A DNA stretch of 64,000 nt from Methanoculleus chikugoensis. Lineage in GTDB: Archaea; Halobacteriota; Methanomicrobia; Methanomicrobiales; Methanoculleaceae. This document shows positions 1-64,000 of the stretch, in pieces. Both the position numbers and the translations under genes were made by a program. The stretch covers positions 1,426,001-1,490,000 of the forward strand of contig NZ_AP019781.1 of NCBI RefSeq assembly GCF_019669965.1, read 5' to 3'. The notes under the pieces were generated by a model. That model was given only the letters and a program-made list of their open reading frames with translations. It ran no database searches and had not been told where the DNA came from. Numbering within the stretch: the stretch's first letter is position 1; each line of letters starts with the position of its first letter.

Positions 1-8217: not shown

Positions 8218-8935
8218 GGGCCAGTCTCTCTCTCATCTCATCTATTGCCGCCCGAAGGAGATAGGTATTGTCAAGCGAGGCGACCAGTCGTTCGGCCTCG
8301 CCGGCAGCGAGGGAGGCGCACGCCGCGGTGATCGCGGGAATGGCGCGCGTCACCTCGTCGATGATCGTCAGCGTCGCCGTGCGGGCGGTCCGGGAGAGCG
8401 GGTTTAGGTCGACGGTGATGACCGCTTTGCCCATCTCCCGGAGTGCAGCACACCGGTCCCCGTCCTCGAGCGGCACCAGCACCACGTCGGCGTCCCCGAT
8501 GCCCTCCGGGAGGCAGAGGGCGCGGTCGTGGGAGAGCGGGACGAGCCGCTCCGGCGTACCCCTGAGGACACGGACGCCGTTCCCCGTAAGAAGCCGGTTG
8601 ATCCGCTCGATCCGCTCCTCTGTCCGGTGGAAGAGGTTCACCTCGACGTCGGCGCCGCTCGCCCGCTGGAGCGCCGCGATCTCCGCCGCCGCAAGCGCCG
8701 CCGTGTTGCCGTTCACCGATATCACCGCGTGCCGGGCAGAGAGGAGCATCGCCGCGGCCGTCCGGGCGGCAAGGGCGGCACTCTCGGTCGTCTTCTCGCC
8801 GATCAGGTAGTCGAACGCTTCCCCGCGTCCGTGGGCGGCGAGCCCCTCCAGGGCGACGACGCCCTCGCGTGCGCACCGGGCAATCCGTTCGCGGGCGACA
8901 AGGGAGCGGTAGCGTGGATGGTCTTTCGGAATCAT
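8204..8935 (-). CDS. 4-phosphopantoate--beta-alanine ligase (phosphopantothenate synthetase)
   Basis: A 243-residue protein of the archaeal phosphopantothenate synthetase family (COG1701). It joins 4-phosphopantoate and beta-alanine at the cost of ATP, replacing bacterial PanC order in archaeal CoA synthesis. Recognisable family stretches are IPKDHPRYRSLVARERI at the N-terminus, GEAFDYLIGEKTTESA, ISVNGNTAALAA, EVNLFHRTEER, and the central KAVITVDLNPLSRTA with an ASLDNTYLL tail. It follows pantoate kinase with an ATGA overlap, so product and substrate enzymes are cotranslated. Confidence 0.92.
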   Translation of the reverse strand: MIPKDHPRYRSLVARERIARCAREGVVALEGLAAHGRGEAFDYLIGEKTTESAALAARTAAAMLLSARHAVISVNGNTAALAAAEIAALQRASGADVEVNLFHRTEERIERINRLLTGNGVRVLRGTPERLVPLSHDRALCLPEGIGDADVVLVPLEDGDRCAALREMGKAVITVDLNPLSRTARTATLTIIDEVTRAIPAITAACASLAAGEAERLVASLDNTYLLRAAIDEMRERLAHALE

Positions 8936-9774
8936 GGTTTCACCTCGATCAGGTATGCGCCGCGGCGGGCGACGCGGAGGGTGTAGACCTCTCCGAACGG
9001 AGAGAGCACCTGCTCCGCAGCCCCACCGCAGGCAAAGACGCCGTTTCCAAGCATCGTCATGCTGGCGGGAACCCTCTCGGCGTCGCAGGCTTCGAGCACC
9101 CGCCGCACCTCCGGCGCAATAAGGCCGCTCTTCTCGGCGAACCCCCGCGAGAGCCGGCAGAAGTCGGGGAGATCACGGGGGCAGCGATCCGGGAACGCGG
9201 CGGCTATCCGTTCCATGGCCTCCGCCGACGAGAGGACCGAAGCGGTCGGGAGCGCCCCGAGGCTCACGGCGTAGAGGGGTTCCCGTGGGTAAATGCGGGT
9301 GATCTCCGCGTGGATTCCCGGCCCCTTCCGGCAGACGACCCCACCGGATCTGCTCGCGGCGACGTCCCCGAGCCCGGTGCGGTGGAGAACCTCGGCCTCG
9401 TGTGCCCGTGCGGCCACCTCCTCCGTGGAGAGGCCGAGGTCGAAGAGATGGTTTACGGCCGTGAGCGTCGCAAGCAGCGCCGCCGCCGAGAGGCCGAACC
9501 CGGCGCCGATGGGGAGCCGGCACTCCGTCGTGACGCGGGCGGCGACACCCAGCCGTTCGAGGGCGTACTCGATCAGCGGCGACCCGGCGCTTACGTGACC
9601 CTGCCGGACCACCCGGACGCTTGTTTCGCGGGCGGGTTCAACCGTCGAGCGCACCCCTTCACTGATGACCACGCCGGCCCCGACGCTCCCGGTCTTCTCC
9701 GGGCCGGCCCCCTCGACGCGCCTGAAGTAGCCGGATATGTGGCCGGGAGAGAAGGCTACAGCAGTTCGGACCAT
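8932..9774 (-). CDS. Pantoate kinase (GHMP family)
   Basis: A 280-residue GHMP kinase. The ATP-binding glycine-rich motif is LPIGAGFGLSAAALLAT (about 84-100), the N-terminal FSPGHISGYF is typical of archaeal pantoate kinases, and the C-terminal SMTMLGNGVFACGG is motif 3. The family phosphorylates pantoate to 4-phosphopantoate, the archaeal step before condensation with beta-alanine. Assignment is strong because the next gene encodes phosphopantothenate synthetase and the previous one CoaBC. It overlaps coaBC by 19 bases and the synthetase by four. Confidence 0.93.
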   Translation of the reverse strand: MVRTAVAFSPGHISGYFRRVEGAGPEKTGSVGAGVVISEGVRSTVEPARETSVRVVRQGHVSAGSPLIEYALERLGVAARVTTECRLPIGAGFGLSAAALLATLTAVNHLFDLGLSTEEVAARAHEAEVLHRTGLGDVAASRSGGVVCRKGPGIHAEITRIYPREPLYAVSLGALPTASVLSSAEAMERIAAAFPDRCPRDLPDFCRLSRGFAEKSGLIAPEVRRVLEACDAERVPASMTMLGNGVFACGGAAEQVLSPFGEVYTLRVARRGAYLIEVKP

Positions 9775-10886
9775 ATCGCCCTGGCGACCTCCTCTTTGCT
9801 CCCGGAGACGTCCCGCGCCCCGCGGGCGGTCATGATCCGGAATGACCCTTCCGTCGCGCCCATCGTCGGGGGAGCGTTCACGACGACAACGCTCGCGCCT
9901 CCTTCAAGCATCGTTCTCGCCCGCTCCTCCTCGTCCCAGCCCAGTTTGAACGCCACCGTCACGGGCCGGCAGGCGGCCATCACCTCGTCGATGACCTTCG
10001 GGAGGGGGTTGAGCCGGACGGTCAGGGGTGAACCGCTCGGGATCTTCCCCTCGTGCCGTTCGGGGGCAAAGTCCGATATCGCGGCCGCGCTGACGTAGAT
10101 ATCGACCCCCTCGTCGCGGCAGACCGAGAGAACCGCGTCCCGCATCCCGGCCGCGGTCGTCGCACGGACGTTTCGGACGCAGGGGATCGACCCCGCGTGC
10201 ACCACCGTCACGTCCGCTCCGAGCCGGAAGGCCTCGAGCGCGAGGGCCTGTCCCATCCGCCCGGTTGACCGGGTGGTGAGAACCCGCACGTCGTCGAGGG
10301 GCTCCGCGCATGCCCCGCTCGTGATCAGCACCCGTTTCCCCGCGAGCGGCCGGCCGGAGACCGCACGCTCGGCGTGGAGGACGATCGTATTGGTATCGGC
10401 GATCTTCGCCTTCCCCTCCTCGATCCGGGGGTCGACGACATCGATCCCCCAGGAGCGGAGCCTTCGTAAGTTCTCCGCGACCCCGGGGTGGCGGTACATG
10501 CTCTCGTGCATCGCCGGGACGACCACCACCGGCATCCGCCGCCCGAGCGCCGTCGTGGCGAAGGTCGTGGCCGGGGTGTCGTCGATCCCGCAGGCGATCT
10601 TGCCGATGGTATTGGCCGTGCAGGGTGCGACGAGCAGGAGGTCGGCCTCCCCGCCCTCCCCGCAGTAGAGAACGTGCTCTACCAGGCCGGTGATCCGGGT
10701 GATCGCCGGCCGCCCCGTTGCGTAGGTCAGGGCGTCGGGGTGGACGATCCCGGCTGCTGCCTCCGTCATCACCGCCTGCACCGTCGCGCCCCGGCGGCGC
10801 AGGGCGTGGGCGAGTTTCACCGTCTCGACGGCCGCGATGCTCCCCGTCACGGCAAGCACCACCGTCTTTCCCGAAAGCGTCTTCAC
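9756..10886 (-). CDS. coaBC: Bifunctional phosphopantothenoylcysteine decarboxylase/synthetase CoaBC
   Basis: A 376-residue protein. The N-terminal flavoprotein domain (about 1-180; VVLAVTGSIAAVETVKLA, LLVAPCTANTIGKIACGI, VVVPAMHESMYRHP with the catalytic His region) decarboxylates phosphopantothenoylcysteine. The C-terminal domain (about 185-376; KRVLITSGACAEPLDDVR, STGRMGQALA, SAAISDFAP, KLNP-like RLNPLPKVID, VAFKLGWD) makes it from phosphopantothenate and cysteine. The chosen start is GTG 10886, which overlaps the taw2 stop as GTGA. An upstream ATG at 10916 would add ten residues not seen in the family. Confidence 0.94.
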   Translation of the reverse strand: MKTLSGKTVVLAVTGSIAAVETVKLAHALRRRGATVQAVMTEAAAGIVHPDALTYATGRPAITRITGLVEHVLYCGEGGEADLLLVAPCTANTIGKIACGIDDTPATTFATTALGRRMPVVVVPAMHESMYRHPGVAENLRRLRSWGIDVVDPRIEEGKAKIADTNTIVLHAERAVSGRPLAGKRVLITSGACAEPLDDVRVLTTRSTGRMGQALALEAFRLGADVTVVHAGSIPCVRNVRATTAAGMRDAVLSVCRDEGVDIYVSAAAISDFAPERHEGKIPSGSPLTVRLNPLPKVIDEVMAACRPVTVAFKLGWDEEERARTMLEGGASVVVVNAPPTMGATEGSFRIMTARGARDVSGSKEEVARAIWSELL

Positions 10887-11752
10887 GATATCGTCACATC
10901 CTGCACCATGTGCCACGCGTGCGGGCCGTACTTCTTCACCCGCCGGGAGGTCACCGCCGCCGAAAAGCCGGCCTCGCCCACCCGTTCCCGGATCGTCTCG
11001 CTCACGTCCCCGATGCTGTGGACGTGGAGCACGCTCCCCTCCCGGACGTGGACGAGGGCGTCGGCGAGCATTGAGGGGGCGTCGAAATGCCCCATCAGGA
11101 CCCGGTCGTAGACACCGGAGAGGAGTTCCCGGCAGTCGCCGAGTTCGCCCGCGGCCCGGCCTCGAACGTGGTTTGCCATAATGTTACGTTGCAGGTATTC
11201 AAAGGCTATTGGGTTGATCTCCATCGCGTGGACCCGTGCACCGCTCATGGCCGCCGGTATGGTGAAGTAGCCGATCCCGGCGAACATATCGGCAATCCGC
11301 TCGCCGGGCCGGACAAGGGCGGCGATCCTCGCCTTCTCGTTGCGGTTACCCTGCGCAAACATCACCCTCGTCGGGTCGAGGAAGAAGGTGCAGCCCTGCT
11401 CGCGGTGCCGCACCTCGCCGGCGGTGCCGTAGAGGATCTCTACGTCCGGGATGCGCATCTCGCTCGAAAACCCCTTCACCCAAACGACTCCTCGGGGACG
11501 GCAGTGCTCCACGATCGCGGCAAGTTCCTCCTCCGTCGGCGCGTCACCGTGGACGACCGCGACGTCGCCGATGAGGTGGTAGCCGCGGCCGCGGTAAGCC
11601 TCCCGCTCCGGAAGGTCTTCGTCGGCAGAATAGCCCTCCCTGACCGGAACCCAGGCGATGCCGCCCTCGACATACGGCCGGCGGGAGGTGTCCACCCACT
11701 CCGCGTCCGCGATATCGGCGAGGGCGGCTGCCGGCACCTTCCGCGCACGCAT
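10883..11752 (-). CDS. taw2: tRNA(Phe) wyosine aminocarboxypropyltransferase Taw2
   Basis: A 289-residue Rossmann-fold enzyme of the Trm5/Taw2 group. VMFAQGNRNEKARIA and IADMFAGIGYFTIPAAM form the SAM site, and INPIAFEYLQRNIMANHV follows. The segment DRVLMGHFDAPSMLADAL has MGH where Trm5 methylases have NLP, as in archaeal Taw2, which transfers the aminocarboxypropyl group of SAM to C7 of 4-demethylwyosine at position 37 of tRNA-Phe. The C-terminus VKKYGPHAWHMVQDVTI also fits. ATG 11752 lies eight bases after the NMD3 gene. Trm5 function is the main alternative. Confidence 0.82.
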   Translation of the reverse strand: MRARKVPAAALADIADAEWVDTSRRPYVEGGIAWVPVREGYSADEDLPEREAYRGRGYHLIGDVAVVHGDAPTEEELAAIVEHCRPRGVVWVKGFSSEMRIPDVEILYGTAGEVRHREQGCTFFLDPTRVMFAQGNRNEKARIAALVRPGERIADMFAGIGYFTIPAAMSGARVHAMEINPIAFEYLQRNIMANHVRGRAAGELGDCRELLSGVYDRVLMGHFDAPSMLADALVHVREGSVLHVHSIGDVSETIRERVGEAGFSAAVTSRRVKKYGPHAWHMVQDVTIS

Positions 11753-11760
11753 GGCAGGAC

Positions 11761-12804
11761 TCACCCGACGATGACCAGCCGATCCTGCTCCTCGTCGCGA
11801 AGCACCCGGATCGGCTGCCCCTCTATCGGGAACGTCCAGGGAACCGTATTGAGTTCCCGTGTCCGGTAGGTCTTCGGATCCATCAGCCCCACAACGCCCG
11901 GCTGCGTGAAGACGACGAGCGCGGACTCGGCCTCGCGCACGTTCCCGAGGAGGCGCTCGACCTCGTCCTCGGTGAGCGTCCGGGCAACGCCGGCCGCGAG
12001 ATCGAAGACCCGGAGGCGCTGCCCGTCGATCTCGCGCACCTCGAAGTAGTTGCCGCGGGATACCACCACGTCGCCTTTCTGGTAGAACGGCAGCCGGATG
12101 GAGTAGGTGACCCGGTAGAGCGCTTTTCCTTCCTTCTCGCCGACCAGCTTCGGGTGGGTCGTGAACCGCCCGCCGAGCGCCCCCGTGATCGCCCTCGCGA
12201 TATCCTGGCCGAGGTGCTGCGTCCCGACGGTGATATCGACGCCGTCCTTTGCGTCCTCGAGATCCGATATGAACGAGAACCGGTCGCCCGACTGCTGGAG
12301 CGACTCTTCGACCTGCTGTGCAAGGCTCGCGGCGACCTCGCGCTCGTAGGCGTTGATCTTCCTGCCCGTAGCCCGCACCTGGACGATCCCCTCGTAGTAG
12401 CCCCCGGAGATGCGGCTGCACCGGTCGCAGGACTCCTTCTGCCAGCGGATCTCGGTACTGCAGGTCTCCCGGACCGGGACACCATACAGGCTCGCCTCCA
12501 CTTCGACGGTGCAGGCCGTCCTGTTCGACGCGATATCTTCTGACCGGACGGTTATCCGGATATCCTTCGCATCCTCGTGGATGCTGACCGCCGATACCGC
12601 CAGTTCGGTGATGCGGTCAACGTGGGGCATCTGCAGGTCGGACCAGGTCTTGCCGCGTTTCTGCGACTCGCAGACCGGACAGTAGACGGTGGTCACGTGA
12701 GGCTCGCAGGTCAGCAACCGCACATCCGCCGCCCGGCACTCCGGGCAGAATCCTTCCTCGCTCGGCTTCCCGCAACGGGGGCAGATGCTCGTCTGGATGG
12801 TCAT
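11761..12804 (-). CDS. NMD3-family ribosome-associated protein
   Basis: A 347-residue homologue of eukaryotic Nmd3, the 60S export adaptor; archaeal forms are thought to act on the large ribosomal subunit. Paired zinc-binding motifs are visible at CPRCGKPSEEGFCPEC, TVYCPVCES and CDRC near residue 126. A central basic and mixed alpha/beta region and a C-terminal beta-rich part (KGDVVVSRGNYFEVREIDGQ, an SH3-like domain) follow. It sits between DUF424 and taw2, within a string of translation-related genes, with gaps of three and eight bases. Confidence 0.85.
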   Translation of the reverse strand: MTIQTSICPRCGKPSEEGFCPECRAADVRLLTCEPHVTTVYCPVCESQKRGKTWSDLQMPHVDRITELAVSAVSIHEDAKDIRITVRSEDIASNRTACTVEVEASLYGVPVRETCSTEIRWQKESCDRCSRISGGYYEGIVQVRATGRKINAYEREVAASLAQQVEESLQQSGDRFSFISDLEDAKDGVDITVGTQHLGQDIARAITGALGGRFTTHPKLVGEKEGKALYRVTYSIRLPFYQKGDVVVSRGNYFEVREIDGQRLRVFDLAAGVARTLTEDEVERLLGNVREAESALVVFTQPGVVGLMDPKTYRTRELNTVPWTFPIEGQPIRVLRDEEQDRLVIVG

Positions 12805-12807
12805 GGT

Positions 12808-13101
12808 TCAGATCCTGAATATCTGGGCATGCGGCACGTCGCCGATCATGATGCAGTCGTTCTCCGAGATGAGCCCCATGGCGACGGCGAGGGCTACGAC
12901 GCGTTTGCCGATGATATTGGCGTTCTCCGCGCCCGCGAGCGCCCCCCGGACGTCCTCTTCGCCGGCACGCTCGGTGCCGTAGAATCCTCCGGTGATGCAG
13001 ACCTCAATATCTCCGTGCATCAGGGTGGCGTCCATGAGTTCGGCGTCGCAGGCAGCCACCACCTCACCGGCGCCCGGTATGCGGTGCACTTTTAAGTACA
13101 T
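12808..13101 (-). CDS. DUF424 family protein
   Basis: A 97-residue archaeal protein of the DUF424 family (COG2412), of unknown biochemical role and often linked to translation genes. The start ATG 13101 (MYLKVHRIPGAGEVVAACD) matches the usual length and first residues of the family. A TTG at 13149, overlapping the TatD stop, would add 16 atypical residues. Visible family features are VCITGGFYGTER and NIIGKRVVALAVAMGLI. It is followed three bases later by NMD3. Confidence 0.82.
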   Translation of the reverse strand: MYLKVHRIPGAGEVVAACDAELMDATLMHGDIEVCITGGFYGTERAGEEDVRGALAGAENANIIGKRVVALAVAMGLISENDCIMIGDVPHAQIFRI

Positions 13102-13145
13102 CACATACCGTTTGACGGGAGTCGTCAAAAAGGTGCGCAGTTCCG

Positions 13146-13976
13146 TCAAGGGAGCGCGATATCCACGCCGTAGGTGCGCGACGGCGTCTCGGCGTGGATG
13201 CGCCAGGCGTCCTCTTCGGCGATGAGCCCCTCTTCCAGGTACCGGCGCGTGAACCGCGGCACCGACTTCGGCCCGATGACCGCGCCGGGCCGGGAGTTCT
13301 CGTCCATGTAGTCGCTCTCCATCGTGAACCGCCGGCCCGACCGGGCGAGCGCGGGGATATCCTCGTGCCGCGCGATGAAGGAGGGCATGAGGGGCGTATC
13401 GGGCGTCGCGAAATGCTTGACGACCCGCTCGACCGGGATACCGGCCCGCCGTGCCATATCGACGACGTCGGTGCAGGGCCCGCTCTCGGCGTGGAGCTGG
13501 ACGGCGCAGCCGCAGTCGGCCCCGAGTTCGAGCGCGTGGAAGAGGACCGCGTTCGAGGCCGCAAGCACCTCCGGCGCGACCTCGTAGTGGGGCCGGCCGC
13601 TCTTGAGGGCGACGGCCCGCCCTTCCCCGACGTAGCGGGCGGCGAGGTCAAGCCCGGCCGTCATCACGCCGGCGGCCGCTTCAAGGCTCATCCTCTCCGT
13701 GAGGCGGTTCATCTCCGCCGGGTGGACGCCGAGGACCGGGTAGACGATAAGCCCGGTCTCCCGGACCATCTCCGCCACATGGAGCGTTCTATCAAAGACC
13801 TCCCGGTAATCCTCGCCCGACGACGGCTCGACCCCAAGCGACCAGGAGGGTTTCGCGACCAGGAAGATGTGCGTCCCCCCGCTGCGGCGAAAGTCCTTCG
13901 CGGCCTCTACCCCCCGGCCGTTTGCCGGGTCGATGTGGATATGGTCGTCAGTGATCGGTATCGCGGGGAGTTTCAT
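13146..13976 (-). CDS. TatD-family metal-dependent hydrolase
   Basis: A 276-residue TIM-barrel amidohydrolase-like protein. Metal ligands are visible as ITDDHIHID near the N-terminus (HxH), Glu and His of VQLHAESGP, KHFATPD, and ESDYMDEN near residue 217-224. TatD enzymes are nucleases or related hydrolases, but archaeal members in this group have no proven substrate. The gene overlaps mptD by 29 bases upstream and is followed by DUF424, so it belongs to the same operon. Confidence 0.85.
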   Translation of the reverse strand: MKLPAIPITDDHIHIDPANGRGVEAAKDFRRSGGTHIFLVAKPSWSLGVEPSSGEDYREVFDRTLHVAEMVRETGLIVYPVLGVHPAEMNRLTERMSLEAAAGVMTAGLDLAARYVGEGRAVALKSGRPHYEVAPEVLAASNAVLFHALELGADCGCAVQLHAESGPCTDVVDMARRAGIPVERVVKHFATPDTPLMPSFIARHEDIPALARSGRRFTMESDYMDENSRPGAVIGPKSVPRFTRRYLEEGLIAEEDAWRIHAETPSRTYGVDIALP

Positions 13977-14301
13977 GGAACTCGACGATCTCCATCATGG
14001 GGTAGTCGTCCTCGAGGTGCAGCCGGGCGCGGCAGACGGTTGCGCCGACCGTTGTCGTGATAGCGGCGTCGAACATCCGCCCGGCAAGTTCCGAGTAGCC
14101 GAACCGGTTCGAGACCATCATGTCGCGGTTCAGCCGGACGGTGATGCCGGTCACGTAAGGCTGGAGCCCGACGGCCTGCTCGATGGCGGCCTCGACGGTC
14201 GCGGCGGTCTCGCGGGCGATGGGCGTCCCGACGAACTGGTGGTAGAGGGCGCCGAGTTTGATACCGGCTTCGAAGGCCGCTCTCTCGCGGTCGGTGATCA
14301 T
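13948..14301 (-). CDS. mptD: Archaeal dihydroneopterin aldolase MptD
   Basis: A 117-residue protein starting MITDRERAAFEAGIKLGALY and matching the archaeal MptD family (COG2098). MptD cleaves 7,8-dihydroneopterin to 6-hydroxymethyl-dihydropterin and glycolaldehyde for tetrahydromethanopterin synthesis. Other family stretches are FVGTPIARETA, GLQPYVTGITVRLNRD and NRFGYSEL. ATG 14301 is preferred because longer forms would run into the toxin remnant upstream. It is the first gene of the string ending in the methyltransferase at 6.5 kb. Confidence 0.88.
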   Translation of the reverse strand: MITDRERAAFEAGIKLGALYHQFVGTPIARETAATVEAAIEQAVGLQPYVTGITVRLNRDMMVSNRFGYSELAGRMFDAAITTTVGATVCRARLHLEDDYPMMEIVEFHETPRDTDH

Positions 14302-14371
14302 GGTTAGTAGGTTTGTGGGTATGGAAGTAAGAAGGTGCGCCCCGGGGGGGTGAGAAAGAAGGGGTTCTGTT

Positions 14372-14800
14372 TTACACGCGCTCATAAACACGCAGGAACT
14401 CTTCTCGAGAGATACCTGCCTGCGTGCAGATGGTTCGGAGGGTCGGGCCTTTGATTTTGGGGTGATTCGGCATCGTGAGCGGCGTCGTTGTGCCGTCCGA
14501 ATTGCTGCGGATGTGGGCATCCCAAAACACCTTCGCCGGGAGGGGGACACCCCCTCCCGGTCCCACCCCCGCGTGGCGATATCCAGTGGAAAGCCGTTTC
14601 ACCCTTCTTGCATCAAATATGGTTCAGATGGCAGAACCCTTAGGGGAAAGTGTTTCGATATGGGTATACTGGAGGTTCATAGATCTTTTTATGGCAACCT
14701 TGATTAGTGCGATATGGTTGCCCGTCCTGACAACCTGAAAACCGAGCGCTTCCAGCGTTTTCAGCACCTTCCGCTGGGGCGCATCGTGTGGGAACTTCAT
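14372..14800 (-). pseudogene. hicA: HicA toxin interrupted by a 189-bp insertion
   Basis: From ATG 14800 the frame reads MKFPHDAPQRKVLKTLEALG and continues to NHIALI, then enters foreign sequence and stops. The remainder, SDGTTTPLTMPNHPKIKGPT and on to EEFLRVYERV, resumes at about 14510 and ends at 14372. Removing 14513-14701 plus one copy of the flanking GAT restores an uninterrupted 78-residue HicA. HicA toxins are small double-stranded RNA-binding mRNA interferases; the N-terminal and C-terminal halves of the fold lie on opposite sides of the insertion. The ATG follows the hicB stop immediately. Confidence 0.82.
14513..14701. mobile_element. 189-bp non-coding insertion element with 3-bp target duplication
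   Basis: This DNA splits hicA exactly and is flanked by GAT at 14510-14512 and at 14702-14704. The pre-insertion site can be rebuilt in frame. It encodes nothing. Its ends are GTGGGCATCC and, on the other strand, AAGGTTGCCAT, only loosely inverted. Its core (about 14535-14600: AGGGGGACACCCCCTCCC, then CCACCCCC, then GTGGCGATATCCAGTGGAAA) resembles the large GC-rich repeats at 26.1, 37.1 and 52.5 kb. It looks like a non-autonomous mobile element. Confidence 0.72.
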
Positions 14801-15018
14801 CTATACGGCAACTTCGGCGACGAAGGTCTCCATGATGTCATTGTTCTCGAACGCATCGTTCCCGAAGGTCTCTATGTGAAACTGTATGGCAGATTTCACC
14901 TCGGTAAGCGCCTCTTCGTAAGGTTGTCCCCCTCTGCAACGACGACACCCTTCAGACCCAGAGGGTAGGCGACATAGCTGTCCGGGTGTTTCTCGACGAT
15001 GATTTTTAAGGTCTTCAT
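14801..15018 (-). pseudogene. hicB: HicB antitoxin with a one-base frameshift
   Basis: From ATG 15018, preceded by GGGGAGATGA, the frame reads MKTLKIIVEKHPDSYVAYPL and continues to GVVVAEGD, then goes out of frame at about 14925. One base further the HicB fold continues as PYEEALTEVKSAIQFHIETF to a TAG at 14801. Adding a single base restores a 72-residue HicB with the usual GD.YEEAL..V..AI pattern. HicB binds and neutralises HicA and represses its own operon. Both members of this pair are damaged. Confidence 0.75.
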
Positions 15019-15062
15019 GGACTCATCTCCCCTCTATCCTGTCCGGGCAGGCACCAGGTTCA

Positions 15063-15635
15063 TTATACACCACCCCCATCCCCGGAGTCCGGGCGGCGGA
15101 GGGAGATGACCACCCGGAGAACTGCGTAGAAGACGGCGGCGACCAGCACGCACTCGAGGTAGAACCCGAGGAGCAGGAACGCAGAGAACGCCAGATCGTG
15201 TGCGAATGTACCTTCGGCGAACGGCAGTGCGTTCATGAAGGCGTCGAAGAGCCACCCGAAGATCGGCAGCCTGTCCGCGAGCAGCGGGGGCTCGCCTCTC
15301 CAGCGGTGTGGGGTTATGAACAGGGGGAATACCAGCGGGGTCATCGCTGCGGCGGTGACGAGCATTGTCTGGATTTTTCCGTGAAATGAGAGGACGCCTG
15401 CAACGAGCGGGAACGGTGTCGCGGCTCCGGCAACCGCAAGGATCATGATCACCAGAAAGAAGGTGAGGAGGGCGTAGAGCGGTGCTGGCCCCGGATGGCC
15501 CGAGGCAATGCTGAAGACCCCTGCCCAGACGATCCACGCGATGACCGCGACGAGCGGCGGGATTACGAACCGCAGCCGGCTTTGGGAGAGGTGCTCGTAG
15601 AGGCGGTGGATACCTGAGGTGTTTATGCAGCCCAT
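15063..15635 (-). CDS. Hypothetical integral membrane protein
   Basis: A 190-residue protein with about four to five membrane helices (roughly residues 22-45, 52-75, 85-107, 132-150 and 152-175) and a short cytoplasmic N-terminus. I do not recognise the family and see no metal or nucleotide motif. ATG 15635 is selected because AGGAG lies seven bases before it; a TTG two codons earlier is the alternative. It stands alone between the hicBA remnant and a lipoprotein gene on the same strand. Confidence 0.7.
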   Translation of the reverse strand: MGCINTSGIHRLYEHLSQSRLRFVIPPLVAVIAWIVWAGVFSIASGHPGPAPLYALLTFFLVIMILAVAGAATPFPLVAGVLSFHGKIQTMLVTAAAMTPLVFPLFITPHRWRGEPPLLADRLPIFGWLFDAFMNALPFAEGTFAHDLAFSAFLLLGFYLECVLVAAVFYAVLRVVISLRRPDSGDGGGV

Positions 15636-15801
15636 TTGCAATCTCCTGTTGTTAACGTGCGTCTGATTTCATTCTGAAGCGTTACAGAGCCTGCTCTCCT
15701 CTTTGATGGTCCTCTGCAATTGATTTCGCTGTACAGTGTTTCTCGGAGCCGTAATAACTGCTTGCAGAGATGGTTCATCTCCCCTCCATGATATCCGCCG
15801 A

Positions 15802-16386
15802 TTAACAGGCGATCGACCGCGCCACCCGGAGCAATTCGTCGCGGTCAAGCGACCCGCGCACCTGATACGTAGCGTTCCCGGCCGCCGTCCAGACGATCAG
15901 GTGTTCTTCTTCGGTTTCGTAGATCCGTCCCATATACTCCCTGATATCAACGGGTTTTGGTTCTCTGTTAACGATCGGATCTTTCGCATAGGGGTCATAC
16001 CCGTAGTTGCTCCAGGAGATCTCGAGCAGCGTCATATCGGTAGTCCACGATGCGTTCTGCATTGTATCGTTGCGTGCGTAGCGCAGGGTCTCGCCGACCG
16101 TTGTGTAGTGGCCGTAGGACTCGTTCCAGGCAGTGGCTATCAGGAGGCCGTAGAGGGTATACTCCCCGGGGATGTATGACGGCGGAGAGAAACTCGTGTA
16201 TTCGGCGGGCTCCTCCCATTCCTCAATCCTGATGAAGGCTGAATCACGGAGTGATGGTGCATTATCGGGGGGAAGTTCGGTTATGGGTGACGGCGTAACC
16301 TCTGCGGGATCGGTGGTCACGGGCTCGATGCACCCCGCTGTGAGGAGAATAAAAAAGAATATTACCATGGTGTAGTGAGGCTTCAC
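15802..16386 (-). CDS. Predicted lipoprotein of unknown function
   Basis: A 194-residue protein starting at GTG 16386 with GGAGG nine bases upstream. The N-terminus MKPHYTMVIFFFILLTAGC is a signal peptide with lipobox LTAGC, so the mature protein is probably lipid-anchored outside the cell, followed by a Thr/Pro-rich linker. The body (about 45-194) is rich in aromatic residues and has no named domain; YGLLIATAWNESYGHYTTVG and EEEHLIVWTAAGNATYQVRG are typical stretches. Extension upstream of the GTG would destroy the signal peptide. Confidence 0.72.
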   Translation of the reverse strand: MKPHYTMVIFFFILLTAGCIEPVTTDPAEVTPSPITELPPDNAPSLRDSAFIRIEEWEEPAEYTSFSPPSYIPGEYTLYGLLIATAWNESYGHYTTVGETLRYARNDTMQNASWTTDMTLLEISWSNYGYDPYAKDPIVNREPKPVDIREYMGRIYETEEEHLIVWTAAGNATYQVRGSLDRDELLRVARSIAC

Positions 16387-16926
16387 GTGATTTTTCCTCC
16401 TGTAACATCCCCAGAGGCAAACGAGGTTCAACCTTAAGCACATGGAATGCGAACCATGCTCTCGCCTGAGAGTAGTGGGGGATTCATCCGACCTTGGAGG
16501 GGTGGATGAACCTCCGCCGTTCTGCGAACGCGTTTTGGGCATCCGTACAAGGAGATAGACCCGGGCTTATATAGCATTTCTCTCACAATCATCTACACGA
16601 CTTTCAACTGTTTGCAAAAGCAGGGCGAACGATTCTGCTCCGGGGGCCGGGGACAGGAGGGAAAGACCGTTCTCACGGCGAAGCGGATCCGGCAGGGTAC
16701 GCTATTCTCCGGCAACCAGGCACTCGTACGACACCTCTGACCTGCCAGTGGCGGCGATGTGATCGTGAATACCCCAATGGCTTTTGTTCTGCGAAGAACC
16801 TGACCCGGATCGTCGTAAGCGCGGTGAACCAGAGGTAGTTTTGATCAAAACCGGCGGATTCAATCAATGCTGCGGAATGTCGTACGGTATTACAATTAAG
16901 TATACGTCTGCTGGATAGGTTAAGGT
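16387..16926. other. Intergenic region with lipoprotein promoter and 5' leader hairpin
   Basis: On the minus strand GCTATATAAG (16566-16575) is a strong TATA box for the lipoprotein gene, predicting a leader of about 160 bases. That leader contains TTCATCC and GGATGAA (about 16483-16511), a perfect seven-base hairpin arm pair. On the plus strand TTAAGTATACG near 16894-16904 is the likely TATA box for the HicB gene at 16927. The stretch 16600-16880 shows no supported gene. Confidence 0.5.
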
Positions 16927-17130
16927 ATGAGACTGCGTGTAGTGCTCGAACCCAGTGAGGAAGGGGGATATACGGTCTATGTACCAAGCCTTCCCGGCTG
17001 TATCAGCGAGGGCGATACGAGGGAAGAGGCATTGGAAAATATCAGGGAAGCTATCGAGCTGTATCTCGAAGTCGTTGAGGATGATCTCGTTTGTAGTGAA
17101 ACAGCCGAGCAGGTTGAGATTGCCGTATGA
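16927..17130 (+). CDS. hicB: HicB-family antitoxin
   Basis: A 67-residue HicB antitoxin. VVLEPSEEGGYTVYVPSLPG and CISEGDTREEALENIREAIE are the complete HicB partial RNase H-like core. There is no additional DNA-binding domain, so repression would depend on the small fold alone or on another factor. A TATA box about 25-30 bases upstream makes the mRNA nearly leaderless. The gene overlaps the HicA gene by ATGA, giving coupled translation. In this pair the antitoxin comes first, as in the broken pair 2 kb away. Confidence 0.9.
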   Translation: MRLRVVLEPSEEGGYTVYVPSLPGCISEGDTREEALENIREAIELYLEVVEDDLVCSETAEQVEIAV

Positions 17131-17354
17131 GCAAGGTGCCGGTTCTTAATTATGACAGGATCGTGATCGCTCTTCAAAGAGGTGGATGGGTTGTCGTCCG
17201 GACGCATGGCAGTCACATCCGCCTGCATAAGCGCCTGCCGGATAGAATACTCAAACTGACAGTCCCCATGCATAAGCCGATCAAGCGCTCAACGCTGTCA
17301 CACATTTTAAAACAGGCCGAGCTGACGGTCGAAGAGTTAAACGATCTGCTCTAG
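17127..17354 (+). CDS. hicA: HicA-family mRNA interferase toxin
   Basis: A 75-residue HicA toxin with the double-stranded RNA-binding fold. The catalytic His lies in THGSHIRLHKR, after the YDRIVIALQRGGWVVVR helix-strand unit, and VPMHKPIKRSTLSHILKQA is the conserved second half. HicA cleaves mRNA and tmRNA and is blocked by HicB. The pair appears intact, unlike the neighbouring hicBA at 14.4-15.0 kb. Confidence 0.9.
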   Translation: MSKVPVLNYDRIVIALQRGGWVVVRTHGSHIRLHKRLPDRILKLTVPMHKPIKRSTLSHILKQAELTVEELNDLL

Positions 17355-17477
17355 GCCGGCGCATGTGAACGTCAACTCTGGCGGGCTACGTTGACCGACA
17401 TTCTAGTTCCACCGGATCGGGCATCCCCCCGGAAGAGCCCGGCCTGTCCTCCATGAATAAAGGGTTGACCCTCCCCC

Positions 17478-20400
17478 TCACCCGATCAGCTTCACCAGCC
17501 CGTGCCGGGGTTCGAGCACCTCGCCGCCGCGCTTGAGCTGCTCGAGGGTGTGCTCGACCTTGTCGCGGGAGAATCCCTGCTGCACCAGAATCTCGATCAC
17601 CTCGTCGACCCGCGCCTGGCCGCCGGAGTCGCCCGAGACGTTCCGGATCGTCTCCTTCACCGAGCGGATGATGTCGCGCTGCGACTTCGTGACCCCGGTC
17701 ACGAGCTTGTCGATATCGAAACTCCCGCTCTCTGCGTCGTAGGCCACCTGCCGGAGACAGGCATCCACGATCTTTAATATCCGGTCGGTATCCTCCGTAT
17801 CGACGGTGTTCGAGAGCCGCATCCTCGCGCTCGCCTCCGCAAGCCGGACCAGCGCCTCGAGCTGCCGGGCGGTGACCGGGACGGGCTTGTTCCCGCTCGC
17901 GAGGTTCCGCAGGCGCATGTAGTAGGCGATCAGCGCCTCCTTCGCCCCGTCGGAGAGGATGGGGAAGCACGTCCGTTTCGCGTAGGCGATGTACTTCCGT
18001 AAGAGTGTCGGGTCGATGTCAGGGATGACCGGCGCAAGCGCCCGTTCGATGTACTCGTCGTCGACATCGGGCAGCGGCTCGTACGCGTGCTGCTTGATCA
18101 ACTCGCCCACGCTGTGGGTCTTGATGATGTGTTGCGCAATCGCCCCGTCGCGCTCGGCCTCCGGCTGATCGGTCATCACGAAGATGAGGTCGAACCGGGA
18201 GAGGAGCGACGGCGGCATGTTGATCTGCTCGCCGATCGGAACGAACTGGTCGAACCGCCCGAGTTTCGGGTTAGCGGCGCCGAGGAGGGCGCACCGGGAC
18301 TTCAGGGTCGCGGTGATGCCGGCTTTTGCGACCGAGATCGAGTTGCCACACCAGACCGGGATGCCGTTTCGCCGCACGTAGAGGGTGTGGTTCGGGACCT
18401 CAAGGCAGTAGATCGTGCCCTTATACGGGCGCTTCTCGATATGCTGCTTTCCGTTTGTGTTGATGTTCGGCTCGTTCTGGCCGTCGCGGATGAACGTCAC
18501 CTGGAAGACGTCGTGGGTCACGGTCGAGGTCCCGCCCCGCGGGTTGGATACGACCTCCCCGGCCTCCCGCAATCGATAGGTGTTCCCCGACCACCCCTTC
18601 TTCAGCAGGAGCTCGGTGACGTCGTCGACGAGCTTCTTCGAAGAGGTCGTGTATATCGAGACTCCGGTCGTTTTGTTGACGTAGCCGTCCCCGAGCATGA
18701 GCGCGTCGAGGAGTATCCCGATCTGCTCCGGGGGTAGGCTCTTCGCGTAGCCGGGGACGTACTTCTCGTGGCATTTGCCGAACGGCGTAAGATGTTCTGC
18801 GAGTTGCTTTGCGTTGATCGCGAAGTTCTTCCCATCGTAGGAGAACCGGAACGGCAGCCGTTCGAGACACTGCCGGATCGTTTCGGCAGACTCAGGGTTC
18901 GTCTGCGATATGATCACGCGGTAAGGAACCCCCGTCTGGTAGTGGCACTGAACCGACCCTTCCGAGAGGAAGTAGCCCAGGAACTCAAGCCAGTCGTCCA
19001 TCCCGACCGTGACAGGATCGGTAAGTTTTCCTTCCGAGTTCTGGTTCGCGAACTTGACGACGGGCGGAATCTCGTAGGTCTCCTGCCGTTCCCCCGTCCA
19101 TACGGCGTTCTTCTTGAACCGCATCCTCTTGTGGATGGGGATCTCGTCCATGCGGACGAGCCGGAACCCCTCCCACTCGTCGGCGCGCCGGTTCAGGTTG
19201 ACGTACATCCGGTGGTTCGGCGTGACCGCGAGGTCGACCTGCCGTGATCTGACGTAGTACAACTCCCCGTCATACTCCGACGCCACGAAGTTCGACGGCG
19301 ATGCGTACTCCAGCCTGCCGTCGGGAGAGAGCGTCGCGACACGATCGTCCGCGGTCACGTCGCGGAAGAATTTCCACCCGCTCTCCGTGAGGACCTCCGT
19401 CTTGTCGTCGTAGCACTGCTGCTCCATCGCCTCATGGAGTGCGCTCCGGTCCTCCTTTGCCATCTTGTCCATCTCGTCGACGGCGGCGATCCCCATATCC
19501 GCGAGGACCAGCGCACCGGCTTCGAGCGTCCACCGCCCGTCGCCGAACTCGTCCTTGACCGCCGTCGCCGTCAACCCGGCGGAGGTCGACGACTTGCCGC
19601 TCGTGTAGATCCCGCGGGGCGAGAGTTTCACGACGTACCGCAAGATCTGACTCTTTGCGATACCCGGGTCGCCGACCAGGAGGACGTGGACGTCGCCGCG
19701 GAGGCGGGAGCCGTCCGGCATATCTTTCGCGATCCCGCCGAAGAGCTGGAGCGCGATCGCCTCCTTCACGTCGTCGGTGCCGTAGATCGTCGGCGCGATC
19801 GACCGGGCGATCTTCTTGTAGATCATCGGGTCGCGGGCGAGCGCCATGATCTTCGTCTCGTCCTCCTCGGTGATCGAGACCTCCTCGAACTCCTTCTCGG
19901 CAACCTCGATGGAGTTGCACTCGAGGTAGATGTCAAAGAGCGTGCTCTTCTGGCCGTAGTTGATCCTCTGCACCGACCGGAGGATGCCGTTCACCACCAC
20001 CCGGTCGCCCGGCGAGACCATCCCGGTAAGGTCGTCGGTGACGTCGATATCGAGCGTCTGGGGCTGTTCCCCGCCCCGAAGGCCTTCCGGGGACTCCTGG
20101 ATCCGGAGTTTCTGGGCGTCGACGAACCTGCACCGGTTCATGACGAGATCGAGACGGGTCTTCCTCTCGCAGTTCGGACAGAAGTCGGGCTCGTCGAACC
20201 GCCCGTAGCCCTGGGGTACCGGGTCGGTGTTCTTGTCGCAGGAGCGGCACCGGAAGACCGCGGTGACGATCCGGGGGCGGACCTCCGTGGTCTTTCGGAG
20301 GATCCCCTCGATGGCGACGAAGGTGTTGATCTGGTCCGCCCGGATGTCGCGGACGTTCGTCTTCTGCGGCAGGTTCGTGAACCGGATGTTGACGAGATCC

Positions 20401-20657
20401 GGGTCCTGGCCATCCTTCAGTTTGAGGAGTTTGTTCTGGACGATCGCGTCCTTGATATCCCCGATGACCTTCCCCGGACTCCTCAGGAGTTCAAATGCCA
20501 ACCTGTTGTTCAGGATCTTGCGGTAGTCGATGATGAGTGAGTGGTTGTGCGGGTACTCGCGGGAGAGTTCGGCAAGCTCGCGCTTGTACTGTTTCTTCAG
20601 AAACTTCGTCCACTCACCGACGTTATCGGTGACTTCGACGGTTATCTCTTCGGTCAA
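17478..20657 (-). CDS. mcm: Replicative minichromosome maintenance helicase MCM, intein-containing
   Basis: A 1059-residue precursor; after removal of a 358-residue intein the helicase is about 701 residues, the usual archaeal length. The N-terminal domain includes a zinc-binding CRSC...CPNC motif near residues 138-166. The AAA+ core shows Walker A VGDPGIAKSQ, Walker B AAVDEMDKM and the SRFDLIFVM arginine-finger region, with a winged helix at the C-terminus. The start is TTG 20657, eight bases after the rfcS stop with GAGGACT before it; upstream in-frame codons would extend into rfcS. It unwinds DNA at replication forks and is cotranscribed with its clamp-loader subunit. Confidence 0.93.
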   Translation of the reverse strand: MTEEITVEVTDNVGEWTKFLKKQYKRELAELSREYPHNHSLIIDYRKILNNRLAFELLRSPGKVIGDIKDAIVQNKLLKLKDGQDPDLVNIRFTNLPQKTNVRDIRADQINTFVAIEGILRKTTEVRPRIVTAVFRCRSCDKNTDPVPQGYGRFDEPDFCPNCERKTRLDLVMNRCRFVDAQKLRIQESPEGLRGGEQPQTLDIDVTDDLTGMVSPGDRVVVNGILRSVQRINYGQKSTLFDIYLECNSIEVAEKEFEEVSITEEDETKIMALARDPMIYKKIARSIAPTIYGTDDVKEAIALQLFGGIAKDMPDGSRLRGDVHVLLVGDPGIAKSQILRYVVKLSPRGIYTSGKSSTSAGLTATAVKDEFGDGRWTLEAGALVLADMGIAAVDEMDKMAKEDRSALHEAMEQQCYDDKTEVLTESGWKFFRDVTADDRVATLSPDGRLEYASPSNFVASEYDGELYYVRSRQVDLAVTPNHRMYVNLNRRADEWEGFRLVRMDEIPIHKRMRFKKNAVWTGERQETYEIPPVVKFANQNSEGKLTDPVTVGMDDWLEFLGYFLSEGSVQCHYQTGVPYRVIISQTNPESAETIRQCLERLPFRFSYDGKNFAINAKQLAEHLTPFGKCHEKYVPGYAKSLPPEQIGILLDALMLGDGYVNKTTGVSIYTTSSKKLVDDVTELLLKKGWSGNTYRLREAGEVVSNPRGGTSTVTHDVFQVTFIRDGQNEPNINTNGKQHIEKRPYKGTIYCLEVPNHTLYVRRNGIPVWCGNSISVAKAGITATLKSRCALLGAANPKLGRFDQFVPIGEQINMPPSLLSRFDLIFVMTDQPEAERDGAIAQHIIKTHSVGELIKQHAYEPLPDVDDEYIERALAPVIPDIDPTLLRKYIAYAKRTCFPILSDGAKEALIAYYMRLRNLASGNKPVPVTARQLEALVRLAEASARMRLSNTVDTEDTDRILKIVDACLRQVAYDAESGSFDIDKLVTGVTKSQRDIIRSVKETIRNVSGDSGGQARVDEVIEILVQQGFSRDKVEHTLEQLKRGGEVLEPRHGLVKLIG
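18342..19415 (-). other. Intein with LAGLIDADG homing endonuclease inside MCM
   Basis: A 358-residue in-frame insertion in MCM after EAMEQQ and before SISVAKAG, just after Walker B. It starts with Cys (CYDDKTEVLTESGWKFF, block A), has TPNH in block B (DLAVTPNHRMYV), and ends with YCLEVPNHTLYVRRNG and VWCGN, followed by Ser as the +1 nucleophile. Two LAGLIDADG-like helices, FLGYFLSEGS and LLDALMLGDGY, indicate a homing endonuclease. The residue before the terminal Asn is Gly, not the usual His. Confidence 0.92.
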
Positions 20658-20667
20658 GACGGAGTCC

Positions 20668-21642
20668 TCAGCGGTGCTGCTCTGCGGCGAGGACGAACCG
20701 CGCGAGCAGCGCCTCCATCTGGATATCGCTGCTCGCCCCTTCCGAGAGGCGGAAATCGGTCTCACCGAGGGCGTCGATCAGTTTCACTTTGAGCGTCCGG
20801 TCAATATCGCGCTGGACCAGCGCCCGGTAGCACTGGTTGATCAGCTCGTTCGGGGCGATGCCGCGGCCGCGGGTCAGATCGGAGAGCGCTTGCTCCGCCT
20901 CGTCGAACTTCCCCGCTATCGAGAGGTCGAGGAGTTCATCGATCTCGTCCGGGCGGGCGGTCGCGGTGATCGCGTAGACCGTCTCCTCGTCGATATCCTT
21001 CCGGACGATCGCGGCACCCTGCAGGGCGTTGATCGCCTTCCTCATATCCCCCGAGGCGACGTAGACGATGGCGTCGAGCGCACCCTGTGTGACCGTGAGG
21101 CCTTCGGCCGCGGCAATCCTCCTGGTCTCCTCGATGACCGCCTCCCGGTCAAGCGGCCTGAACCGGTAGATGGCGCACCGGCTCTGGATGGGGTCGATGA
21201 TCTTCGAGGAGTAGTTGCACGAGAGGATGAACCGGCAGGTTCGGGCGTAGGTCTCCATCGTCCGCCGGAGAGCTGCCTGCGCGTCCGTGGTGAGCGCGTC
21301 CGCCTCATCCAGGAAGAGGATCTTGAACGTCGCGCCGGCAAGCGGCGACGTCCGGGCAAACTCCTTGATCTGGTTCCGGACGACGTCGATTCCCCGTTCG
21401 TCGGAGGCGTTCATCTCCCGGAAGTTCATCTGCCAGGAGTCGCCGAAGAACTCCCGGGCGAGCGCCACGGCGGCGGTGGTCTTGCCGATCCCTGCGCTGC
21501 CCGTAAAAAGGAGGTGCGGCAGGTTTCCGGTCTTCACGTAGGACTGGAGGCGTACCACGATCTCCTTCTGCCCGACCATCTCGTCGAGCCTTTTGGGCCG
21601 ATACTTCTCTATCCAGATGGTGTGGTTGCCGTCCATTTGCAT
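20668..21642 (-). CDS. rfcS: Replication factor C small subunit
   Basis: A 324-residue clamp loader subunit with all canonical motifs: [16 protein letters not shown], Walker [19 protein letters not shown] Walker B, SCNYSS sensor 1, SRC arginine finger, and [11 protein letters not shown] sensor 2. With the large subunit it loads PCNA onto primed DNA. It lies upstream of mcm with an eight-base gap, so replication proteins are coexpressed. Contrast the degenerate paralogue at 7.2-8.2 kb. Confidence 0.95.
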
Positions 21643-21736
21643 AGGTGTTGGTGCTCGTCCATCGTAAAAGGATCGTCATCCGTTCCGGTGATCCTTTTTA
21701 GAGGGTTGAGGGCGAACAGGTAGGTACCGAAACGCT

Positions 21737-21835
21737 ATGGAACTGCCGGTGGTTCGCGTGGAGATCCGCAAGGTCCTCCCGCACCGGCATATCCTCGCTC
21801 CCTTCCTCGAACGGACGGATGTATGGAACCTGTAG
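21737..21835 (+). CDS. Possible 32-residue leader protein overlapping the RPA-associated gene
   Basis: A short frame MELPVVRVEIRKVLPHRHIL, ending VWNL. It begins about 12 bases after the predicted start of transcription (TATA-like CTTTTTAGAGG at about 21690-21700), and its stop overlaps the next ATG by 13 bases. That arrangement would couple its translation to the downstream gene. There is no known family and no strong Shine-Dalgarno site, so it may be a regulatory upstream frame rather than a functional protein. Confidence 0.4.
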   Translation: MELPVVRVEIRKVLPHRHILAPFLERTDVWNL

Positions 21836-22581
21836 AGCGGGTATTTGCGCAGGACTTCTCCGCCGCGCGGCACACGGCGGACTCGGGCGACGGTCGGGGC
21901 GGCCCGTACGTGGTGACGCCGGGTGCCGCCTGGTGCCGCCGCCTCTTCATCGTCGGCGCCCTTACCGAGAAGAGGGGAAGCGGCGACGTCATGCAGGCCC
22001 GGCTTGCCGATCCGACCGGCGCGTTCCAGGTCTCGGTCGACTGGCAGAGCCCGGACGCGGTCGAGACGCTCGGCTACGTGGAACCGCCCGCGTTCGTCGC
22101 CGTCACCGGCCGGGCGACGCTGACCGGAACCGGTGAGAGGGCATGCGCGACGGTGGAGGCCGAGGCGCTCTCTGTGGTGACCCGCACCGCCCGCGACCTC
22201 TGGGTGCTATCGACCGCCGGCGCGACGCTTGATAGGCTTGAAGCGCTCCGGGACGGCGGCGACGAACAGGCCTCGGCCGCCCGCCGCCTCTACGGGACCA
22301 CGGACGAGGATATCCGTGGGATGGCCGCGATGGTGCGCACGGCGCTTGCAACCGTCCGCCCGGATATCGCCGTCGGCGAGATCGCACCCCTCGCCGCCCC
22401 CGACCTCCTCCTCGATGCCCTCGAAGGGGAGGGCGGCGCCCGGGGCGTCGGGTTTGAGGACGCCGTCGCCGCCGGGGTGCGGGCGGGCCTCTCCGCCCGG
22501 GAGGCCCGCGCCGCGCTCGAGGAACTCCTCGCCGCAGGTGAGTGTTACCAGCCCGCATCGGGCATGATAAAACTGATCTGA
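21823..22581 (+). CDS. RPA-associated protein (COG3390 type)
   Basis: A 252-residue protein with an N-terminal OB-fold (about 1-120; RRLFIVGALTEKRGSGDVMQ, LADPTGAFQVSVDWQSPDA) and a helical winged C-terminus (ARAALEELLAAGECYQPASG). The family partners single-stranded DNA-binding RPA in archaea. In halophiles rpa genes are cotranscribed with such partners, but no RPA gene is adjacent here, and this protein heads a plus-strand run with a phosphoesterase and an Lhr-type helicase. Confidence 0.82.
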   Translation: MEPVERVFAQDFSAARHTADSGDGRGGPYVVTPGAAWCRRLFIVGALTEKRGSGDVMQARLADPTGAFQVSVDWQSPDAVETLGYVEPPAFVAVTGRATLTGTGERACATVEAEALSVVTRTARDLWVLSTAGATLDRLEALRDGGDEQASAARRLYGTTDEDIRGMAAMVRTALATVRPDIAVGEIAPLAAPDLLLDALEGEGGARGVGFEDAVAAGVRAGLSAREARAALEELLAAGECYQPASGMIKLI

Positions 22582-22588
22582 CACGATA

Positions 22589-23323
22589 ATGCACCTCCAT
22601 TTCATCGAGAACGGCCCTGCTCTCCTGGTCGAGCACGACCGGCGGGTGCTGGTCGTCGCCGACCTGCACATGGGCATCGAATCGGGGCTCGAACGTCACG
22701 GCGTCCACATCGCGAGCCGGAGCACCGACCGGGCCGACCGGGTGATCGCCTGCATCGAGGAGGCAGAGCCCGATCTCCTCCTCCTCCTCGGTGACGTCAA
22801 GCACAACGTCCCGATAACGAGCAGGCAGGAGTACCGGGAGCTCCCCGGCGTCCTCCGGTCGTTCCGGGACCGGGTGCCGATAGCCGTCGCCCCGGGCAAC
22901 CACGACGGGGGTATCGGGAGGTTCCTCGAACCCGGCGAACTTCTGCCCGCCGACGGTGCGCTCATCGACGGCGTCGGCTACCTTCACGGTCACACCCATC
23001 CCGCCCCCGACCTCCCCGGTCACCTCGTCGTCGTCGGCCACCACCACCCGGTCGTCTCGCTCGTCGACTCCGTCGGGTGCGCCGCACGCGCCCGCCCGGC
23101 CTACCTCTACTCGACGGTCGAGGAGCCGTCCGGGGAGCGCACCCGACTCCTCTTCGTCCCGGCCTTCAACGAGTTCGCGGGCGGGATAGACGTCGGACGG
23201 CTGCGGGAGAGCGGGCTCGGCCCCCTCTCCCGGTGCATCGACGAAAAGAATGCGGAGGTGTTTCTCGCAGATGGCACGTACGTCGGCTCACCGGCCACGC
23301 TCTGCCCCGCAGACGACCGCTGA
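22589..23323 (+). CDS. Metallophosphoesterase (COG1407 type)
   Basis: A 244-residue calcineurin-like phosphoesterase. Metal-binding motifs appear in order: VVADLHMG (DxH), LLLLGDVKH (GD), APGNHD (GNHD), and HGHTHP then GHHHP (GHxH). In archaea this family is often placed next to helicases and is thought to be a DNA-processing phosphoesterase. It overlaps the start of the Lhr-like helicase gene by about 50 bases, consistent with a repair function. Confidence 0.85.
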   Translation: MHLHFIENGPALLVEHDRRVLVVADLHMGIESGLERHGVHIASRSTDRADRVIACIEEAEPDLLLLLGDVKHNVPITSRQEYRELPGVLRSFRDRVPIAVAPGNHDGGIGRFLEPGELLPADGALIDGVGYLHGHTHPAPDLPGHLVVVGHHHPVVSLVDSVGCAARARPAYLYSTVEEPSGERTRLLFVPAFNEFAGGIDVGRLRESGLGPLSRCIDEKNAEVFLADGTYVGSPATLCPADDR

Positions 23324-26000
23324 CCTCCTCGACCCGCGGGTGCGGGATGTCGTCAGAAAACGCGGGTTCACCGGGTTCTCGGAGGCGCAGGAGCAGGCTA
23401 TTCCCCGGCTCCTTGCGGGGGAGCACCTGGTCCTGGTGGCGCCGACCGGCACAGGGAAGACCGAGAGCGCGATGCTCCCGGTCTTCGACCGGCTCCTCGA
23501 GACCGTCGGTGCGGGGTTCAAGGCGCTCTACATCACGCCCCTCCGGTCCCTGAACCGGGATATCCTTAACCGGATGGAGTGGTGGTGCCGGGAACTCGGT
23601 CTCTCGGTCGGCGTCCGGCACGGCGACACGCCGCAGAACGAGCGGCGAAAACAGGCGCTGAACGCCCCCGACCTGCTCATCACCACCCCGGAGTCGCTGC
23701 AGGCGCTCTTCATGGGCAAACGTCTCCGCGAGCACCTGAAAAACGTAAGATACGTCATCATCGACGAGATCCATGAGCTCGCCGACAGCAAGCGGGGAGC
23801 GCAGCTCGCGGTGGCGATCGAACGCCTTGCCGAATACGCGGGAGAGTTCCAGCGAATCGGCCTTTCGGCGACCGTCGGGAACCCGGACGATATCGGTCGG
23901 TTCCTCTGCGGGGCGAGGTCGTTCTCCCTCGTCGAGGTGCCGGTCGCGAGCAGCCTCGATATCGGCGTCCGGTTCGCTGGGGAGGAGTTCGGCGCCCAGG
24001 CGCGTGCCGTCGGGAAGTGCCTGGACGCGCCGGGCTCCACCCTCGTCTTCGTCAACACCCGGGTGACCGCCGAAGCGCTCGGCCACCACCTCTACTCCCG
24101 CGGGGACGTCGAGGTTCATCACGGCTCGCTCTCGCGGGACGTCAGGGTCGATGCCGAGGAGCGGTTCCGGAAGGGCGACGTTCGGACGCTGATTGCCACG
24201 TCCTCGATGGAACTCGGGATCGACATCGGGCACATCGAGCACGTCGTCCAGTTCGGCTCCCCCCGGCAGGTCTCGCGCCTGGTGCAGCGGGTCGGCAGGG
24301 CCGGCCACCGTCTCGACGCCGTATCGCGCGGAACCGTCCTTGCAACGGGGTTCGACGACCTCCTGGAATCGCTCGTGATTGCGCGGAGAGCAAAGGCGAA
24401 CGAGTGCGAACGGATCGTCCCGCCCGCCGGTGCTGCCGACGTGCTCGCGAACCAGGTGGCGGCGATCGCGGTCGAGTACGGCGAGATCGAGATCTCCCGC
24501 ATCCGGGAGATGATCGAACGGTCGAACGTCTTTGCGGGTTTCGGGTCGCTCCTCGACGACGTCTGCCGCCAGATGGCCGAGCACCGGCTGATCCGGATCG
24601 ACGGCACCCGGATCGTCCGGACGGGCCGGGCCCGGCGCTACCTCATCGAGAACCTCTCGATGATCCACGACGAGCGCAAGATGGAGATCTTCGATATGGT
24701 CTCGCGCCGCATCGTCGGGACGCTCGACGAGTCGTTCGTCCTCGGGTGGATGCACACCGGCGCGGTCTTCATCACGAAGGGCCAGCTCTGGTGCGTGCTC
24801 GAGATCGAGGGGACCCGGATCACGGTCGAGCCGGCGACCCGGGCGAAAGGCGAGGTCCCGTCGTGGGAGGGCGAGCAGATCCCGGTGCCGTTCGCCGTCG
24901 CCCGGGAGGTCGGGGCGCTCCGAAGAACCCGGGCGTTCGGCCGCTACTCCGATATCCCGGCAGCGATCGCCTACGCGGAGCGGTTCATCGGCCGGATGGA
25001 CGAGGGGAACCACCCCGTCCCCTCGGACACCCTCATCACCCTCGAGAACGCGGACGAAGGCGTGGTCTGCAACGTCTGCGGCGGGCACAAGGCGAACGAG
25101 GCGCTGGCCCGGGCGCTCTCGGTCCTCCTCTCCGCCCGCTACGGGACGACCGTCGGTATCGAGGTCGGGGCCTACCGGTTCCTCCTGCGGCTGCCGTCGG
25201 AAGTCCGCTCACTGGAGGTGCAGGAGACCCTCGCGGCGCTCGAACCCGAACACCTCCCGGGGATCCTGAGACTCGCCCTGAAACGGACGGCGCTCTTCAA
25301 GTGGAAACTCGTGCAGGTAGCGAAGAAGTTCGGCGCCATCGACGCGGACGCCGACTACGAGCGGTTCAGCATCCACCGGCTCATCGACCTCTTCGACGGC
25401 ACGGTCATCGCGTCCGAGGCCTACCGGGAGCTCTTCAGCACCTCCATGGACACGGACGCGGCTCAGGAGATCCTCACTGCCGTCCATGACGGCCGCATCG
25501 CCGTCGCCATAGGGTGGTTAAGCCCGCTCGGGAGCGAGGGGCTCTCCTCCTCGCGGGACATGATCCCGCCGCCGATGGTCGACCAGGCGGTTATCGGGAC
25601 ACTGATGCGCCGTCTCGAGAAGGAGGACGTCGTCCTCTTCTGCATGAACTGCCGGAAGTGGAAGAGCCGGACGGTCGTCGAGCGCGTCCCCGATAAGCCG
25701 CAGTGCCCCCTCTGCAGCGCCCGCCTCATCGCGGCGCTGAAACCCTGGGACGAAGACCTCATCCCGGCGGTGAAGAAGAAGAACAAGTCCGAGGAGGAGC
25801 GGGCGATCGAGGTCCGGTTTCTCCGGAACGCAAACATCGTCCTCTCCAGCGGGAAGAAGGCGGTGACCGCCCTTGCGGCAAAAGGCGTCGGCCCGGATGT
25901 GGCTTCACGGATCCTCGCGACCCTCTCCGAAGGGGACGCCTTCTACCGGGAGATCCTCAAGGCCGAGCGGAACTACGTGAAGACGCATAGATATTGGTGA
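23271..26000 (+). CDS. Lhr-type DEAD/DEAH-box helicase with C-terminal zinc finger
   Basis: A 909-residue superfamily 2 helicase. Motif I is APTGTGKTES, motif II IIDEIHELADSKRG, motif III LSATVGN, and motif VI QRVGRAGHR, the Lhr hallmark. A long Lhr-core/winged region follows and then CMNCRKW...CPLC near residues 800-825, a C4 zinc finger. A helix-hairpin-helix-like segment GVGPDVASRILATL lies close to the C-terminus. Lhr helicases unwind DNA or RNA-DNA in repair. ATG 23271 is chosen because GGAGGTG precedes it; the gene overlaps the phosphoesterase. Confidence 0.9.
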   Translation: MARTSAHRPRSAPQTTADLLDPRVRDVVRKRGFTGFSEAQEQAIPRLLAGEHLVLVAPTGTGKTESAMLPVFDRLLETVGAGFKALYITPLRSLNRDILNRMEWWCRELGLSVGVRHGDTPQNERRKQALNAPDLLITTPESLQALFMGKRLREHLKNVRYVIIDEIHELADSKRGAQLAVAIERLAEYAGEFQRIGLSATVGNPDDIGRFLCGARSFSLVEVPVASSLDIGVRFAGEEFGAQARAVGKCLDAPGSTLVFVNTRVTAEALGHHLYSRGDVEVHHGSLSRDVRVDAEERFRKGDVRTLIATSSMELGIDIGHIEHVVQFGSPRQVSRLVQRVGRAGHRLDAVSRGTVLATGFDDLLESLVIARRAKANECERIVPPAGAADVLANQVAAIAVEYGEIEISRIREMIERSNVFAGFGSLLDDVCRQMAEHRLIRIDGTRIVRTGRARRYLIENLSMIHDERKMEIFDMVSRRIVGTLDESFVLGWMHTGAVFITKGQLWCVLEIEGTRITVEPATRAKGEVPSWEGEQIPVPFAVAREVGALRRTRAFGRYSDIPAAIAYAERFIGRMDEGNHPVPSDTLITLENADEGVVCNVCGGHKANEALARALSVLLSARYGTTVGIEVGAYRFLLRLPSEVRSLEVQETLAALEPEHLPGILRLALKRTALFKWKLVQVAKKFGAIDADADYERFSIHRLIDLFDGTVIASEAYRELFSTSMDTDAAQEILTAVHDGRIAVAIGWLSPLGSEGLSSSRDMIPPPMVDQAVIGTLMRRLEKEDVVLFCMNCRKWKSRTVVERVPDKPQCPLCSARLIAALKPWDEDLIPAVKKKNKSEEERAIEVRFLRNANIVLSSGKKAVTALAAKGVGPDVASRILATLSEGDAFYREILKAERNYVKTHRYW

Positions 26001-26491
26001 GAGGGTTGGAGTTTGCCGGCACCTAGGGCCACCTGATGGTGGCTTTTGAGTATAGCCTGTGACTGGGGGTGGCGGCAGAAACTAGGAAAAAGCCCGGTAT
26101 AGTGGACCGTGGGAGTATCGCCATGCACTGCCCCCGCCCCGCAGGAAGGGGGAGGAGGCCGGGTGGGGTGGGGGTTATGGGTATTCCATTAATGGGGTAG
26201 AGACAGGGGAGGGGGGCACGCCCCCTCCCCGCGAGCCGCCACCCCCAATGGCGATATCCCTATGAAAGCCGTGCATGTGAACTGCGACGCAAGAACAGCA
26301 TTCTTGAGTAAGATCGGCGGCATACGCTTGATGCACGAGCCCCCTCGGATGCGGCCACCAAAATAGCCTACTTCAGGCCCGGACACTCTCCCGTCACGTA
26401 TCGGCAGAACGCCCGGAGTGACAGATCATACCCGGCCGAAAAAACAGGGGCTTCCTTCCCCCAATCCGAAAAAACGTAACCAGAAACCGTT
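26001..26491. repeat. GC-rich interspersed repeat, copy at 26.1 kb
   Basis: Between the helicase and TBP genes lies one copy of the repeat family. TATCGCCA at 26116-26123 and TGGCGATA at 26249-26256 are the inverted ends; the left end extends as a 23-base segment from 26101 that recurs inverted at 52638-52660 with one mismatch. The interior is G- and C-blocks (GGGGTAGAGACAGGGGAGGG, CCCCCTCCCC). The rest of the gap (26300-26490) shows no gene. Confidence 0.7.
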
Positions 26492-27073
26492 TTACATGAT
26501 ATTTTCGAGCCGCTGCTCCAGGAAATCCAGTCCTCTCTTGATATCTTCAATATTCTTCCCGCCGGTCAGGATGATCTTGCCGGAACTGAAGAGAAGGGCG
26601 ACAATCTTCGGGTCATCGATGCGGTAGACAAGCCCCGGGAACTGCTCGGGTTCATACTCGATGTTCTCGAGGTTGAGGGTGATGACCACCTTGTTCAGGT
26701 TGATGTACCTCCCCATGTCATACGAACAGACCATATTCGTGATCGCAACCTGCGGCACATCGTAGGTCTCCACACCGGCATCCCGGAGCGACTGCATGAT
26801 GATCTCCAGGCCCGGACGGAGGTCGGATTTCTTCCTGATGCCGGTGAGCACCACTTTTCCCGAGGAGAATATCAGGGATGCAATCTTGGGATTTTCGATG
26901 CGGTAGACCGCCCCCGGGAACCTCTTTGTATTCAGTTCGCAGTTTTTTATTTTTTCAGATACGTTTTCGAGGTCGATTGCGTCGGCAATCACCCCGGAGG
27001 CAACGATGTTCTCAATTTTCAGTGACTCGTATCCCTTCTCAGCCATCGATATGAGTATCATTTTTTGAACCAT
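26492..27073 (-). CDS. tbp: TATA-box binding protein
   Basis: A 193-residue TBP with the two imperfect direct repeats of the saddle fold: KIENIVASGVIADAIDLENV...FSSGKVVLTG (about 19-95) and VAITNMVCSYDMGRYINLNK...FSSGKIILTG (about 110-185). TBP recruits TFB and RNA polymerase at TATA boxes. The first half differs markedly from the usual archaeal TBP (KNCELNTKRFPGAV), so it may be one of several paralogues. The start is uncertain: ATG 27073, 27061 or 27043 are all possible, and a TATA-like GGCATAAAG at about 27091 favours a nearly leaderless transcript. Confidence 0.92.
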   Translation of the reverse strand: MVQKMILISMAEKGYESLKIENIVASGVIADAIDLENVSEKIKNCELNTKRFPGAVYRIENPKIASLIFSSGKVVLTGIRKKSDLRPGLEIIMQSLRDAGVETYDVPQVAITNMVCSYDMGRYINLNKVVITLNLENIEYEPEQFPGLVYRIDDPKIVALLFSSGKIILTGGKNIEDIKRGLDFLEQRLENIM

Positions 27074-27174
27074 AATACTAATGGGTAATCTTTATGCCTA
27101 TTCCGGATACGGAGCCCGTTTCAACTTCGTGAATACTTTAAACCATAAACGCGCAACTTCTAAGGGACCGCGTT

Positions 27175-28878
27175 ATGGGAGATGAAGAGCAAAAACCACC
27201 GTCCTACGAGGACCTGTGCGCCAATTTCTCGATAGACGTCCCTGAATACTATAACTTCGGCTTCGACGTGATCGACGCATGGGCAAAGAAGGACCGGAAC
27301 AAGCTGGCGATGATCTGGGTTGACCAGAAAGGAAACGAGAAGAAATACACCTTCTTCGACCTCATGCGCCTCTCGAATCAGGCCGTCAACATCTGCCTGA
27401 AGTACGGCATCAAGAAAGGCGACCGGGTGATGCTGATGCTCCCCCGGACGCCCGAATGGTGGATCTTCGTCATCGCGCTCATCAAGCTCGGCGCAGTCTA
27501 CTGCCCCGCGACGACGATGCTGACCCCCAAGGACCTGAAGTACCGCATCCAGGCGGCCGACATCCGGATGATCATTACCATGGCCGAGCACGCGGACAAG
27601 GTCGAGGAGATCCGCGAAGAGTGCCCCACACTTGCCGTCCGGCTCATGATCGACGGCGTGCGGGACGGGTGGGTCAGCTACCCCGTCGAGCTCGACTACC
27701 CCGCGCCCTGCTCGCATAAACTGGTGAACCTCCCCGGCATGCACCGGACGAAAGCAACCGACCCGCTGCTGATCTTCTTCACCTCCGGCACCACCGGCGA
27801 GCCGAAGATGGTGGTCCACAACCACTCCTATCCGCTCGGGCACCTTGTCACCGCGCAGTTGTGGCACGACCTGCACCCGAACGACCTCCACCTGACGCTC
27901 TCCGATACCGGCTGGGGGAAGAGCGCGTGGGGGAAACTCTTCGGTCAGTGGATCGTCGGCGCCTGCATCTTTGTCTATGATATCCGGGGCCGGTTCCACG
28001 CCACCGAGATCCTCCCGCTGCTGGAGAAGTACGGGATCACGACGTTCTGCTGCCCCCCGACCATCTACCGGATGCTGATCCTCGCCGACCTCGACAAGTT
28101 CGATCTCGCCGACATGCGCCACTGCTGCAGCGCCGGCGAAGCTCTCAACCCCGAAGTGATCCGGGCATGGGAGGAAGGGACCGGGAGGACGATCTACGAA
28201 GGCTACGGCCAGACCGAGACGGTGCTCTGCATCGGGACGCTTCCCGGCATGAAACCCAAGCCCGGTTCGATGGGAAGGCCGATGCCGGGCTGGCATATCG
28301 AACTCCACGACGACGACGGCAACCCGGTGGGCGTCGGGGAGGAAGGGCGGATCGCGATCAACGTCGAGCCCCGGCCGGTCGGGCTCTTCTCCGGTTATCT
28401 GAACAACAGCGAAGAGAACCGCAAGGTCTTCTCGGGCGGGTTCTACTACACCGGCGACAAGGCCTATATGGACGAGGACGGCTACTTCTGGTTCATCGGG
28501 CGCGACGACGACGTCATCAAATCCTCCGGCTACCGGATCGGGCCGTTCGAGGTCGAGAGCGCCATCATGGAGCACCCGGCCGTCCAGGAGGCGGCGGTCG
28601 TCGGGTCGCCCGACGTGCTCCGCGGGCTGGTCGTCAAGGCCTTCATCGTCTTAAAGCCCGGGCACCGGCCCACGGAGTCGCTGGTCAAAGACATCCAGAA
28701 GCAGGTCAAGCGGGTGACGGCGCCATACAAATATCCGCGTCTGATCGAGTTCGTGGAGTCGCTCCCGAAGACCATCTCCGGCAAGATCAAGCGGCACGAA
28801 CTGCGCGAACTGGAGATGCGGCGGTTTATGGACAACAACTCCCACAACTCTCCCGGCATCGGAGAGGGCGGGGAGTGA
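27175..28878 (+). CDS. AMP-forming acyl-CoA synthetase
   Basis: A 567-residue ANL-superfamily enzyme that activates a carboxylic acid with ATP and couples it to CoA. The P-loop is FFTSGTTGEPKM (about 199-210), YGQTE at about 345, TGDKAYMDEDGYFWFIGRDDDV at about 424-445, and the catalytic Lys in SLPKTISGKIKRHELREL near the C-terminus. Similarity is to medium-chain/acetyl-CoA synthetase-like enzymes; methanogens use such proteins for acetate or branched-chain acids, and the substrate cannot be read. TATA-like ATACTTTAAACC lies near 27131-27142. Confidence 0.9.
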   Translation: MGDEEQKPPSYEDLCANFSIDVPEYYNFGFDVIDAWAKKDRNKLAMIWVDQKGNEKKYTFFDLMRLSNQAVNICLKYGIKKGDRVMLMLPRTPEWWIFVIALIKLGAVYCPATTMLTPKDLKYRIQAADIRMIITMAEHADKVEEIREECPTLAVRLMIDGVRDGWVSYPVELDYPAPCSHKLVNLPGMHRTKATDPLLIFFTSGTTGEPKMVVHNHSYPLGHLVTAQLWHDLHPNDLHLTLSDTGWGKSAWGKLFGQWIVGACIFVYDIRGRFHATEILPLLEKYGITTFCCPPTIYRMLILADLDKFDLADMRHCCSAGEALNPEVIRAWEEGTGRTIYEGYGQTETVLCIGTLPGMKPKPGSMGRPMPGWHIELHDDDGNPVGVGEEGRIAINVEPRPVGLFSGYLNNSEENRKVFSGGFYYTGDKAYMDEDGYFWFIGRDDDVIKSSGYRIGPFEVESAIMEHPAVQEAAVVGSPDVLRGLVVKAFIVLKPGHRPTESLVKDIQKQVKRVTAPYKYPRLIEFVESLPKTISGKIKRHELRELEMRRFMDNNSHNSPGIGEGGE

Positions 28879-28964
28879 TTACCTTTATTTTGTTGGAGAT
28901 GCTACAGTATTAGGCGCGAGGAACGCCGGGACGCGCCAACGGCGGGGGTTCGCCACACAATCGC

Positions 28965-29049
28965 GCGAGAGTTGCCAAGCCAGGTCAAAGGCGCCAGGTT
29001 CAGGGCCTGGTCTCGTAGGAGTTCGCCGGTTCGAATCCGGCCTCTCGCA
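28965..29049 (+). tRNA. tRNA-Leu (anticodon CAG)
   Basis: An 85-nt tRNA folded from the sequence. The acceptor stem GCGAGAG pairs with CTCTCGC, the anticodon stem CCAGG/CCTGG encloses loop TTCAGGG (anticodon CAG), a long class II variable arm TCTCGTAGGAG follows, and the T arm is CGCCGGTTCGAATCCGGC-like. Leu reading CUG is the expected identity. CCA is not encoded, as usual in archaea. A T run (29053-29058) follows and probably terminates transcription. Confidence 0.95.
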
Positions 29050-29151
29050 TACGTTTTTTCAGGATTACTCCGATCACGGGATACGTTTAGCGCCGTCGTC
29101 CGGGGAGTTTGAAAACGTCGGATACGGGAACGGTCGGCTGCGCCCGGCCGC

Positions 29152-29280
29152 TCAATAAACGATCGTATCGTCCGGTTTCGGCTCGTCCATTTCTTGCTTC
29201 CGCGTGATGATGAGATCGTCTGCGCCCCAGCAGAACCTGTCCGCGGTGTTCGGTGTCTTCTTCTTCGTCTCGTCTGCCAT
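29152..29280 (-). CDS. Small 42-residue conserved-looking protein
   Basis: A 42-residue frame with AGGAG nine bases before ATG 29280. It begins MADETKKKTPNTADRFCWGA and ends DEPKPDDTIVY: charged ends around a short tryptophan- and cysteine-containing middle. I do not recognise a named family. The good ribosome site and the clean stop favour a real gene. It lies between tRNA-Leu and TrmO, divergent from the latter. Confidence 0.65.
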   Translation of the reverse strand: MADETKKKTPNTADRFCWGADDLIITRKQEMDEPKPDDTIVY

Positions 29281-29491
29281 GTCGGTTACTCCTCCCGTCG
29301 GGGTCTCCCCGTTGAGGCATTAGGCGGTTCTTCTTTATATTCCCATGGAAAACCGCCTCATCACATCCCCGGTCCCGCTCCTGCAGCAGGGAGGGAAGGC
29401 GACTCGGGCGGTGCAGCAACCCTGCCCCGGGGCAGACTCAGGCCCTTTTTATACTCCTGCTCCAACCCCTGAACCGGGGAGAGGCATCGTT

Positions 29492-29980
29492 GTGGATACG
29501 CGCACCTTCACCGTAAAACCGGTCGGCATCGTGCATGCCGACGACGAATCGTTCTCGATCGAGGTTGCCGGGCCGTTCCGGCCCGCGCTCCAGGGACTGG
29601 AGGGGTTCAGCCATATCGTCGTGCTCTGGTGGGGCGACCGGGTCGATACACCGGAGTGCCGGATCGAGACGGCCTGCAGAAAACCGTACACGAGGGGCCC
29701 GGAGACGATCGGGATCTTCGCCACCCGATCACCCGTCCGGCCGAACCCGATCGCGCTCTCGGTTGTTCCGGTCGTCGATATCGATACCGCAACGGGCATC
29801 ATAAGGGTCGCGTATATCGATGCCGACGACGCGACGCCGGTGCTGGACATCAAGCCCTACCTCCCGGCCACCGAACGGGTTCGGGAAGTGGGCGTGCCTG
29901 CCTGGTCGTCTCACTGGCCGCAGTGGTATGAAGAGAACCCGGGGTTCGACTGGGCGGCGGAGTTCACCTTCGAAGAATAG
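29492..29980 (+). CDS. TsaA-like tRNA N6-methyladenosine methyltransferase TrmO
   Basis: A 162-residue VirR/TsaA (TrmO) family protein. It has VKPVGIVH at the N-terminus, LEGFSHIVVLWW, GIFATRSPVRPNPIALSVV (the SAM and substrate-binding core) and VLDIKPYLPATERV. TrmO methylates the N6-threonylcarbamoyl group of A37 in certain tRNAs. The start is GTG 29492, with GGGAGAGG before it and a TATA box (TTTTTATACT, about 29445-29454) leaving a leader of some 15 bases. Upstream in-frame residues are rejected. Confidence 0.85.
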   Translation: MDTRTFTVKPVGIVHADDESFSIEVAGPFRPALQGLEGFSHIVVLWWGDRVDTPECRIETACRKPYTRGPETIGIFATRSPVRPNPIALSVVPVVDIDTATGIIRVAYIDADDATPVLDIKPYLPATERVREVGVPAWSSHWPQWYEENPGFDWAAEFTFEE

Positions 29981-30165
29981 AGATACCGGGCTTTGTTGAA
30001 ATCCTCCCCGGAAAACGAATCACCTCCGGATTCTCCATACATCATCGACGCGTGAGACCGTACCACTGACCTCTATCGCCGAGTGTTATCCGGAAGTTGT
30101 GGAAAGCATTTCAACAGGGTCAGACGCCGGGGATCACGGCCAGCCTGGCGCGAAAAAAAGTAGGG

Positions 30166-30420
30166 TTATTTGACCCTGCCGAATTCCTGGCTCACGTCTG
30201 CTGCGGACTGGAACGACTTGTCCTGGAACATCTCGAGGACCTGGATCACCGCGTCGGGTGCGTTGTTCTTCCGTGCGTGGTTGATCAGGTCCTGCTTACC
30301 GGCCGGGTAGTCCATACCGCCGAGGTACTTCTGGAATGCGGATGCACTCAGTTCCTGGACGGAGGAAGCCTGTGCTGCAGAGGCCATTCCACCTTTAACT
30401 GAAGGTCTCTCTTCTGCCAT
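30166..30420 (-). CDS. DUF2795 family protein
   Basis: An 84-residue protein of the DUF2795 family (about residues 22-70: LSASAFQKYLGGMDYPAGKQ and DLINHARKNNAPDAVIQVLE). Family members are small helical proteins found across archaea and bacteria, with no proven role. The start is ATG 30420, six bases after GGTGAG, rather than an upstream extension. A TATA-like CTTTTTATTC (30488-30497) gives a leader of about 45 bases. Confidence 0.8.
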   Translation of the reverse strand: MAEERPSVKGGMASAAQASSVQELSASAFQKYLGGMDYPAGKQDLINHARKNNAPDAVIQVLEMFQDKSFQSAADVSQEFGRVK

Positions 30421-30792
30421 AGTTCTCACCACCTCATTTACCTGCATCCCGCATCGCGGGACACACGGCGTCACCATAGCTCAGGTTGAATAAAAAGTTT
30501 GTCGTCGTTTAAGGTGAAAATGCCGGCAATCCAGCGAGAGAATATTTCATGCGGGGGGTGATGGCGGCTGCACCGGGCGGGCAGGCCATGCATCCTCCCG
30601 CACAATCCCGCGGGAGAGAGTCTCCTGACGGGAGTGCTGGCGTCCTAAAGCCGGTCACGCACGACGGAACGGTTGCAACGACAGGAACCGGGAACGGAAC
30701 CGTCCATACCGGACAATCAGAGGTGAGGTTCGCATGAACCCCGACTCTTCAAAAATGTGAGATATTCGGAATACTGTTCTTCGGGGATATGC
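30421..30792. other. Intergenic gap without a recognised gene
   Basis: The left end carries the DUF2795 promoter (TATA at 30488-30497). The remainder is GC-rich, with several short repeats of GGAACGG/AACCGTCC near 30667-30710 (ACGGTT and AACCGT as inverted arms around 30670-30702), possibly a hairpin. I see no protein or clear RNA gene. Confidence 0.35.
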
Positions 30793-31053
30793 CTAGTACC
30801 GCCGGAAGTCGCTTCTCGGTCTCGGGGGCCGAGCTTCGTCGATCTTCATGGTACGGCCTTCGAATACAGTGTTGTTCAGGGCTTCCTTTGCTGCCTCAGC
30901 CTCTTCGGGGCTGGACATCTCGACAAACCCGAACCCTTTGCGCTCAATGACTCTGACGTCGTTCACCGTCCCGTACTGGCTGAATAGTTCTTTCAGTTGC
31001 TCTTCATTTACCGAGTAGGTGAGGTTACCGACGTACAGCTTGTTGCTTTCCAT
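30793..31053 (-). CDS. RNA-recognition-motif (RRM) protein
   Basis: An 86-residue single-RRM protein. RNP2 is LYVGNL (residues 6-11) and RNP1 KGFGFVEM (39-46), followed by the usual EEAEAAKEALNNTVFEGRTM helix and strand. The tail RPRSDFRRY is basic and aromatic. Such cold-shock-type RRM proteins are common in bacteria and rarer in archaea, which suggests an ancient transfer, and they bind single-stranded RNA. The ATG has GAGGATC eight bases upstream. A TATA-like AATAATTAAGG lies near 31092-31102. Confidence 0.88.
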   Translation of the reverse strand: MESNKLYVGNLTYSVNEEQLKELFSQYGTVNDVRVIERKGFGFVEMSSPEEAEAAKEALNNTVFEGRTMKIDEARPPRPRSDFRRY

Positions 31054-31322
31054 TCAAAGATCCTCTTCACACATGTACGCTCAAACCTTAATTATTCTTC
31101 GGAAGAAAAACCGGAGAGCGGTTTGGAGTCATCTCTCCCGGCAGGTGGCCGCACCCGCTGCCGGAATCATGCCTCTAAACCCGAAGGCCGCCCACCCTGC
31201 GGGATCGCGGTTGTGCGGATCTTCCCCGGGACAGATACCTTAATGGTGGCCCGGGTCATTGATATACACTCCCAGGAGAATATCGGGCGGGATGCGCCGC
31301 CGCCTGTTAGGGAGTTGATTAA

Positions 31323-31640
31323 CTGACAAATACACGAGGGACACAGAATAACGAAGGCGACGAGATCATACGTGTACGGTTGCCGAAGAAGAGGAATCGC
31401 GAGATCTTCGGCCGGGCCGACCTGATGCTCGGAGCAAATCACATCCGCGTCCGCTGCGAGGACGGCGTCACGCGCACGGGAAGAATAAAGGGCAAGATCA
31501 AGAAGCGGCTCTGGATACGCGAAGGCGACCTCCTGATTGTCGTCCCCTGGAGTTTCCAGGACGAGAAGTGCGATATCGTCTACCGGTACATCAGGCCCCA
31601 GGTAGACTGGCTCAAAAAGCACAACTATCTCAGTCAATAA
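31323..31640 (+). CDS. Translation initiation factor aIF1A with an apparent CTG start
   Basis: The 105-residue frame encodes aIF1A: TNTRGTQNN leader, EIIRVRLPKKRNREIFGRAD, then GANHIRVRCEDGVTRTGRIK and RIKGKIKKRLWIREGDLLIV, the OB-fold body, with a C-terminal helix. aIF1A binds the small ribosomal subunit A site. TAA closes the frame at 31320, directly before CTG 31323, and no ATG, GTG or TTG occurs before TTG 31380. That TTG would remove the first strand of the fold. GGGAG lies about eight bases before the CTG, and the second residue Thr matches usual family N-termini. Confidence 0.85.
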   Translation: MTNTRGTQNNEGDEIIRVRLPKKRNREIFGRADLMLGANHIRVRCEDGVTRTGRIKGKIKKRLWIREGDLLIVVPWSFQDEKCDIVYRYIRPQVDWLKKHNYLSQ

Positions 31641-31717
31641 CCCCCGCATTTTGCGCGCCGGGGCTGAGGCATCGTCGCCTGTCTCCGGCAGGGCCCCGTA
31701 CCTGATCGGGGACGAAC

Positions 31718-32311
31718 TCAATCCGGGCTTTGTCCTTTTCGGGAATCGTTAGCGATAGCCCCCGAGATATCCGCCGCGATATCGGTATGCACCAGTACGA
31801 ACGTTCTGCTCACCGACGCCGTTACGCTTGCCGCTATCTGCATGGTGAGCATGATGAGACGCAGGGCATCCTGGATCGTTCCCCCTTCCCACATCCCCTG
31901 GATGCACTGGTTGGCAACCTCTTTCGTGATATCGTTCCCGAGCACCACGAAGTTGCTTGCTCTCCCCCTCTGCGTCACCCGCAGCCGGGAATCGACGACA
32001 TCGGCGATCGCGTACCTCCCCTTCGTAGCATAGAGCCTCCTTCTTGAGGTCTTCGCCCCCTCCGTCTCGGTCACCTCGCCGACGAGCACCCCGTCTCGCT
32101 GCGAGACCTTGGCTTTGTCGTCCCTGACCCGGACCGTCACCCCGATCGCGCCCGCCCGCTCCGCGAGGTCTCCGTCGGAGGCGATCGAACCGCCGTAGAG
32201 TTCGCGCTCCAGCTCTTCGATAAGGGAATCGTCCCCTCCGAACGCGATCTCCCGCATATCTCCCGCCATCACGGCGCCCTGTTCTCCGATGAAAGCGATC
32301 ACAAGCGTCAT
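31718..32311 (-). CDS. DUF2121 family methanogen protein
   Basis: A 197-residue protein assigned to DUF2121 (COG4031), mainly known from methanogens. The N-terminus MTLVIAFIGEQGAVMAGDMR, with Thr as residue two, resembles that of proteasome-type Ntn hydrolases (TTxVGIKG..GVVLAADRR), and LVHTDIAADISGA and ASVTASVSRTF stand near the end. Relation to a self-processing hydrolase is inference. ATG 32311 is preferred over upstream codons. It converges with aIF1A. Confidence 0.72.
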   Translation of the reverse strand: MTLVIAFIGEQGAVMAGDMREIAFGGDDSLIEELERELYGGSIASDGDLAERAGAIGVTVRVRDDKAKVSQRDGVLVGEVTETEGAKTSRRRLYATKGRYAIADVVDSRLRVTQRGRASNFVVLGNDITKEVANQCIQGMWEGGTIQDALRLIMLTMQIAASVTASVSRTFVLVHTDIAADISGAIANDSRKGQSPD

Positions 32312-32708
32312 ACCATGAACCCTCAACCCCCGCCACGGTGCGGGAGGCTGCGCTCATCCCAACTCCTCCGTACCCGTATCAATCTGTCGATGCCCCTCTG
32401 GATAGCCGTTCCACGCCCGGCATTCTGCAGTCCGGAGATCGCCTCCCGGGCAAGATGGTTGGCGGGCCTGCGCGTGAAAAACATTCGCAGATTGCAGCGG
32501 GAATAGAAACGATCTTCATACGTACGTATATATCGAAATTCAAGGACACTGTGATCTCCGGGAATTCCGGATATTATGTTCGAAGGTGTATAAAAATGCC
32601 TGAAATCGTCGACTACCTATGTAGAACTATTGAAATCTGATATATTGACTCTACATCATTTTTTGATAATAAATATATTAATATACTAAAATGAGGAAAT
32701 ACTCTCTC
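32312..32708. promoter_or_regulatory. AT-rich regulatory gap before the HAMP protein
   Basis: Several promoter-like elements are packed here: the palindrome ATACGTACGTAT at 32518-32529, GGTGTATAAAAATG near 32584-32597, and ATAAATATATTAATATAC near 32667-32684, the last suiting a leaderless start at 32709. Two earlier TATA-like sites have no attributed gene, so a short RNA or tiny protein (14 codons from 32596) could be expressed. AT content is much higher than in the surroundings. Confidence 0.45.
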
Positions 32709-33137
32709 ATGGCTGATACCTTCTCGCAAGAGATCGGGGTATTCCAGGACGGCCTCACCATCCAGATCCCGATCTTCTACAAACTTATGGCGAGCATGCT
32801 CACCGTTGCGGTCATCCCCATCTTCCTGCTGGGGATCGTTTCGGCGGGGGACACCGGGAGCGTCATCGCCACGCTCGGCCTGCAGAACAGCATCATCATC
32901 ATGACCCTGCTCACGGTCTTCGTGGTCTTTATGTGGAGTTTTTTCCTTTCAAAGAGCATCACGAACCCCATCGAGCAGCTCTCGAAGGCCGCGACCAGTG
33001 CAAGCCAGGGCGATCTCACAAACGTCGAGATCACGGTGACGAGCAACGATGAGATCGGCGAACTCGCAGTCGCGTTCAACCGCCTGATCAACTCCTACAT
33101 GATCCTCGACACCCTTGCCAAGGACGACGCCGAGTAG
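32709..33137 (+). CDS. Membrane protein with a HAMP domain but no output domain
   Basis: A 142-residue protein with two hydrophobic segments (about 24-48 and 58-80) and a HAMP linker (LSKSITNPIEQLSKAATSAS through IGELAVAFNRLINSY). It ends soon after HAMP, with no kinase, methyl-accepting or effector domain, and has no sizeable outside loop. The ATG at 32709 fits a leaderless transcript; another ATG six codons earlier is possible. It lies 62 bases before a roadblock-type protein, suggesting a signalling pair (inferred). Confidence 0.72.
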   Translation: MADTFSQEIGVFQDGLTIQIPIFYKLMASMLTVAVIPIFLLGIVSAGDTGSVIATLGLQNSIIIMTLLTVFVVFMWSFFLSKSITNPIEQLSKAATSASQGDLTNVEITVTSNDEIGELAVAFNRLINSYMILDTLAKDDAE

Positions 33138-33199
33138 GGGAAACGGGCGGTGAGAACGCTTGTTTTCGACAGATTGGATGCGGTCGGGCAGGGTTACGA

Positions 33200-33952
33200 A
33201 TGACGAATAATTTACCGGACGGAACGGTCATCGGGGAGATGCAGGCGCCGCTCCGGTGGATCTTCTCCCACACGACCCGTTTTTCCGGGGTGGTACGGAT
33301 CAGGATGCAGGACGGAGAGGGGTTCATGCTGGTGCGGAAGGGAGAACCTCTCGCCGCACAGTTCATGCACCCGCTGAAGTCCCTGAGCGGGCCGTCGGCG
33401 TTGAAGTACTTCGGCAGCCAGCCGATCCTCGACTTCGGCCTCTACCGGTACGAACCCCAAGAGTTGCAGGTGGCTCTCGCCGTATCGGCAGAGATGCAGG
33501 CCCTCCTGCAGCCCGGCAACGGCTCTCCCGTGACCGGCTATTCCGCGGAGAACGACGGGCAGGAAGATATCGTGGCCGGGACCGCGGAGAACGAAGAGAC
33601 GCCACCCCGCGATGCATCTTCCGGAGAGGAATCCGATCCGTTCGGGGAGCTGCTCCGGCAACCCGGGGTGACCGCCGTTGCCTGTTTTGCCGACGGCCTC
33701 TGCACCTCATCGGTCGGGAAGATCGATGCCGACTATACCGTCGCCGTTGCCGAGGATCTGCTCCGGTGGGTGCTCCGCCTGCAGTCGGCTGTGCCGTCAA
33801 ACGGGGCGTTCGTGCAGATGACACTCTTTTACCGGGGCGGAAACATCGTCATCGCTCCCTGCGGCGATGAATACCTCTGTATCGTTACCCGGCCGGAGGT
33901 GCAGTTCGGCCAGGTACGGCGGATGATCAGGGAGTTACAGGGCGGGGTATGA
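33200..33952 (+). CDS. Roadblock/LC7-like signalling protein
   Basis: A 250-residue soluble protein. Residues 1-100 form a DUF4388-like domain (RWIFSHTTRFSGVVRIRMQD, GEGFMLVRKGEPLAAQFM). A Glu- and Asp-rich linker (about 105-150) follows, and then a roadblock/LC7-like domain (about 155-250: PGVTAVACFADGLCTSSVGK, then FVQMTLFYRGGNIVIAPCGD). Such proteins regulate small GTPases or archaeal motility and polarity, but no GTPase lies nearby. It probably works with the upstream HAMP membrane protein. Confidence 0.7.
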   Translation: MTNNLPDGTVIGEMQAPLRWIFSHTTRFSGVVRIRMQDGEGFMLVRKGEPLAAQFMHPLKSLSGPSALKYFGSQPILDFGLYRYEPQELQVALAVSAEMQALLQPGNGSPVTGYSAENDGQEDIVAGTAENEETPPRDASSGEESDPFGELLRQPGVTAVACFADGLCTSSVGKIDADYTVAVAEDLLRWVLRLQSAVPSNGAFVQMTLFYRGGNIVIAPCGDEYLCIVTRPEVQFGQVRRMIRELQGGV

Positions 33953-34183
33953 CCATATCCCGCATGGAACCCCTGAAAATCCCATCCGGTTCAGTAGGCC
34001 GTCCCACCTGATCCGGCAGTATTTTGCTGTTCAGGCGGCAGAATAACCATTTCATAATGGGCGATCCATTCACCCGCCTCTCATGGGGGAGAGACGGATG
34101 ACGGCAGGGGGAAGCGGGGATACCCCCGCCCGGCAGCGGATGCATGGGGCGCCCGATGACGCGGACGAGCCGGGTGGTTGGCT

Positions 34184-34513
34184 ATGACCGGCAAGAAGCG
34201 ACGGACAAAACGCGGTCTTGCATCGGCAGACGAAGCGACCCGGCAGCGGGTAGCGAGAACCGGCGGAATGGCGCCGCACACCGAACGGGGCCTCCAGGCT
34301 GCGAGCACTGAGACCCGCCGGCGGGTCGCGAGTGCCGGAGGCAGGGCACCGCACGGAGCACGCGGTCTCCAGGCCGCCGACGATGAGACACGGAAGCGTG
34401 TTGCACAGGCCGGCGGAAGATCCCCACATGTGGAGCGGGGCACCGGGGAGGGCCGGAGGAGAGGGGGCCGTAAGGGCAACCGCTCCGGGAGCGGCCGTGA
34501 GGTCTCCCCGTAG
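34184..34513 (+). CDS. KGG-repeat stress-type protein
   Basis: A 109-residue basic protein built from three 25-residue repeats starting RGLASADEATRQRVARTGGM, RGLQAASTETRRRVASAGGR and RGLQAADDETRKRVAQAGGR, each closing with GG.xPH. A fourth, degenerate arginine- and glycine-rich unit ends the protein. The pattern matches the KGG (stress-induced bacterial acidophilic) repeat. Family members are desiccation- or stress-induced with unknown mechanism. It converges with glgP, 22 bases apart. The ATG at 34184 lacks a strong Shine-Dalgarno site. Confidence 0.8.
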   Translation: MTGKKRRTKRGLASADEATRQRVARTGGMAPHTERGLQAASTETRRRVASAGGRAPHGARGLQAADDETRKRVAQAGGRSPHVERGTGEGRRRGGRKGNRSGSGREVSP

Positions 34514-34535
34514 CGACCCCCGGCGTTTCACCTGC

Positions 34536-36782
34536 TCACGGGGAGAAGGGATCGTCCGCTTCCATTTCCCGCACCTGCGGGTTCCAGGCCGGCGATTGCC
34601 GGGGTTTCGCCGTCGCCGGGGTTCGGGCGTATGCCGCCCCCGCAGCCTTCAGGAGCGACGGATAATACCGGGCGACGTACTCCTTTACCATCCTGCGGGA
34701 TGAGAACCGGGGGCCGTTGCTCTTGATCGACTCTTTCATCATCGTTACCCAGCCATGGGGGATACCGTCGATGGAGCGGTCGTAGTAGAGCGGGACGACC
34801 TCGTTCTCCAGGAGGTCGTAGATCGCCGCGGCGTCGACGCCGTCCCTCGCCTCGCAGTCGGCTGCCGTTTCCCCGAACGCCCATCCGTTTCCGCCGTTGT
34901 AGCCTTCGATCCACCACCCGTCCATGATGGAGAGGTTCAGCACCCCGTTGAGCGACGCCTTCATCCCGCTCGTGCCGCTTGCCTCCATCGGGGGCAGGGG
35001 GTTGTTCAGCCAGACGTCGACGCCGTGCACCAGGTACCGGGCCACCTGGTCGTTATAATCCTCGATGAATGCGACCCGCCCTCCAAATGCAGGATCCTGC
35101 GTGTAGCGGTAGATCTGCCGGAGCACTTCCTTGCCCTCGTTATCGGCCGGGTGGGCCTTGCCGGCGAAGATGATCTGGACGGGGCGCCAGGGGTTGTTCA
35201 GGATGCGTTTCAACCGTTCCGGGTCTTCGAAGATGAGGTACGCACGCTTGTAGGTCGAGAACCGCCGGGCAAACCCGATCGTCAGGACGGAGGGGTTGAG
35301 GAACCCGCCTCCCGCTGCCGGGTTCGGCGCCCCGCCGGAGCGCGTCGTCCACCGGAGCCGTTCGCGCTCCCGGAGCCGGTTGATGAGTTTCGCCTTCAGC
35401 CGGAGATGCAGTTCCCAGAGTTCGGCGTCCGGGATCTCGTCGACGAGTTCCCATATCGCCGGGTCGTCGTGCTCCGGGAGCCAGTCGGGAGACGTCGGCC
35501 CGATATGCCGGTCGTAGAGCGCCTTCATCCGGGGGTTCAGCCAGGTCGGCACGTGGACGCCGTTCGTGACGTAGTCGATGGGCGCCGCCGCTTCCTCAGG
35601 CCCGGGCCAGAGGCATCGCCACATATCGGAGGCGACGGCCCCGTTTGCGCGCGAGACGCCGTTATGGTGTTCCGAAGCGCGCAGGGCGAACGCGGTCATG
35701 TTGAACCCCGAGACGGGGCTCTCCGGGTGGACGCCGAGCTGCAGGAACCTCGTCCGGTCGATGCCGAGCGCCGTGTAGTAGGGCGCGAAGTAGCGGTCGA
35801 TGAGATCGACGGAGAAGACGTCGTGGCCTGCAGGGACGGGCGTATGCGTGGTGAAGACGGAGGTCGCCCGCACCTCGCGGAGCGCCTCCTCAAACTCCAT
35901 CCCCCGCTCGACCCGCTCCCGGATCCGTTCGAGCAGCGCGAATGCCGGGTGGCCTTCGTTCAGGTGCACCGCCGCGTACTCGATGCCGAGGGTGTGGAGC
36001 ACCTTTCTCCCGCCGATGCCGAGGACGATCTCCTGCCGGAGCCGCTGCTCCCGGTCGCCGGCATACAGGCGGGACGATATGCCCCGATTCCCAGAATCGT
36101 TGCAGGGGATATCCGTATCCAGAAGGTAAAGCGGGATCCTGCCGACCTGCACCTTCCGGACGGCGACGTAGATGGGCGGGTCGATGTGGGGAACCCTGAC
36201 CACCAGGTCTTCACCGTCGGCATCGAGCACGGGGACGACGGGCGCCGCATCGCGGTCGAAGGGTTCGGTGACGTCCTCCTGCCAGCCGTCGGAGTTGACC
36301 TGCTGGTGCAGGTAGCCCTGTGAGTAGAGGAACCCGACGGCGACCATCGGGAATCCGAGATCGCTTGCCTCCTTCAGGTGGTCTCCGGCGAGGAACCCGA
36401 GCCCCCCTGCGTAGATCGGAAGCGAGTGGTGGAGCCCGTACTCCGCCGAGAAGTAGGCGACGGGAAGCGGGGACCGTTCGCCGTACTCCTCGGAGAACCA
36501 GGTCCCGGCAGCGCTCATGTACTTCCTGAACCGGCGCATGACGATCTCGTAGCGGTGGCAGTAGGCGGGGTCCGCCGCCGCCCGGTTCAGGAACTCGACC
36601 GGGATCTCGCGCAGCATCCTGACCGGGTTGTGGACGCTTGCTTTCCACGCCTGGTTGTTCAGTTGCTTGAAGAGTGTCCGGGCTTCCGCGTTCCAGCTCC
36701 ACCAGAGGTTGTATGCGAGGTCGACGAGTCCGGAGAGCCGCTCCGGGACGTGATCGAACTGATCGTGTATGGAGTATTCCAT
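34536..36782 (-). CDS. glgP: Alpha-glucan (glycogen) phosphorylase
   Basis: A 748-residue GT35-type phosphorylase of the short archaeal/bacterial class. It has YFSAEYGLHHSLPIYAGGLG at the N-terminal domain, HLNEGHPAF, and the PLP-binding lysine in EASGTSGMKASLNGVLNLS near residue 620. It releases glucose-1-phosphate from glycogen. The start ATG 36782 follows AAAGGGG by eight bases. It is separated from the synthesis operon by a 716-base gap containing a repeat, and has its own promoter. Confidence 0.93.
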   Translation of the reverse strand: MEYSIHDQFDHVPERLSGLVDLAYNLWWSWNAEARTLFKQLNNQAWKASVHNPVRMLREIPVEFLNRAAADPAYCHRYEIVMRRFRKYMSAAGTWFSEEYGERSPLPVAYFSAEYGLHHSLPIYAGGLGFLAGDHLKEASDLGFPMVAVGFLYSQGYLHQQVNSDGWQEDVTEPFDRDAAPVVPVLDADGEDLVVRVPHIDPPIYVAVRKVQVGRIPLYLLDTDIPCNDSGNRGISSRLYAGDREQRLRQEIVLGIGGRKVLHTLGIEYAAVHLNEGHPAFALLERIRERVERGMEFEEALREVRATSVFTTHTPVPAGHDVFSVDLIDRYFAPYYTALGIDRTRFLQLGVHPESPVSGFNMTAFALRASEHHNGVSRANGAVASDMWRCLWPGPEEAAAPIDYVTNGVHVPTWLNPRMKALYDRHIGPTSPDWLPEHDDPAIWELVDEIPDAELWELHLRLKAKLINRLRERERLRWTTRSGGAPNPAAGGGFLNPSVLTIGFARRFSTYKRAYLIFEDPERLKRILNNPWRPVQIIFAGKAHPADNEGKEVLRQIYRYTQDPAFGGRVAFIEDYNDQVARYLVHGVDVWLNNPLPPMEASGTSGMKASLNGVLNLSIMDGWWIEGYNGGNGWAFGETAADCEARDGVDAAAIYDLLENEVVPLYYDRSIDGIPHGWVTMMKESIKSNGPRFSSRRMVKEYVARYYPSLLKAAGAAYARTPATAKPRQSPAWNPQVREMEADDPFSP

Positions 36783-36840
36783 GAATTCTGTCCCCTTTTG
36801 GTTGGTGTACTGTCCCTGTTTATTATTATATATGTTTTCA

Positions 36841-36866
36841 TATTTTCTCAAAATGCTGAGAAAATA
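36841..36866. promoter_or_regulatory. Palindromic operator candidate upstream of glgP
   Basis: TATTTTCTCA (36841-36850) and TGAGAAAATA (36857-36866) form a perfect ten-base inverted repeat with a six-base spacer. It lies next to the glgP promoter, whose TATA box (ACATATATAATA on the minus strand) is at about 36823-36835, i.e. just upstream of the BRE. This is a classic location for an activator or repressor site and is likely to regulate glycogen breakdown. Confidence 0.6.
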
Positions 36867-37498
36867 AAAAATAAGTGCTAATATGGTGCTTGTTGAGAGG
36901 CGTCAGGATCTGAGCGGCGGTCCCGGTGAATGGTGCGCCGGGCGTCTGCGGGATGAATGAAGGGGCCGGGGGTGCAAGGGGTTGCTCGGCCACTTCCTGG
37001 TGTGATTCTCCCACGGGGCGGTACGGTGACGATGTAGGGCGGGTTTTAACTCCTCTGTTGGTTGCTTCGCTCTTACCTGTTGCATATGGTGTGCACGGAT
37101 TTCCACTGGATATCGCCACGTGGGGGAAGGGCTGACGGGGAGTGCGATGTTCCGCAGGAACGGAGCTCGAGCACCGTCAGGTGGGGAGGGGGAGCATCCC
37201 CCCTCCCCTGTCTCTACCTCATAAAACTAAACTGTGACCCCCACCCCGCCCGGCCTCCTCACTCACACCTGACGGTGCTTTAACTCCTGTCGTTCCGGCA
37301 GTCGTTCCCCGCCCCAAGGGGGCGGGGGCAGTGCGTGGCGATAAGCGATGGTTCGTTACGCGACTGGCCAGAGGCCGGGAGCATGAGCACCGTGAGGTGT
37401 GCAGCCCCGCAATCCAGCGTCTCAGGCTCTGTCATCGTTTCCTTCTGGTGCATCTGGCGGCGCTCGAAATTTATTTTTCGAACCCCAACGCCCCTCCT
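36867..37498. repeat. GC-rich interspersed repeat, copy at 37.1 kb
   Basis: TATCGCCACG (37111-37120) and CGTGGCGATA (37334-37343) are perfect ten-base inverted ends of a roughly 250-bp repeat. The copy is in the opposite orientation to the one at 26.1 kb and contains CTGTCTCTACC and CCCCACCCCGCCCGGCCTCC as reversed shared blocks. A tail at about 37360-37410 (CTGGCCAGAGGCCGGGAGCA) resembles DNA after the 52.9 kb copy. There is no gene in this gap. Confidence 0.72.
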
Positions 37499-38995
37499 TC
37501 ACCCCCTCCCGTAGATCCCCGTCACCTCGGCAAGCTCCCGCATGCTCTCTTCCCCTATCTGATCCGGCCGGAGCCGCCACTCCCAGTTCGCCTCCGTCGT
37601 GCCCGGCCGGTTCATCCGTGCCTCCTCCCCGAGGCCGAGGATGTCCTGCATCGGGACGATGACGGTATCGGCAGGGGAGAGCATCGCGAGACGGATGAGG
37701 ATCCGGTGCACCTGATCGCCGCTCACCGATCCGCCGATGTAGCGGAAGAGGAGGTTCTTCTGCTCCTCGGAGGTCTCGTGCTCGAACCATCCCCGGACGG
37801 TGTTGTTGTCGTGCGTCCCTGTATAGGCAACATAGCCCTTTGCGAAGTTGTGCGGCGCGTGCGGGTTCTGCGCGACGTCGCCGGAGAAGCCGAAGATCAG
37901 GATCTTCATCCCCGGGAACCCGAAGTAGGCCATCATCTCGTGGACGTCGGGGGTGATGTAGCCGAGGTCTTCGGCGATGATAGGGAGGCACGGCCTGCTC
38001 CGGGCAAGCAGGGTGAAGAGATCCCGGCCGGGTGCATCGACCCAGCGCCCGTTCCGGGCGGTCTCATCGCCGGCAGGCACCTCCCAGTACTGCACGAACC
38101 CCCGGAAGTGGTCGAGGCGCAGCCGGTCGACGAGGGCGAGGGTGCGGTCGATCCGGCTCTCCCACCACGCGAATCCCTGCTCCCGGTGCGCGTCCCAGTT
38201 GTAGACCGGGTTTCCCCAGAGTTGCCCGGTCTCGCTGAATGCATCCGGGGGCACGCCCGATACAGCGGTTGGCTTCTTCTGCTCGTCAAGTTTGAAGAGC
38301 CCCGGGTTCGCCCAGAGATCGACGCTGTCGTAGGTGACGTATATGGGGACATCCCCGATGATCTGGAGGTGGCGTGCGCGGCAATGGACTTTCAGCGCCT
38401 GCCACTGCCGGTCGAAGACGTACTGGAGGAACTTCTCCCGCAAGATCCGGTCGGCAAGTTCGGTGCCGCGTTTTCGGAGCGCTTCCTCGCGTCGGTCCCG
38501 AATTCCGGTCGGCCAGTCGCTCCACGCCTTTCCCGGGAACTCACCCTTGAGGGCAACGAAGATGGCGTAGTCGTTGAGCCATGACGTGTTTCCGGCCGCA
38601 AAATCCTCGTAGCGAAAATCGCAGCCTTGCTGCTTGAACCGCTCGAATGCCTTATCATAGAGACCGTTCTTGTAGTCGAGAACCGCACGGTAGTCGACCC
38701 GGTCTTCGGGAAAGCCGGGCGGGTCTGCTATATCCTCCGGGGCGAGGAGACCGTCCGCGACCATCTGCTCGGGGCTGATGAGCCAGGTGTTCCCGGCGAA
38801 CGCCGAGGTGCCCTGGTAGGGCGAGTTGGCGAACTCCGGGCACGTCGGGTTGAGCGGGAGGATCTGCCAGTAGCGCTGCCCTGCCCCGGCGAGCAGATCC
38901 ACGAACCGGTACGCCGCGGGCCCGAGATCACCGATCCCATATACCGACGGCAGCGACGTTATATGCAGGAGAACCCCGCTGCCCCGCCTGTTCAT
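37499..38995 (-). CDS. malQ: 4-alpha-glucanotransferase (MalQ, GH77)
   Basis: A 498-residue amylomaltase/disproportionating enzyme. RRGSGVLLHITSLPSVYGIG at the N-terminus, the DxxR-type nucleophile region RLDHFRGF (around residue 291-298), the acid/base IAEDLGYITPDV, and YTGTHDNNTVRGWF are visible. It rearranges alpha-1,4-glucans and links glycogen to maltodextrin turnover. Thirteen bases separate it from the GH57/DUF3536 gene upstream; it is the last gene of the glycogen operon. Confidence 0.93.
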   Translation of the reverse strand: MNRRGSGVLLHITSLPSVYGIGDLGPAAYRFVDLLAGAGQRYWQILPLNPTCPEFANSPYQGTSAFAGNTWLISPEQMVADGLLAPEDIADPPGFPEDRVDYRAVLDYKNGLYDKAFERFKQQGCDFRYEDFAAGNTSWLNDYAIFVALKGEFPGKAWSDWPTGIRDRREEALRKRGTELADRILREKFLQYVFDRQWQALKVHCRARHLQIIGDVPIYVTYDSVDLWANPGLFKLDEQKKPTAVSGVPPDAFSETGQLWGNPVYNWDAHREQGFAWWESRIDRTLALVDRLRLDHFRGFVQYWEVPAGDETARNGRWVDAPGRDLFTLLARSRPCLPIIAEDLGYITPDVHEMMAYFGFPGMKILIFGFSGDVAQNPHAPHNFAKGYVAYTGTHDNNTVRGWFEHETSEEQKNLLFRYIGGSVSGDQVHRILIRLAMLSPADTVIVPMQDILGLGEEARMNRPGTTEANWEWRLRPDQIGEESMRELAEVTGIYGRG

Positions 38996-39008
38996 ACCCG
39001 ATCCGCCC

Positions 39009-41369
39009 TCACGTCACCCGCACGCCGAGGCATGCCGCCGCTCTCCTGAAGGCCTCCGCCCATCGTCCTGCACCCCCGTCACCCCCGCCGGCGCGCTCCC
39101 GCATCTCCGCATAGTGCCCGCGCATCCCGACGCAGATCTTCTGGCTCTCCCATAGACTGAGGGATAATGGAAATACCTTTGCACACCCGGCGATACGGGA
39201 GATCGCTTCGAGCGGGGCCGGATCATCCGGCCGGGCCGCCGCTTCCCGGAGAGCACGCGCGATCCGCCTGCTCGCCGCCGCCCCGAGGGCCGCGAGATCG
39301 GGCTCGGTGATAGCCTCCCGCACCTCCTCCACGAGCGCGAAGAATCGCCCGAGGTCGAGGCATCCCTCTCCGATCATCGCGAGCAGCCGCTCGATGCGGG
39401 CATGCGCCAGAAGACGGGCGGCGGCTCCCGGTATGGGGATCCCGAGGTCGTCGAGCACCCCGATCGTCGCCGCCGAATCACGATAGACCCGAGAGACCGC
39501 TTCTCCGATACCGGGCGCGATCTCGCGGGCGATCGTCCACCGCTCCTCTTCGGAGAGGTCGGGCGCGGTGTAGGCCCGGGAGAAGGTTCTGGATATCGTT
39601 CCAGCCGGATCGGTGCTCTCCCACGCCGTCCTGAGCGCCTCATCGCCCCCGGGTTCGCGCACGCCGATGACAACCCGGTCGAGCCCGCCGAAGAACGCGG
39701 CCGCATCGAAGAACGCCTCTTCCCCCGTCGCCCGTGACCGCACCCGGACGGTCCCGAGGATACGACGATCTCCGGCGGCCGGGCGGTACGGCCAGTCTCC
39801 ATGAACGGCGTACATCCCCGACGCAGCCGCAGGGTGCTCGAGGCCGAAGAGCGCGTAGAGAGCGGCCCCGACTGCGATCCGGGGAAGATCGACCGCTGCC
39901 GGCCGGACAAGGGCATCGTAGACCTCCGCGCTGGTCGCGTACCCTGGATCGTTCACCGGAGCACGGCGGAGGATCTCGACGAACGCAGCCTCGATGTCGA
40001 AGTCGAGAACCTGCCGGGCAAGATCCATCGCCCGTTTCGCGTGCCGCATCACCTGGACGCTCCCCGGCTCTGTGATGTCGTCGAAGAACCAGCCGCAACT
40101 TGTCTGCATCAGCATCGCCTGCCGCTCAATTTCAAGGAGGAAGAGCACCCGCCGCCGGTCATCGGGAGAGAGGCCGCCGGGCGCGTGCCGGGAGAAGAAC
40201 GCCGCCACGCTCTCATCCGACCACCGGTCGAGGACGAGATCGACGGCATCGCCGCGGACACCGGCCGCGAGCGCCTCCTCCGTCCGGGGAGCAAGAGCGT
40301 CCCTGACCATGGCGATCGCCTCCCGGAGCGGGCACCGCCACGCCTGCGACCAACCGGGATGCGTCCCGCTATGGCACCCGCACGCCCCCTGCCACCGCTC
40401 GACACCGTGGGCGCAGCTCCACGACGTCCCCTCGCGGATGAGCGCCTCGTGCGTGGGCGGGTGGGCCTCGAGGTACTCGCCGTAGACCGTGAGGCGGACG
40501 TCGCGGTGCGCCTCGATGACACGAAGGCAGCGGGCGAGCGCCATCTCCCCGAACGTGCGGTGATGGCCGTAGGTCTCGGCATCGGTTGCGATATGCACGA
40601 GTTCAGGGCGGTCCTGTTCCCGGGAGAACGCGCCCAGCAATCTCCCGGCAAACCGTCCCCCGTCGGAGAGCAGGTCGCCGAACGCGACGTCCCGAGCGAT
40701 TGCCCCGTTGTAGAAGAAGATCGCGATGCTCTGCCCGGAGGGGAGGCGGCAGAGATAGGGCATCCTCGTCTCGACCCCTCCGCCGGAGACGTCCGTCCAG
40801 CCTTCTTCCCCGATCGCCCGCACACCTGCGGCCTGGTGGGGGGCGAGAATGGTGAACCGGATCCCTGCTGCCGCCAGCAGATCCAGGGACTCGATATCGA
40901 CCGCAGTCTCCGGAAGCCACATCCCTTCGGGCTTCCGGCCGAACCGTGCCGTGAAATCGCGCACACCCCAGGCGACCTGGATCTGTTTATCCCGCCGGGT
41001 CGCAAGCGGCATGATGGCGTGGTTGTAGCAGCAGGCGATCGCGGACCCGTGGCCGCCGTAGCGTTCCCGGCTCTCGCGGTCGGCGACGAGGATCGCACCG
41101 TAGACCTCCGGGTGGTGCCGCTCGAGCCAGGCAAAAAGCGTCGGTGCGGCCGTGAAACTGATCCGTGCGTAGTTGTTCACGAGTTCCTCGATCAACCCGT
41201 CGGCGTCGAGGATGCGTGCGGCGGTGTTCGGGGCGTAGCACTCTGCGGTCACCCGCTCGTTCCAGTCGTGGTACGGCGCGGCGGAACGCTGCACTTCGAC
41301 CTCTCCGAGCCAGGGGTTCTCACGCGCGGGCTGGTAGCAGTGACCGTGGATGCAGACGGCACGCATCAA
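39009..41369 (-). CDS. GH57-family glycoside hydrolase with DUF3536
   Basis: A 786-residue protein. The N-terminal GH57-like barrel shows VCIHGHCYQPARENPWLG with the metal-site HxH and Gln, YNHAIMPLA, and MWLPETAVD holding the typical GH57 Glu/Asp. The large C-terminal half is DUF3536, helical, of unknown role (DEREL-type stretches and SLWESQKICV). It probably acts on alpha-glucans, but no activity is proven for this subfamily. It sits three bases after branching-enzyme gene glgB. ATG 41369 or the next codon is the start. Confidence 0.85.
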   Translation of the reverse strand: MMRAVCIHGHCYQPARENPWLGEVEVQRSAAPYHDWNERVTAECYAPNTAARILDADGLIEELVNNYARISFTAAPTLFAWLERHHPEVYGAILVADRESRERYGGHGSAIACCYNHAIMPLATRRDKQIQVAWGVRDFTARFGRKPEGMWLPETAVDIESLDLLAAAGIRFTILAPHQAAGVRAIGEEGWTDVSGGGVETRMPYLCRLPSGQSIAIFFYNGAIARDVAFGDLLSDGGRFAGRLLGAFSREQDRPELVHIATDAETYGHHRTFGEMALARCLRVIEAHRDVRLTVYGEYLEAHPPTHEALIREGTSWSCAHGVERWQGACGCHSGTHPGWSQAWRCPLREAIAMVRDALAPRTEEALAAGVRGDAVDLVLDRWSDESVAAFFSRHAPGGLSPDDRRRVLFLLEIERQAMLMQTSCGWFFDDITEPGSVQVMRHAKRAMDLARQVLDFDIEAAFVEILRRAPVNDPGYATSAEVYDALVRPAAVDLPRIAVGAALYALFGLEHPAAASGMYAVHGDWPYRPAAGDRRILGTVRVRSRATGEEAFFDAAAFFGGLDRVVIGVREPGGDEALRTAWESTDPAGTISRTFSRAYTAPDLSEEERWTIAREIAPGIGEAVSRVYRDSAATIGVLDDLGIPIPGAAARLLAHARIERLLAMIGEGCLDLGRFFALVEEVREAITEPDLAALGAAASRRIARALREAAARPDDPAPLEAISRIAGCAKVFPLSLSLWESQKICVGMRGHYAEMRERAGGGDGGAGRWAEAFRRAAACLGVRVT

Positions 41370-41372
41370 TCG

Positions 41373-43322
41373 TCACGCCCCCTCGGGAAGGAAGACGACC
41401 GCCCCGAGCGGGGGCAGGGTGAGCGAAAGCGAGCACGGCCGGCCGTGTGCCGGAACCCGCTCCGCCTCCACCCCGCCGAGATTCCCGACGCCGCTCCCAC
41501 CGTACTCGATCGCATCGCTGTTGAGCACCTCCTTCCAGAGCCCGCCGAACGGGACGCCGACCCGGTAGCCATAGCGCGGCACCGGCGTGAAGTTGCAGAC
41601 GACCAGGGCGACGTCGTCGGCCGACCGCCCCCGTCGCAGGTAGCTGACGACGCTCTTCTCGATGTCCGAGAAGTCGACCCACTCGAACCCCGCCGGATCG
41701 GCGTCCCGCTCGTGGAGGGCGGGCTCCCGCCGGTAGAGGCGGTTCAGGTCAGTGACCCACCGGAGGATCCCCTGGTGCGGCGCGTACTCCAGAAGGTGCC
41801 ACTCAAGCCCGGTCTCGTGGCCCCACTCCGACCACTGCCCGAACTCCCCGCCCATGAAGAGGAGTTTCTTGCCCGGGTGCGTGAACATATACCCATACAG
41901 GAGACGGAGATTTGCCCGTTTCCGCCACTCGTCGCCGGGCATCTTCCCGATCAGCGAACTTTTTTCGTGAACGACCTCGTCGTGCGAGAGAGGGAGGACG
42001 TAGCGCTCGGAGAACGCATACCATATGCTGAACGTCAGGAGATCGGGGCGGTACTTCCGAAAGACCGGATCGAGCGTGAAGTAGTCCAGGGTATCGTGCA
42101 TCCAGCCCATGTTCCACTTCAGGTCGAACCCGAGCCCCCCGGTCGCGGTCGGGGCGGTCACCCCCGGCCAGGCGGTTGCCTCCTCGGCGATGACAAGAAC
42201 GTCCGGGAAGTTCGCGTGGATGGTGTCGTTCACCTTCCGCAGAAACGTCATCGCCTCGAGGTTCTCCCGCCCGCCGTAGACGTTCGGCGTCCACTCCCCG
42301 GCGCTCCGGGCGTAGTCGAGGTAGAGCATCGAGGAGACCGCATCGACCCGGAGACCATCCGCGTGGTAGCGTTCGAGCCAGAAGACGGCGCTGCTGATGA
42401 GAACCGACCTGACCTCGTTCCTCGCGAGATTGAAGACGTAACTCTTCCATTCCGGATGGTAGCGCCGGCCGGGGAGGGCGTGCTCGTAGAGGTAGGTGCC
42501 GTCGAAGTAGGAGAGGCCGTAGCCGTCGGAGGGGAAATGGGACGGCACCCAGTCGAGGATCACCCCGATCCCGCGCAGGTGAAGGTGCTCGACGAGGTGC
42601 ATGAACTCCTGCGGGGTGCCGTACCTGCTCGTGGGGGCGAAGTAGCCGAGCGTCTGGTAGCCCCAGGAGGCGTAGAGCGGGTGCTCCATAACCGGGAGGA
42701 ACTCGACGTGCGTGAACCCCGCCTCGAGCAGGTAGTCGGCAAGTTCGGTTGCAACCTTCTGGTAATTCGTGCATCGCCCCTCCTGCATCCGCCACGAACC
42801 GAGATGAACCTCATAGACGGATACCGGGGCGTCCGGGGTGTTCACCTCTTCCCGGCAGCGCATCCACGCCCGGTCACGCCAGGCGTAGGAGAGATCCCAG
42901 ACGACGGACGCGGTCTTCGGCGGAACCTCCCAGAAGCGGGCGAACGGATCCCCCTTCTCCACGCGGTAATCGCGGTACCTGCTCCGGATGTGATACTTGT
43001 AGAGCGTCCCGTGGCCGAGTTCCGGGACAAACCCCTCCCAGATGCCGGAACCGTCGCTCCGCGCTGTCAGCGGGTCTTTGCCCGCCTTCCACCCGTTGAA
43101 GTCCCCGATGACCGAGACCTCCGCGGCGTTCGGCGCCCAGACGGAGAAGAACGTCCCCTGCACGCCGTCGGCGACGGCGAGATGCGCCCCCAGCTTCTCG
43201 TAGAGGCGTGAGTGGTTCCCCTGCCGGAAGAGGTAGACGTCATAGTCGGTGATGAGGCTCCCGGTCTTCGTGATCTCGGGCAACGCCTGCTGCACGCTCT
43301 CACCCGTCCCGGAGGTCTTCAT
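41373..43322 (-). CDS. glgB: 1,4-alpha-glucan branching enzyme (GH13)
   Basis: A 649-residue branching enzyme with an N-terminal CBM48 ([18 protein letters not shown]) and a GH13 barrel. [22 protein letters not shown] (catalytic Asp), [12 protein letters not shown] (acid Glu), LSHDEVVH and a C-terminal beta domain are visible. It forms alpha-1,6 branches in glycogen. It overlaps the synthase gene by 23 bases and precedes the DUF3536 gene, so the enzymes of one pathway are translationally linked. Confidence 0.93.
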
Positions 43323-44472
43323 CGCGGCCCGCCCGGGGGATGTCCCGGTAGACGCCGAGCACCCGTTCCGTGACGACGCTCCACCTGAACTTATCCATCA
43401 CCTTCCTCTGGCCGGCTTTCCCGAGCCTCTGCATGTAGGCCGGGTCGTCGATGAGGTGGCAGACCCCCCAGGCGATCGAGTCCGGCCGGACGGGCACCTT
43501 GATCCCGTTCCTGAAGTTATCGATGTTCTCGGCGAGCCCCCCGACCTCCGTCGCGACGACGCAACGCTCCGCGCTCCAGGCCTCCGTGAGGACGAGCCCG
43601 AACGGCTCGTTCCTGCTCGGGATGGCGACGAGATCGCAGGCGTTCAGGAGCCGGACATGATCCGTATCGGAGACGTAGCCGAGGAACTGCACGGGAAGAC
43701 CGTTCGCCATCCCCTCCAGGTAGCCGCGCATATCGCCGGTGCCGGCGAAGAGGAACTGCACGTCCCAGCGTTTGGCGAGGATCTCGGGTATGGCCTGCAT
43801 CAGGAGGTCGGGGCCCTTCTGGTAGGTGAGACGGCCGACGAAGAGGACGACGGGCGCGAGCGGGTGGATGCCGTAGTGTTTCTTCACCTCGCCCGGGTCG
43901 ACCGGGGTGCGGTAGGCGTCGGGATCGATCCCGTTCGGGATGACGGCGATCTTCCACTCGGGGATGTTGTAGAGCCACATCACCTCGGTCTTCGTCGAGT
44001 TGGAGACGGTCGTGACCGACTTCGCGATGTAGCCCCCGTACCACTCCTTGCCCGATATCTCCTGGAACTCCCACCAGCCGCCGAAGTTCCCCCCGTGCCG
44101 GCCGTACTCGGTTGAATGGAAGGAGAGGACGGTGTTGCGGTCGCGGAGAACGTGCAGCGCCTCCACGACGTGCCAGTCGTGGAAGTGGAGGATGTCGAAC
44201 GGCGGCGTGTCGTGAGCGCGGAACGCGTCCACGAGCATGTTGCTCATCGTCCTGCAGTACTCGATGACGTTGCCGCCGTACGGCAGGCAGTAGTGGTAGT
44301 GGACTCCGTTGACCGTCGCATCATTCCCTTCCCCCCGCGTGAAGAAGTGAACCTCGTGTCCTTTCAGGGCGAGGCGCTCGGCAAGGTGGGTCGCCGCCGG
44401 GGCAAGGCCGCCCACCTTGAAGGTGGAATGGAGCGACTCCCAGCAGAAGAAGGCTATTTTAAACGATTCCAT
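43300..44472 (-). CDS. GT4-type glycogen synthase/glucosyltransferase
   Basis: A 390-residue GT-B glycosyltransferase of family GT4 rather than the usual GT5 GlgA. The N-terminal [17 protein letters not shown] and [10 protein letters not shown] form the acceptor domain. The nucleotide-sugar domain has [20 protein letters not shown] and the E-x7-E motif [15 protein letters not shown]. It would elongate an alpha-1,4-glucan from UDP- or ADP-glucose; no ADP-glucose pyrophosphorylase is nearby, so the donor is uncertain. It overlaps the GH57 gene upstream by 19 bases and glgB by 23. Confidence 0.85.
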
Positions 44473-45899
44473 AGTCTCTCAATCCTCTTTCGGATCGCCG
44501 ACCGGAGTTCGGCACGGTCGGCGACGCCCGAGACCTTCTTCGCCAGGTTTTCGTCGCCGATGACGAGGTCGATCCAGCGGGTGAAGTCTTCGCGCTCCAC
44601 GTGGTAGCGGATAACGTCGTCGGGAGCAAATTCGAGCATGTTCAGGAGTTCCTGCAGGCTGTGGGCGGCGTAGCCGGCCGGCCGTTCGTGCGACGAGAAG
44701 TAGAACGCCTTCTCCGGCGGGACGCACCGGAGCGAGAGGACGGCTTTGCGCGACCGTGCGCTGGCTGCCGACCGTTCCTCGAAGTCGGAGAGCACCCGCA
44801 TGAAGGAGGCGAAGTGGTCGTGGGCCGCCTGGTGGCTGACGGCGTGGAGCGGCTTTCCGCACGAGGCCGAGCGCATGGCCATCCTTCGGATATGATCGGT
44901 ATCGAGAAGAGATCGCCAGATGTTCCTGTCCGCGACGAGGTCGCGGGCCTCCTCGAGCGCCTGGTGAGCGGACTGCTGCAGGATGGTCATCTGCAGGTTC
45001 TTCGGTTCGGCTCTCTCCCCGATCTCCCCGTGCGCCGGGAATGTTGCGGCCACCGAGGGATGCACGCTCTCTATCCCCTCCCCGGTGAGGGCGGACGGGA
45101 GCGCCCGCAGGAACTCGAGGATGCCCGTCTCGGCCCCGATGGCATCCCCAAAGACGCGGTAGTCGAGGAAGAGCGTGACGCAGTCGCCCGGGGATACGGA
45201 GAGCCACTCCGCGTACCGGTCGGCCATGAGCGGCCATTTGTCCCATCCGCGCCAGGGAAACCGCACGGCGATATCGTCGGCGAGATCGCAGTGGGTGACG
45301 ATGACGGGAAGATCGCGGTAGGTGTATGTGTAGTTCGGGTCTCTCTCAAGAGCGGGGCCCTCGCTCCCCTCGATGATCGCCGCCCGGATTCCGGCATCCT
45401 TGAGCACCTTCACGGTGGCGGGGGTGATGGGGTAGTCGGTATGAGCGAACGCGGTCGGCGCCACGGAGAAGAGTTCCTTCATCAGGTCGCGATGCATAAG
45501 GAGTTCGGCCTCGAACTCCGTGAGATCGGCGAACTGTCCGGCGACGCTGTGATGGTAGGTCTGGGCGAGGAGTTCGACGTTTAGATGGGTGGCCGCATGG
45601 GAGAGGAGGTCGAGCATCTCCGGGTACCACTCCTCAAGGTGCTCCACGACCGTCCCGGAGATGCTGAGGGCGCAGGCAAACCCGCCGTCCAGGAGGTCGA
45701 GGAGGATCTCCGTTGCCGGCCGAAAGGAACGGTCGATGACGTCTCCCAGGTCTTCCTTTATATTCGGACTAAAGTACCTGTCTTTCGCGTCTCTCGTTCT
45801 CTTTACCGTATCTGGCCGAAATCCGGGATTGAGGTAACAGGGATAGTGGATATCGAATCCCAGACAGACCTTTGGTGAATTTGAGCCCTCGCCTGTCAT
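44454..45899 (-). CDS. GH57-family alpha-amylase-like protein
   Basis: A 481-residue glycoside hydrolase family 57 protein. VCLGFDIHYPCYLNPGF is the divergent first motif, QTYHHSVAGQFADL and FAHTDYPITP are later barrel elements, and HAVSHQAAHDHFASF lies near residue 345-360. GH57 alpha-amylases and 4-alpha-glucanotransferases act on linear glucans. It is the first gene of the glycogen synthesis operon. The chosen start 45899 lies at the predicted transcription start (TATA at 45921-45930) and is leaderless; an ATG 17 codons upstream is the alternative. Confidence 0.85.
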   Translation of the reverse strand: MTGEGSNSPKVCLGFDIHYPCYLNPGFRPDTVKRTRDAKDRYFSPNIKEDLGDVIDRSFRPATEILLDLLDGGFACALSISGTVVEHLEEWYPEMLDLLSHAATHLNVELLAQTYHHSVAGQFADLTEFEAELLMHRDLMKELFSVAPTAFAHTDYPITPATVKVLKDAGIRAAIIEGSEGPALERDPNYTYTYRDLPVIVTHCDLADDIAVRFPWRGWDKWPLMADRYAEWLSVSPGDCVTLFLDYRVFGDAIGAETGILEFLRALPSALTGEGIESVHPSVAATFPAHGEIGERAEPKNLQMTILQQSAHQALEEARDLVADRNIWRSLLDTDHIRRMAMRSASCGKPLHAVSHQAAHDHFASFMRVLSDFEERSAASARSRKAVLSLRCVPPEKAFYFSSHERPAGYAAHSLQELLNMLEFAPDDVIRYHVEREDFTRWIDLVIGDENLAKKVSGVADRAELRSAIRKRIERLWNRLK

Positions 45900-45920
45900 C
45901 GGGGGTAGATGTCCGTTTCC

Positions 45921-45930
45921 GTATATAAAT
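45921..45930 (-). promoter_or_regulatory. Promoter of the glycogen-synthesis operon
   Basis: ATTTATATAC on the minus strand is a strong TATA box, 25 bases before the putative leaderless start of the GH57 gene at 45899. No obvious palindrome like that at glgP is seen next to it, so synthesis and phosphorylase genes seem to be regulated differently. Confidence 0.6.
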
Positions 45931-46091
45931 GTCGTCAGTTCCGGGGCCACATCGATCCTCTCCGTCTCTCCAGGCTCTGATGCAACGGCGGCGTGCGGAT
46001 GTTGCTCCGGCAGGAGATCGAGAGAGCCTCATCCCGTTATCTTCCGGATAACTCAAATGCAGGGACGATCCATCGCATAGTGAGGAACATC

Positions 46092-46940
46092 GTGAGCGGC
46101 GACGGATTTCTCGTGAGGACGATGGACCGGCGGGAGGTCGGGACCGCCGTCGACTGGGCGGGGCAGGAGGGGTGGAACCCGGGGGTTCACGACGCGGAGG
46201 CATTCTACGCCGCCGATCCCGGAGGGTTCTTCGTCGCAGAACTCGACGGGGAGCCGATAGGCTCGGTCTCGGTCGTCAACTACGGCGAGACGTTCGCCTT
46301 TGCCGGGCTGTACATCCTGAAGCCCGGGTACCGGAACCGGGGCTACGGGAGCAGGCTGTTTGCCGCAGGCATGGCCCATGCAGGTGACCGGAACGTCGGG
46401 GGCGACGGCGTCGTCGAGATGCAGGAGAAGTACCGCACGCGGTCCGGGTTCAGGTTTGCATACCGTAACATCAGGTTCGAGGGCACCGGCGGCGGCAGCG
46501 AACCCGAAGGCCCGGCCGATCTCGCGGAGGTGCCGTTCGAGCGGCTCAGCGCGTACGATGCCCGGCACTTCCCGGCGCCGCGCCCCGCGTTCCTGTCATC
46601 CTGGATCCGGCAGGAGGGGACGTCGGGCCGTGCCGTTCTCGCGGACGACGGCGGTATCAGGGGATACGGCGTCATCCGGAGGTGCCGGAGCGGCTACAAA
46701 ATCGGGCCGCTCTTTGCGGAGACGCCGGAAATTGCGGAGGAGATCTTCCTTGCTCTCTCCGCGCAGGCACCGGGCGAGCCGGTCTACCTGGATACGCCGG
46801 AGCCGAACGCCGCCGCCGTGGCGCTCGCCCGCCGGCACGGGATGTCGCCCGTCTTCGAGACGGGGCGGATCTACACGAAGACGATCCCCGATCTCCCTAT
46901 CCGTGAGATCTTCGGCGTGACGTCGTTCGAGCTCGGGTGA
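46092..46940 (+). CDS. GNAT acetyltransferase with C-terminal Acetyltransf_18-like domain
   Basis: A 282-residue GNAT protein. The first domain shows VSVVNYGETFAFAGLYILKP and the acetyl-CoA-binding GYRNRGYGSRLF. The second half is a YitH-type domain with GRAVLADDGGIRGYGVIRRC, GPLFAETPEIAEE and a C-terminal MSPVFETGRIYTK. Substrate is unknown. GTG 46092 (VSGDGFLVRTMDRREVG) with GAGGAACAT before it is preferred; the upstream residues to 45993 look like leader DNA. Confidence 0.78.
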   Translation: MSGDGFLVRTMDRREVGTAVDWAGQEGWNPGVHDAEAFYAADPGGFFVAELDGEPIGSVSVVNYGETFAFAGLYILKPGYRNRGYGSRLFAAGMAHAGDRNVGGDGVVEMQEKYRTRSGFRFAYRNIRFEGTGGGSEPEGPADLAEVPFERLSAYDARHFPAPRPAFLSSWIRQEGTSGRAVLADDGGIRGYGVIRRCRSGYKIGPLFAETPEIAEEIFLALSAQAPGEPVYLDTPEPNAAAVALARRHGMSPVFETGRIYTKTIPDLPIREIFGVTSFELG

Positions 46941-46998
46941 CCGGGCCAAAAGATTCTAAAGCGCCCCCTCCCGATCACTCTTCAGGGAGTGTGGCTGC

Positions 46999-49299
46999 AT
47001 GGACTACCTGGAGGAGTTTCCCGTTCTCGTCATCGACGACGAACTGCACTCGGATACCGCAGAAGGACGGGCATCGCGGGAGATCGTGAAAGAACTGAAA
47101 GACGAGGATTTTATCGTTATCGAAGCCCTGACCGCACGTGGCGGGCTTCACGCATTCCTCTCGCACCCTCACGCGAGCTGTATCGTCATCGACTGGGAAC
47201 TCTCCCCCGAGACCACGAACGGCACGCTCACCGTTGCGGATCTCATCACCCTCATCCGGGAGAGGAACCCGAAGATCCCGATATTCTTAAACACCGAGAA
47301 ACTGGCGATCTCCGCCATCCCTCTCTCTGTCATATCCCGGATCGACGGCTACATCTGGAAACTCGAGGATACCCCCGGCTTCATTGCCGGCCACATCAAA
47401 CGGGCGGCAACGAACTACCTCGCCGACGTCCTTCCGCCGTTCTTCCGGGGGCTGATGGACTACGTCGAGGAGTACCGCTACTCCTGGCACACGCCGGGGC
47501 ACATGGGCGGCGTCGCGTTCCTCAAGAACGCCGCAGGCCGGATCTTCTACAACTTCTTCGGGGAGAACGCTCTTCGGGCCGACCTCTCGGCCTCGGTGCA
47601 GGAACTCGGCTCGCTCCTGGATCATTCCGGCGTCGTCGGGGAGGCGGAGCGGAAGGCCGCGGAGGTCTTCGGGGCCGACCGGACCTACTTCGTCACCGGC
47701 GGCACGTCGGCCGCGAACAGGATCGTCTGGCTTGGGACCGTCACTCCCGGCGACGTCGTCCTGGTCGACCGGAACTGTCATGCGTCCGTGATGCACGCGA
47801 TCGTCATGACCGGCGCCGTCCCGATCTACCTCATCCCGGCCCGGAACGAGTACGGGATCATCGGCCCCGTCCGGAGCAGCGAGTTCCGTCCCGAGGTCGT
47901 CGCTGAGAAGGTCAGGAACTGCCCTCTCATCGACGATCCCGCTTCGCAGACGGTCAGGATGGCCGTGGTCACGAACTCTACCTACGACGGGATCTGCTAT
48001 AGCGCGGAGAGGATCGAGGAGCAGTTGCGCGACACCGTCCCCTACATCCACTTCGACGAGGCGTGGTCGGGCTACGCCCGGTTCCACCCCCTCTACGCCG
48101 GGAGGTTCGGGATGCACCGGGCGGGAGCGGCCGGGCCGACGATCTTTGCCACCCAGTCGACCCATAAGGTCCTCGCCGCCTTCTCGCAGGGCTCGATGCT
48201 CCACGTCAGGCAGGGCACAGGATCGGTCGACCACCCGCGGTTCAACGAGGCGTTCATGATGCTCACCTCGACCTCCCCCCAGTACACTATCATCGCGTCG
48301 CTCGACGTCGCCACCAAGATGATGGCAGGACACTCGGGGAGGTTCCTCGTCGAAGAGGCGATCGAGGAGGCGATCGTCTTTAGAAAGAAGATGGTGACGG
48401 TGGCCGAAGAGATCCGGGCCGCGAACCGGACCGGGAAGGACTACTGGTGGTTCACCGTCTGGCAGCCCGACTGTATCATGGACGAAGAGACGGAGAGACC
48501 GCTTGGTGAGGCGGACGAGGCGCTCCTCCGGAGCCATGCCGGCTGTTGGCTTCTGGAGCCCCACGATGCCTGGCACGGCTTCGACGGCATCGAGGAGGGT
48601 TACGCCATGCTCGACCCGATCAAGGTGACGATCCTCACCCCGGGGATTGGCCCGGGCGGGAGGATGGAAGAGAGAGGGATCCCGGCGGCCATCGTCACGA
48701 AGTACCTCCGGGAGAACGGGATCGTCGTCGAGAAGACCGGGTACTACTCGTTCTTGATTCTCTTCACGCTCGGGATCACCAAGGGCAAGTCCGGGACGCT
48801 GCTCGCGGAACTCTTCCGGTTCAAGGCACTCTACGACGGCAACAACCCGCTCGAGGAGGTCTTCCCCGATCTCGTGCGCCGCTATCCGGCCCGGTACGCC
48901 GGGCGGGGCCTTGCCGACCTCTGCCGGGAGATGCACGGCTATCTGCGTGATGAGGCGATCGCCGGCACGCTCAGGAACGTCTACGCGACGCTGCCGGAAC
49001 CGGCGATGACGCCGGCGGAGGCCTACCGCCGCCTGGTGCGCGGCGAGGTGACGCCAGTGCCCGCGAGCGAACTCGCGGGGAGGACGGTTGCGGTGATGGT
49101 CGTCCCCTACCCCCCCGGCATCCCGGTCATCATGCCGGGGGAGCGGTGCACCCCGGCCACGCGGGCGATCGTCGACTACCTCACGGCGTTGCAGGAGTTC
49201 GATTCCCGCTTCCCGGGGTTCGAGAACGAGGTGCACGGGGTGGACGTCGTAGCGGAGGACGGGCAGAGGGTCTATTACATCTACTGTGTTGCGGAGTGA
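46999..49299 (+). CDS. Orn/Lys/Arg decarboxylase (AdiA/CadA fold)
   Basis: A 766-residue PLP enzyme of the large inducible basic amino-acid decarboxylase family. A response-regulator-like wing domain lies at residues 1-125. The core has SWHTPGHMGGVAF, FVTGGTSAANRIVWLG, HFDEAWSGY and the Schiff-base lysine in ATQSTHKVLAAFSQGS. The C-terminal domain includes PYPPGIPVIMPGE. Substrate (Arg, Lys or Orn) is not decided by sequence; in methanogens arginine decarboxylation would feed polyamines. The ATG follows AGGGAG by ten bases. Confidence 0.9.
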   Translation: MDYLEEFPVLVIDDELHSDTAEGRASREIVKELKDEDFIVIEALTARGGLHAFLSHPHASCIVIDWELSPETTNGTLTVADLITLIRERNPKIPIFLNTEKLAISAIPLSVISRIDGYIWKLEDTPGFIAGHIKRAATNYLADVLPPFFRGLMDYVEEYRYSWHTPGHMGGVAFLKNAAGRIFYNFFGENALRADLSASVQELGSLLDHSGVVGEAERKAAEVFGADRTYFVTGGTSAANRIVWLGTVTPGDVVLVDRNCHASVMHAIVMTGAVPIYLIPARNEYGIIGPVRSSEFRPEVVAEKVRNCPLIDDPASQTVRMAVVTNSTYDGICYSAERIEEQLRDTVPYIHFDEAWSGYARFHPLYAGRFGMHRAGAAGPTIFATQSTHKVLAAFSQGSMLHVRQGTGSVDHPRFNEAFMMLTSTSPQYTIIASLDVATKMMAGHSGRFLVEEAIEEAIVFRKKMVTVAEEIRAANRTGKDYWWFTVWQPDCIMDEETERPLGEADEALLRSHAGCWLLEPHDAWHGFDGIEEGYAMLDPIKVTILTPGIGPGGRMEERGIPAAIVTKYLRENGIVVEKTGYYSFLILFTLGITKGKSGTLLAELFRFKALYDGNNPLEEVFPDLVRRYPARYAGRGLADLCREMHGYLRDEAIAGTLRNVYATLPEPAMTPAEAYRRLVRGEVTPVPASELAGRTVAVMVVPYPPGIPVIMPGERCTPATRAIVDYLTALQEFDSRFPGFENEVHGVDVVAEDGQRVYYIYCVAE

Positions 49300-49325
49300 T
49301 GGGGCCGGATGCTGGAGAGTTAGCA

Positions 49326-49460
49326 ACGTAGCCTCACGCGAAGGCACGAAGGCGCGAAGTCCGGGATGTTGACAGTTCCCTTCGCGTTCTTCGCGGCTTC
49401 GCACCTGCGGTGCTCAAACTCCAGGCGTTCAGCCCATCGCTCTTCGCGTGGGTTAATGGT
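49326..49460. repeat. Short repeat with CGCGAAG/CTTCGCG blocks
   Basis: The gap after the decarboxylase has multiple CGAAG and CTTCG blocks. TTCTTCGCGGCTTCGC at 49387-49402 recurs with one mismatch at 58828-58843. It resembles the short dispersed intergenic repeats common in methanogens. No gene is seen between 49300 and 49553. Confidence 0.5.
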
Positions 49461-49553
49461 GCTCTCAAAAGAGTGTCTACAGGGCGGGGTACGCCCTGAT
49501 TTGATCTCCGGCCGGTGGATCGGGACACCTGACGCCGGAGCCGTAGAAAGGCC

Positions 49554-50897
49554 TTACTCTCCCTTCAGCATCGCGTCGATCGCCGCGGCCGCCTTCTTCG
49601 CCGAGCCCATCGCCTCGATCACCGTCGCCGCGCCGGTGGCGATATCCCCGCCGGCGTAGACGTGGGGGATGGACGTCCGGCCGTTCTTGTCGACGGCGAC
49701 GTTGCCCCTCCGGCCGCGCTCGAGCCCCGGGATCAGGGAGACGAGGAGCGGGTTCGGGCTCGTGCCGATCGCCTGGACGACCATGTCCACGTCGAGGGTG
49801 AACTCGCTCCCCTCGATCGGTTCAGGCGACCGGCGGCCGCTCGCGTCCATGCCGCAGAGCGACATCTTCACGCACTCGATCCCCGTGACGCACTGCTCGC
49901 CGAGGATCCGGGTCGGGTTCGTGCAGGTGAAGAACTCGATCTCTTCCTCCTTCGCGTGCAGGACCTCGGCCCTACGCGCCGGCATCTCTGCCTCTCCCCG
50001 CCGGTAGATCAACGAGACCTTCGCCCCCAGGCGGCGAGCCACCCTCGCCGCGTCCATCGCGACGTTGCCGCCGCCGATCACCGCGACGCGGGCGGCGTGC
50101 AGGACAGGCGTGTCGGACTCGGGGAACGCATCGGCGTGCATCAGGTTCACCCTCGTCAGGAACTCGTTTGCTGAGTAGACCCCGTTTAAGTTCTCTCCCG
50201 GGATGCACATGAACGCAGGAAGCCCAGCCCCGGTTCCGAGGAAGACCGCGTCGTAGCCGAGGAGTTCGTCCGTGCTGACGCTCCTCCCCACGAGGTGGTT
50301 CTTCTTCAGGCGGGCACCGAGGGCGAGCACCTGGTCGATCTCCGCTCTGACGACGTCCTTCGGGAGCCGGAATGCGGGGATACCGTAGGTCAGGACGCCG
50401 CCGGCCTCGTGGAGCGATTCATAGATCGTGACGGTGTGGCCGGCGCGGGCGAGTTCGGCCGCGGCCGTCAGCCCGGCGGGGCCGGAGCCCACGACCGCCA
50501 CGCGCTTCCCGGTCGGCTTTGCCGTCTCGGGGAGTTCGGCGCCGCTCTCCCGCTCCCGGTCGGCCACGAACCGCTCGAGCGCGCCGATCCGGATCGGGGT
50601 ATCCTTGTTGCCGAGGATGCAGACCCCCTCGCACTGGGTCTCCTGCGGGCAGACCCTCCCGCAGATGGCGGGGAGCATGTTCTGCTCCTTGAGCGCCCGT
50701 GCGGCCGCGGGGAAGTTCCCTTCCGCGACGTGCCCGATGAACGCGGGGATGTCGATGCAGACGGGGCAGCCCTTCACGCAGAGCGGCTTCTTGCACTGCA
50801 GGCAGCGCTCCGCCTCGGCGATCGCCTCGTCGGCGGAGAGGCCGCCATCGACCTCCTTGAAGTCCTTGATCCGGACGTCGGCCGGCCGGTCACTCAT
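49554..50897 (-). CDS. NfnB/GltD-like NAD(P)H flavoprotein oxidoreductase
   Basis: A 447-residue protein. Two N-terminal 4Fe-4S motifs (CLQCKKPLCVKGCPVCID and ICGRVCPQETQCEGVC, about 30-95) precede FAD (VAVVGSGPAGLTAAAELARA) and NADPH (VAVIGGGNVAMDAARVARRL) binding folds. It corresponds to GltD or the NfnB subunit of electron-bifurcating ferredoxin-NADP reductase. The start ATG 50897 follows GAAGGAGG. It overlaps its partner gene by eight bases. The partner argues for NfnB rather than glutamate synthase. Confidence 0.88.
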   Translation of the reverse strand: MSDRPADVRIKDFKEVDGGLSADEAIAEAERCLQCKKPLCVKGCPVCIDIPAFIGHVAEGNFPAAARALKEQNMLPAICGRVCPQETQCEGVCILGNKDTPIRIGALERFVADRERESGAELPETAKPTGKRVAVVGSGPAGLTAAAELARAGHTVTIYESLHEAGGVLTYGIPAFRLPKDVVRAEIDQVLALGARLKKNHLVGRSVSTDELLGYDAVFLGTGAGLPAFMCIPGENLNGVYSANEFLTRVNLMHADAFPESDTPVLHAARVAVIGGGNVAMDAARVARRLGAKVSLIYRRGEAEMPARRAEVLHAKEEEIEFFTCTNPTRILGEQCVTGIECVKMSLCGMDASGRRSPEPIEGSEFTLDVDMVVQAIGTSPNPLLVSLIPGLERGRRGNVAVDKNGRTSIPHVYAGGDIATGAATVIEAMGSAKKAAAAIDAMLKGE

Positions 50898-51741
50898 GGT
50901 GGTGGCCTCCTTCGCCGCACCGGCACCGGTGCTCCGCAAACCGCTCGAGCGAGGCCTTCTCCTGCCCGGTGTAGATTCGCTGCCGCTGCATCAACTCATT
51001 GAAGTCGACCTGGTGCGCGTCGAACTCGGGGCCGTCGACGCAGGCAAACTTCGTCTCTCCCCCGACGGTCACCCGGCAGGAGCCGCACATCCCTGTCCCG
51101 TCGACCATGATCGGGTTGAGGCTCACGTAGGTCTTCACGCCGTAGGGAACCGTCGCGCCGGCGGTGACCTTCATCATGATGGCGGGGCCGATAATCCAGA
51201 CCCGGTCGATCTTCCTCTCCGCGAGCAGTTTCTTCAGGACGTCGGCCGCAAACCCGTGAACGCCCTTGCTCCCGTCGTCGGTCGTTATGTGGAGTTCGTC
51301 GCAGATCTCGCGCATCTCGTCCTCGAGGATGAGGAGATCGGCGCTCCTCGCCCCGATGATCCCGATGACGTGGTTGCCGGCACTTTTCAGTTCCTTCGCG
51401 ATGAGGGGGGTGCTTGCGATCCCGACACCGCCGCCGATGACGCAGCAGGTGCCGTAGTTGCCGATCTCGCTCGGTTTTCCGAGCGGCCCCACGACGTCGC
51501 TGATGCTGTCGCCCGCGCCGAGGGTCGCAAGCTCCTCGGTCGTCTTGCCGACGGTCATAAAGATCACCCGGACGGTGTCCCCCCTGATCGCGGAGATGGT
51601 GAGCGGTATCCGCTCACCCGCCTCGTGCAGGCGGAGGATGATAAACTGACCCGCCCGTGCGTGCTGCGCCACCTGCGGCGCACGTATCCAGTATTCGTAA
51701 ACCCGGTCGGCGAGCTTTGTCGCCGCATCTATCTTATACAA
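50890..51741 (-). CDS. NfnA-like sulfide/dihydroorotate-dehydrogenase-type FAD/NAD-binding subunit
   Basis: A 283-residue protein of the ferredoxin-NADP reductase/DHODH electron-transfer subunit family. It has an FAD-binding ERIPLTISAIRGDTVRV, the NAD-binding CCVIGGGVGIASTPLIA, and C-terminal CGSCRVTVGGETKFAC for a 2Fe-2S cluster. With the next gene it would form an Nfn-type bifurcating transhydrogenase. TTG 51741 is chosen because GGAG sits eight bases before it; a GTG three codons upstream lies too close to that site. Confidence 0.86.
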   Translation of the reverse strand: MYKIDAATKLADRVYEYWIRAPQVAQHARAGQFIILRLHEAGERIPLTISAIRGDTVRVIFMTVGKTTEELATLGAGDSISDVVGPLGKPSEIGNYGTCCVIGGGVGIASTPLIAKELKSAGNHVIGIIGARSADLLILEDEMREICDELHITTDDGSKGVHGFAADVLKKLLAERKIDRVWIIGPAIMMKVTAGATVPYGVKTYVSLNPIMVDGTGMCGSCRVTVGGETKFACVDGPEFDAHQVDFNELMQRQRIYTGQEKASLERFAEHRCRCGEGGHHHE

Positions 51742-51927
51742 CTGATTCACTCCTGATGATGTTGGTCGATCTTGGCGTCAAGATACACCTGAACATTTCG
51801 TACATATTGTAACTTCAGCCTCTTTACTGCAGCTCTTTCGTCTTGAACCATACCCCGTGACCGGCCTGAGCGAAGATGGATACGGAGTAAAAAACGCGAA
51901 TGGTTATCCGTTGATCCATCACAGAAG

Positions 51928-52110
51928 ATGGGTATGCGGAACCAGGTAATCTGGGGGATTGCCCTGACCGCCATCGGCGCGGCGATCGCAATCATCGCGG
52001 TCCTGGGGCTCCCGTTCCTCCTCATCTACAGCATCCCGCTCATCGTGATCGGCCTCGCGCTGATCGTATGGCGGGGGCGCGAGGAGACCATCGAAGCGAT
52101 CAAGGAGTGA
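51928..52110 (+). CDS. Small membrane protein
   Basis: A 60-residue protein with two hydrophobic segments (about 8-28 and 30-48) and a charged C-terminus (WRGREETIEAIKE). I cannot assign it to a family. It is seven bases before the YbjQ gene and likely in its operon. Two ATGs two codons apart are both possible starts. Confidence 0.6.
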   Translation: MGMRNQVIWGIALTAIGAAIAIIAVLGLPFLLIYSIPLIVIGLALIVWRGREETIEAIKE

Positions 52111-52117
52111 ACGAAGC

Positions 52118-52441
52118 ATGATACTGACGACGACTGCAGAGGTGCCGGGCTACGCTGTGGGAGAGATCCTCGGCGTGGTCTTCGGCAACACCGTACGGAC
52201 GAAGAATATAGGGAAGGATATCACTGCGGGCTTAAAAAGCCTCGTCGGCGGCGAGCTCCAGGAATACACCGATATGCTCTCCGACGCCCGGACGGAGTCA
52301 TACAACCGGATGGTCAATTCCGCGCGCGATCTCGGGGCCGACGCGGTGGTGAACATCCGGTTCACGACGTCGCAGACGATGACGACGGCGGCGGAACTCC
52401 TCGCCTACGGGACGGCGGTGAAACTCGTTCCGAGGAAGTAA
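52118..52441 (+). CDS. YbjQ family heavy-metal-binding-type protein
   Basis: A 107-residue YbjQ/UPF0145 protein. MILTTTAEVPGYAVGEILGV, GLKSLVGGELQEYTDMLSDA and DLGADAVVNIRF are the family core; known members form pentamers of unresolved function. It follows a small membrane protein with a seven-base gap, a common arrangement for YbjQ. Confidence 0.88.
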   Translation: MILTTTAEVPGYAVGEILGVVFGNTVRTKNIGKDITAGLKSLVGGELQEYTDMLSDARTESYNRMVNSARDLGADAVVNIRFTTSQTMTTAAELLAYGTAVKLVPRK

Positions 52442-53125
52442 GGGTGGTTGACAGCAGGGGTTCCTGCTTTTCTTTTTAGCTGGGATTTACAGCACGAACT
52501 TGCGGCCGTGCGTACGCCCCTGCAAGAAGGGGAGAAGCACGAAGCGCGGATGGGATGGGGGCTACAGCCAGGGGTTTACATGGTAGAGACAGGGGGGGGG
52601 GGGGGGGGAACCCCCTCCCCGTCGGCCCCACCCCCAGTGGCGATACCCCCACGGTCCACTGCATGGGAGATGCTGAAGAAGAGCCGTATACGGATTTCCA
52701 TCGGCTATCGTCACGCACTGCCCCCGCCCCTCGGGGCGGGGGAGGAGGCCGAAGGCCGGGCGGGGTGGGGGCACAGGTATAGCCTTCTGGGGTAGAGACA
52801 GGGGAGGGGGGATGCTCCCCCTCCCCACCTGACGGTGGTCGAGCTCCGTTCCTCCGGAACGTCGCACCTCGCACCTAACGGTGCTCGAGCTCGCTGCGCT
52901 CGCACTCCCCGCGAGCCGCCACCCCCAATGGCGATATGCGACTGGCCGAAGGGCAGGAGCACGAGCACCTAAGGTGCGCAGCCACCACGGTCCACTGTAC
53001 CGGGCTCTATACTCGCTAGACTGTGTTACCTGATGTCGCAGGCGCGAAAAACGACGCCCTGTAGCGATCTCAGGGTCAACCGCCACAAAACATGAGCCCA
53101 GGGGGAAGCGAACCCCCGGGCTCGC
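52442..53125. repeat. Cluster of GC-rich interspersed repeats at 52.5-53.0 kb
   Basis: At least two repeat copies lie here. One ends at the 23-base segment 52638-52660, matching (inverted) the left end of the 26.1 kb copy. A second lies between TATCGTCACG (52706-52715) and TGGCGATA (52929-52936) and contains GGGGTAGAGACAGGGGAGGG and CCTGACGGTGG blocks. A run of 17 G residues occupies 52592-52608. No protein-coding signal is seen. Confidence 0.72.
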
Positions 53126-54760
53126 TCACTCTCCGATCTTCTTCACCTTCCGCACCCGCACCGCGACCCCGCGCTTCGACCGGAGCATCTCGTCCGCGCC
53201 CATCATCGCCCGGCCGGTGGCGATCGCGAGCGGGCCCTCGACCAGCACCTCGTCGCCCTCCCGAATCCGGGGGTCGCAGTCCGTGATCCCCGGCGCGAGG
53301 ACATCGCCCTGCGGCACGAACTCGTCTATCCTGACCCGGTAACCCTCCGGGATCAGGTCCCATCCCGCAAACGTCGGGCGGAAGAGCCCGGTCCCGGGAT
53401 CGATGCTGAAGAGCTGCTGCTTCCCACGCAGAACCGCCATCTGCATGCTCCTCCCCCGGATCTGGAGGCCTCTGGTGTTGATATCGGTCGCAAACTGCCA
53501 GGAAACCGTGCCGCGGATGGTGTCGGTCTGCATCCGCCGCTCGCCTTCGAGGGCGTCGTTCAAGGCCCGGAGCGAGGCGGGCGCCGTAGGGTGCCCCTGA
53601 GAGGTCACCTCGAGGTCGATCCCGCAGGCTTCCGCCGCCATCTCGGCAACCGTGAGCGCGCCGCCGTCGAGGTGGGCGATCACCCGCCGGTAGGGGTGCG
53701 CGGCGAAGTAGCGGGCGAGGATATCGGCGATGAACGCGCACTCCTCACGGTCCCAGTAACCGGTCACCGGCACGTCGTAGTGACCCGCCGGGTAGATCCG
53801 CTCGAGTTCTCTCGGGACGAGACCGAGGGGCGAGGTGACGATCAGTTCGTGCGCCCTTCGGTCCACGACATTCATGAAGAGTTTGTGGCTCCGGGAGAGC
53901 GAGTAGGGCTTCCTCGCCGAGCAGGGGAGGAGAACCGCGACGTCCGTTCTGGTCGGGACGAACCGCTCGATCACCCGGTCGGCGAACCGCCGGACTTCCG
54001 CCCGGTTCTGCGATTCAGAGGTGTTTGCCCGCATCGGCACCGCCCGCGCCACCGGGAGGGAACGCTCCATGAGTTTGTAGTTGCGGTCGAGGAACCGGAG
54101 GATGCCGACCTGTGCGGCATCCGTGCGGCACCGGACCTCCATCAGTTCCCGGAGCCTGCCCGCCTCGACGTAGTGCCGCACGAGGGCAATCTCGCGGTCG
54201 AGCGCAAGGCGGTTGTGCCACGCGAGGTCGCCCTCCCGGCAGCCCTCGCACCCGCAGACCCCGGTCTCCATCAGTGAAGCGGGGAACTCGCCTTCGGGGA
54301 GGCAGAACTTCTTCTGCGCAGACGCGAGGTCGACCCCCCGGTAGTCGAAGAGGTCGAAGCCCGAGTAGATGAGGAGGCAGGCGGTCGAGGGGAGCGCCGC
54401 AGCCGGGGCGTACCACGCAGTATCCGGCGGGATCTTCTCTTTTAAGGCAACAAGCCATCCCGCATAATTCCGGGGGTTCTTCCCTGCCGTATGCCAGTTC
54501 GCGACCATGACGCAGTCCCCGGACTCCGCCGAGGCGGCGAGCGGGTGGACGGCCACCGGCTGCCCCTCGCCGGGACAAAAGTAGTTCTCCACGAACGCCG
54601 GGTCGATGGAGAGCGGGACGTTCGAGAGAGCCCGGTCGCGGAGCGTGGGGAAGAGGACGTCCGTATCGAGGGCGGCCGGGAGGGATACGCTCGCCTCTTC
54701 GTGCTCGTAGAACCCTATCCGGGCGAGGCCGTCGCGTTTTTGCGCCTCATACCTGCTCAT
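53126..54760 (-). CDS. arcS: Archaeosine synthase ArcS
   Basis: A 544-residue protein. The N-terminal part is related to TGT ([27 protein letters not shown]). The diagnostic [17 protein letters not shown] and [10 protein letters not shown] motifs belong to ArcS, which converts preQ0 at position 15 of tRNA to archaeosine. A PUA domain closes the protein ([20 protein letters not shown]). The start ATG 54760 is preceded by GGAGGTGC. It overlaps the tgtA end by 14 bases, so the two steps are coupled. Confidence 0.9.
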
Positions 54761-56198
54761 GGAGCACCTCCGCACCCGGAACCTCTTCGAGGACGAGGCT
54801 CGCCCACTCCTCGCCGCACCGGACGGCAAACCGGCTCTCCGGGTGCGCCTCCATCAGCGCCCGGATACCTACGCACCCCGACCTGACCATATCGTCGTCC
54901 CATTCCGGGACCTCGCTCTGGCCTACCGGGAAGGTCTCCGCGAGTTCCACCGGGTAGGGGCCGAAGGGTGGTTTGAAGTTCAGGAGGGTGTCGAACCCGG
55001 GCGCACCCTGCCCGTCGAACGAGATGAGCACCTGCTCGCCGAGGGGGATGCGGGGGATGACCTCGTGGAATCGGAGCACCTCCGTTCTCCGGCAGGTCTC
55101 CGAACCCCGGTAGAAGAACCGCCGCTTGGAGACGGGATCGTCGCGTTCGAGTTCCGCAGTGCGGGCGAGGAGTTCACGGTAGCCGTCGAGCAGGCGCGGG
55201 TGGCTCCGGCACCGCTCGTCGACCAGTTCCCAGAGCGTCCCGTCCTGGATCGCCTGCCGGATACGGGCGATCTCCGCGAGGGTGACGTGCAGGTTGTGGA
55301 GGGCGAGCAGCCGCTCCCGATCGTCGGACTTCCGGAGCTCGTCGGCGGTCATCGAGCGGCAGACCCGGCAGGCGCACGGGAGTTCTGCGAGTTCGTCGAT
55401 CTTGAAACTCCCGTGCGGGGTGATGTAGCGTCCTTCCCGCGCGAAGAGGGCGTATGCGGCCGAGTCGAAGAGGTCGCAGCCCATCGCGACGGCGAGGGCG
55501 AACATCGACGGGTGGCCTGCGCCGAAGAGGTGAACGACAGTCGCCGGTGAGAGGCCGCGTTTCGCCGCGAGGACGACCTGCACGAGTTCTTTGTAGCGGT
55601 AACTCTCCATCAGCGGCACCACGGCCCCGACGGGAGCGAAGGTGAAGCCGAGGTCCCGGACGGCCCGGCCCGCCTCCTCGCGGAGGTCGGTGAAGATGCC
55701 GCCCTGCACCGGCCCGGCAAGGTTCGCGTCGGGGAAGAGGGCCTGTGCCTCCCGGATCCGCTCCATCGTGATCCCGAGTTCTCGTGCCGCCCTCTCCCTC
55801 CCCGCGTCCGGCGGGGTGGGGATGTCCAGGGGGACGACGATATCGCTTCCTATCGCCTGCTGGAACTCGAGCGTCTCCTGGTTGCTCACCTCGACCTCCC
55901 CGTAGACGGAGAGCTGGAACGAGCCCGAGTCGGTCATGATGACGCCGTCGAAGTCGAGGACGCCGTGAAGCCCTTCCGCGAGCGCCCGGTCGCGGTACTC
56001 CGTGCTCCGCCTGAAGATGTAGGCGTTCGTGATCAGCGCTTCGACGCCCATCTCCCGCATCTCGCGGGGGGTGACCAGGGGGAGGTGGGGATTGACGACG
56101 GGGAGGAGCGCGGGCGTCCGGACCGTTTTATCGTTCACCCTGAGTTTGCCGACCCTTCCCGCGATATCTTTGTGTATGACTTCAAACGTAATTGCCAT
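54747..56198 (-). CDS. tgtA: tRNA-guanine(15) transglycosylase TgtA
   Basis: A 483-residue archaeal TGT that swaps G15 for preQ0. The catalytic domain shows [21 protein letters not shown] and [56 protein letters not shown] is present in parts, and zinc ligands appear in CRVCRS and the later HNLH. The start ATG 56198 ([11 protein letters not shown]) is selected; a longer frame enters leader DNA. No PUA domain is visible; that function lies in the ArcS partner. Confidence 0.92.
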
Positions 56199-56203
56199 TC
56201 GGG

Positions 56204-56770
56204 TTAAACCGCCTTTTCTTCGAATATCTGCCCCTCGAACGTCTGCACGGCGACATCGGCGCGCTTCCAGCACCCGGGCGGGAGCCCGGCCTTGACGCAG
56301 GTCTGGTCGAGGAACTCTCTGCTGCTCCAGCCGTACTCGGTCGGGACCTGCGGGAGGAGGAGACCTCCTCTCCCGAGGCCGCTGACGATCAGGCCGTGCT
56401 TCCCGACCTCGACATGGTCGGGGCGCTCCTGTGGCGGGCAGTCGAGCGTCCGGGGAAGCGTGAGCACCGTCACCTCGAGATCGAGGTCGTCGAGTTCCGA
56501 CCGCGATACCGGGGGAAACCGGGGATCCTCGAGAGCCGCCGATGCTGCCGCCTCGACGATCGCGTCACCGAGCGGTTTTACCGGGTAGGGGAGGCCAATG
56601 CATCCTCGGAGTTGTCCCTGCCGCTTGATCGTGACGAAGACGCCGCGCTTATCCCTGAAGACCTCAGGGGGATCGGGCAGCACCATCCGTTCGCCGTCGA
56701 CGGCGTTCTCGATGGCGCTCCGTGCCAGTCGAACTGCCGTTCTGCCTTCTTCCGGGGTCAGCATTTCCAT
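56204..56770 (-). CDS. AMMECR1 family protein
   Basis: A 188-residue AMMECR1 homologue. The hallmark is [20 protein letters not shown] (LRGCIG at about residue 54) with a FVTIKRQGQ strand, [20 protein letters not shown] and [20 protein letters not shown]. Its reaction is unknown, but archaeal versions neighbour tRNA or radical enzymes. The start ATG 56770 is nearly leaderless, with a TATA-like element about 25 bases upstream. It lies just upstream of tgtA (five-base gap). Confidence 0.88.
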
Positions 56771-56799
56771 CAAAATGGGTTGTATGATATTGAATACTT

Positions 56800-57360
56800 T
56801 TAGTCTTTCTCGGGAGAAGAGGAAGCGGGAGCACCGGGCGAAGTGGTGATGGAGCAGGGCGCGTTGCCCTCGGGCCGCACCAGAACGGTCAGGGTCTCGC
56901 CCGCAGGAATCGGCCGGTCGAGGCACAGGCGGATCGTGCACTCTTCCCCGGCACCGAGGAGGTTGTCGCCCCCGGACGTTGCCGCCGACCACGTCCCCGG
57001 TTGCGGGAGGACGTCTCCGGACGGGGCGAGGATCTCGAGGTAGGTCCCTGCCATGACCGTCACGGTGGCCCGGGCAAGGTCGACCGGATCGCCTTTTCCG
57101 GTATGGGCGATGCGGACGGCGACGGTATCGACGTAGATCCCGGAGAGCCCCGGAACCGACGAGGAGCCGGTGACCTCCCCGACCGGTTCGAGACACGGTT
57201 CGCCTGCGGTGCAGACGGGGTATATATCCGAATCAGGCGTTGAGCCGCTGTTCATGCCGTTCGCCCCGAACGAGACGAGCGAGAAGAGTGTGGTGACCGC
57301 GACGAATGCCGCAAAGATTGCCGCAAGCTCCAGGTGTGTGTGAACTTCGCTTCCCCCCAT
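56800..57360 (-). CDS. Archaellin/type IV pilin-like exported protein
   Basis: A 186-residue protein with an N-terminal hydrophobic helix LELAAIFAAFVAVTTLFSLV resembling archaellin N-termini, although the usual basic residue and glycine before the cleavage point are absent. The mature part has beta-rich stretches with archaellin-like VAVRIAHTGKGDPVDLARAT. The ending is Ser/Pro-rich. TATA TTTTTATAC at about 57392-57400 gives a short leader before ATG 57360. A pilin or membrane-anchored surface protein is equally possible. No archaellum genes are adjacent. Confidence 0.6.
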   Translation of the reverse strand: MGGSEVHTHLELAAIFAAFVAVTTLFSLVSFGANGMNSGSTPDSDIYPVCTAGEPCLEPVGEVTGSSSVPGLSGIYVDTVAVRIAHTGKGDPVDLARATVTVMAGTYLEILAPSGDVLPQPGTWSAATSGGDNLLGAGEECTIRLCLDRPIPAGETLTVLVRPEGNAPCSITTSPGAPASSSPEKD

Positions 57361-57498
57361 GGTAACGCCAATGGTAAGACCCTGGAACGGGTATAAAAAT
57401 TTATCTCTGTCTCTGGTATGCGCGGCCGATCCTGAAACGCCCATGGATTGGTTCTATTTCCGGCGGTTGGGGGTGAACCCGGGCGGAGCACCCGCACG

Positions 57499-57508
57499 GG
57501 TATATATT
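57499..57508 (+). promoter_or_regulatory. TATA box of the RNase P RNA gene
   Basis: GGTATATATT precedes the RNA by about 25 bases and is a good archaeal TATA box. It fits transcription starting near 57528. Confidence 0.65.
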
Positions 57509-57527
57509 CCCGGGTGAAATAATGTAT

Positions 57528-57875
57528 GGGAGAGGGAGAGTGCGGCCGACGGTGGCATATGTTTGTGCCGCTGAGGAAAGTCCTCCCACCGGCCAGACAC
57601 GCAGCCGCATGCAAGTGCGGGTGGCGAGAGTCACGGCAATGACACAGAAACGACACGGCCCGCCGTCAGTGATGAAACGATCGAGCCCCCGTCCGGGGGC
57701 GAGCGGCGCGGGTTTCCGCGCAACTCGTTGAACGTAGCGGCGGGAAACGATGAAACGGTGAATCCCTGCGGGTGCAAGCCAGAATCGGGCATATGGATCG
57801 TCTGGTATCCGCTCAGGTATGGCGCGTAGCTGAATGCCGCACAGAACAGAAGGAGGCTTACTCCTCCCACTCTTC
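57528..57875 (+). ncRNA. rnpB: RNase P RNA
   Basis: The signature CR-I block CTGAGGAAAGTCCTCCC lies at about 57571-57587, and the later ACAGAAACGACACGGCCC, GGTGAATCCCTGCGGGTGCA and GAAGGAGGCTTACTCCTCCC fit the archaeal RNA. The 5' end GGGAGAGGGAGAG can pair with CTCCTCCCACTCTT at the 3' end to form P1. The catalytic RNA cleaves 5' leaders from pre-tRNAs. The ends are estimated from the TATA box and the P1 helix, within several bases. The gene is convergent with the hypothetical gene at 57.9 kb. Confidence 0.9.
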
Positions 57876-57914
57876 ACAATCGCGAGCTCTTTTCGATGAA
57901 ACCGTTATGGAGCC

Positions 57915-58175
57915 TCAGCCGCCCCGCGGTCTCAGGTCAATCTCCTCAAAGGTCACGACGTGCGAATCGAAGACGTCGTCCCGCTCGTTTATGAAGATCT
58001 GGACGAAGATCTCGGCGGGCGCGTTCTCCAGGGATACGACGTCGCCGTGCTCCGCTCTGACCACGAACCCGATGGACTCCAGTCCGCTCCGGACGGCTTC
58101 CCGGGTGTGGTAGGTCGAGAGGATATCCCTGACCTTCGCGAGGACGGCCTGCTGTTCTTCCTCCGTTATGGGCAT
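57915..58175 (-). CDS. Hypothetical 86-residue acidic protein
   Basis: A short soluble protein, MPITEEEQQAVLAKVRDILS followed by a beta-rich ending (EIFVQIFINERDDVFDSHVV). I recognise no family. ATG 58175 lies about 25 bases from a TATA-like TTAATATAC at about 58195-58204 on the minus strand, indicating a leaderless transcript, divergent from the XRE-CBS gene. Confidence 0.65.
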   Translation of the reverse strand: MPITEEEQQAVLAKVRDILSTYHTREAVRSGLESIGFVVRAEHGDVVSLENAPAEIFVQIFINERDDVFDSHVVTFEEIDLRPRGG

Positions 58176-58242
58176 ACTCTCTCATGCGCCCGGGGGTATA
58201 TTAACCTCTTCAGTGCCTACAGGCAAATATATATGTAAAAAA

Positions 58243-58257
58243 ATTACCTATAGTAAT
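58243..58257. promoter_or_regulatory. Operator candidate at the XRE-CBS promoter
   Basis: ATTAC and GTAAT at 58243-58257 form an inverted repeat around CTATA, just before the leaderless start at 58261. The TATA box AAATATATATG lies at 58223-58233. This fits autoregulation by the helix-turn-helix protein itself (inferred). Confidence 0.45.
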
Positions 58258-58260
58258 AAG

Positions 58261-58815
58261 ATGGAGATACCCACCCCGGCGGAACTGCGGGAAAAACGGC
58301 TCCGGATGGGCTTAAAGCAGGCTGATGTAGCCCGTATGGCCGGAATCAGCCAGTCCATGGTCGCGCGGATCGAGGCGGGGAGCGTGGACCCGAGGGTGAG
58401 CACGCTCGCCAAGATCGTGGAAGTCCTGCGCGCAGCGGAGCACTCGGCGGTCACGGCGGCCGACGTGATGCACACCCCCGTGCTCTCCGTCGGCCAGGAC
58501 GAACCCGTCGGCCGCGCCGTCGAGATCATGGGCAAGAACGGTATCTCCCAACTGCCGGTGCTTGAGAACGGGGTGCCCGTCGGGTGTATATCCGAGTCGG
58601 CGATCATGAACGCCATGGAGGAGGGAGGACTCCACCAGACGCACCGGAAACTGGTGCGGGACTATCTGGAGCCCGGGTTCCCGACGGTTCCCCCGACGGC
58701 GCCGATCGATACGGTCGTCCACCTCCTGCACCACAACCACGCGGTCATCGTCATCGAGAAGGGGAAGGTGCGGGGTGTGATCACCAAGCACGACCTGATA
58801 TCGTTGATTACGTGA
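58261..58815 (+). CDS. XRE-type regulator with tandem CBS domains
   Basis: A 184-residue protein. An N-terminal XRE helix-turn-helix (about 8-60; LKQADVARMAGISQSMVARI) precedes two CBS modules (about 72-120 and 130-183; VMHTPVLSVGQDEPVGRAVE, VPPTAPIDTVVHLLHHNHAV). CBS pairs bind AMP, SAM or similar nucleotides, so the regulator probably senses cell energy or SAM status. The leaderless ATG 58261 is clear. Targets are unknown; it is divergent from a hypothetical gene. Confidence 0.88.
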   Translation: MEIPTPAELREKRLRMGLKQADVARMAGISQSMVARIEAGSVDPRVSTLAKIVEVLRAAEHSAVTAADVMHTPVLSVGQDEPVGRAVEIMGKNGISQLPVLENGVPVGCISESAIMNAMEEGGLHQTHRKLVRDYLEPGFPTVPPTAPIDTVVHLLHHNHAVIVIEKGKVRGVITKHDLISLIT

Positions 58816-58824
58816 CACTTGTTT

Positions 58825-58990
58825 CGGTTCTTCGTGGCTTCGCGTGAGATAGTTTACGGGGACAGCGGCGAGGTCTCGCGCGAAAGACGCGAAGAGGAGT
58901 TGCTCATAGCCAAATCGGGTCTTCGCATGAGACTCTGCCGTTGCTTCTATCCTCTACCTCGCGCACCTCACACGAAGGATGTGGAGTCCG
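58825..58990. repeat. Second copy of the CGAAG-type short repeat
   Basis: TTCTTCGTGGCTTCGC at 58828-58843 matches the 49.4 kb repeat in 15 of 16 bases. GTCTCGCGCGAAAGACGCGA and further CTTCGC blocks follow. It occupies the gap between the XRE-CBS gene and tpiA. No gene is seen here. Confidence 0.5.
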
Positions 58991-59020
58991 ATTCGAAAGC
59001 CCTTAACCGTGAAGACCCTT

Positions 59021-59695
59021 CTAGAGCAGTGAGACCAGATCCCGGAGAACCGCTTCGGGGTCGTCGGCCTTGACCACGCTTGAGGCGAGGAGAACGCCGC
59101 ATGTTCCGAGGTCGACGGCGATCTTCACGCACTCGCCCGACTGGATGCCCGCCCCGGTCAGGACGTTCACGTCCGGGTTCACCGCCCGAACGGCGTTGAC
59201 CGACCGCTCGATGATCCCCGGGTCGGCCTTCGAGACCGAGACCCCGCTCCCGATCAGTTCCGGGGGCTCGATTGCCACGTAGTCGGGCCGGAGGGCTGCG
59301 GCGGCGGCGCTCGTTGCGTCGTTGTTCGTGCAGACGACCGACTCGAGGTGGAGCCTCCGGGCAGCCTGGACGCAGGCGTCGATGTCGGCCAGGGTGAGGC
59401 GGCGCTCGGAGTGGTTGATCAGGGTGCCCCGTGCGCCCGCCGACCGGACGGCTTCGGGGAGAATATGGCCGGTATGGGCGCCGGGCGTAATCGCATCGAT
59501 ATGCTGGGCGTAGACCGGTATCGCGTAGTGGTGGCTCATCGGGTGGAGTTCGGTGAAGGCCGGCGCGATGCCGATGACGGCTCCGCTCTCTTTTGCCACG
59601 ATCTCGGCCGCAGCGGCGATCCGGTGAGCGTTGTGGCCCATACCCTCCTGATAGGTCTTGAGATTGACCAGAATGAACGGGGAATCCATATTCAT
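59021..59695 (-). CDS. tpiA: Triosephosphate isomerase (archaeal type)
   Basis: A 224-residue archaeal TIM. The barrel has [10 protein letters not shown], the electrophilic His in INHSERRL, the catalytic Glu in [13 protein letters not shown], and phosphate-gripping [10 protein letters not shown] and [11 protein letters not shown]. It interconverts GAP and DHAP in gluconeogenesis, which would supply the glycogen locus. ATG 59695 or 59689 is the start; a longer frame overlaps the U32 gene and is rejected. Confidence 0.93.
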
Positions 59696-59765
59696 CACGT
59701 CTGCCTGATAGGTTGCTCCACCTGATATTAACTCTGATGCCGGGGGCGGCCGCCGACGACGCCCC

Positions 59766-62285
59766 TTACTCCTCAATCCCCCTAACAAAGTGCCCGCCGG
59801 TGATACCTCCGAGCGCCCGCCGTTTGATCTCGTCCTTGAGCCCGGGGAGGGCGCCGGTCTCCCCCCGGGCCACAGCGTCGATTCCCGCCCGGTAAAGGCG
59901 GGTCATCTCCGCTGCGTAGCGAGGCCCCCGTCCCCGTGCGTCGATGGCGACGGCGTCGATCCCCATCCCTGCGATCCGGGGGAGGCGGTCGATGAGAGAG
60001 GTCTCGACGGCGTTTGCGATGTAGGTCCGCCCCTCGCTGTCGGACCGGAGCGGAAAGACGCGGTTTCGCCCGTCCTGGATGCCCAGGAACCCTTCTCCGG
60101 CGACCGCCGCCGCGAGCCTGTCCTCGGTCACCATCGCCTCGACGTTGCCCTGCACGAGCACCTCGAGTTCGGGGATATCCCCGGCCAGGGCCGCAAGCCC
60201 GGCAAGGTCGTCGGCCGGGAGTTCGGGGGATGCCGTGCACCGCAGGAAGAGCGGCGCGAGTTCCGCGGCGGTGCGGTGGTTCCAGAGGTTCAGCCCGGCG
60301 GCGCCGTAGAGCGCCATCCGGGGTTCGGCCCGCCGCACCGCATCGGCAGCACCGAGCCCGCTCACCATCACCCCGCGGACGCCCGCATCGTAGAGCGACG
60401 GGAGGAGGGGAGTCGCCGCGTCGAGGAAGGTGCGCCGGGTGACCGACGGCCATTTCCAGACGAGGTCCGCACCCCCCTCCCGGAAGACGGCGGCGGCCTC
60501 CTCGAAGATGCCGGGAGCGCATACCTCCAGGTAGACGGTGCGGGCGCCGCCCCGGACGGCAGCCTCCGCACCCTCGAGGGTGTCGGTGTAGACCGAGACC
60601 GACGGAAGCCGGGGGTTCCGGTGAGCGCCTGCCGTCCGCTGCAGCCCGGCGATAGCCGTCCCGGCCCGTTCCCGGGCCGCCCGCACCGCATCCTCCCCGG
60701 GTCGCCGTGCGGCGAGCACCGACTCCTCGACCCTCCCAAGGAATGCCCGCCGGACCCGGTTCAACTCCCCAAGCGGGCTAAAGAGCCCGCCGGGGTAGCG
60801 GAGCGTCAGGTTCCGGATCGCAAACGGGGTTCCCCCGGTCTTTGTGAGTTGCTCCGCGATCTGCTCCCCGGTGAGCGGCCGGCTCCGTGCCGGCTCCATC
60901 GCAAGGTCGGAGCGGTAGCGCACCCGGAGCGGCTCGCCGCCGTCCGGGTCGACGACCGCCTCCAGGCAGGGCGTCCCCTCCTCCCAGGCGACCGTTACGT
61001 CGAGCAGCAGCGGCTGCAGGTGTCTCTTCATGATCTGCTTTGCCCGCTCCTCGAGATCCGCGCTCTTCGTCAGGAAGACCCGGGCGCCGACATCGACGGG
61101 TGCGGGGACGGAGAGCCGCACCGTGCCGGAGCGGACAGGGGGGGTGCCGCGAACGACCGCTCCTGCGTCGCGGTCGGGATCGTCGGTGCAGAAGGCGAGC
61201 CCGTCACCGGAACGCGGCACGAGATCGCCGGTGAGGCGCACGGTCGCCTCCTGCCTCCGGGGGTCGTAGCCGGTGACCGTGCCGAGCGGGACGCCCCGGT
61301 TCCCGGGCCGGTCGCGTGCCATGATATCGCGGGCGCCGAGAATGTAGCCCTCCGTGAACTCCCGGTTGAACGCGAGCGCAAGGTCGCGCATATCCTCCCG
61401 CGAGGGCGACCAGTCTTCCCCGGCGGCGATCGCGTCGAGAGCACGCCGGTAGATGTCCGTCACCGTGGCGACGTACTCCACCGAGCGCATCCTCCCCTCG
61501 ATCTTGAGCGAGGCCACCGGTGCGCGTGCAAGGAGGCCGAGGCGCGGGTATACCGAGAGATCCCGGGTCGAGAGCAGGTAACGGTCCGATCCGGGCCTTG
61601 CCCGCAGGTCTTTCGGGCGCCCGTACTCGTCCGTCGCGGCGGTCACGAGCCGGTAGGGCTTCCGGCAGGGCTGGGCGCACATCCCGCGGTTCCCGCTCCG
61701 TCCCCCGATGACCGAGGAGAGGAGGCACTGGCCCGAGTAGCAGTAGCAGAGCGCCCCATGGGCGAAGACCTCGATCCCGATCCCCCGCGCCTCCGCATCG
61801 GCCGCGATGTCCTCGATCTCGGCTAGCGTGAGTTCCCGGGCGAGCACCACGCGGGAGAGCCCCTCCCGTGCCGCCCGCGCCACGCCCTCCCGGTTGTGAA
61901 TCGCCATCTGGGTCGAGGCGTGGAGTGTGAGGTCCGGGACGATCTCCCGGGCAAGCGCCGCCACCCCGATGTCCTGCACCAGGACGGCGTCGACCCCGAG
62001 CTCGTAGAGGTGGAGGAGATAGCGGGCGACGCCGGGGAGTTCGGCGTCCCGGACGAGGACGTTTACGGTGACGTAGACCCTGACACCGTGGAGGTGCGCG
62101 TAACCGACGGCGGATTCGAGCTCCTCGTCGGAGAAGTTCGCCGCGTAGTGCCTGGCCCCGAACCGTTGCCCGGCGAGGTAGACGGCATCGGCACCGGCGG
62201 CAACCGCCGCGGCCAGGGCCTCCGGCGACCCGGCCGGCGCAAGCAGTTCCGGCGACCCGGACATCTGATGATGATCGTGCGGCAT
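59766..62285 (-). CDS. U32-family peptidase/hydroxylase with DUF3656
   Basis: An 839-residue YhbU/RlhA-type U32 protein. [27 protein letters not shown] at the start is split over known U32 motifs, and [20 protein letters not shown] with [11 protein letters not shown] provides Fe-S or substrate cysteines. A DUF3656/collagenase-like C-terminal half and a final barrel ([19 protein letters not shown]) follow. Bacterial RlhA hydroxylates 23S rRNA and TrhP/TrhO acts on tRNA; archaeal function is not established. The leaderless ATG 62285 shares a TATA region (62312-62319) with proC on the other strand. Confidence 0.88.
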
Positions 62286-62382
62286 CTGTTCCGTACCGTT
62301 CGCCTCGACGGCCTATATACCCACCCCGGACGAAGCGGGTATCCTTTTCGGGCAGGAGAGCAATCTGGAGAGGGGCTTGTGT

Positions 62383-63183
62383 ATGGATTGCATAGGAATT
62401 ATCGGCTACGGGCACATGGGCAGCATGCTGGTGAACGGTTTTCTCTCGTCCGGCGTTCTCGGCATCGATGAGGTCGTGGTTACGTCCAGGAGCCGGGAGA
62501 GCCGGGATGCCTGCGCCGCAGCATGGCCCGGCATCGGCATCGCCGCAACGAACCGGGAACTCGCCCGGCAGTGCCGCACGATCGTCCTCGCCGTCAGGCC
62601 GCAGGAGACAAAAGAAGTCCTCAGCGAGATCGTCCCCGTGATGGACGGTGACGAGCATATCGTCTCGCTCGCCGCAGGCATCGGCCTCGCGGAGATCGAG
62701 GGGATGTTTCCGGGCTCGGTCACCCGGGTCGTGCCCACGATCACCTCCACGGTCGGGCAGGGGACGACGCTTATCTGCCATGGGCGGCAGGTGGGCATGC
62801 ACGACGCTCTCCGGGTGGAGGGGCTCTTCTCGGCCATCGGGAATGTGATGCTCGTCGGCGAGGAAGAACTCCCGGCGGCCACCATACTCTCGAGCTGCGG
62901 GCCGGGGCTGTTCGCCGCCATCATCGAGGAACTTGCGGGCGCGACGGTTCGTGCGAGCGGTCTTACGCCGGAACAGGCGCTCGCGCTCGCGACGGAGACG
63001 GCCGCAGCTACGGCCGCCTACCTCCGGGAGACCGGCGAGACCCCCGGCGACCTGGTCGGGCGGGTCGCGACCGGCGGCGGCGTCACGGAAGTCGGCGTCC
63101 GGGGGTTCCGGGAACGGCTGCCGGAGGTCTTCGACGAGGCGGTCGCCGCCATGCTGGAACGCTACGGTGCGGTGGGGAAGTGA
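62383..63183 (+). CDS. proC: Pyrroline-5-carboxylate reductase
   Basis: A 266-residue ProC. IGIIGYGHMGSMLVNGFL is the NAD(P)-binding GxGxMG motif, VLAVRPQETKEVL follows, and the C-terminal dimer domain shows SSCGPGLFAAIIEEL, ETAAATAAYLRETGE and VATGGGVTEVGVRGFRE with the conserved substrate-binding residues. It reduces pyrroline-5-carboxylate to proline. ATG 62383 follows GGAGAGGGG by about eight bases; a TTG two codons earlier is possible. Confidence 0.93.
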   Translation: MDCIGIIGYGHMGSMLVNGFLSSGVLGIDEVVVTSRSRESRDACAAAWPGIGIAATNRELARQCRTIVLAVRPQETKEVLSEIVPVMDGDEHIVSLAAGIGLAEIEGMFPGSVTRVVPTITSTVGQGTTLICHGRQVGMHDALRVEGLFSAIGNVMLVGEEELPAATILSSCGPGLFAAIIEELAGATVRASGLTPEQALALATETAAATAAYLRETGETPGDLVGRVATGGGVTEVGVRGFRERLPEVFDEAVAAMLERYGAVGK

Positions 63184-63264
63184 CGGCGGGCCGGGACCGC
63201 TCCCGATCTTCGGGCGACCGCAGGCAGACTTTTAAGTGATAGGGCGGGAATACATCCGGTAACT

Positions 63265-63894
63265 ATGAAGATCGTCGTCTCTGTGGAGAATGCCGCCGCT
63301 ATCGACGAGGTGACGGGGTACAACCCGACGTTCATCGAGATCAGGCTTGACAGGATGGAGGGGGATCTGCTGGACCAGGTTCATGCGATCCGGGAGAAGA
63401 CCGATATTCCGCTGATCGCCACACTCAGGAGCAGGGACGAGGGAGGCCGGTTTGTCGGCGACGCGGACATCTGGGCCCGGATTGTCGGGCCGATAGCGCG
63501 ATACGTCGATATCGTGGACGTGGAAGCGCGCTACCGGGATCACGCGCCGTTCATCAAGAGTCAGGGGGTCCAGATCCTTGCGTCGCTCCACACAAACGAG
63601 ATGCCCACACAGCCGGAGCTCGGGAGGATCGAGGAGATGCTCCGGTCATACGGCGATATCCCGAAGATCGTCGTGCGCCCTAAAACCCGGGAAGACCTCT
63701 TCGAACTCGTCCTCTTCACCCACCAGGCCCAGAAACCCATCTGCACGAGTATCATGGGCGCCGAGTTCCGCTACGCCCGCGCAGTCCTGCCCCTCTTCGG
63801 GTCGGAGTTCACCTTCTGCCATGCCGGCACCCCGACGGCCGAGGGGCAGTACCACATACGGGAGATGCGGCAGCTTGCGGATCTGCTGAAGTGA
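63265..63894 (+). CDS. aroD: Type I 3-dehydroquinate dehydratase
   Basis: A 209-residue type I DHQ dehydratase-like protein. [15 protein letters not shown] is the first barrel motif, [14 protein letters not shown] and IVDVEARY follow, [12 protein letters not shown] holds the catalytic His, [17 protein letters not shown] the Schiff-base Lys region, and [20 protein letters not shown] the C-terminal loop. It converts 3-dehydroquinate to dehydroshikimate for aromatic amino acids. TATA-like ACTTTTAAG near 63229-63237 fits a leaderless start at 63265. It closes the annotated part of the window. Confidence 0.88.
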
Positions 63895-64000
63895 GGGGGA
63901 GGCCCGGGGTGGGGTGGGCTTTTGAAGATAGTGAATTTCGAGTTGAGTTCGGCAAAACGGTGAGTGTGCAAGCGCTGAGGGTGTGGGTGTGCTCGCCACG
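63895..64000. other. Right-edge intergenic sequence
   Basis: GAGGCCCGGGGTGGGGTGGG, close behind aroD, resembles the GGCCGGGTGGGGTGGGGG block inside the GC-rich repeats, so a further repeat copy may begin here. The window ends before this can be judged. No gene is seen. Confidence 0.3.

What the first reader, a model, noticed from the sequence alone, without database searches (positions are those of the whole stretch)
14372..14800. A 189-bp element split hicA and can be excised exactly on paper
The frame on both sides of 14513-14701 encodes complementary halves of HicA. Deleting the segment plus one copy of the GAT duplication (14510-14512 / 14702-14704) restores a continuous 78-residue toxin. 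This gives both element boundaries and a 3-bp target duplication from sequence alone. The element has no gene, and its core resembles the larger GC-rich repeats, so it may show how this repeat family moves. The paired hicB also has a one-base deletion.
Basis: seen in the sequence. Interest (0 to 1): 0.72.

Follow-up and report, generated by a model that had tools for sequence, protein, structure and literature searches.

The report
Archaeal mini-transposon that split hicA
A 189-bp gene-less mini-transposon, one of a large family scattered through Methanoculleus genomes, inserted into a toxin-antitoxin gene and broke it; this is an ordinary kind of event, but remnants of the same insertion sit at the same base in two more distant species while closer relatives lack it.

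Summary
Window 14513-14701 interrupts hicA: the flanking pieces match complementary parts of the HicA profile, and seven close Methanoculleus relatives have an uninterrupted 78-residue HicA lacking exactly the 189 bp plus one GAT. The segment belongs to a dispersed gene-less family found in 31 of 35 held genomes of the genus. Its ends are inverted repeats (GARGTYGTCCCAAAA), its commonest length is 189 bp, and it makes exact 3-bp target duplications (38 of 97 candidate copies; shuffled pairing averages 2.6, at most 9). It is a MITE. The likely mobiliser is an 844-bp IS5-family element (DUF4096 plus DDE_Tnp_1) with related ends and 3-bp duplications; one copy lies in this genome. Corrections: hicB has a net 2-base insertion relative to relatives, not a one-base deletion; the larger GC-rich repeats in the window share only the core and lack the MITE ends. 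One puzzle remains: two more distant species carry decayed remnants at the same base, with a left end seen in no other copy, while closer species are empty. Lateral exchange of hicAB alleles, seen directly among four species, is the likeliest reason. New member of a known kind.

The parts
14513..14701 (.). MITE, 189 bp, no gene
   Evidence: Full-length alignment of 16 copies; absent from the orthologous site in seven relatives; modal family length 189
14513..14528 (+). left terminal inverted repeat GTGGGCATCCCAAAAC (family GARGTYGTCCCAAAAC)
14686..14701 (-). right terminal inverted repeat, diverged (reads AAGGTTGCCATAAAAA inwards; family GAGGTYRTCCCAAAAA)
14536..14560 (.). GC hairpin inside the MITE, 11-bp perfect stem, 3-base loop
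   Evidence: (I4)
14510..14512 (.). target duplication GAT, left copy
   Evidence: single copy in the empty sites
14702..14704 (.). target duplication GAT, right copy
14702..14800 (-). 5' (N-terminal) piece of hicA
   Evidence: PF07927 positions 2-25
14372..14512 (-). 3' (C-terminal) piece of hicA
   Evidence: PF07927 positions 22-58
14801..15018 (-). hicB, frameshifted by a net 2-base gain at about 14919-14926
   Evidence: relatives have an open HicB of about 71 residues directly before hicA

Best explanation
The segment is a MITE: a non-autonomous DNA transposon of about 189 bp with terminal inverted repeats and no gene. A DDE transposase acting in trans recognised its ends and inserted it into the hicA coding sequence after a staggered cut, leaving a 3-bp duplication (GAT). 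The likely source of the transposase is an IS5-family element of 844 bp (DUF4096 plus DDE_Tnp_1 in two overlapping frames), whose copies in the genus have similar outermost ends and also leave 3-bp duplications. The insertion broke hicA. Shown: boundaries, duplication, empty sites, dispersed family, family-wide 3-bp duplications, and an IS with similar ends and the same duplication length. Inferred: that this IS, rather than another with the same ends, moves the MITE; that hicA is non-functional; and that the occupied and empty alleles were spread among species by lateral exchange.
For: Complementary HicA profile matches; empty sites with single GAT in seven relatives; 31 of 35 genus genomes carry the family; inverted ends in aligned full-length copies; 38 of 97 candidate copies with exact 3-bp duplication against 2.6 expected from shuffled pairing (maximum 9), with 2-bp matches 5 and 4-bp matches 0; clean set 33 of 59, modal length 189; IS5-family element with ends GAGGTSATCCYA and 3-bp duplications in 9 of 13 copies by inspection; one IS copy whose left end is GAGGTCGTCCCAAA; a MITE in a related genus with an IS-type end GAGGTCATCCCAATACTCTC next to the same GC hairpin.
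Against: The IS ends agree with the MITE ends only over about the outer 12 bases, mostly with 1-2 differences, and no internal sequence is shared. The ends of the hicA copy are diverged and its nearest copy in its own genome is only 74% identical, so its direct source is not identified. The insertion pattern does not follow the species tree.
Confidence: 0.85

Rival explanations
1. The element inserted once in an older ancestor and was later lost precisely (element plus one GAT) in several lineages, restoring hicA.
For: Remnants at the same base in G018 and G034 with a left end found at no other locus, while the trees place these species outside the empty group.
Against: Needs several exact losses. 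hicA pieces are little eroded: 5 synonymous and 3 non-synonymous codon changes here, 8 and 3 in the G018 piece. The element differs by about 10% between this genome and G018 against 24% at four-fold sites, so sharing looks younger than the species split.
Confidence: 0.2
2. Independent insertions of the same MITE subfamily at the same base in three lineages (a hotspot).
For: A weak palindromic target preference exists; hicA looks recently broken in each lineage.
Against: Triplets at target sites vary widely and the preference is weak. The three copies share a left end (GT) seen at no other locus and the same orientation.
Confidence: 0.12
3. The MITE is moved by a transposase other than the IS5-family element described here.
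For: Ends match only partly; the most common MITE end (GAAGTTGTCCCAAAA) was not found on an intact IS.
Against: Same 3-bp duplication and same outermost bases; an IS copy with the MITE-type left end exists.
Confidence: 0.25
4. Not a transposon but a REP-like or recombination-spread GC hairpin repeat.
For: It contains a perfect GC hairpin, and similar hairpins occur in other families of the order.
Against: Inverted ends, fixed length and exact 3-bp duplications across the family are signs of DDE transposition.
Confidence: 0.03

Closest known systems
Prokaryotic MITEs (reviewed in PMC10969869)
   Same: Short, gene-less, terminal inverted repeats, target duplications, many copies, insertional inactivation of genes.
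   Different: No report for Methanoculleus or Methanomicrobiales found in the held papers; this family has a GC hairpin next to the left end that is enlarged in many copies.
IS5 family, DUF4096-type element with two overlapping frames (resembles the IS427/IS1031 groups, from own knowledge)
   Same: Outer end bases GAGGTCRTCCCA and 3-bp duplications; present in the same genomes.
   Different: The MITE has no transposase and shares no internal sequence with the IS beyond the ends.
Nezha MITE of cyanobacteria (from own knowledge; named in PMC10969869)
   Same: As I recall, also a MITE with 3-bp duplications related to an IS5-type element.
   Different: No sequence comparison made; different hosts.

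Membership tests
MITE | terminal inverted repeats | tested here: met
   GARGTYGTCCCAAAA at both ends of aligned copies; in the hicA copy itself they are diverged
MITE | target duplication of fixed length | tested here: met
   3 bp: 38 of 97, shuffled mean 2.6, maximum 9; GAT at hicA against empty sites
MITE | short, without a transposase gene | tested here: met
   189 bp; the frames in it are read-through of the hicA pieces and chance
MITE | multiple dispersed copies | tested here: met
   48 matches in own genome, many partial; 31 of 35 genus genomes
MITE | an autonomous partner with the same ends | tested here: inconclusive
   IS5-family element with similar but not identical ends
MITE | mobilised in trans | not testable with these tools
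   needs a transposition assay
IS5 family (candidate partner) | DUF4096 and DDE_Tnp_1 domains | tested here: met
   PF13340 75.2 bits, PF01609 67.7 bits
IS5 family (candidate partner) | subgroup assignment in ISfinder | not tested
   ISfinder not available
HicA | PF07927 domain next to hicB | tested here: met
   complementary pieces; intact hicB and 78-aa hicA in relatives

The most novel reading that the evidence does not exclude
At one toxin-antitoxin locus, occupied (broken) and empty (intact) hicA alleles circulate among Methanoculleus species by recombination or by repeated precise excision, so that a MITE acts as a reversible switch of a toxin gene across species.
Probability: 0.12. Interest if true: 0.65.

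Novelty: new member of a known kind. Interest (0 to 1): 0.36.

Why it matters
It defines, with ends, length, duplication and a candidate mobiliser, a large MITE family in a methanogen genus. It also gives a base-exact marker at a toxin-antitoxin locus where gene exchange between species can be read directly. The mismatch between the insertion and the species tree makes precise excision versus lateral transfer testable by sequencing more strains.

Tried and rejected
Rfam scan of the window: only archaeal RNase P, nothing at the element. Structured-RNA or ssDNA reading: the whole-element fold is only weakly better than shuffles for this copy (z -1.89) and not for L237:301-489 (z -0.45); through a strand slip the latter held about 151 bases of a canonical copy plus flank, and the query had the same slip (its hits hold for that part). 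Search for an IS carrying exactly the MITE end: most exact ends belong to gene-less copies. One MITE left end (L165/L181) is followed by a 547-aa transposase gene, but this looks like a second element nested in the GC hairpin, so it was not taken as the mobiliser. GTGG-like ends elsewhere in G018 and G034 turned out to be unrelated genes. A first four-fold-site estimate used a wrong frame for one gene and is superseded. Plasmid collection: no match. Donor-like bases beside the element in this genome, expected after transfer from a G018-like donor, were looked for and not found.

Full report
Observation. The segment 14513-14701 lies inside hicA on the minus strand. The pieces were searched apart: 14702-14800 matches PF07927 positions 2-25 and 14372-14515 matches positions 22-58. 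In seven close relatives the two pieces are contiguous and the alignments overlap by exactly the 3 bp GAT; the gene of one of them (G007) is an intact 78-residue HicA, and its empty site reads GCGGATAAGCGCG. Boundaries and duplication are therefore shown by comparison with natural empty sites. hicB is frameshifted by a net gain of two bases, not by a one-base loss.

What it is. The element has 48 matches in its own genome, many of them partial, and matches in 31 of 35 genomes of the genus. Record titles at the same locus identify the genus as Methanoculleus. Sixteen full-length copies align from end to end, and similarity stops at inverted ends with consensus GARGTYGTCCCAAAA. Among 97 candidate copies, some of them spurious, 38 have identical 3-bp flanks; shuffled pairing gives 2.6 on average and 9 at most, while 2-bp matches number 5 and 4-bp matches 0. 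In the clean subset 33 of 59 have the duplication and 25 of 59 are exactly 189 bp. That is a MITE. The hicA copy has the modal length but diverged ends.

How it moves. Exact copies of the MITE end mostly bound gene-less elements. The best candidate mobiliser is an IS5-family element of about 844 bp with PF13340 and PF01609 in two overlapping frames. Its ends are GAGGTSATCCYA, it leaves 3-bp duplications in 9 of 13 copies by inspection, and one copy begins with the MITE-type end GAGGTCGTCCCAAA. One copy lies in this genome at about G000:C1:2009072-2009915, without a visible duplication. In a related genus a MITE carries an IS-type end joined to the same kind of GC hairpin. The pairing of IS and MITE is inferred, not shown.

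Target. Flanks of copies with a duplication show a weak palindromic preference (W R W N, three duplicated bases, N W Y W) and no fixed triplet.

The puzzle. G018 and G034 carry remnants of the element at the same base of hicA. Their left end begins GT, as here; of 81 scored copies 72 begin GA, and no other locus with this GT end was found in the genus. The G018 copy is the closest relative of this one. Yet trees of MCM and of the flanking genes, only moderately resolved, place G018 and G034 outside the group that holds this genome and most of the empty species. The element differs by about 10% between this genome and G018, while four-fold sites differ by 24%, and the hicA pieces are little eroded. 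The shared insertion therefore looks younger than the species split. Lateral exchange at this locus is directly visible in the empty alleles: G005, G007, G008 and G012 differ at 0-1 positions per 150 bp over most of about 450-600 bp of hicAB, but mostly at about 5-20 per 150 bp on the hicA side of it. Movement of occupied and empty alleles between species is therefore the likeliest reason for the mismatch. However, no donor-like flank was found beside the element in this genome, so precise excision or recurrent insertion cannot be excluded.

The larger repeats. Copies in the window at about 26.1, 36.9 and 52.7 kb share the GC hairpin and the GTGGCGATATCC box with the MITE. They lack its ends, and these three have an inverted arm of their own, TATCGYCAYGCACTGCCCCC against CRTGGCGATA. 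In other genomes, copies with MITE ends have grown to 280-710 bp by extra hairpin-rich sequence at the GC hairpin. Whether the large repeats move in the same way is not shown.

Verdict. Real, well bounded, and of a known kind: a MITE insertion in a toxin-antitoxin gene. The family appears undescribed in the papers available here, and the cross-species pattern is the part worth following.

Noticed in passing
window 26115-26260, about 37108-37345 (-), 52705-52939: Larger GC-rich repeats with inverted arms (TATCGYCAYGCACTGCCCCC ... CRTGGCGATA) that share the GC hairpin and the GTGGCGATATCC box with the MITE but lack its ends.
   Followed up: partly
L082-L085, 1501-2100: Intact hicAB is nearly identical (0-1 differences per 150 bp over most of it) in four species whose flanks on the hicA side differ mostly by 5-20 per 150 bp: a sharply bounded tract of recent lateral exchange.
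   Followed up: partly
L089 1642-1885, L097 1564-1720, L162 461-1170, L178 462-837: Small palindromes (such as GCACCTTCGGTGC, GAAGAACTTCGTTCTTC, GGTTCGTAGAACC) are inserted at or near the GC hairpin of MITE copies, enlarging them; the same palindromes recur in the large GC-rich repeats.
   Followed up: partly
L165 489-2325 (same place as L181): A MITE left end and GC hairpin are followed by a 547-aa transposase gene that seems to be a second element nested in the hairpin; gene-less copies of the nested part appear in L161 and L162.
   Followed up: partly
window 16927-17354 (+): A second, intact hicB-hicA pair lies 2 kb from the broken one (HicA 55 bits, HicB_lk_antitox 50 bits).
   Followed up: no
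window 17478-20765 (-): The MCM helicase frame is 1095 aa long and seems to hold an intein (read from the translation); several genus members match only part of the stretch that includes it.
   Followed up: no
L284-L292 (other families of the order): A GC palindrome of about 35 nt (CGGGAGGGGGACACCCCCTCCCGGACCCTCCCCCG) recurs at 94-97% identity in several other Methanomicrobiales genomes, mostly without recognisable MITE ends.
   Followed up: no
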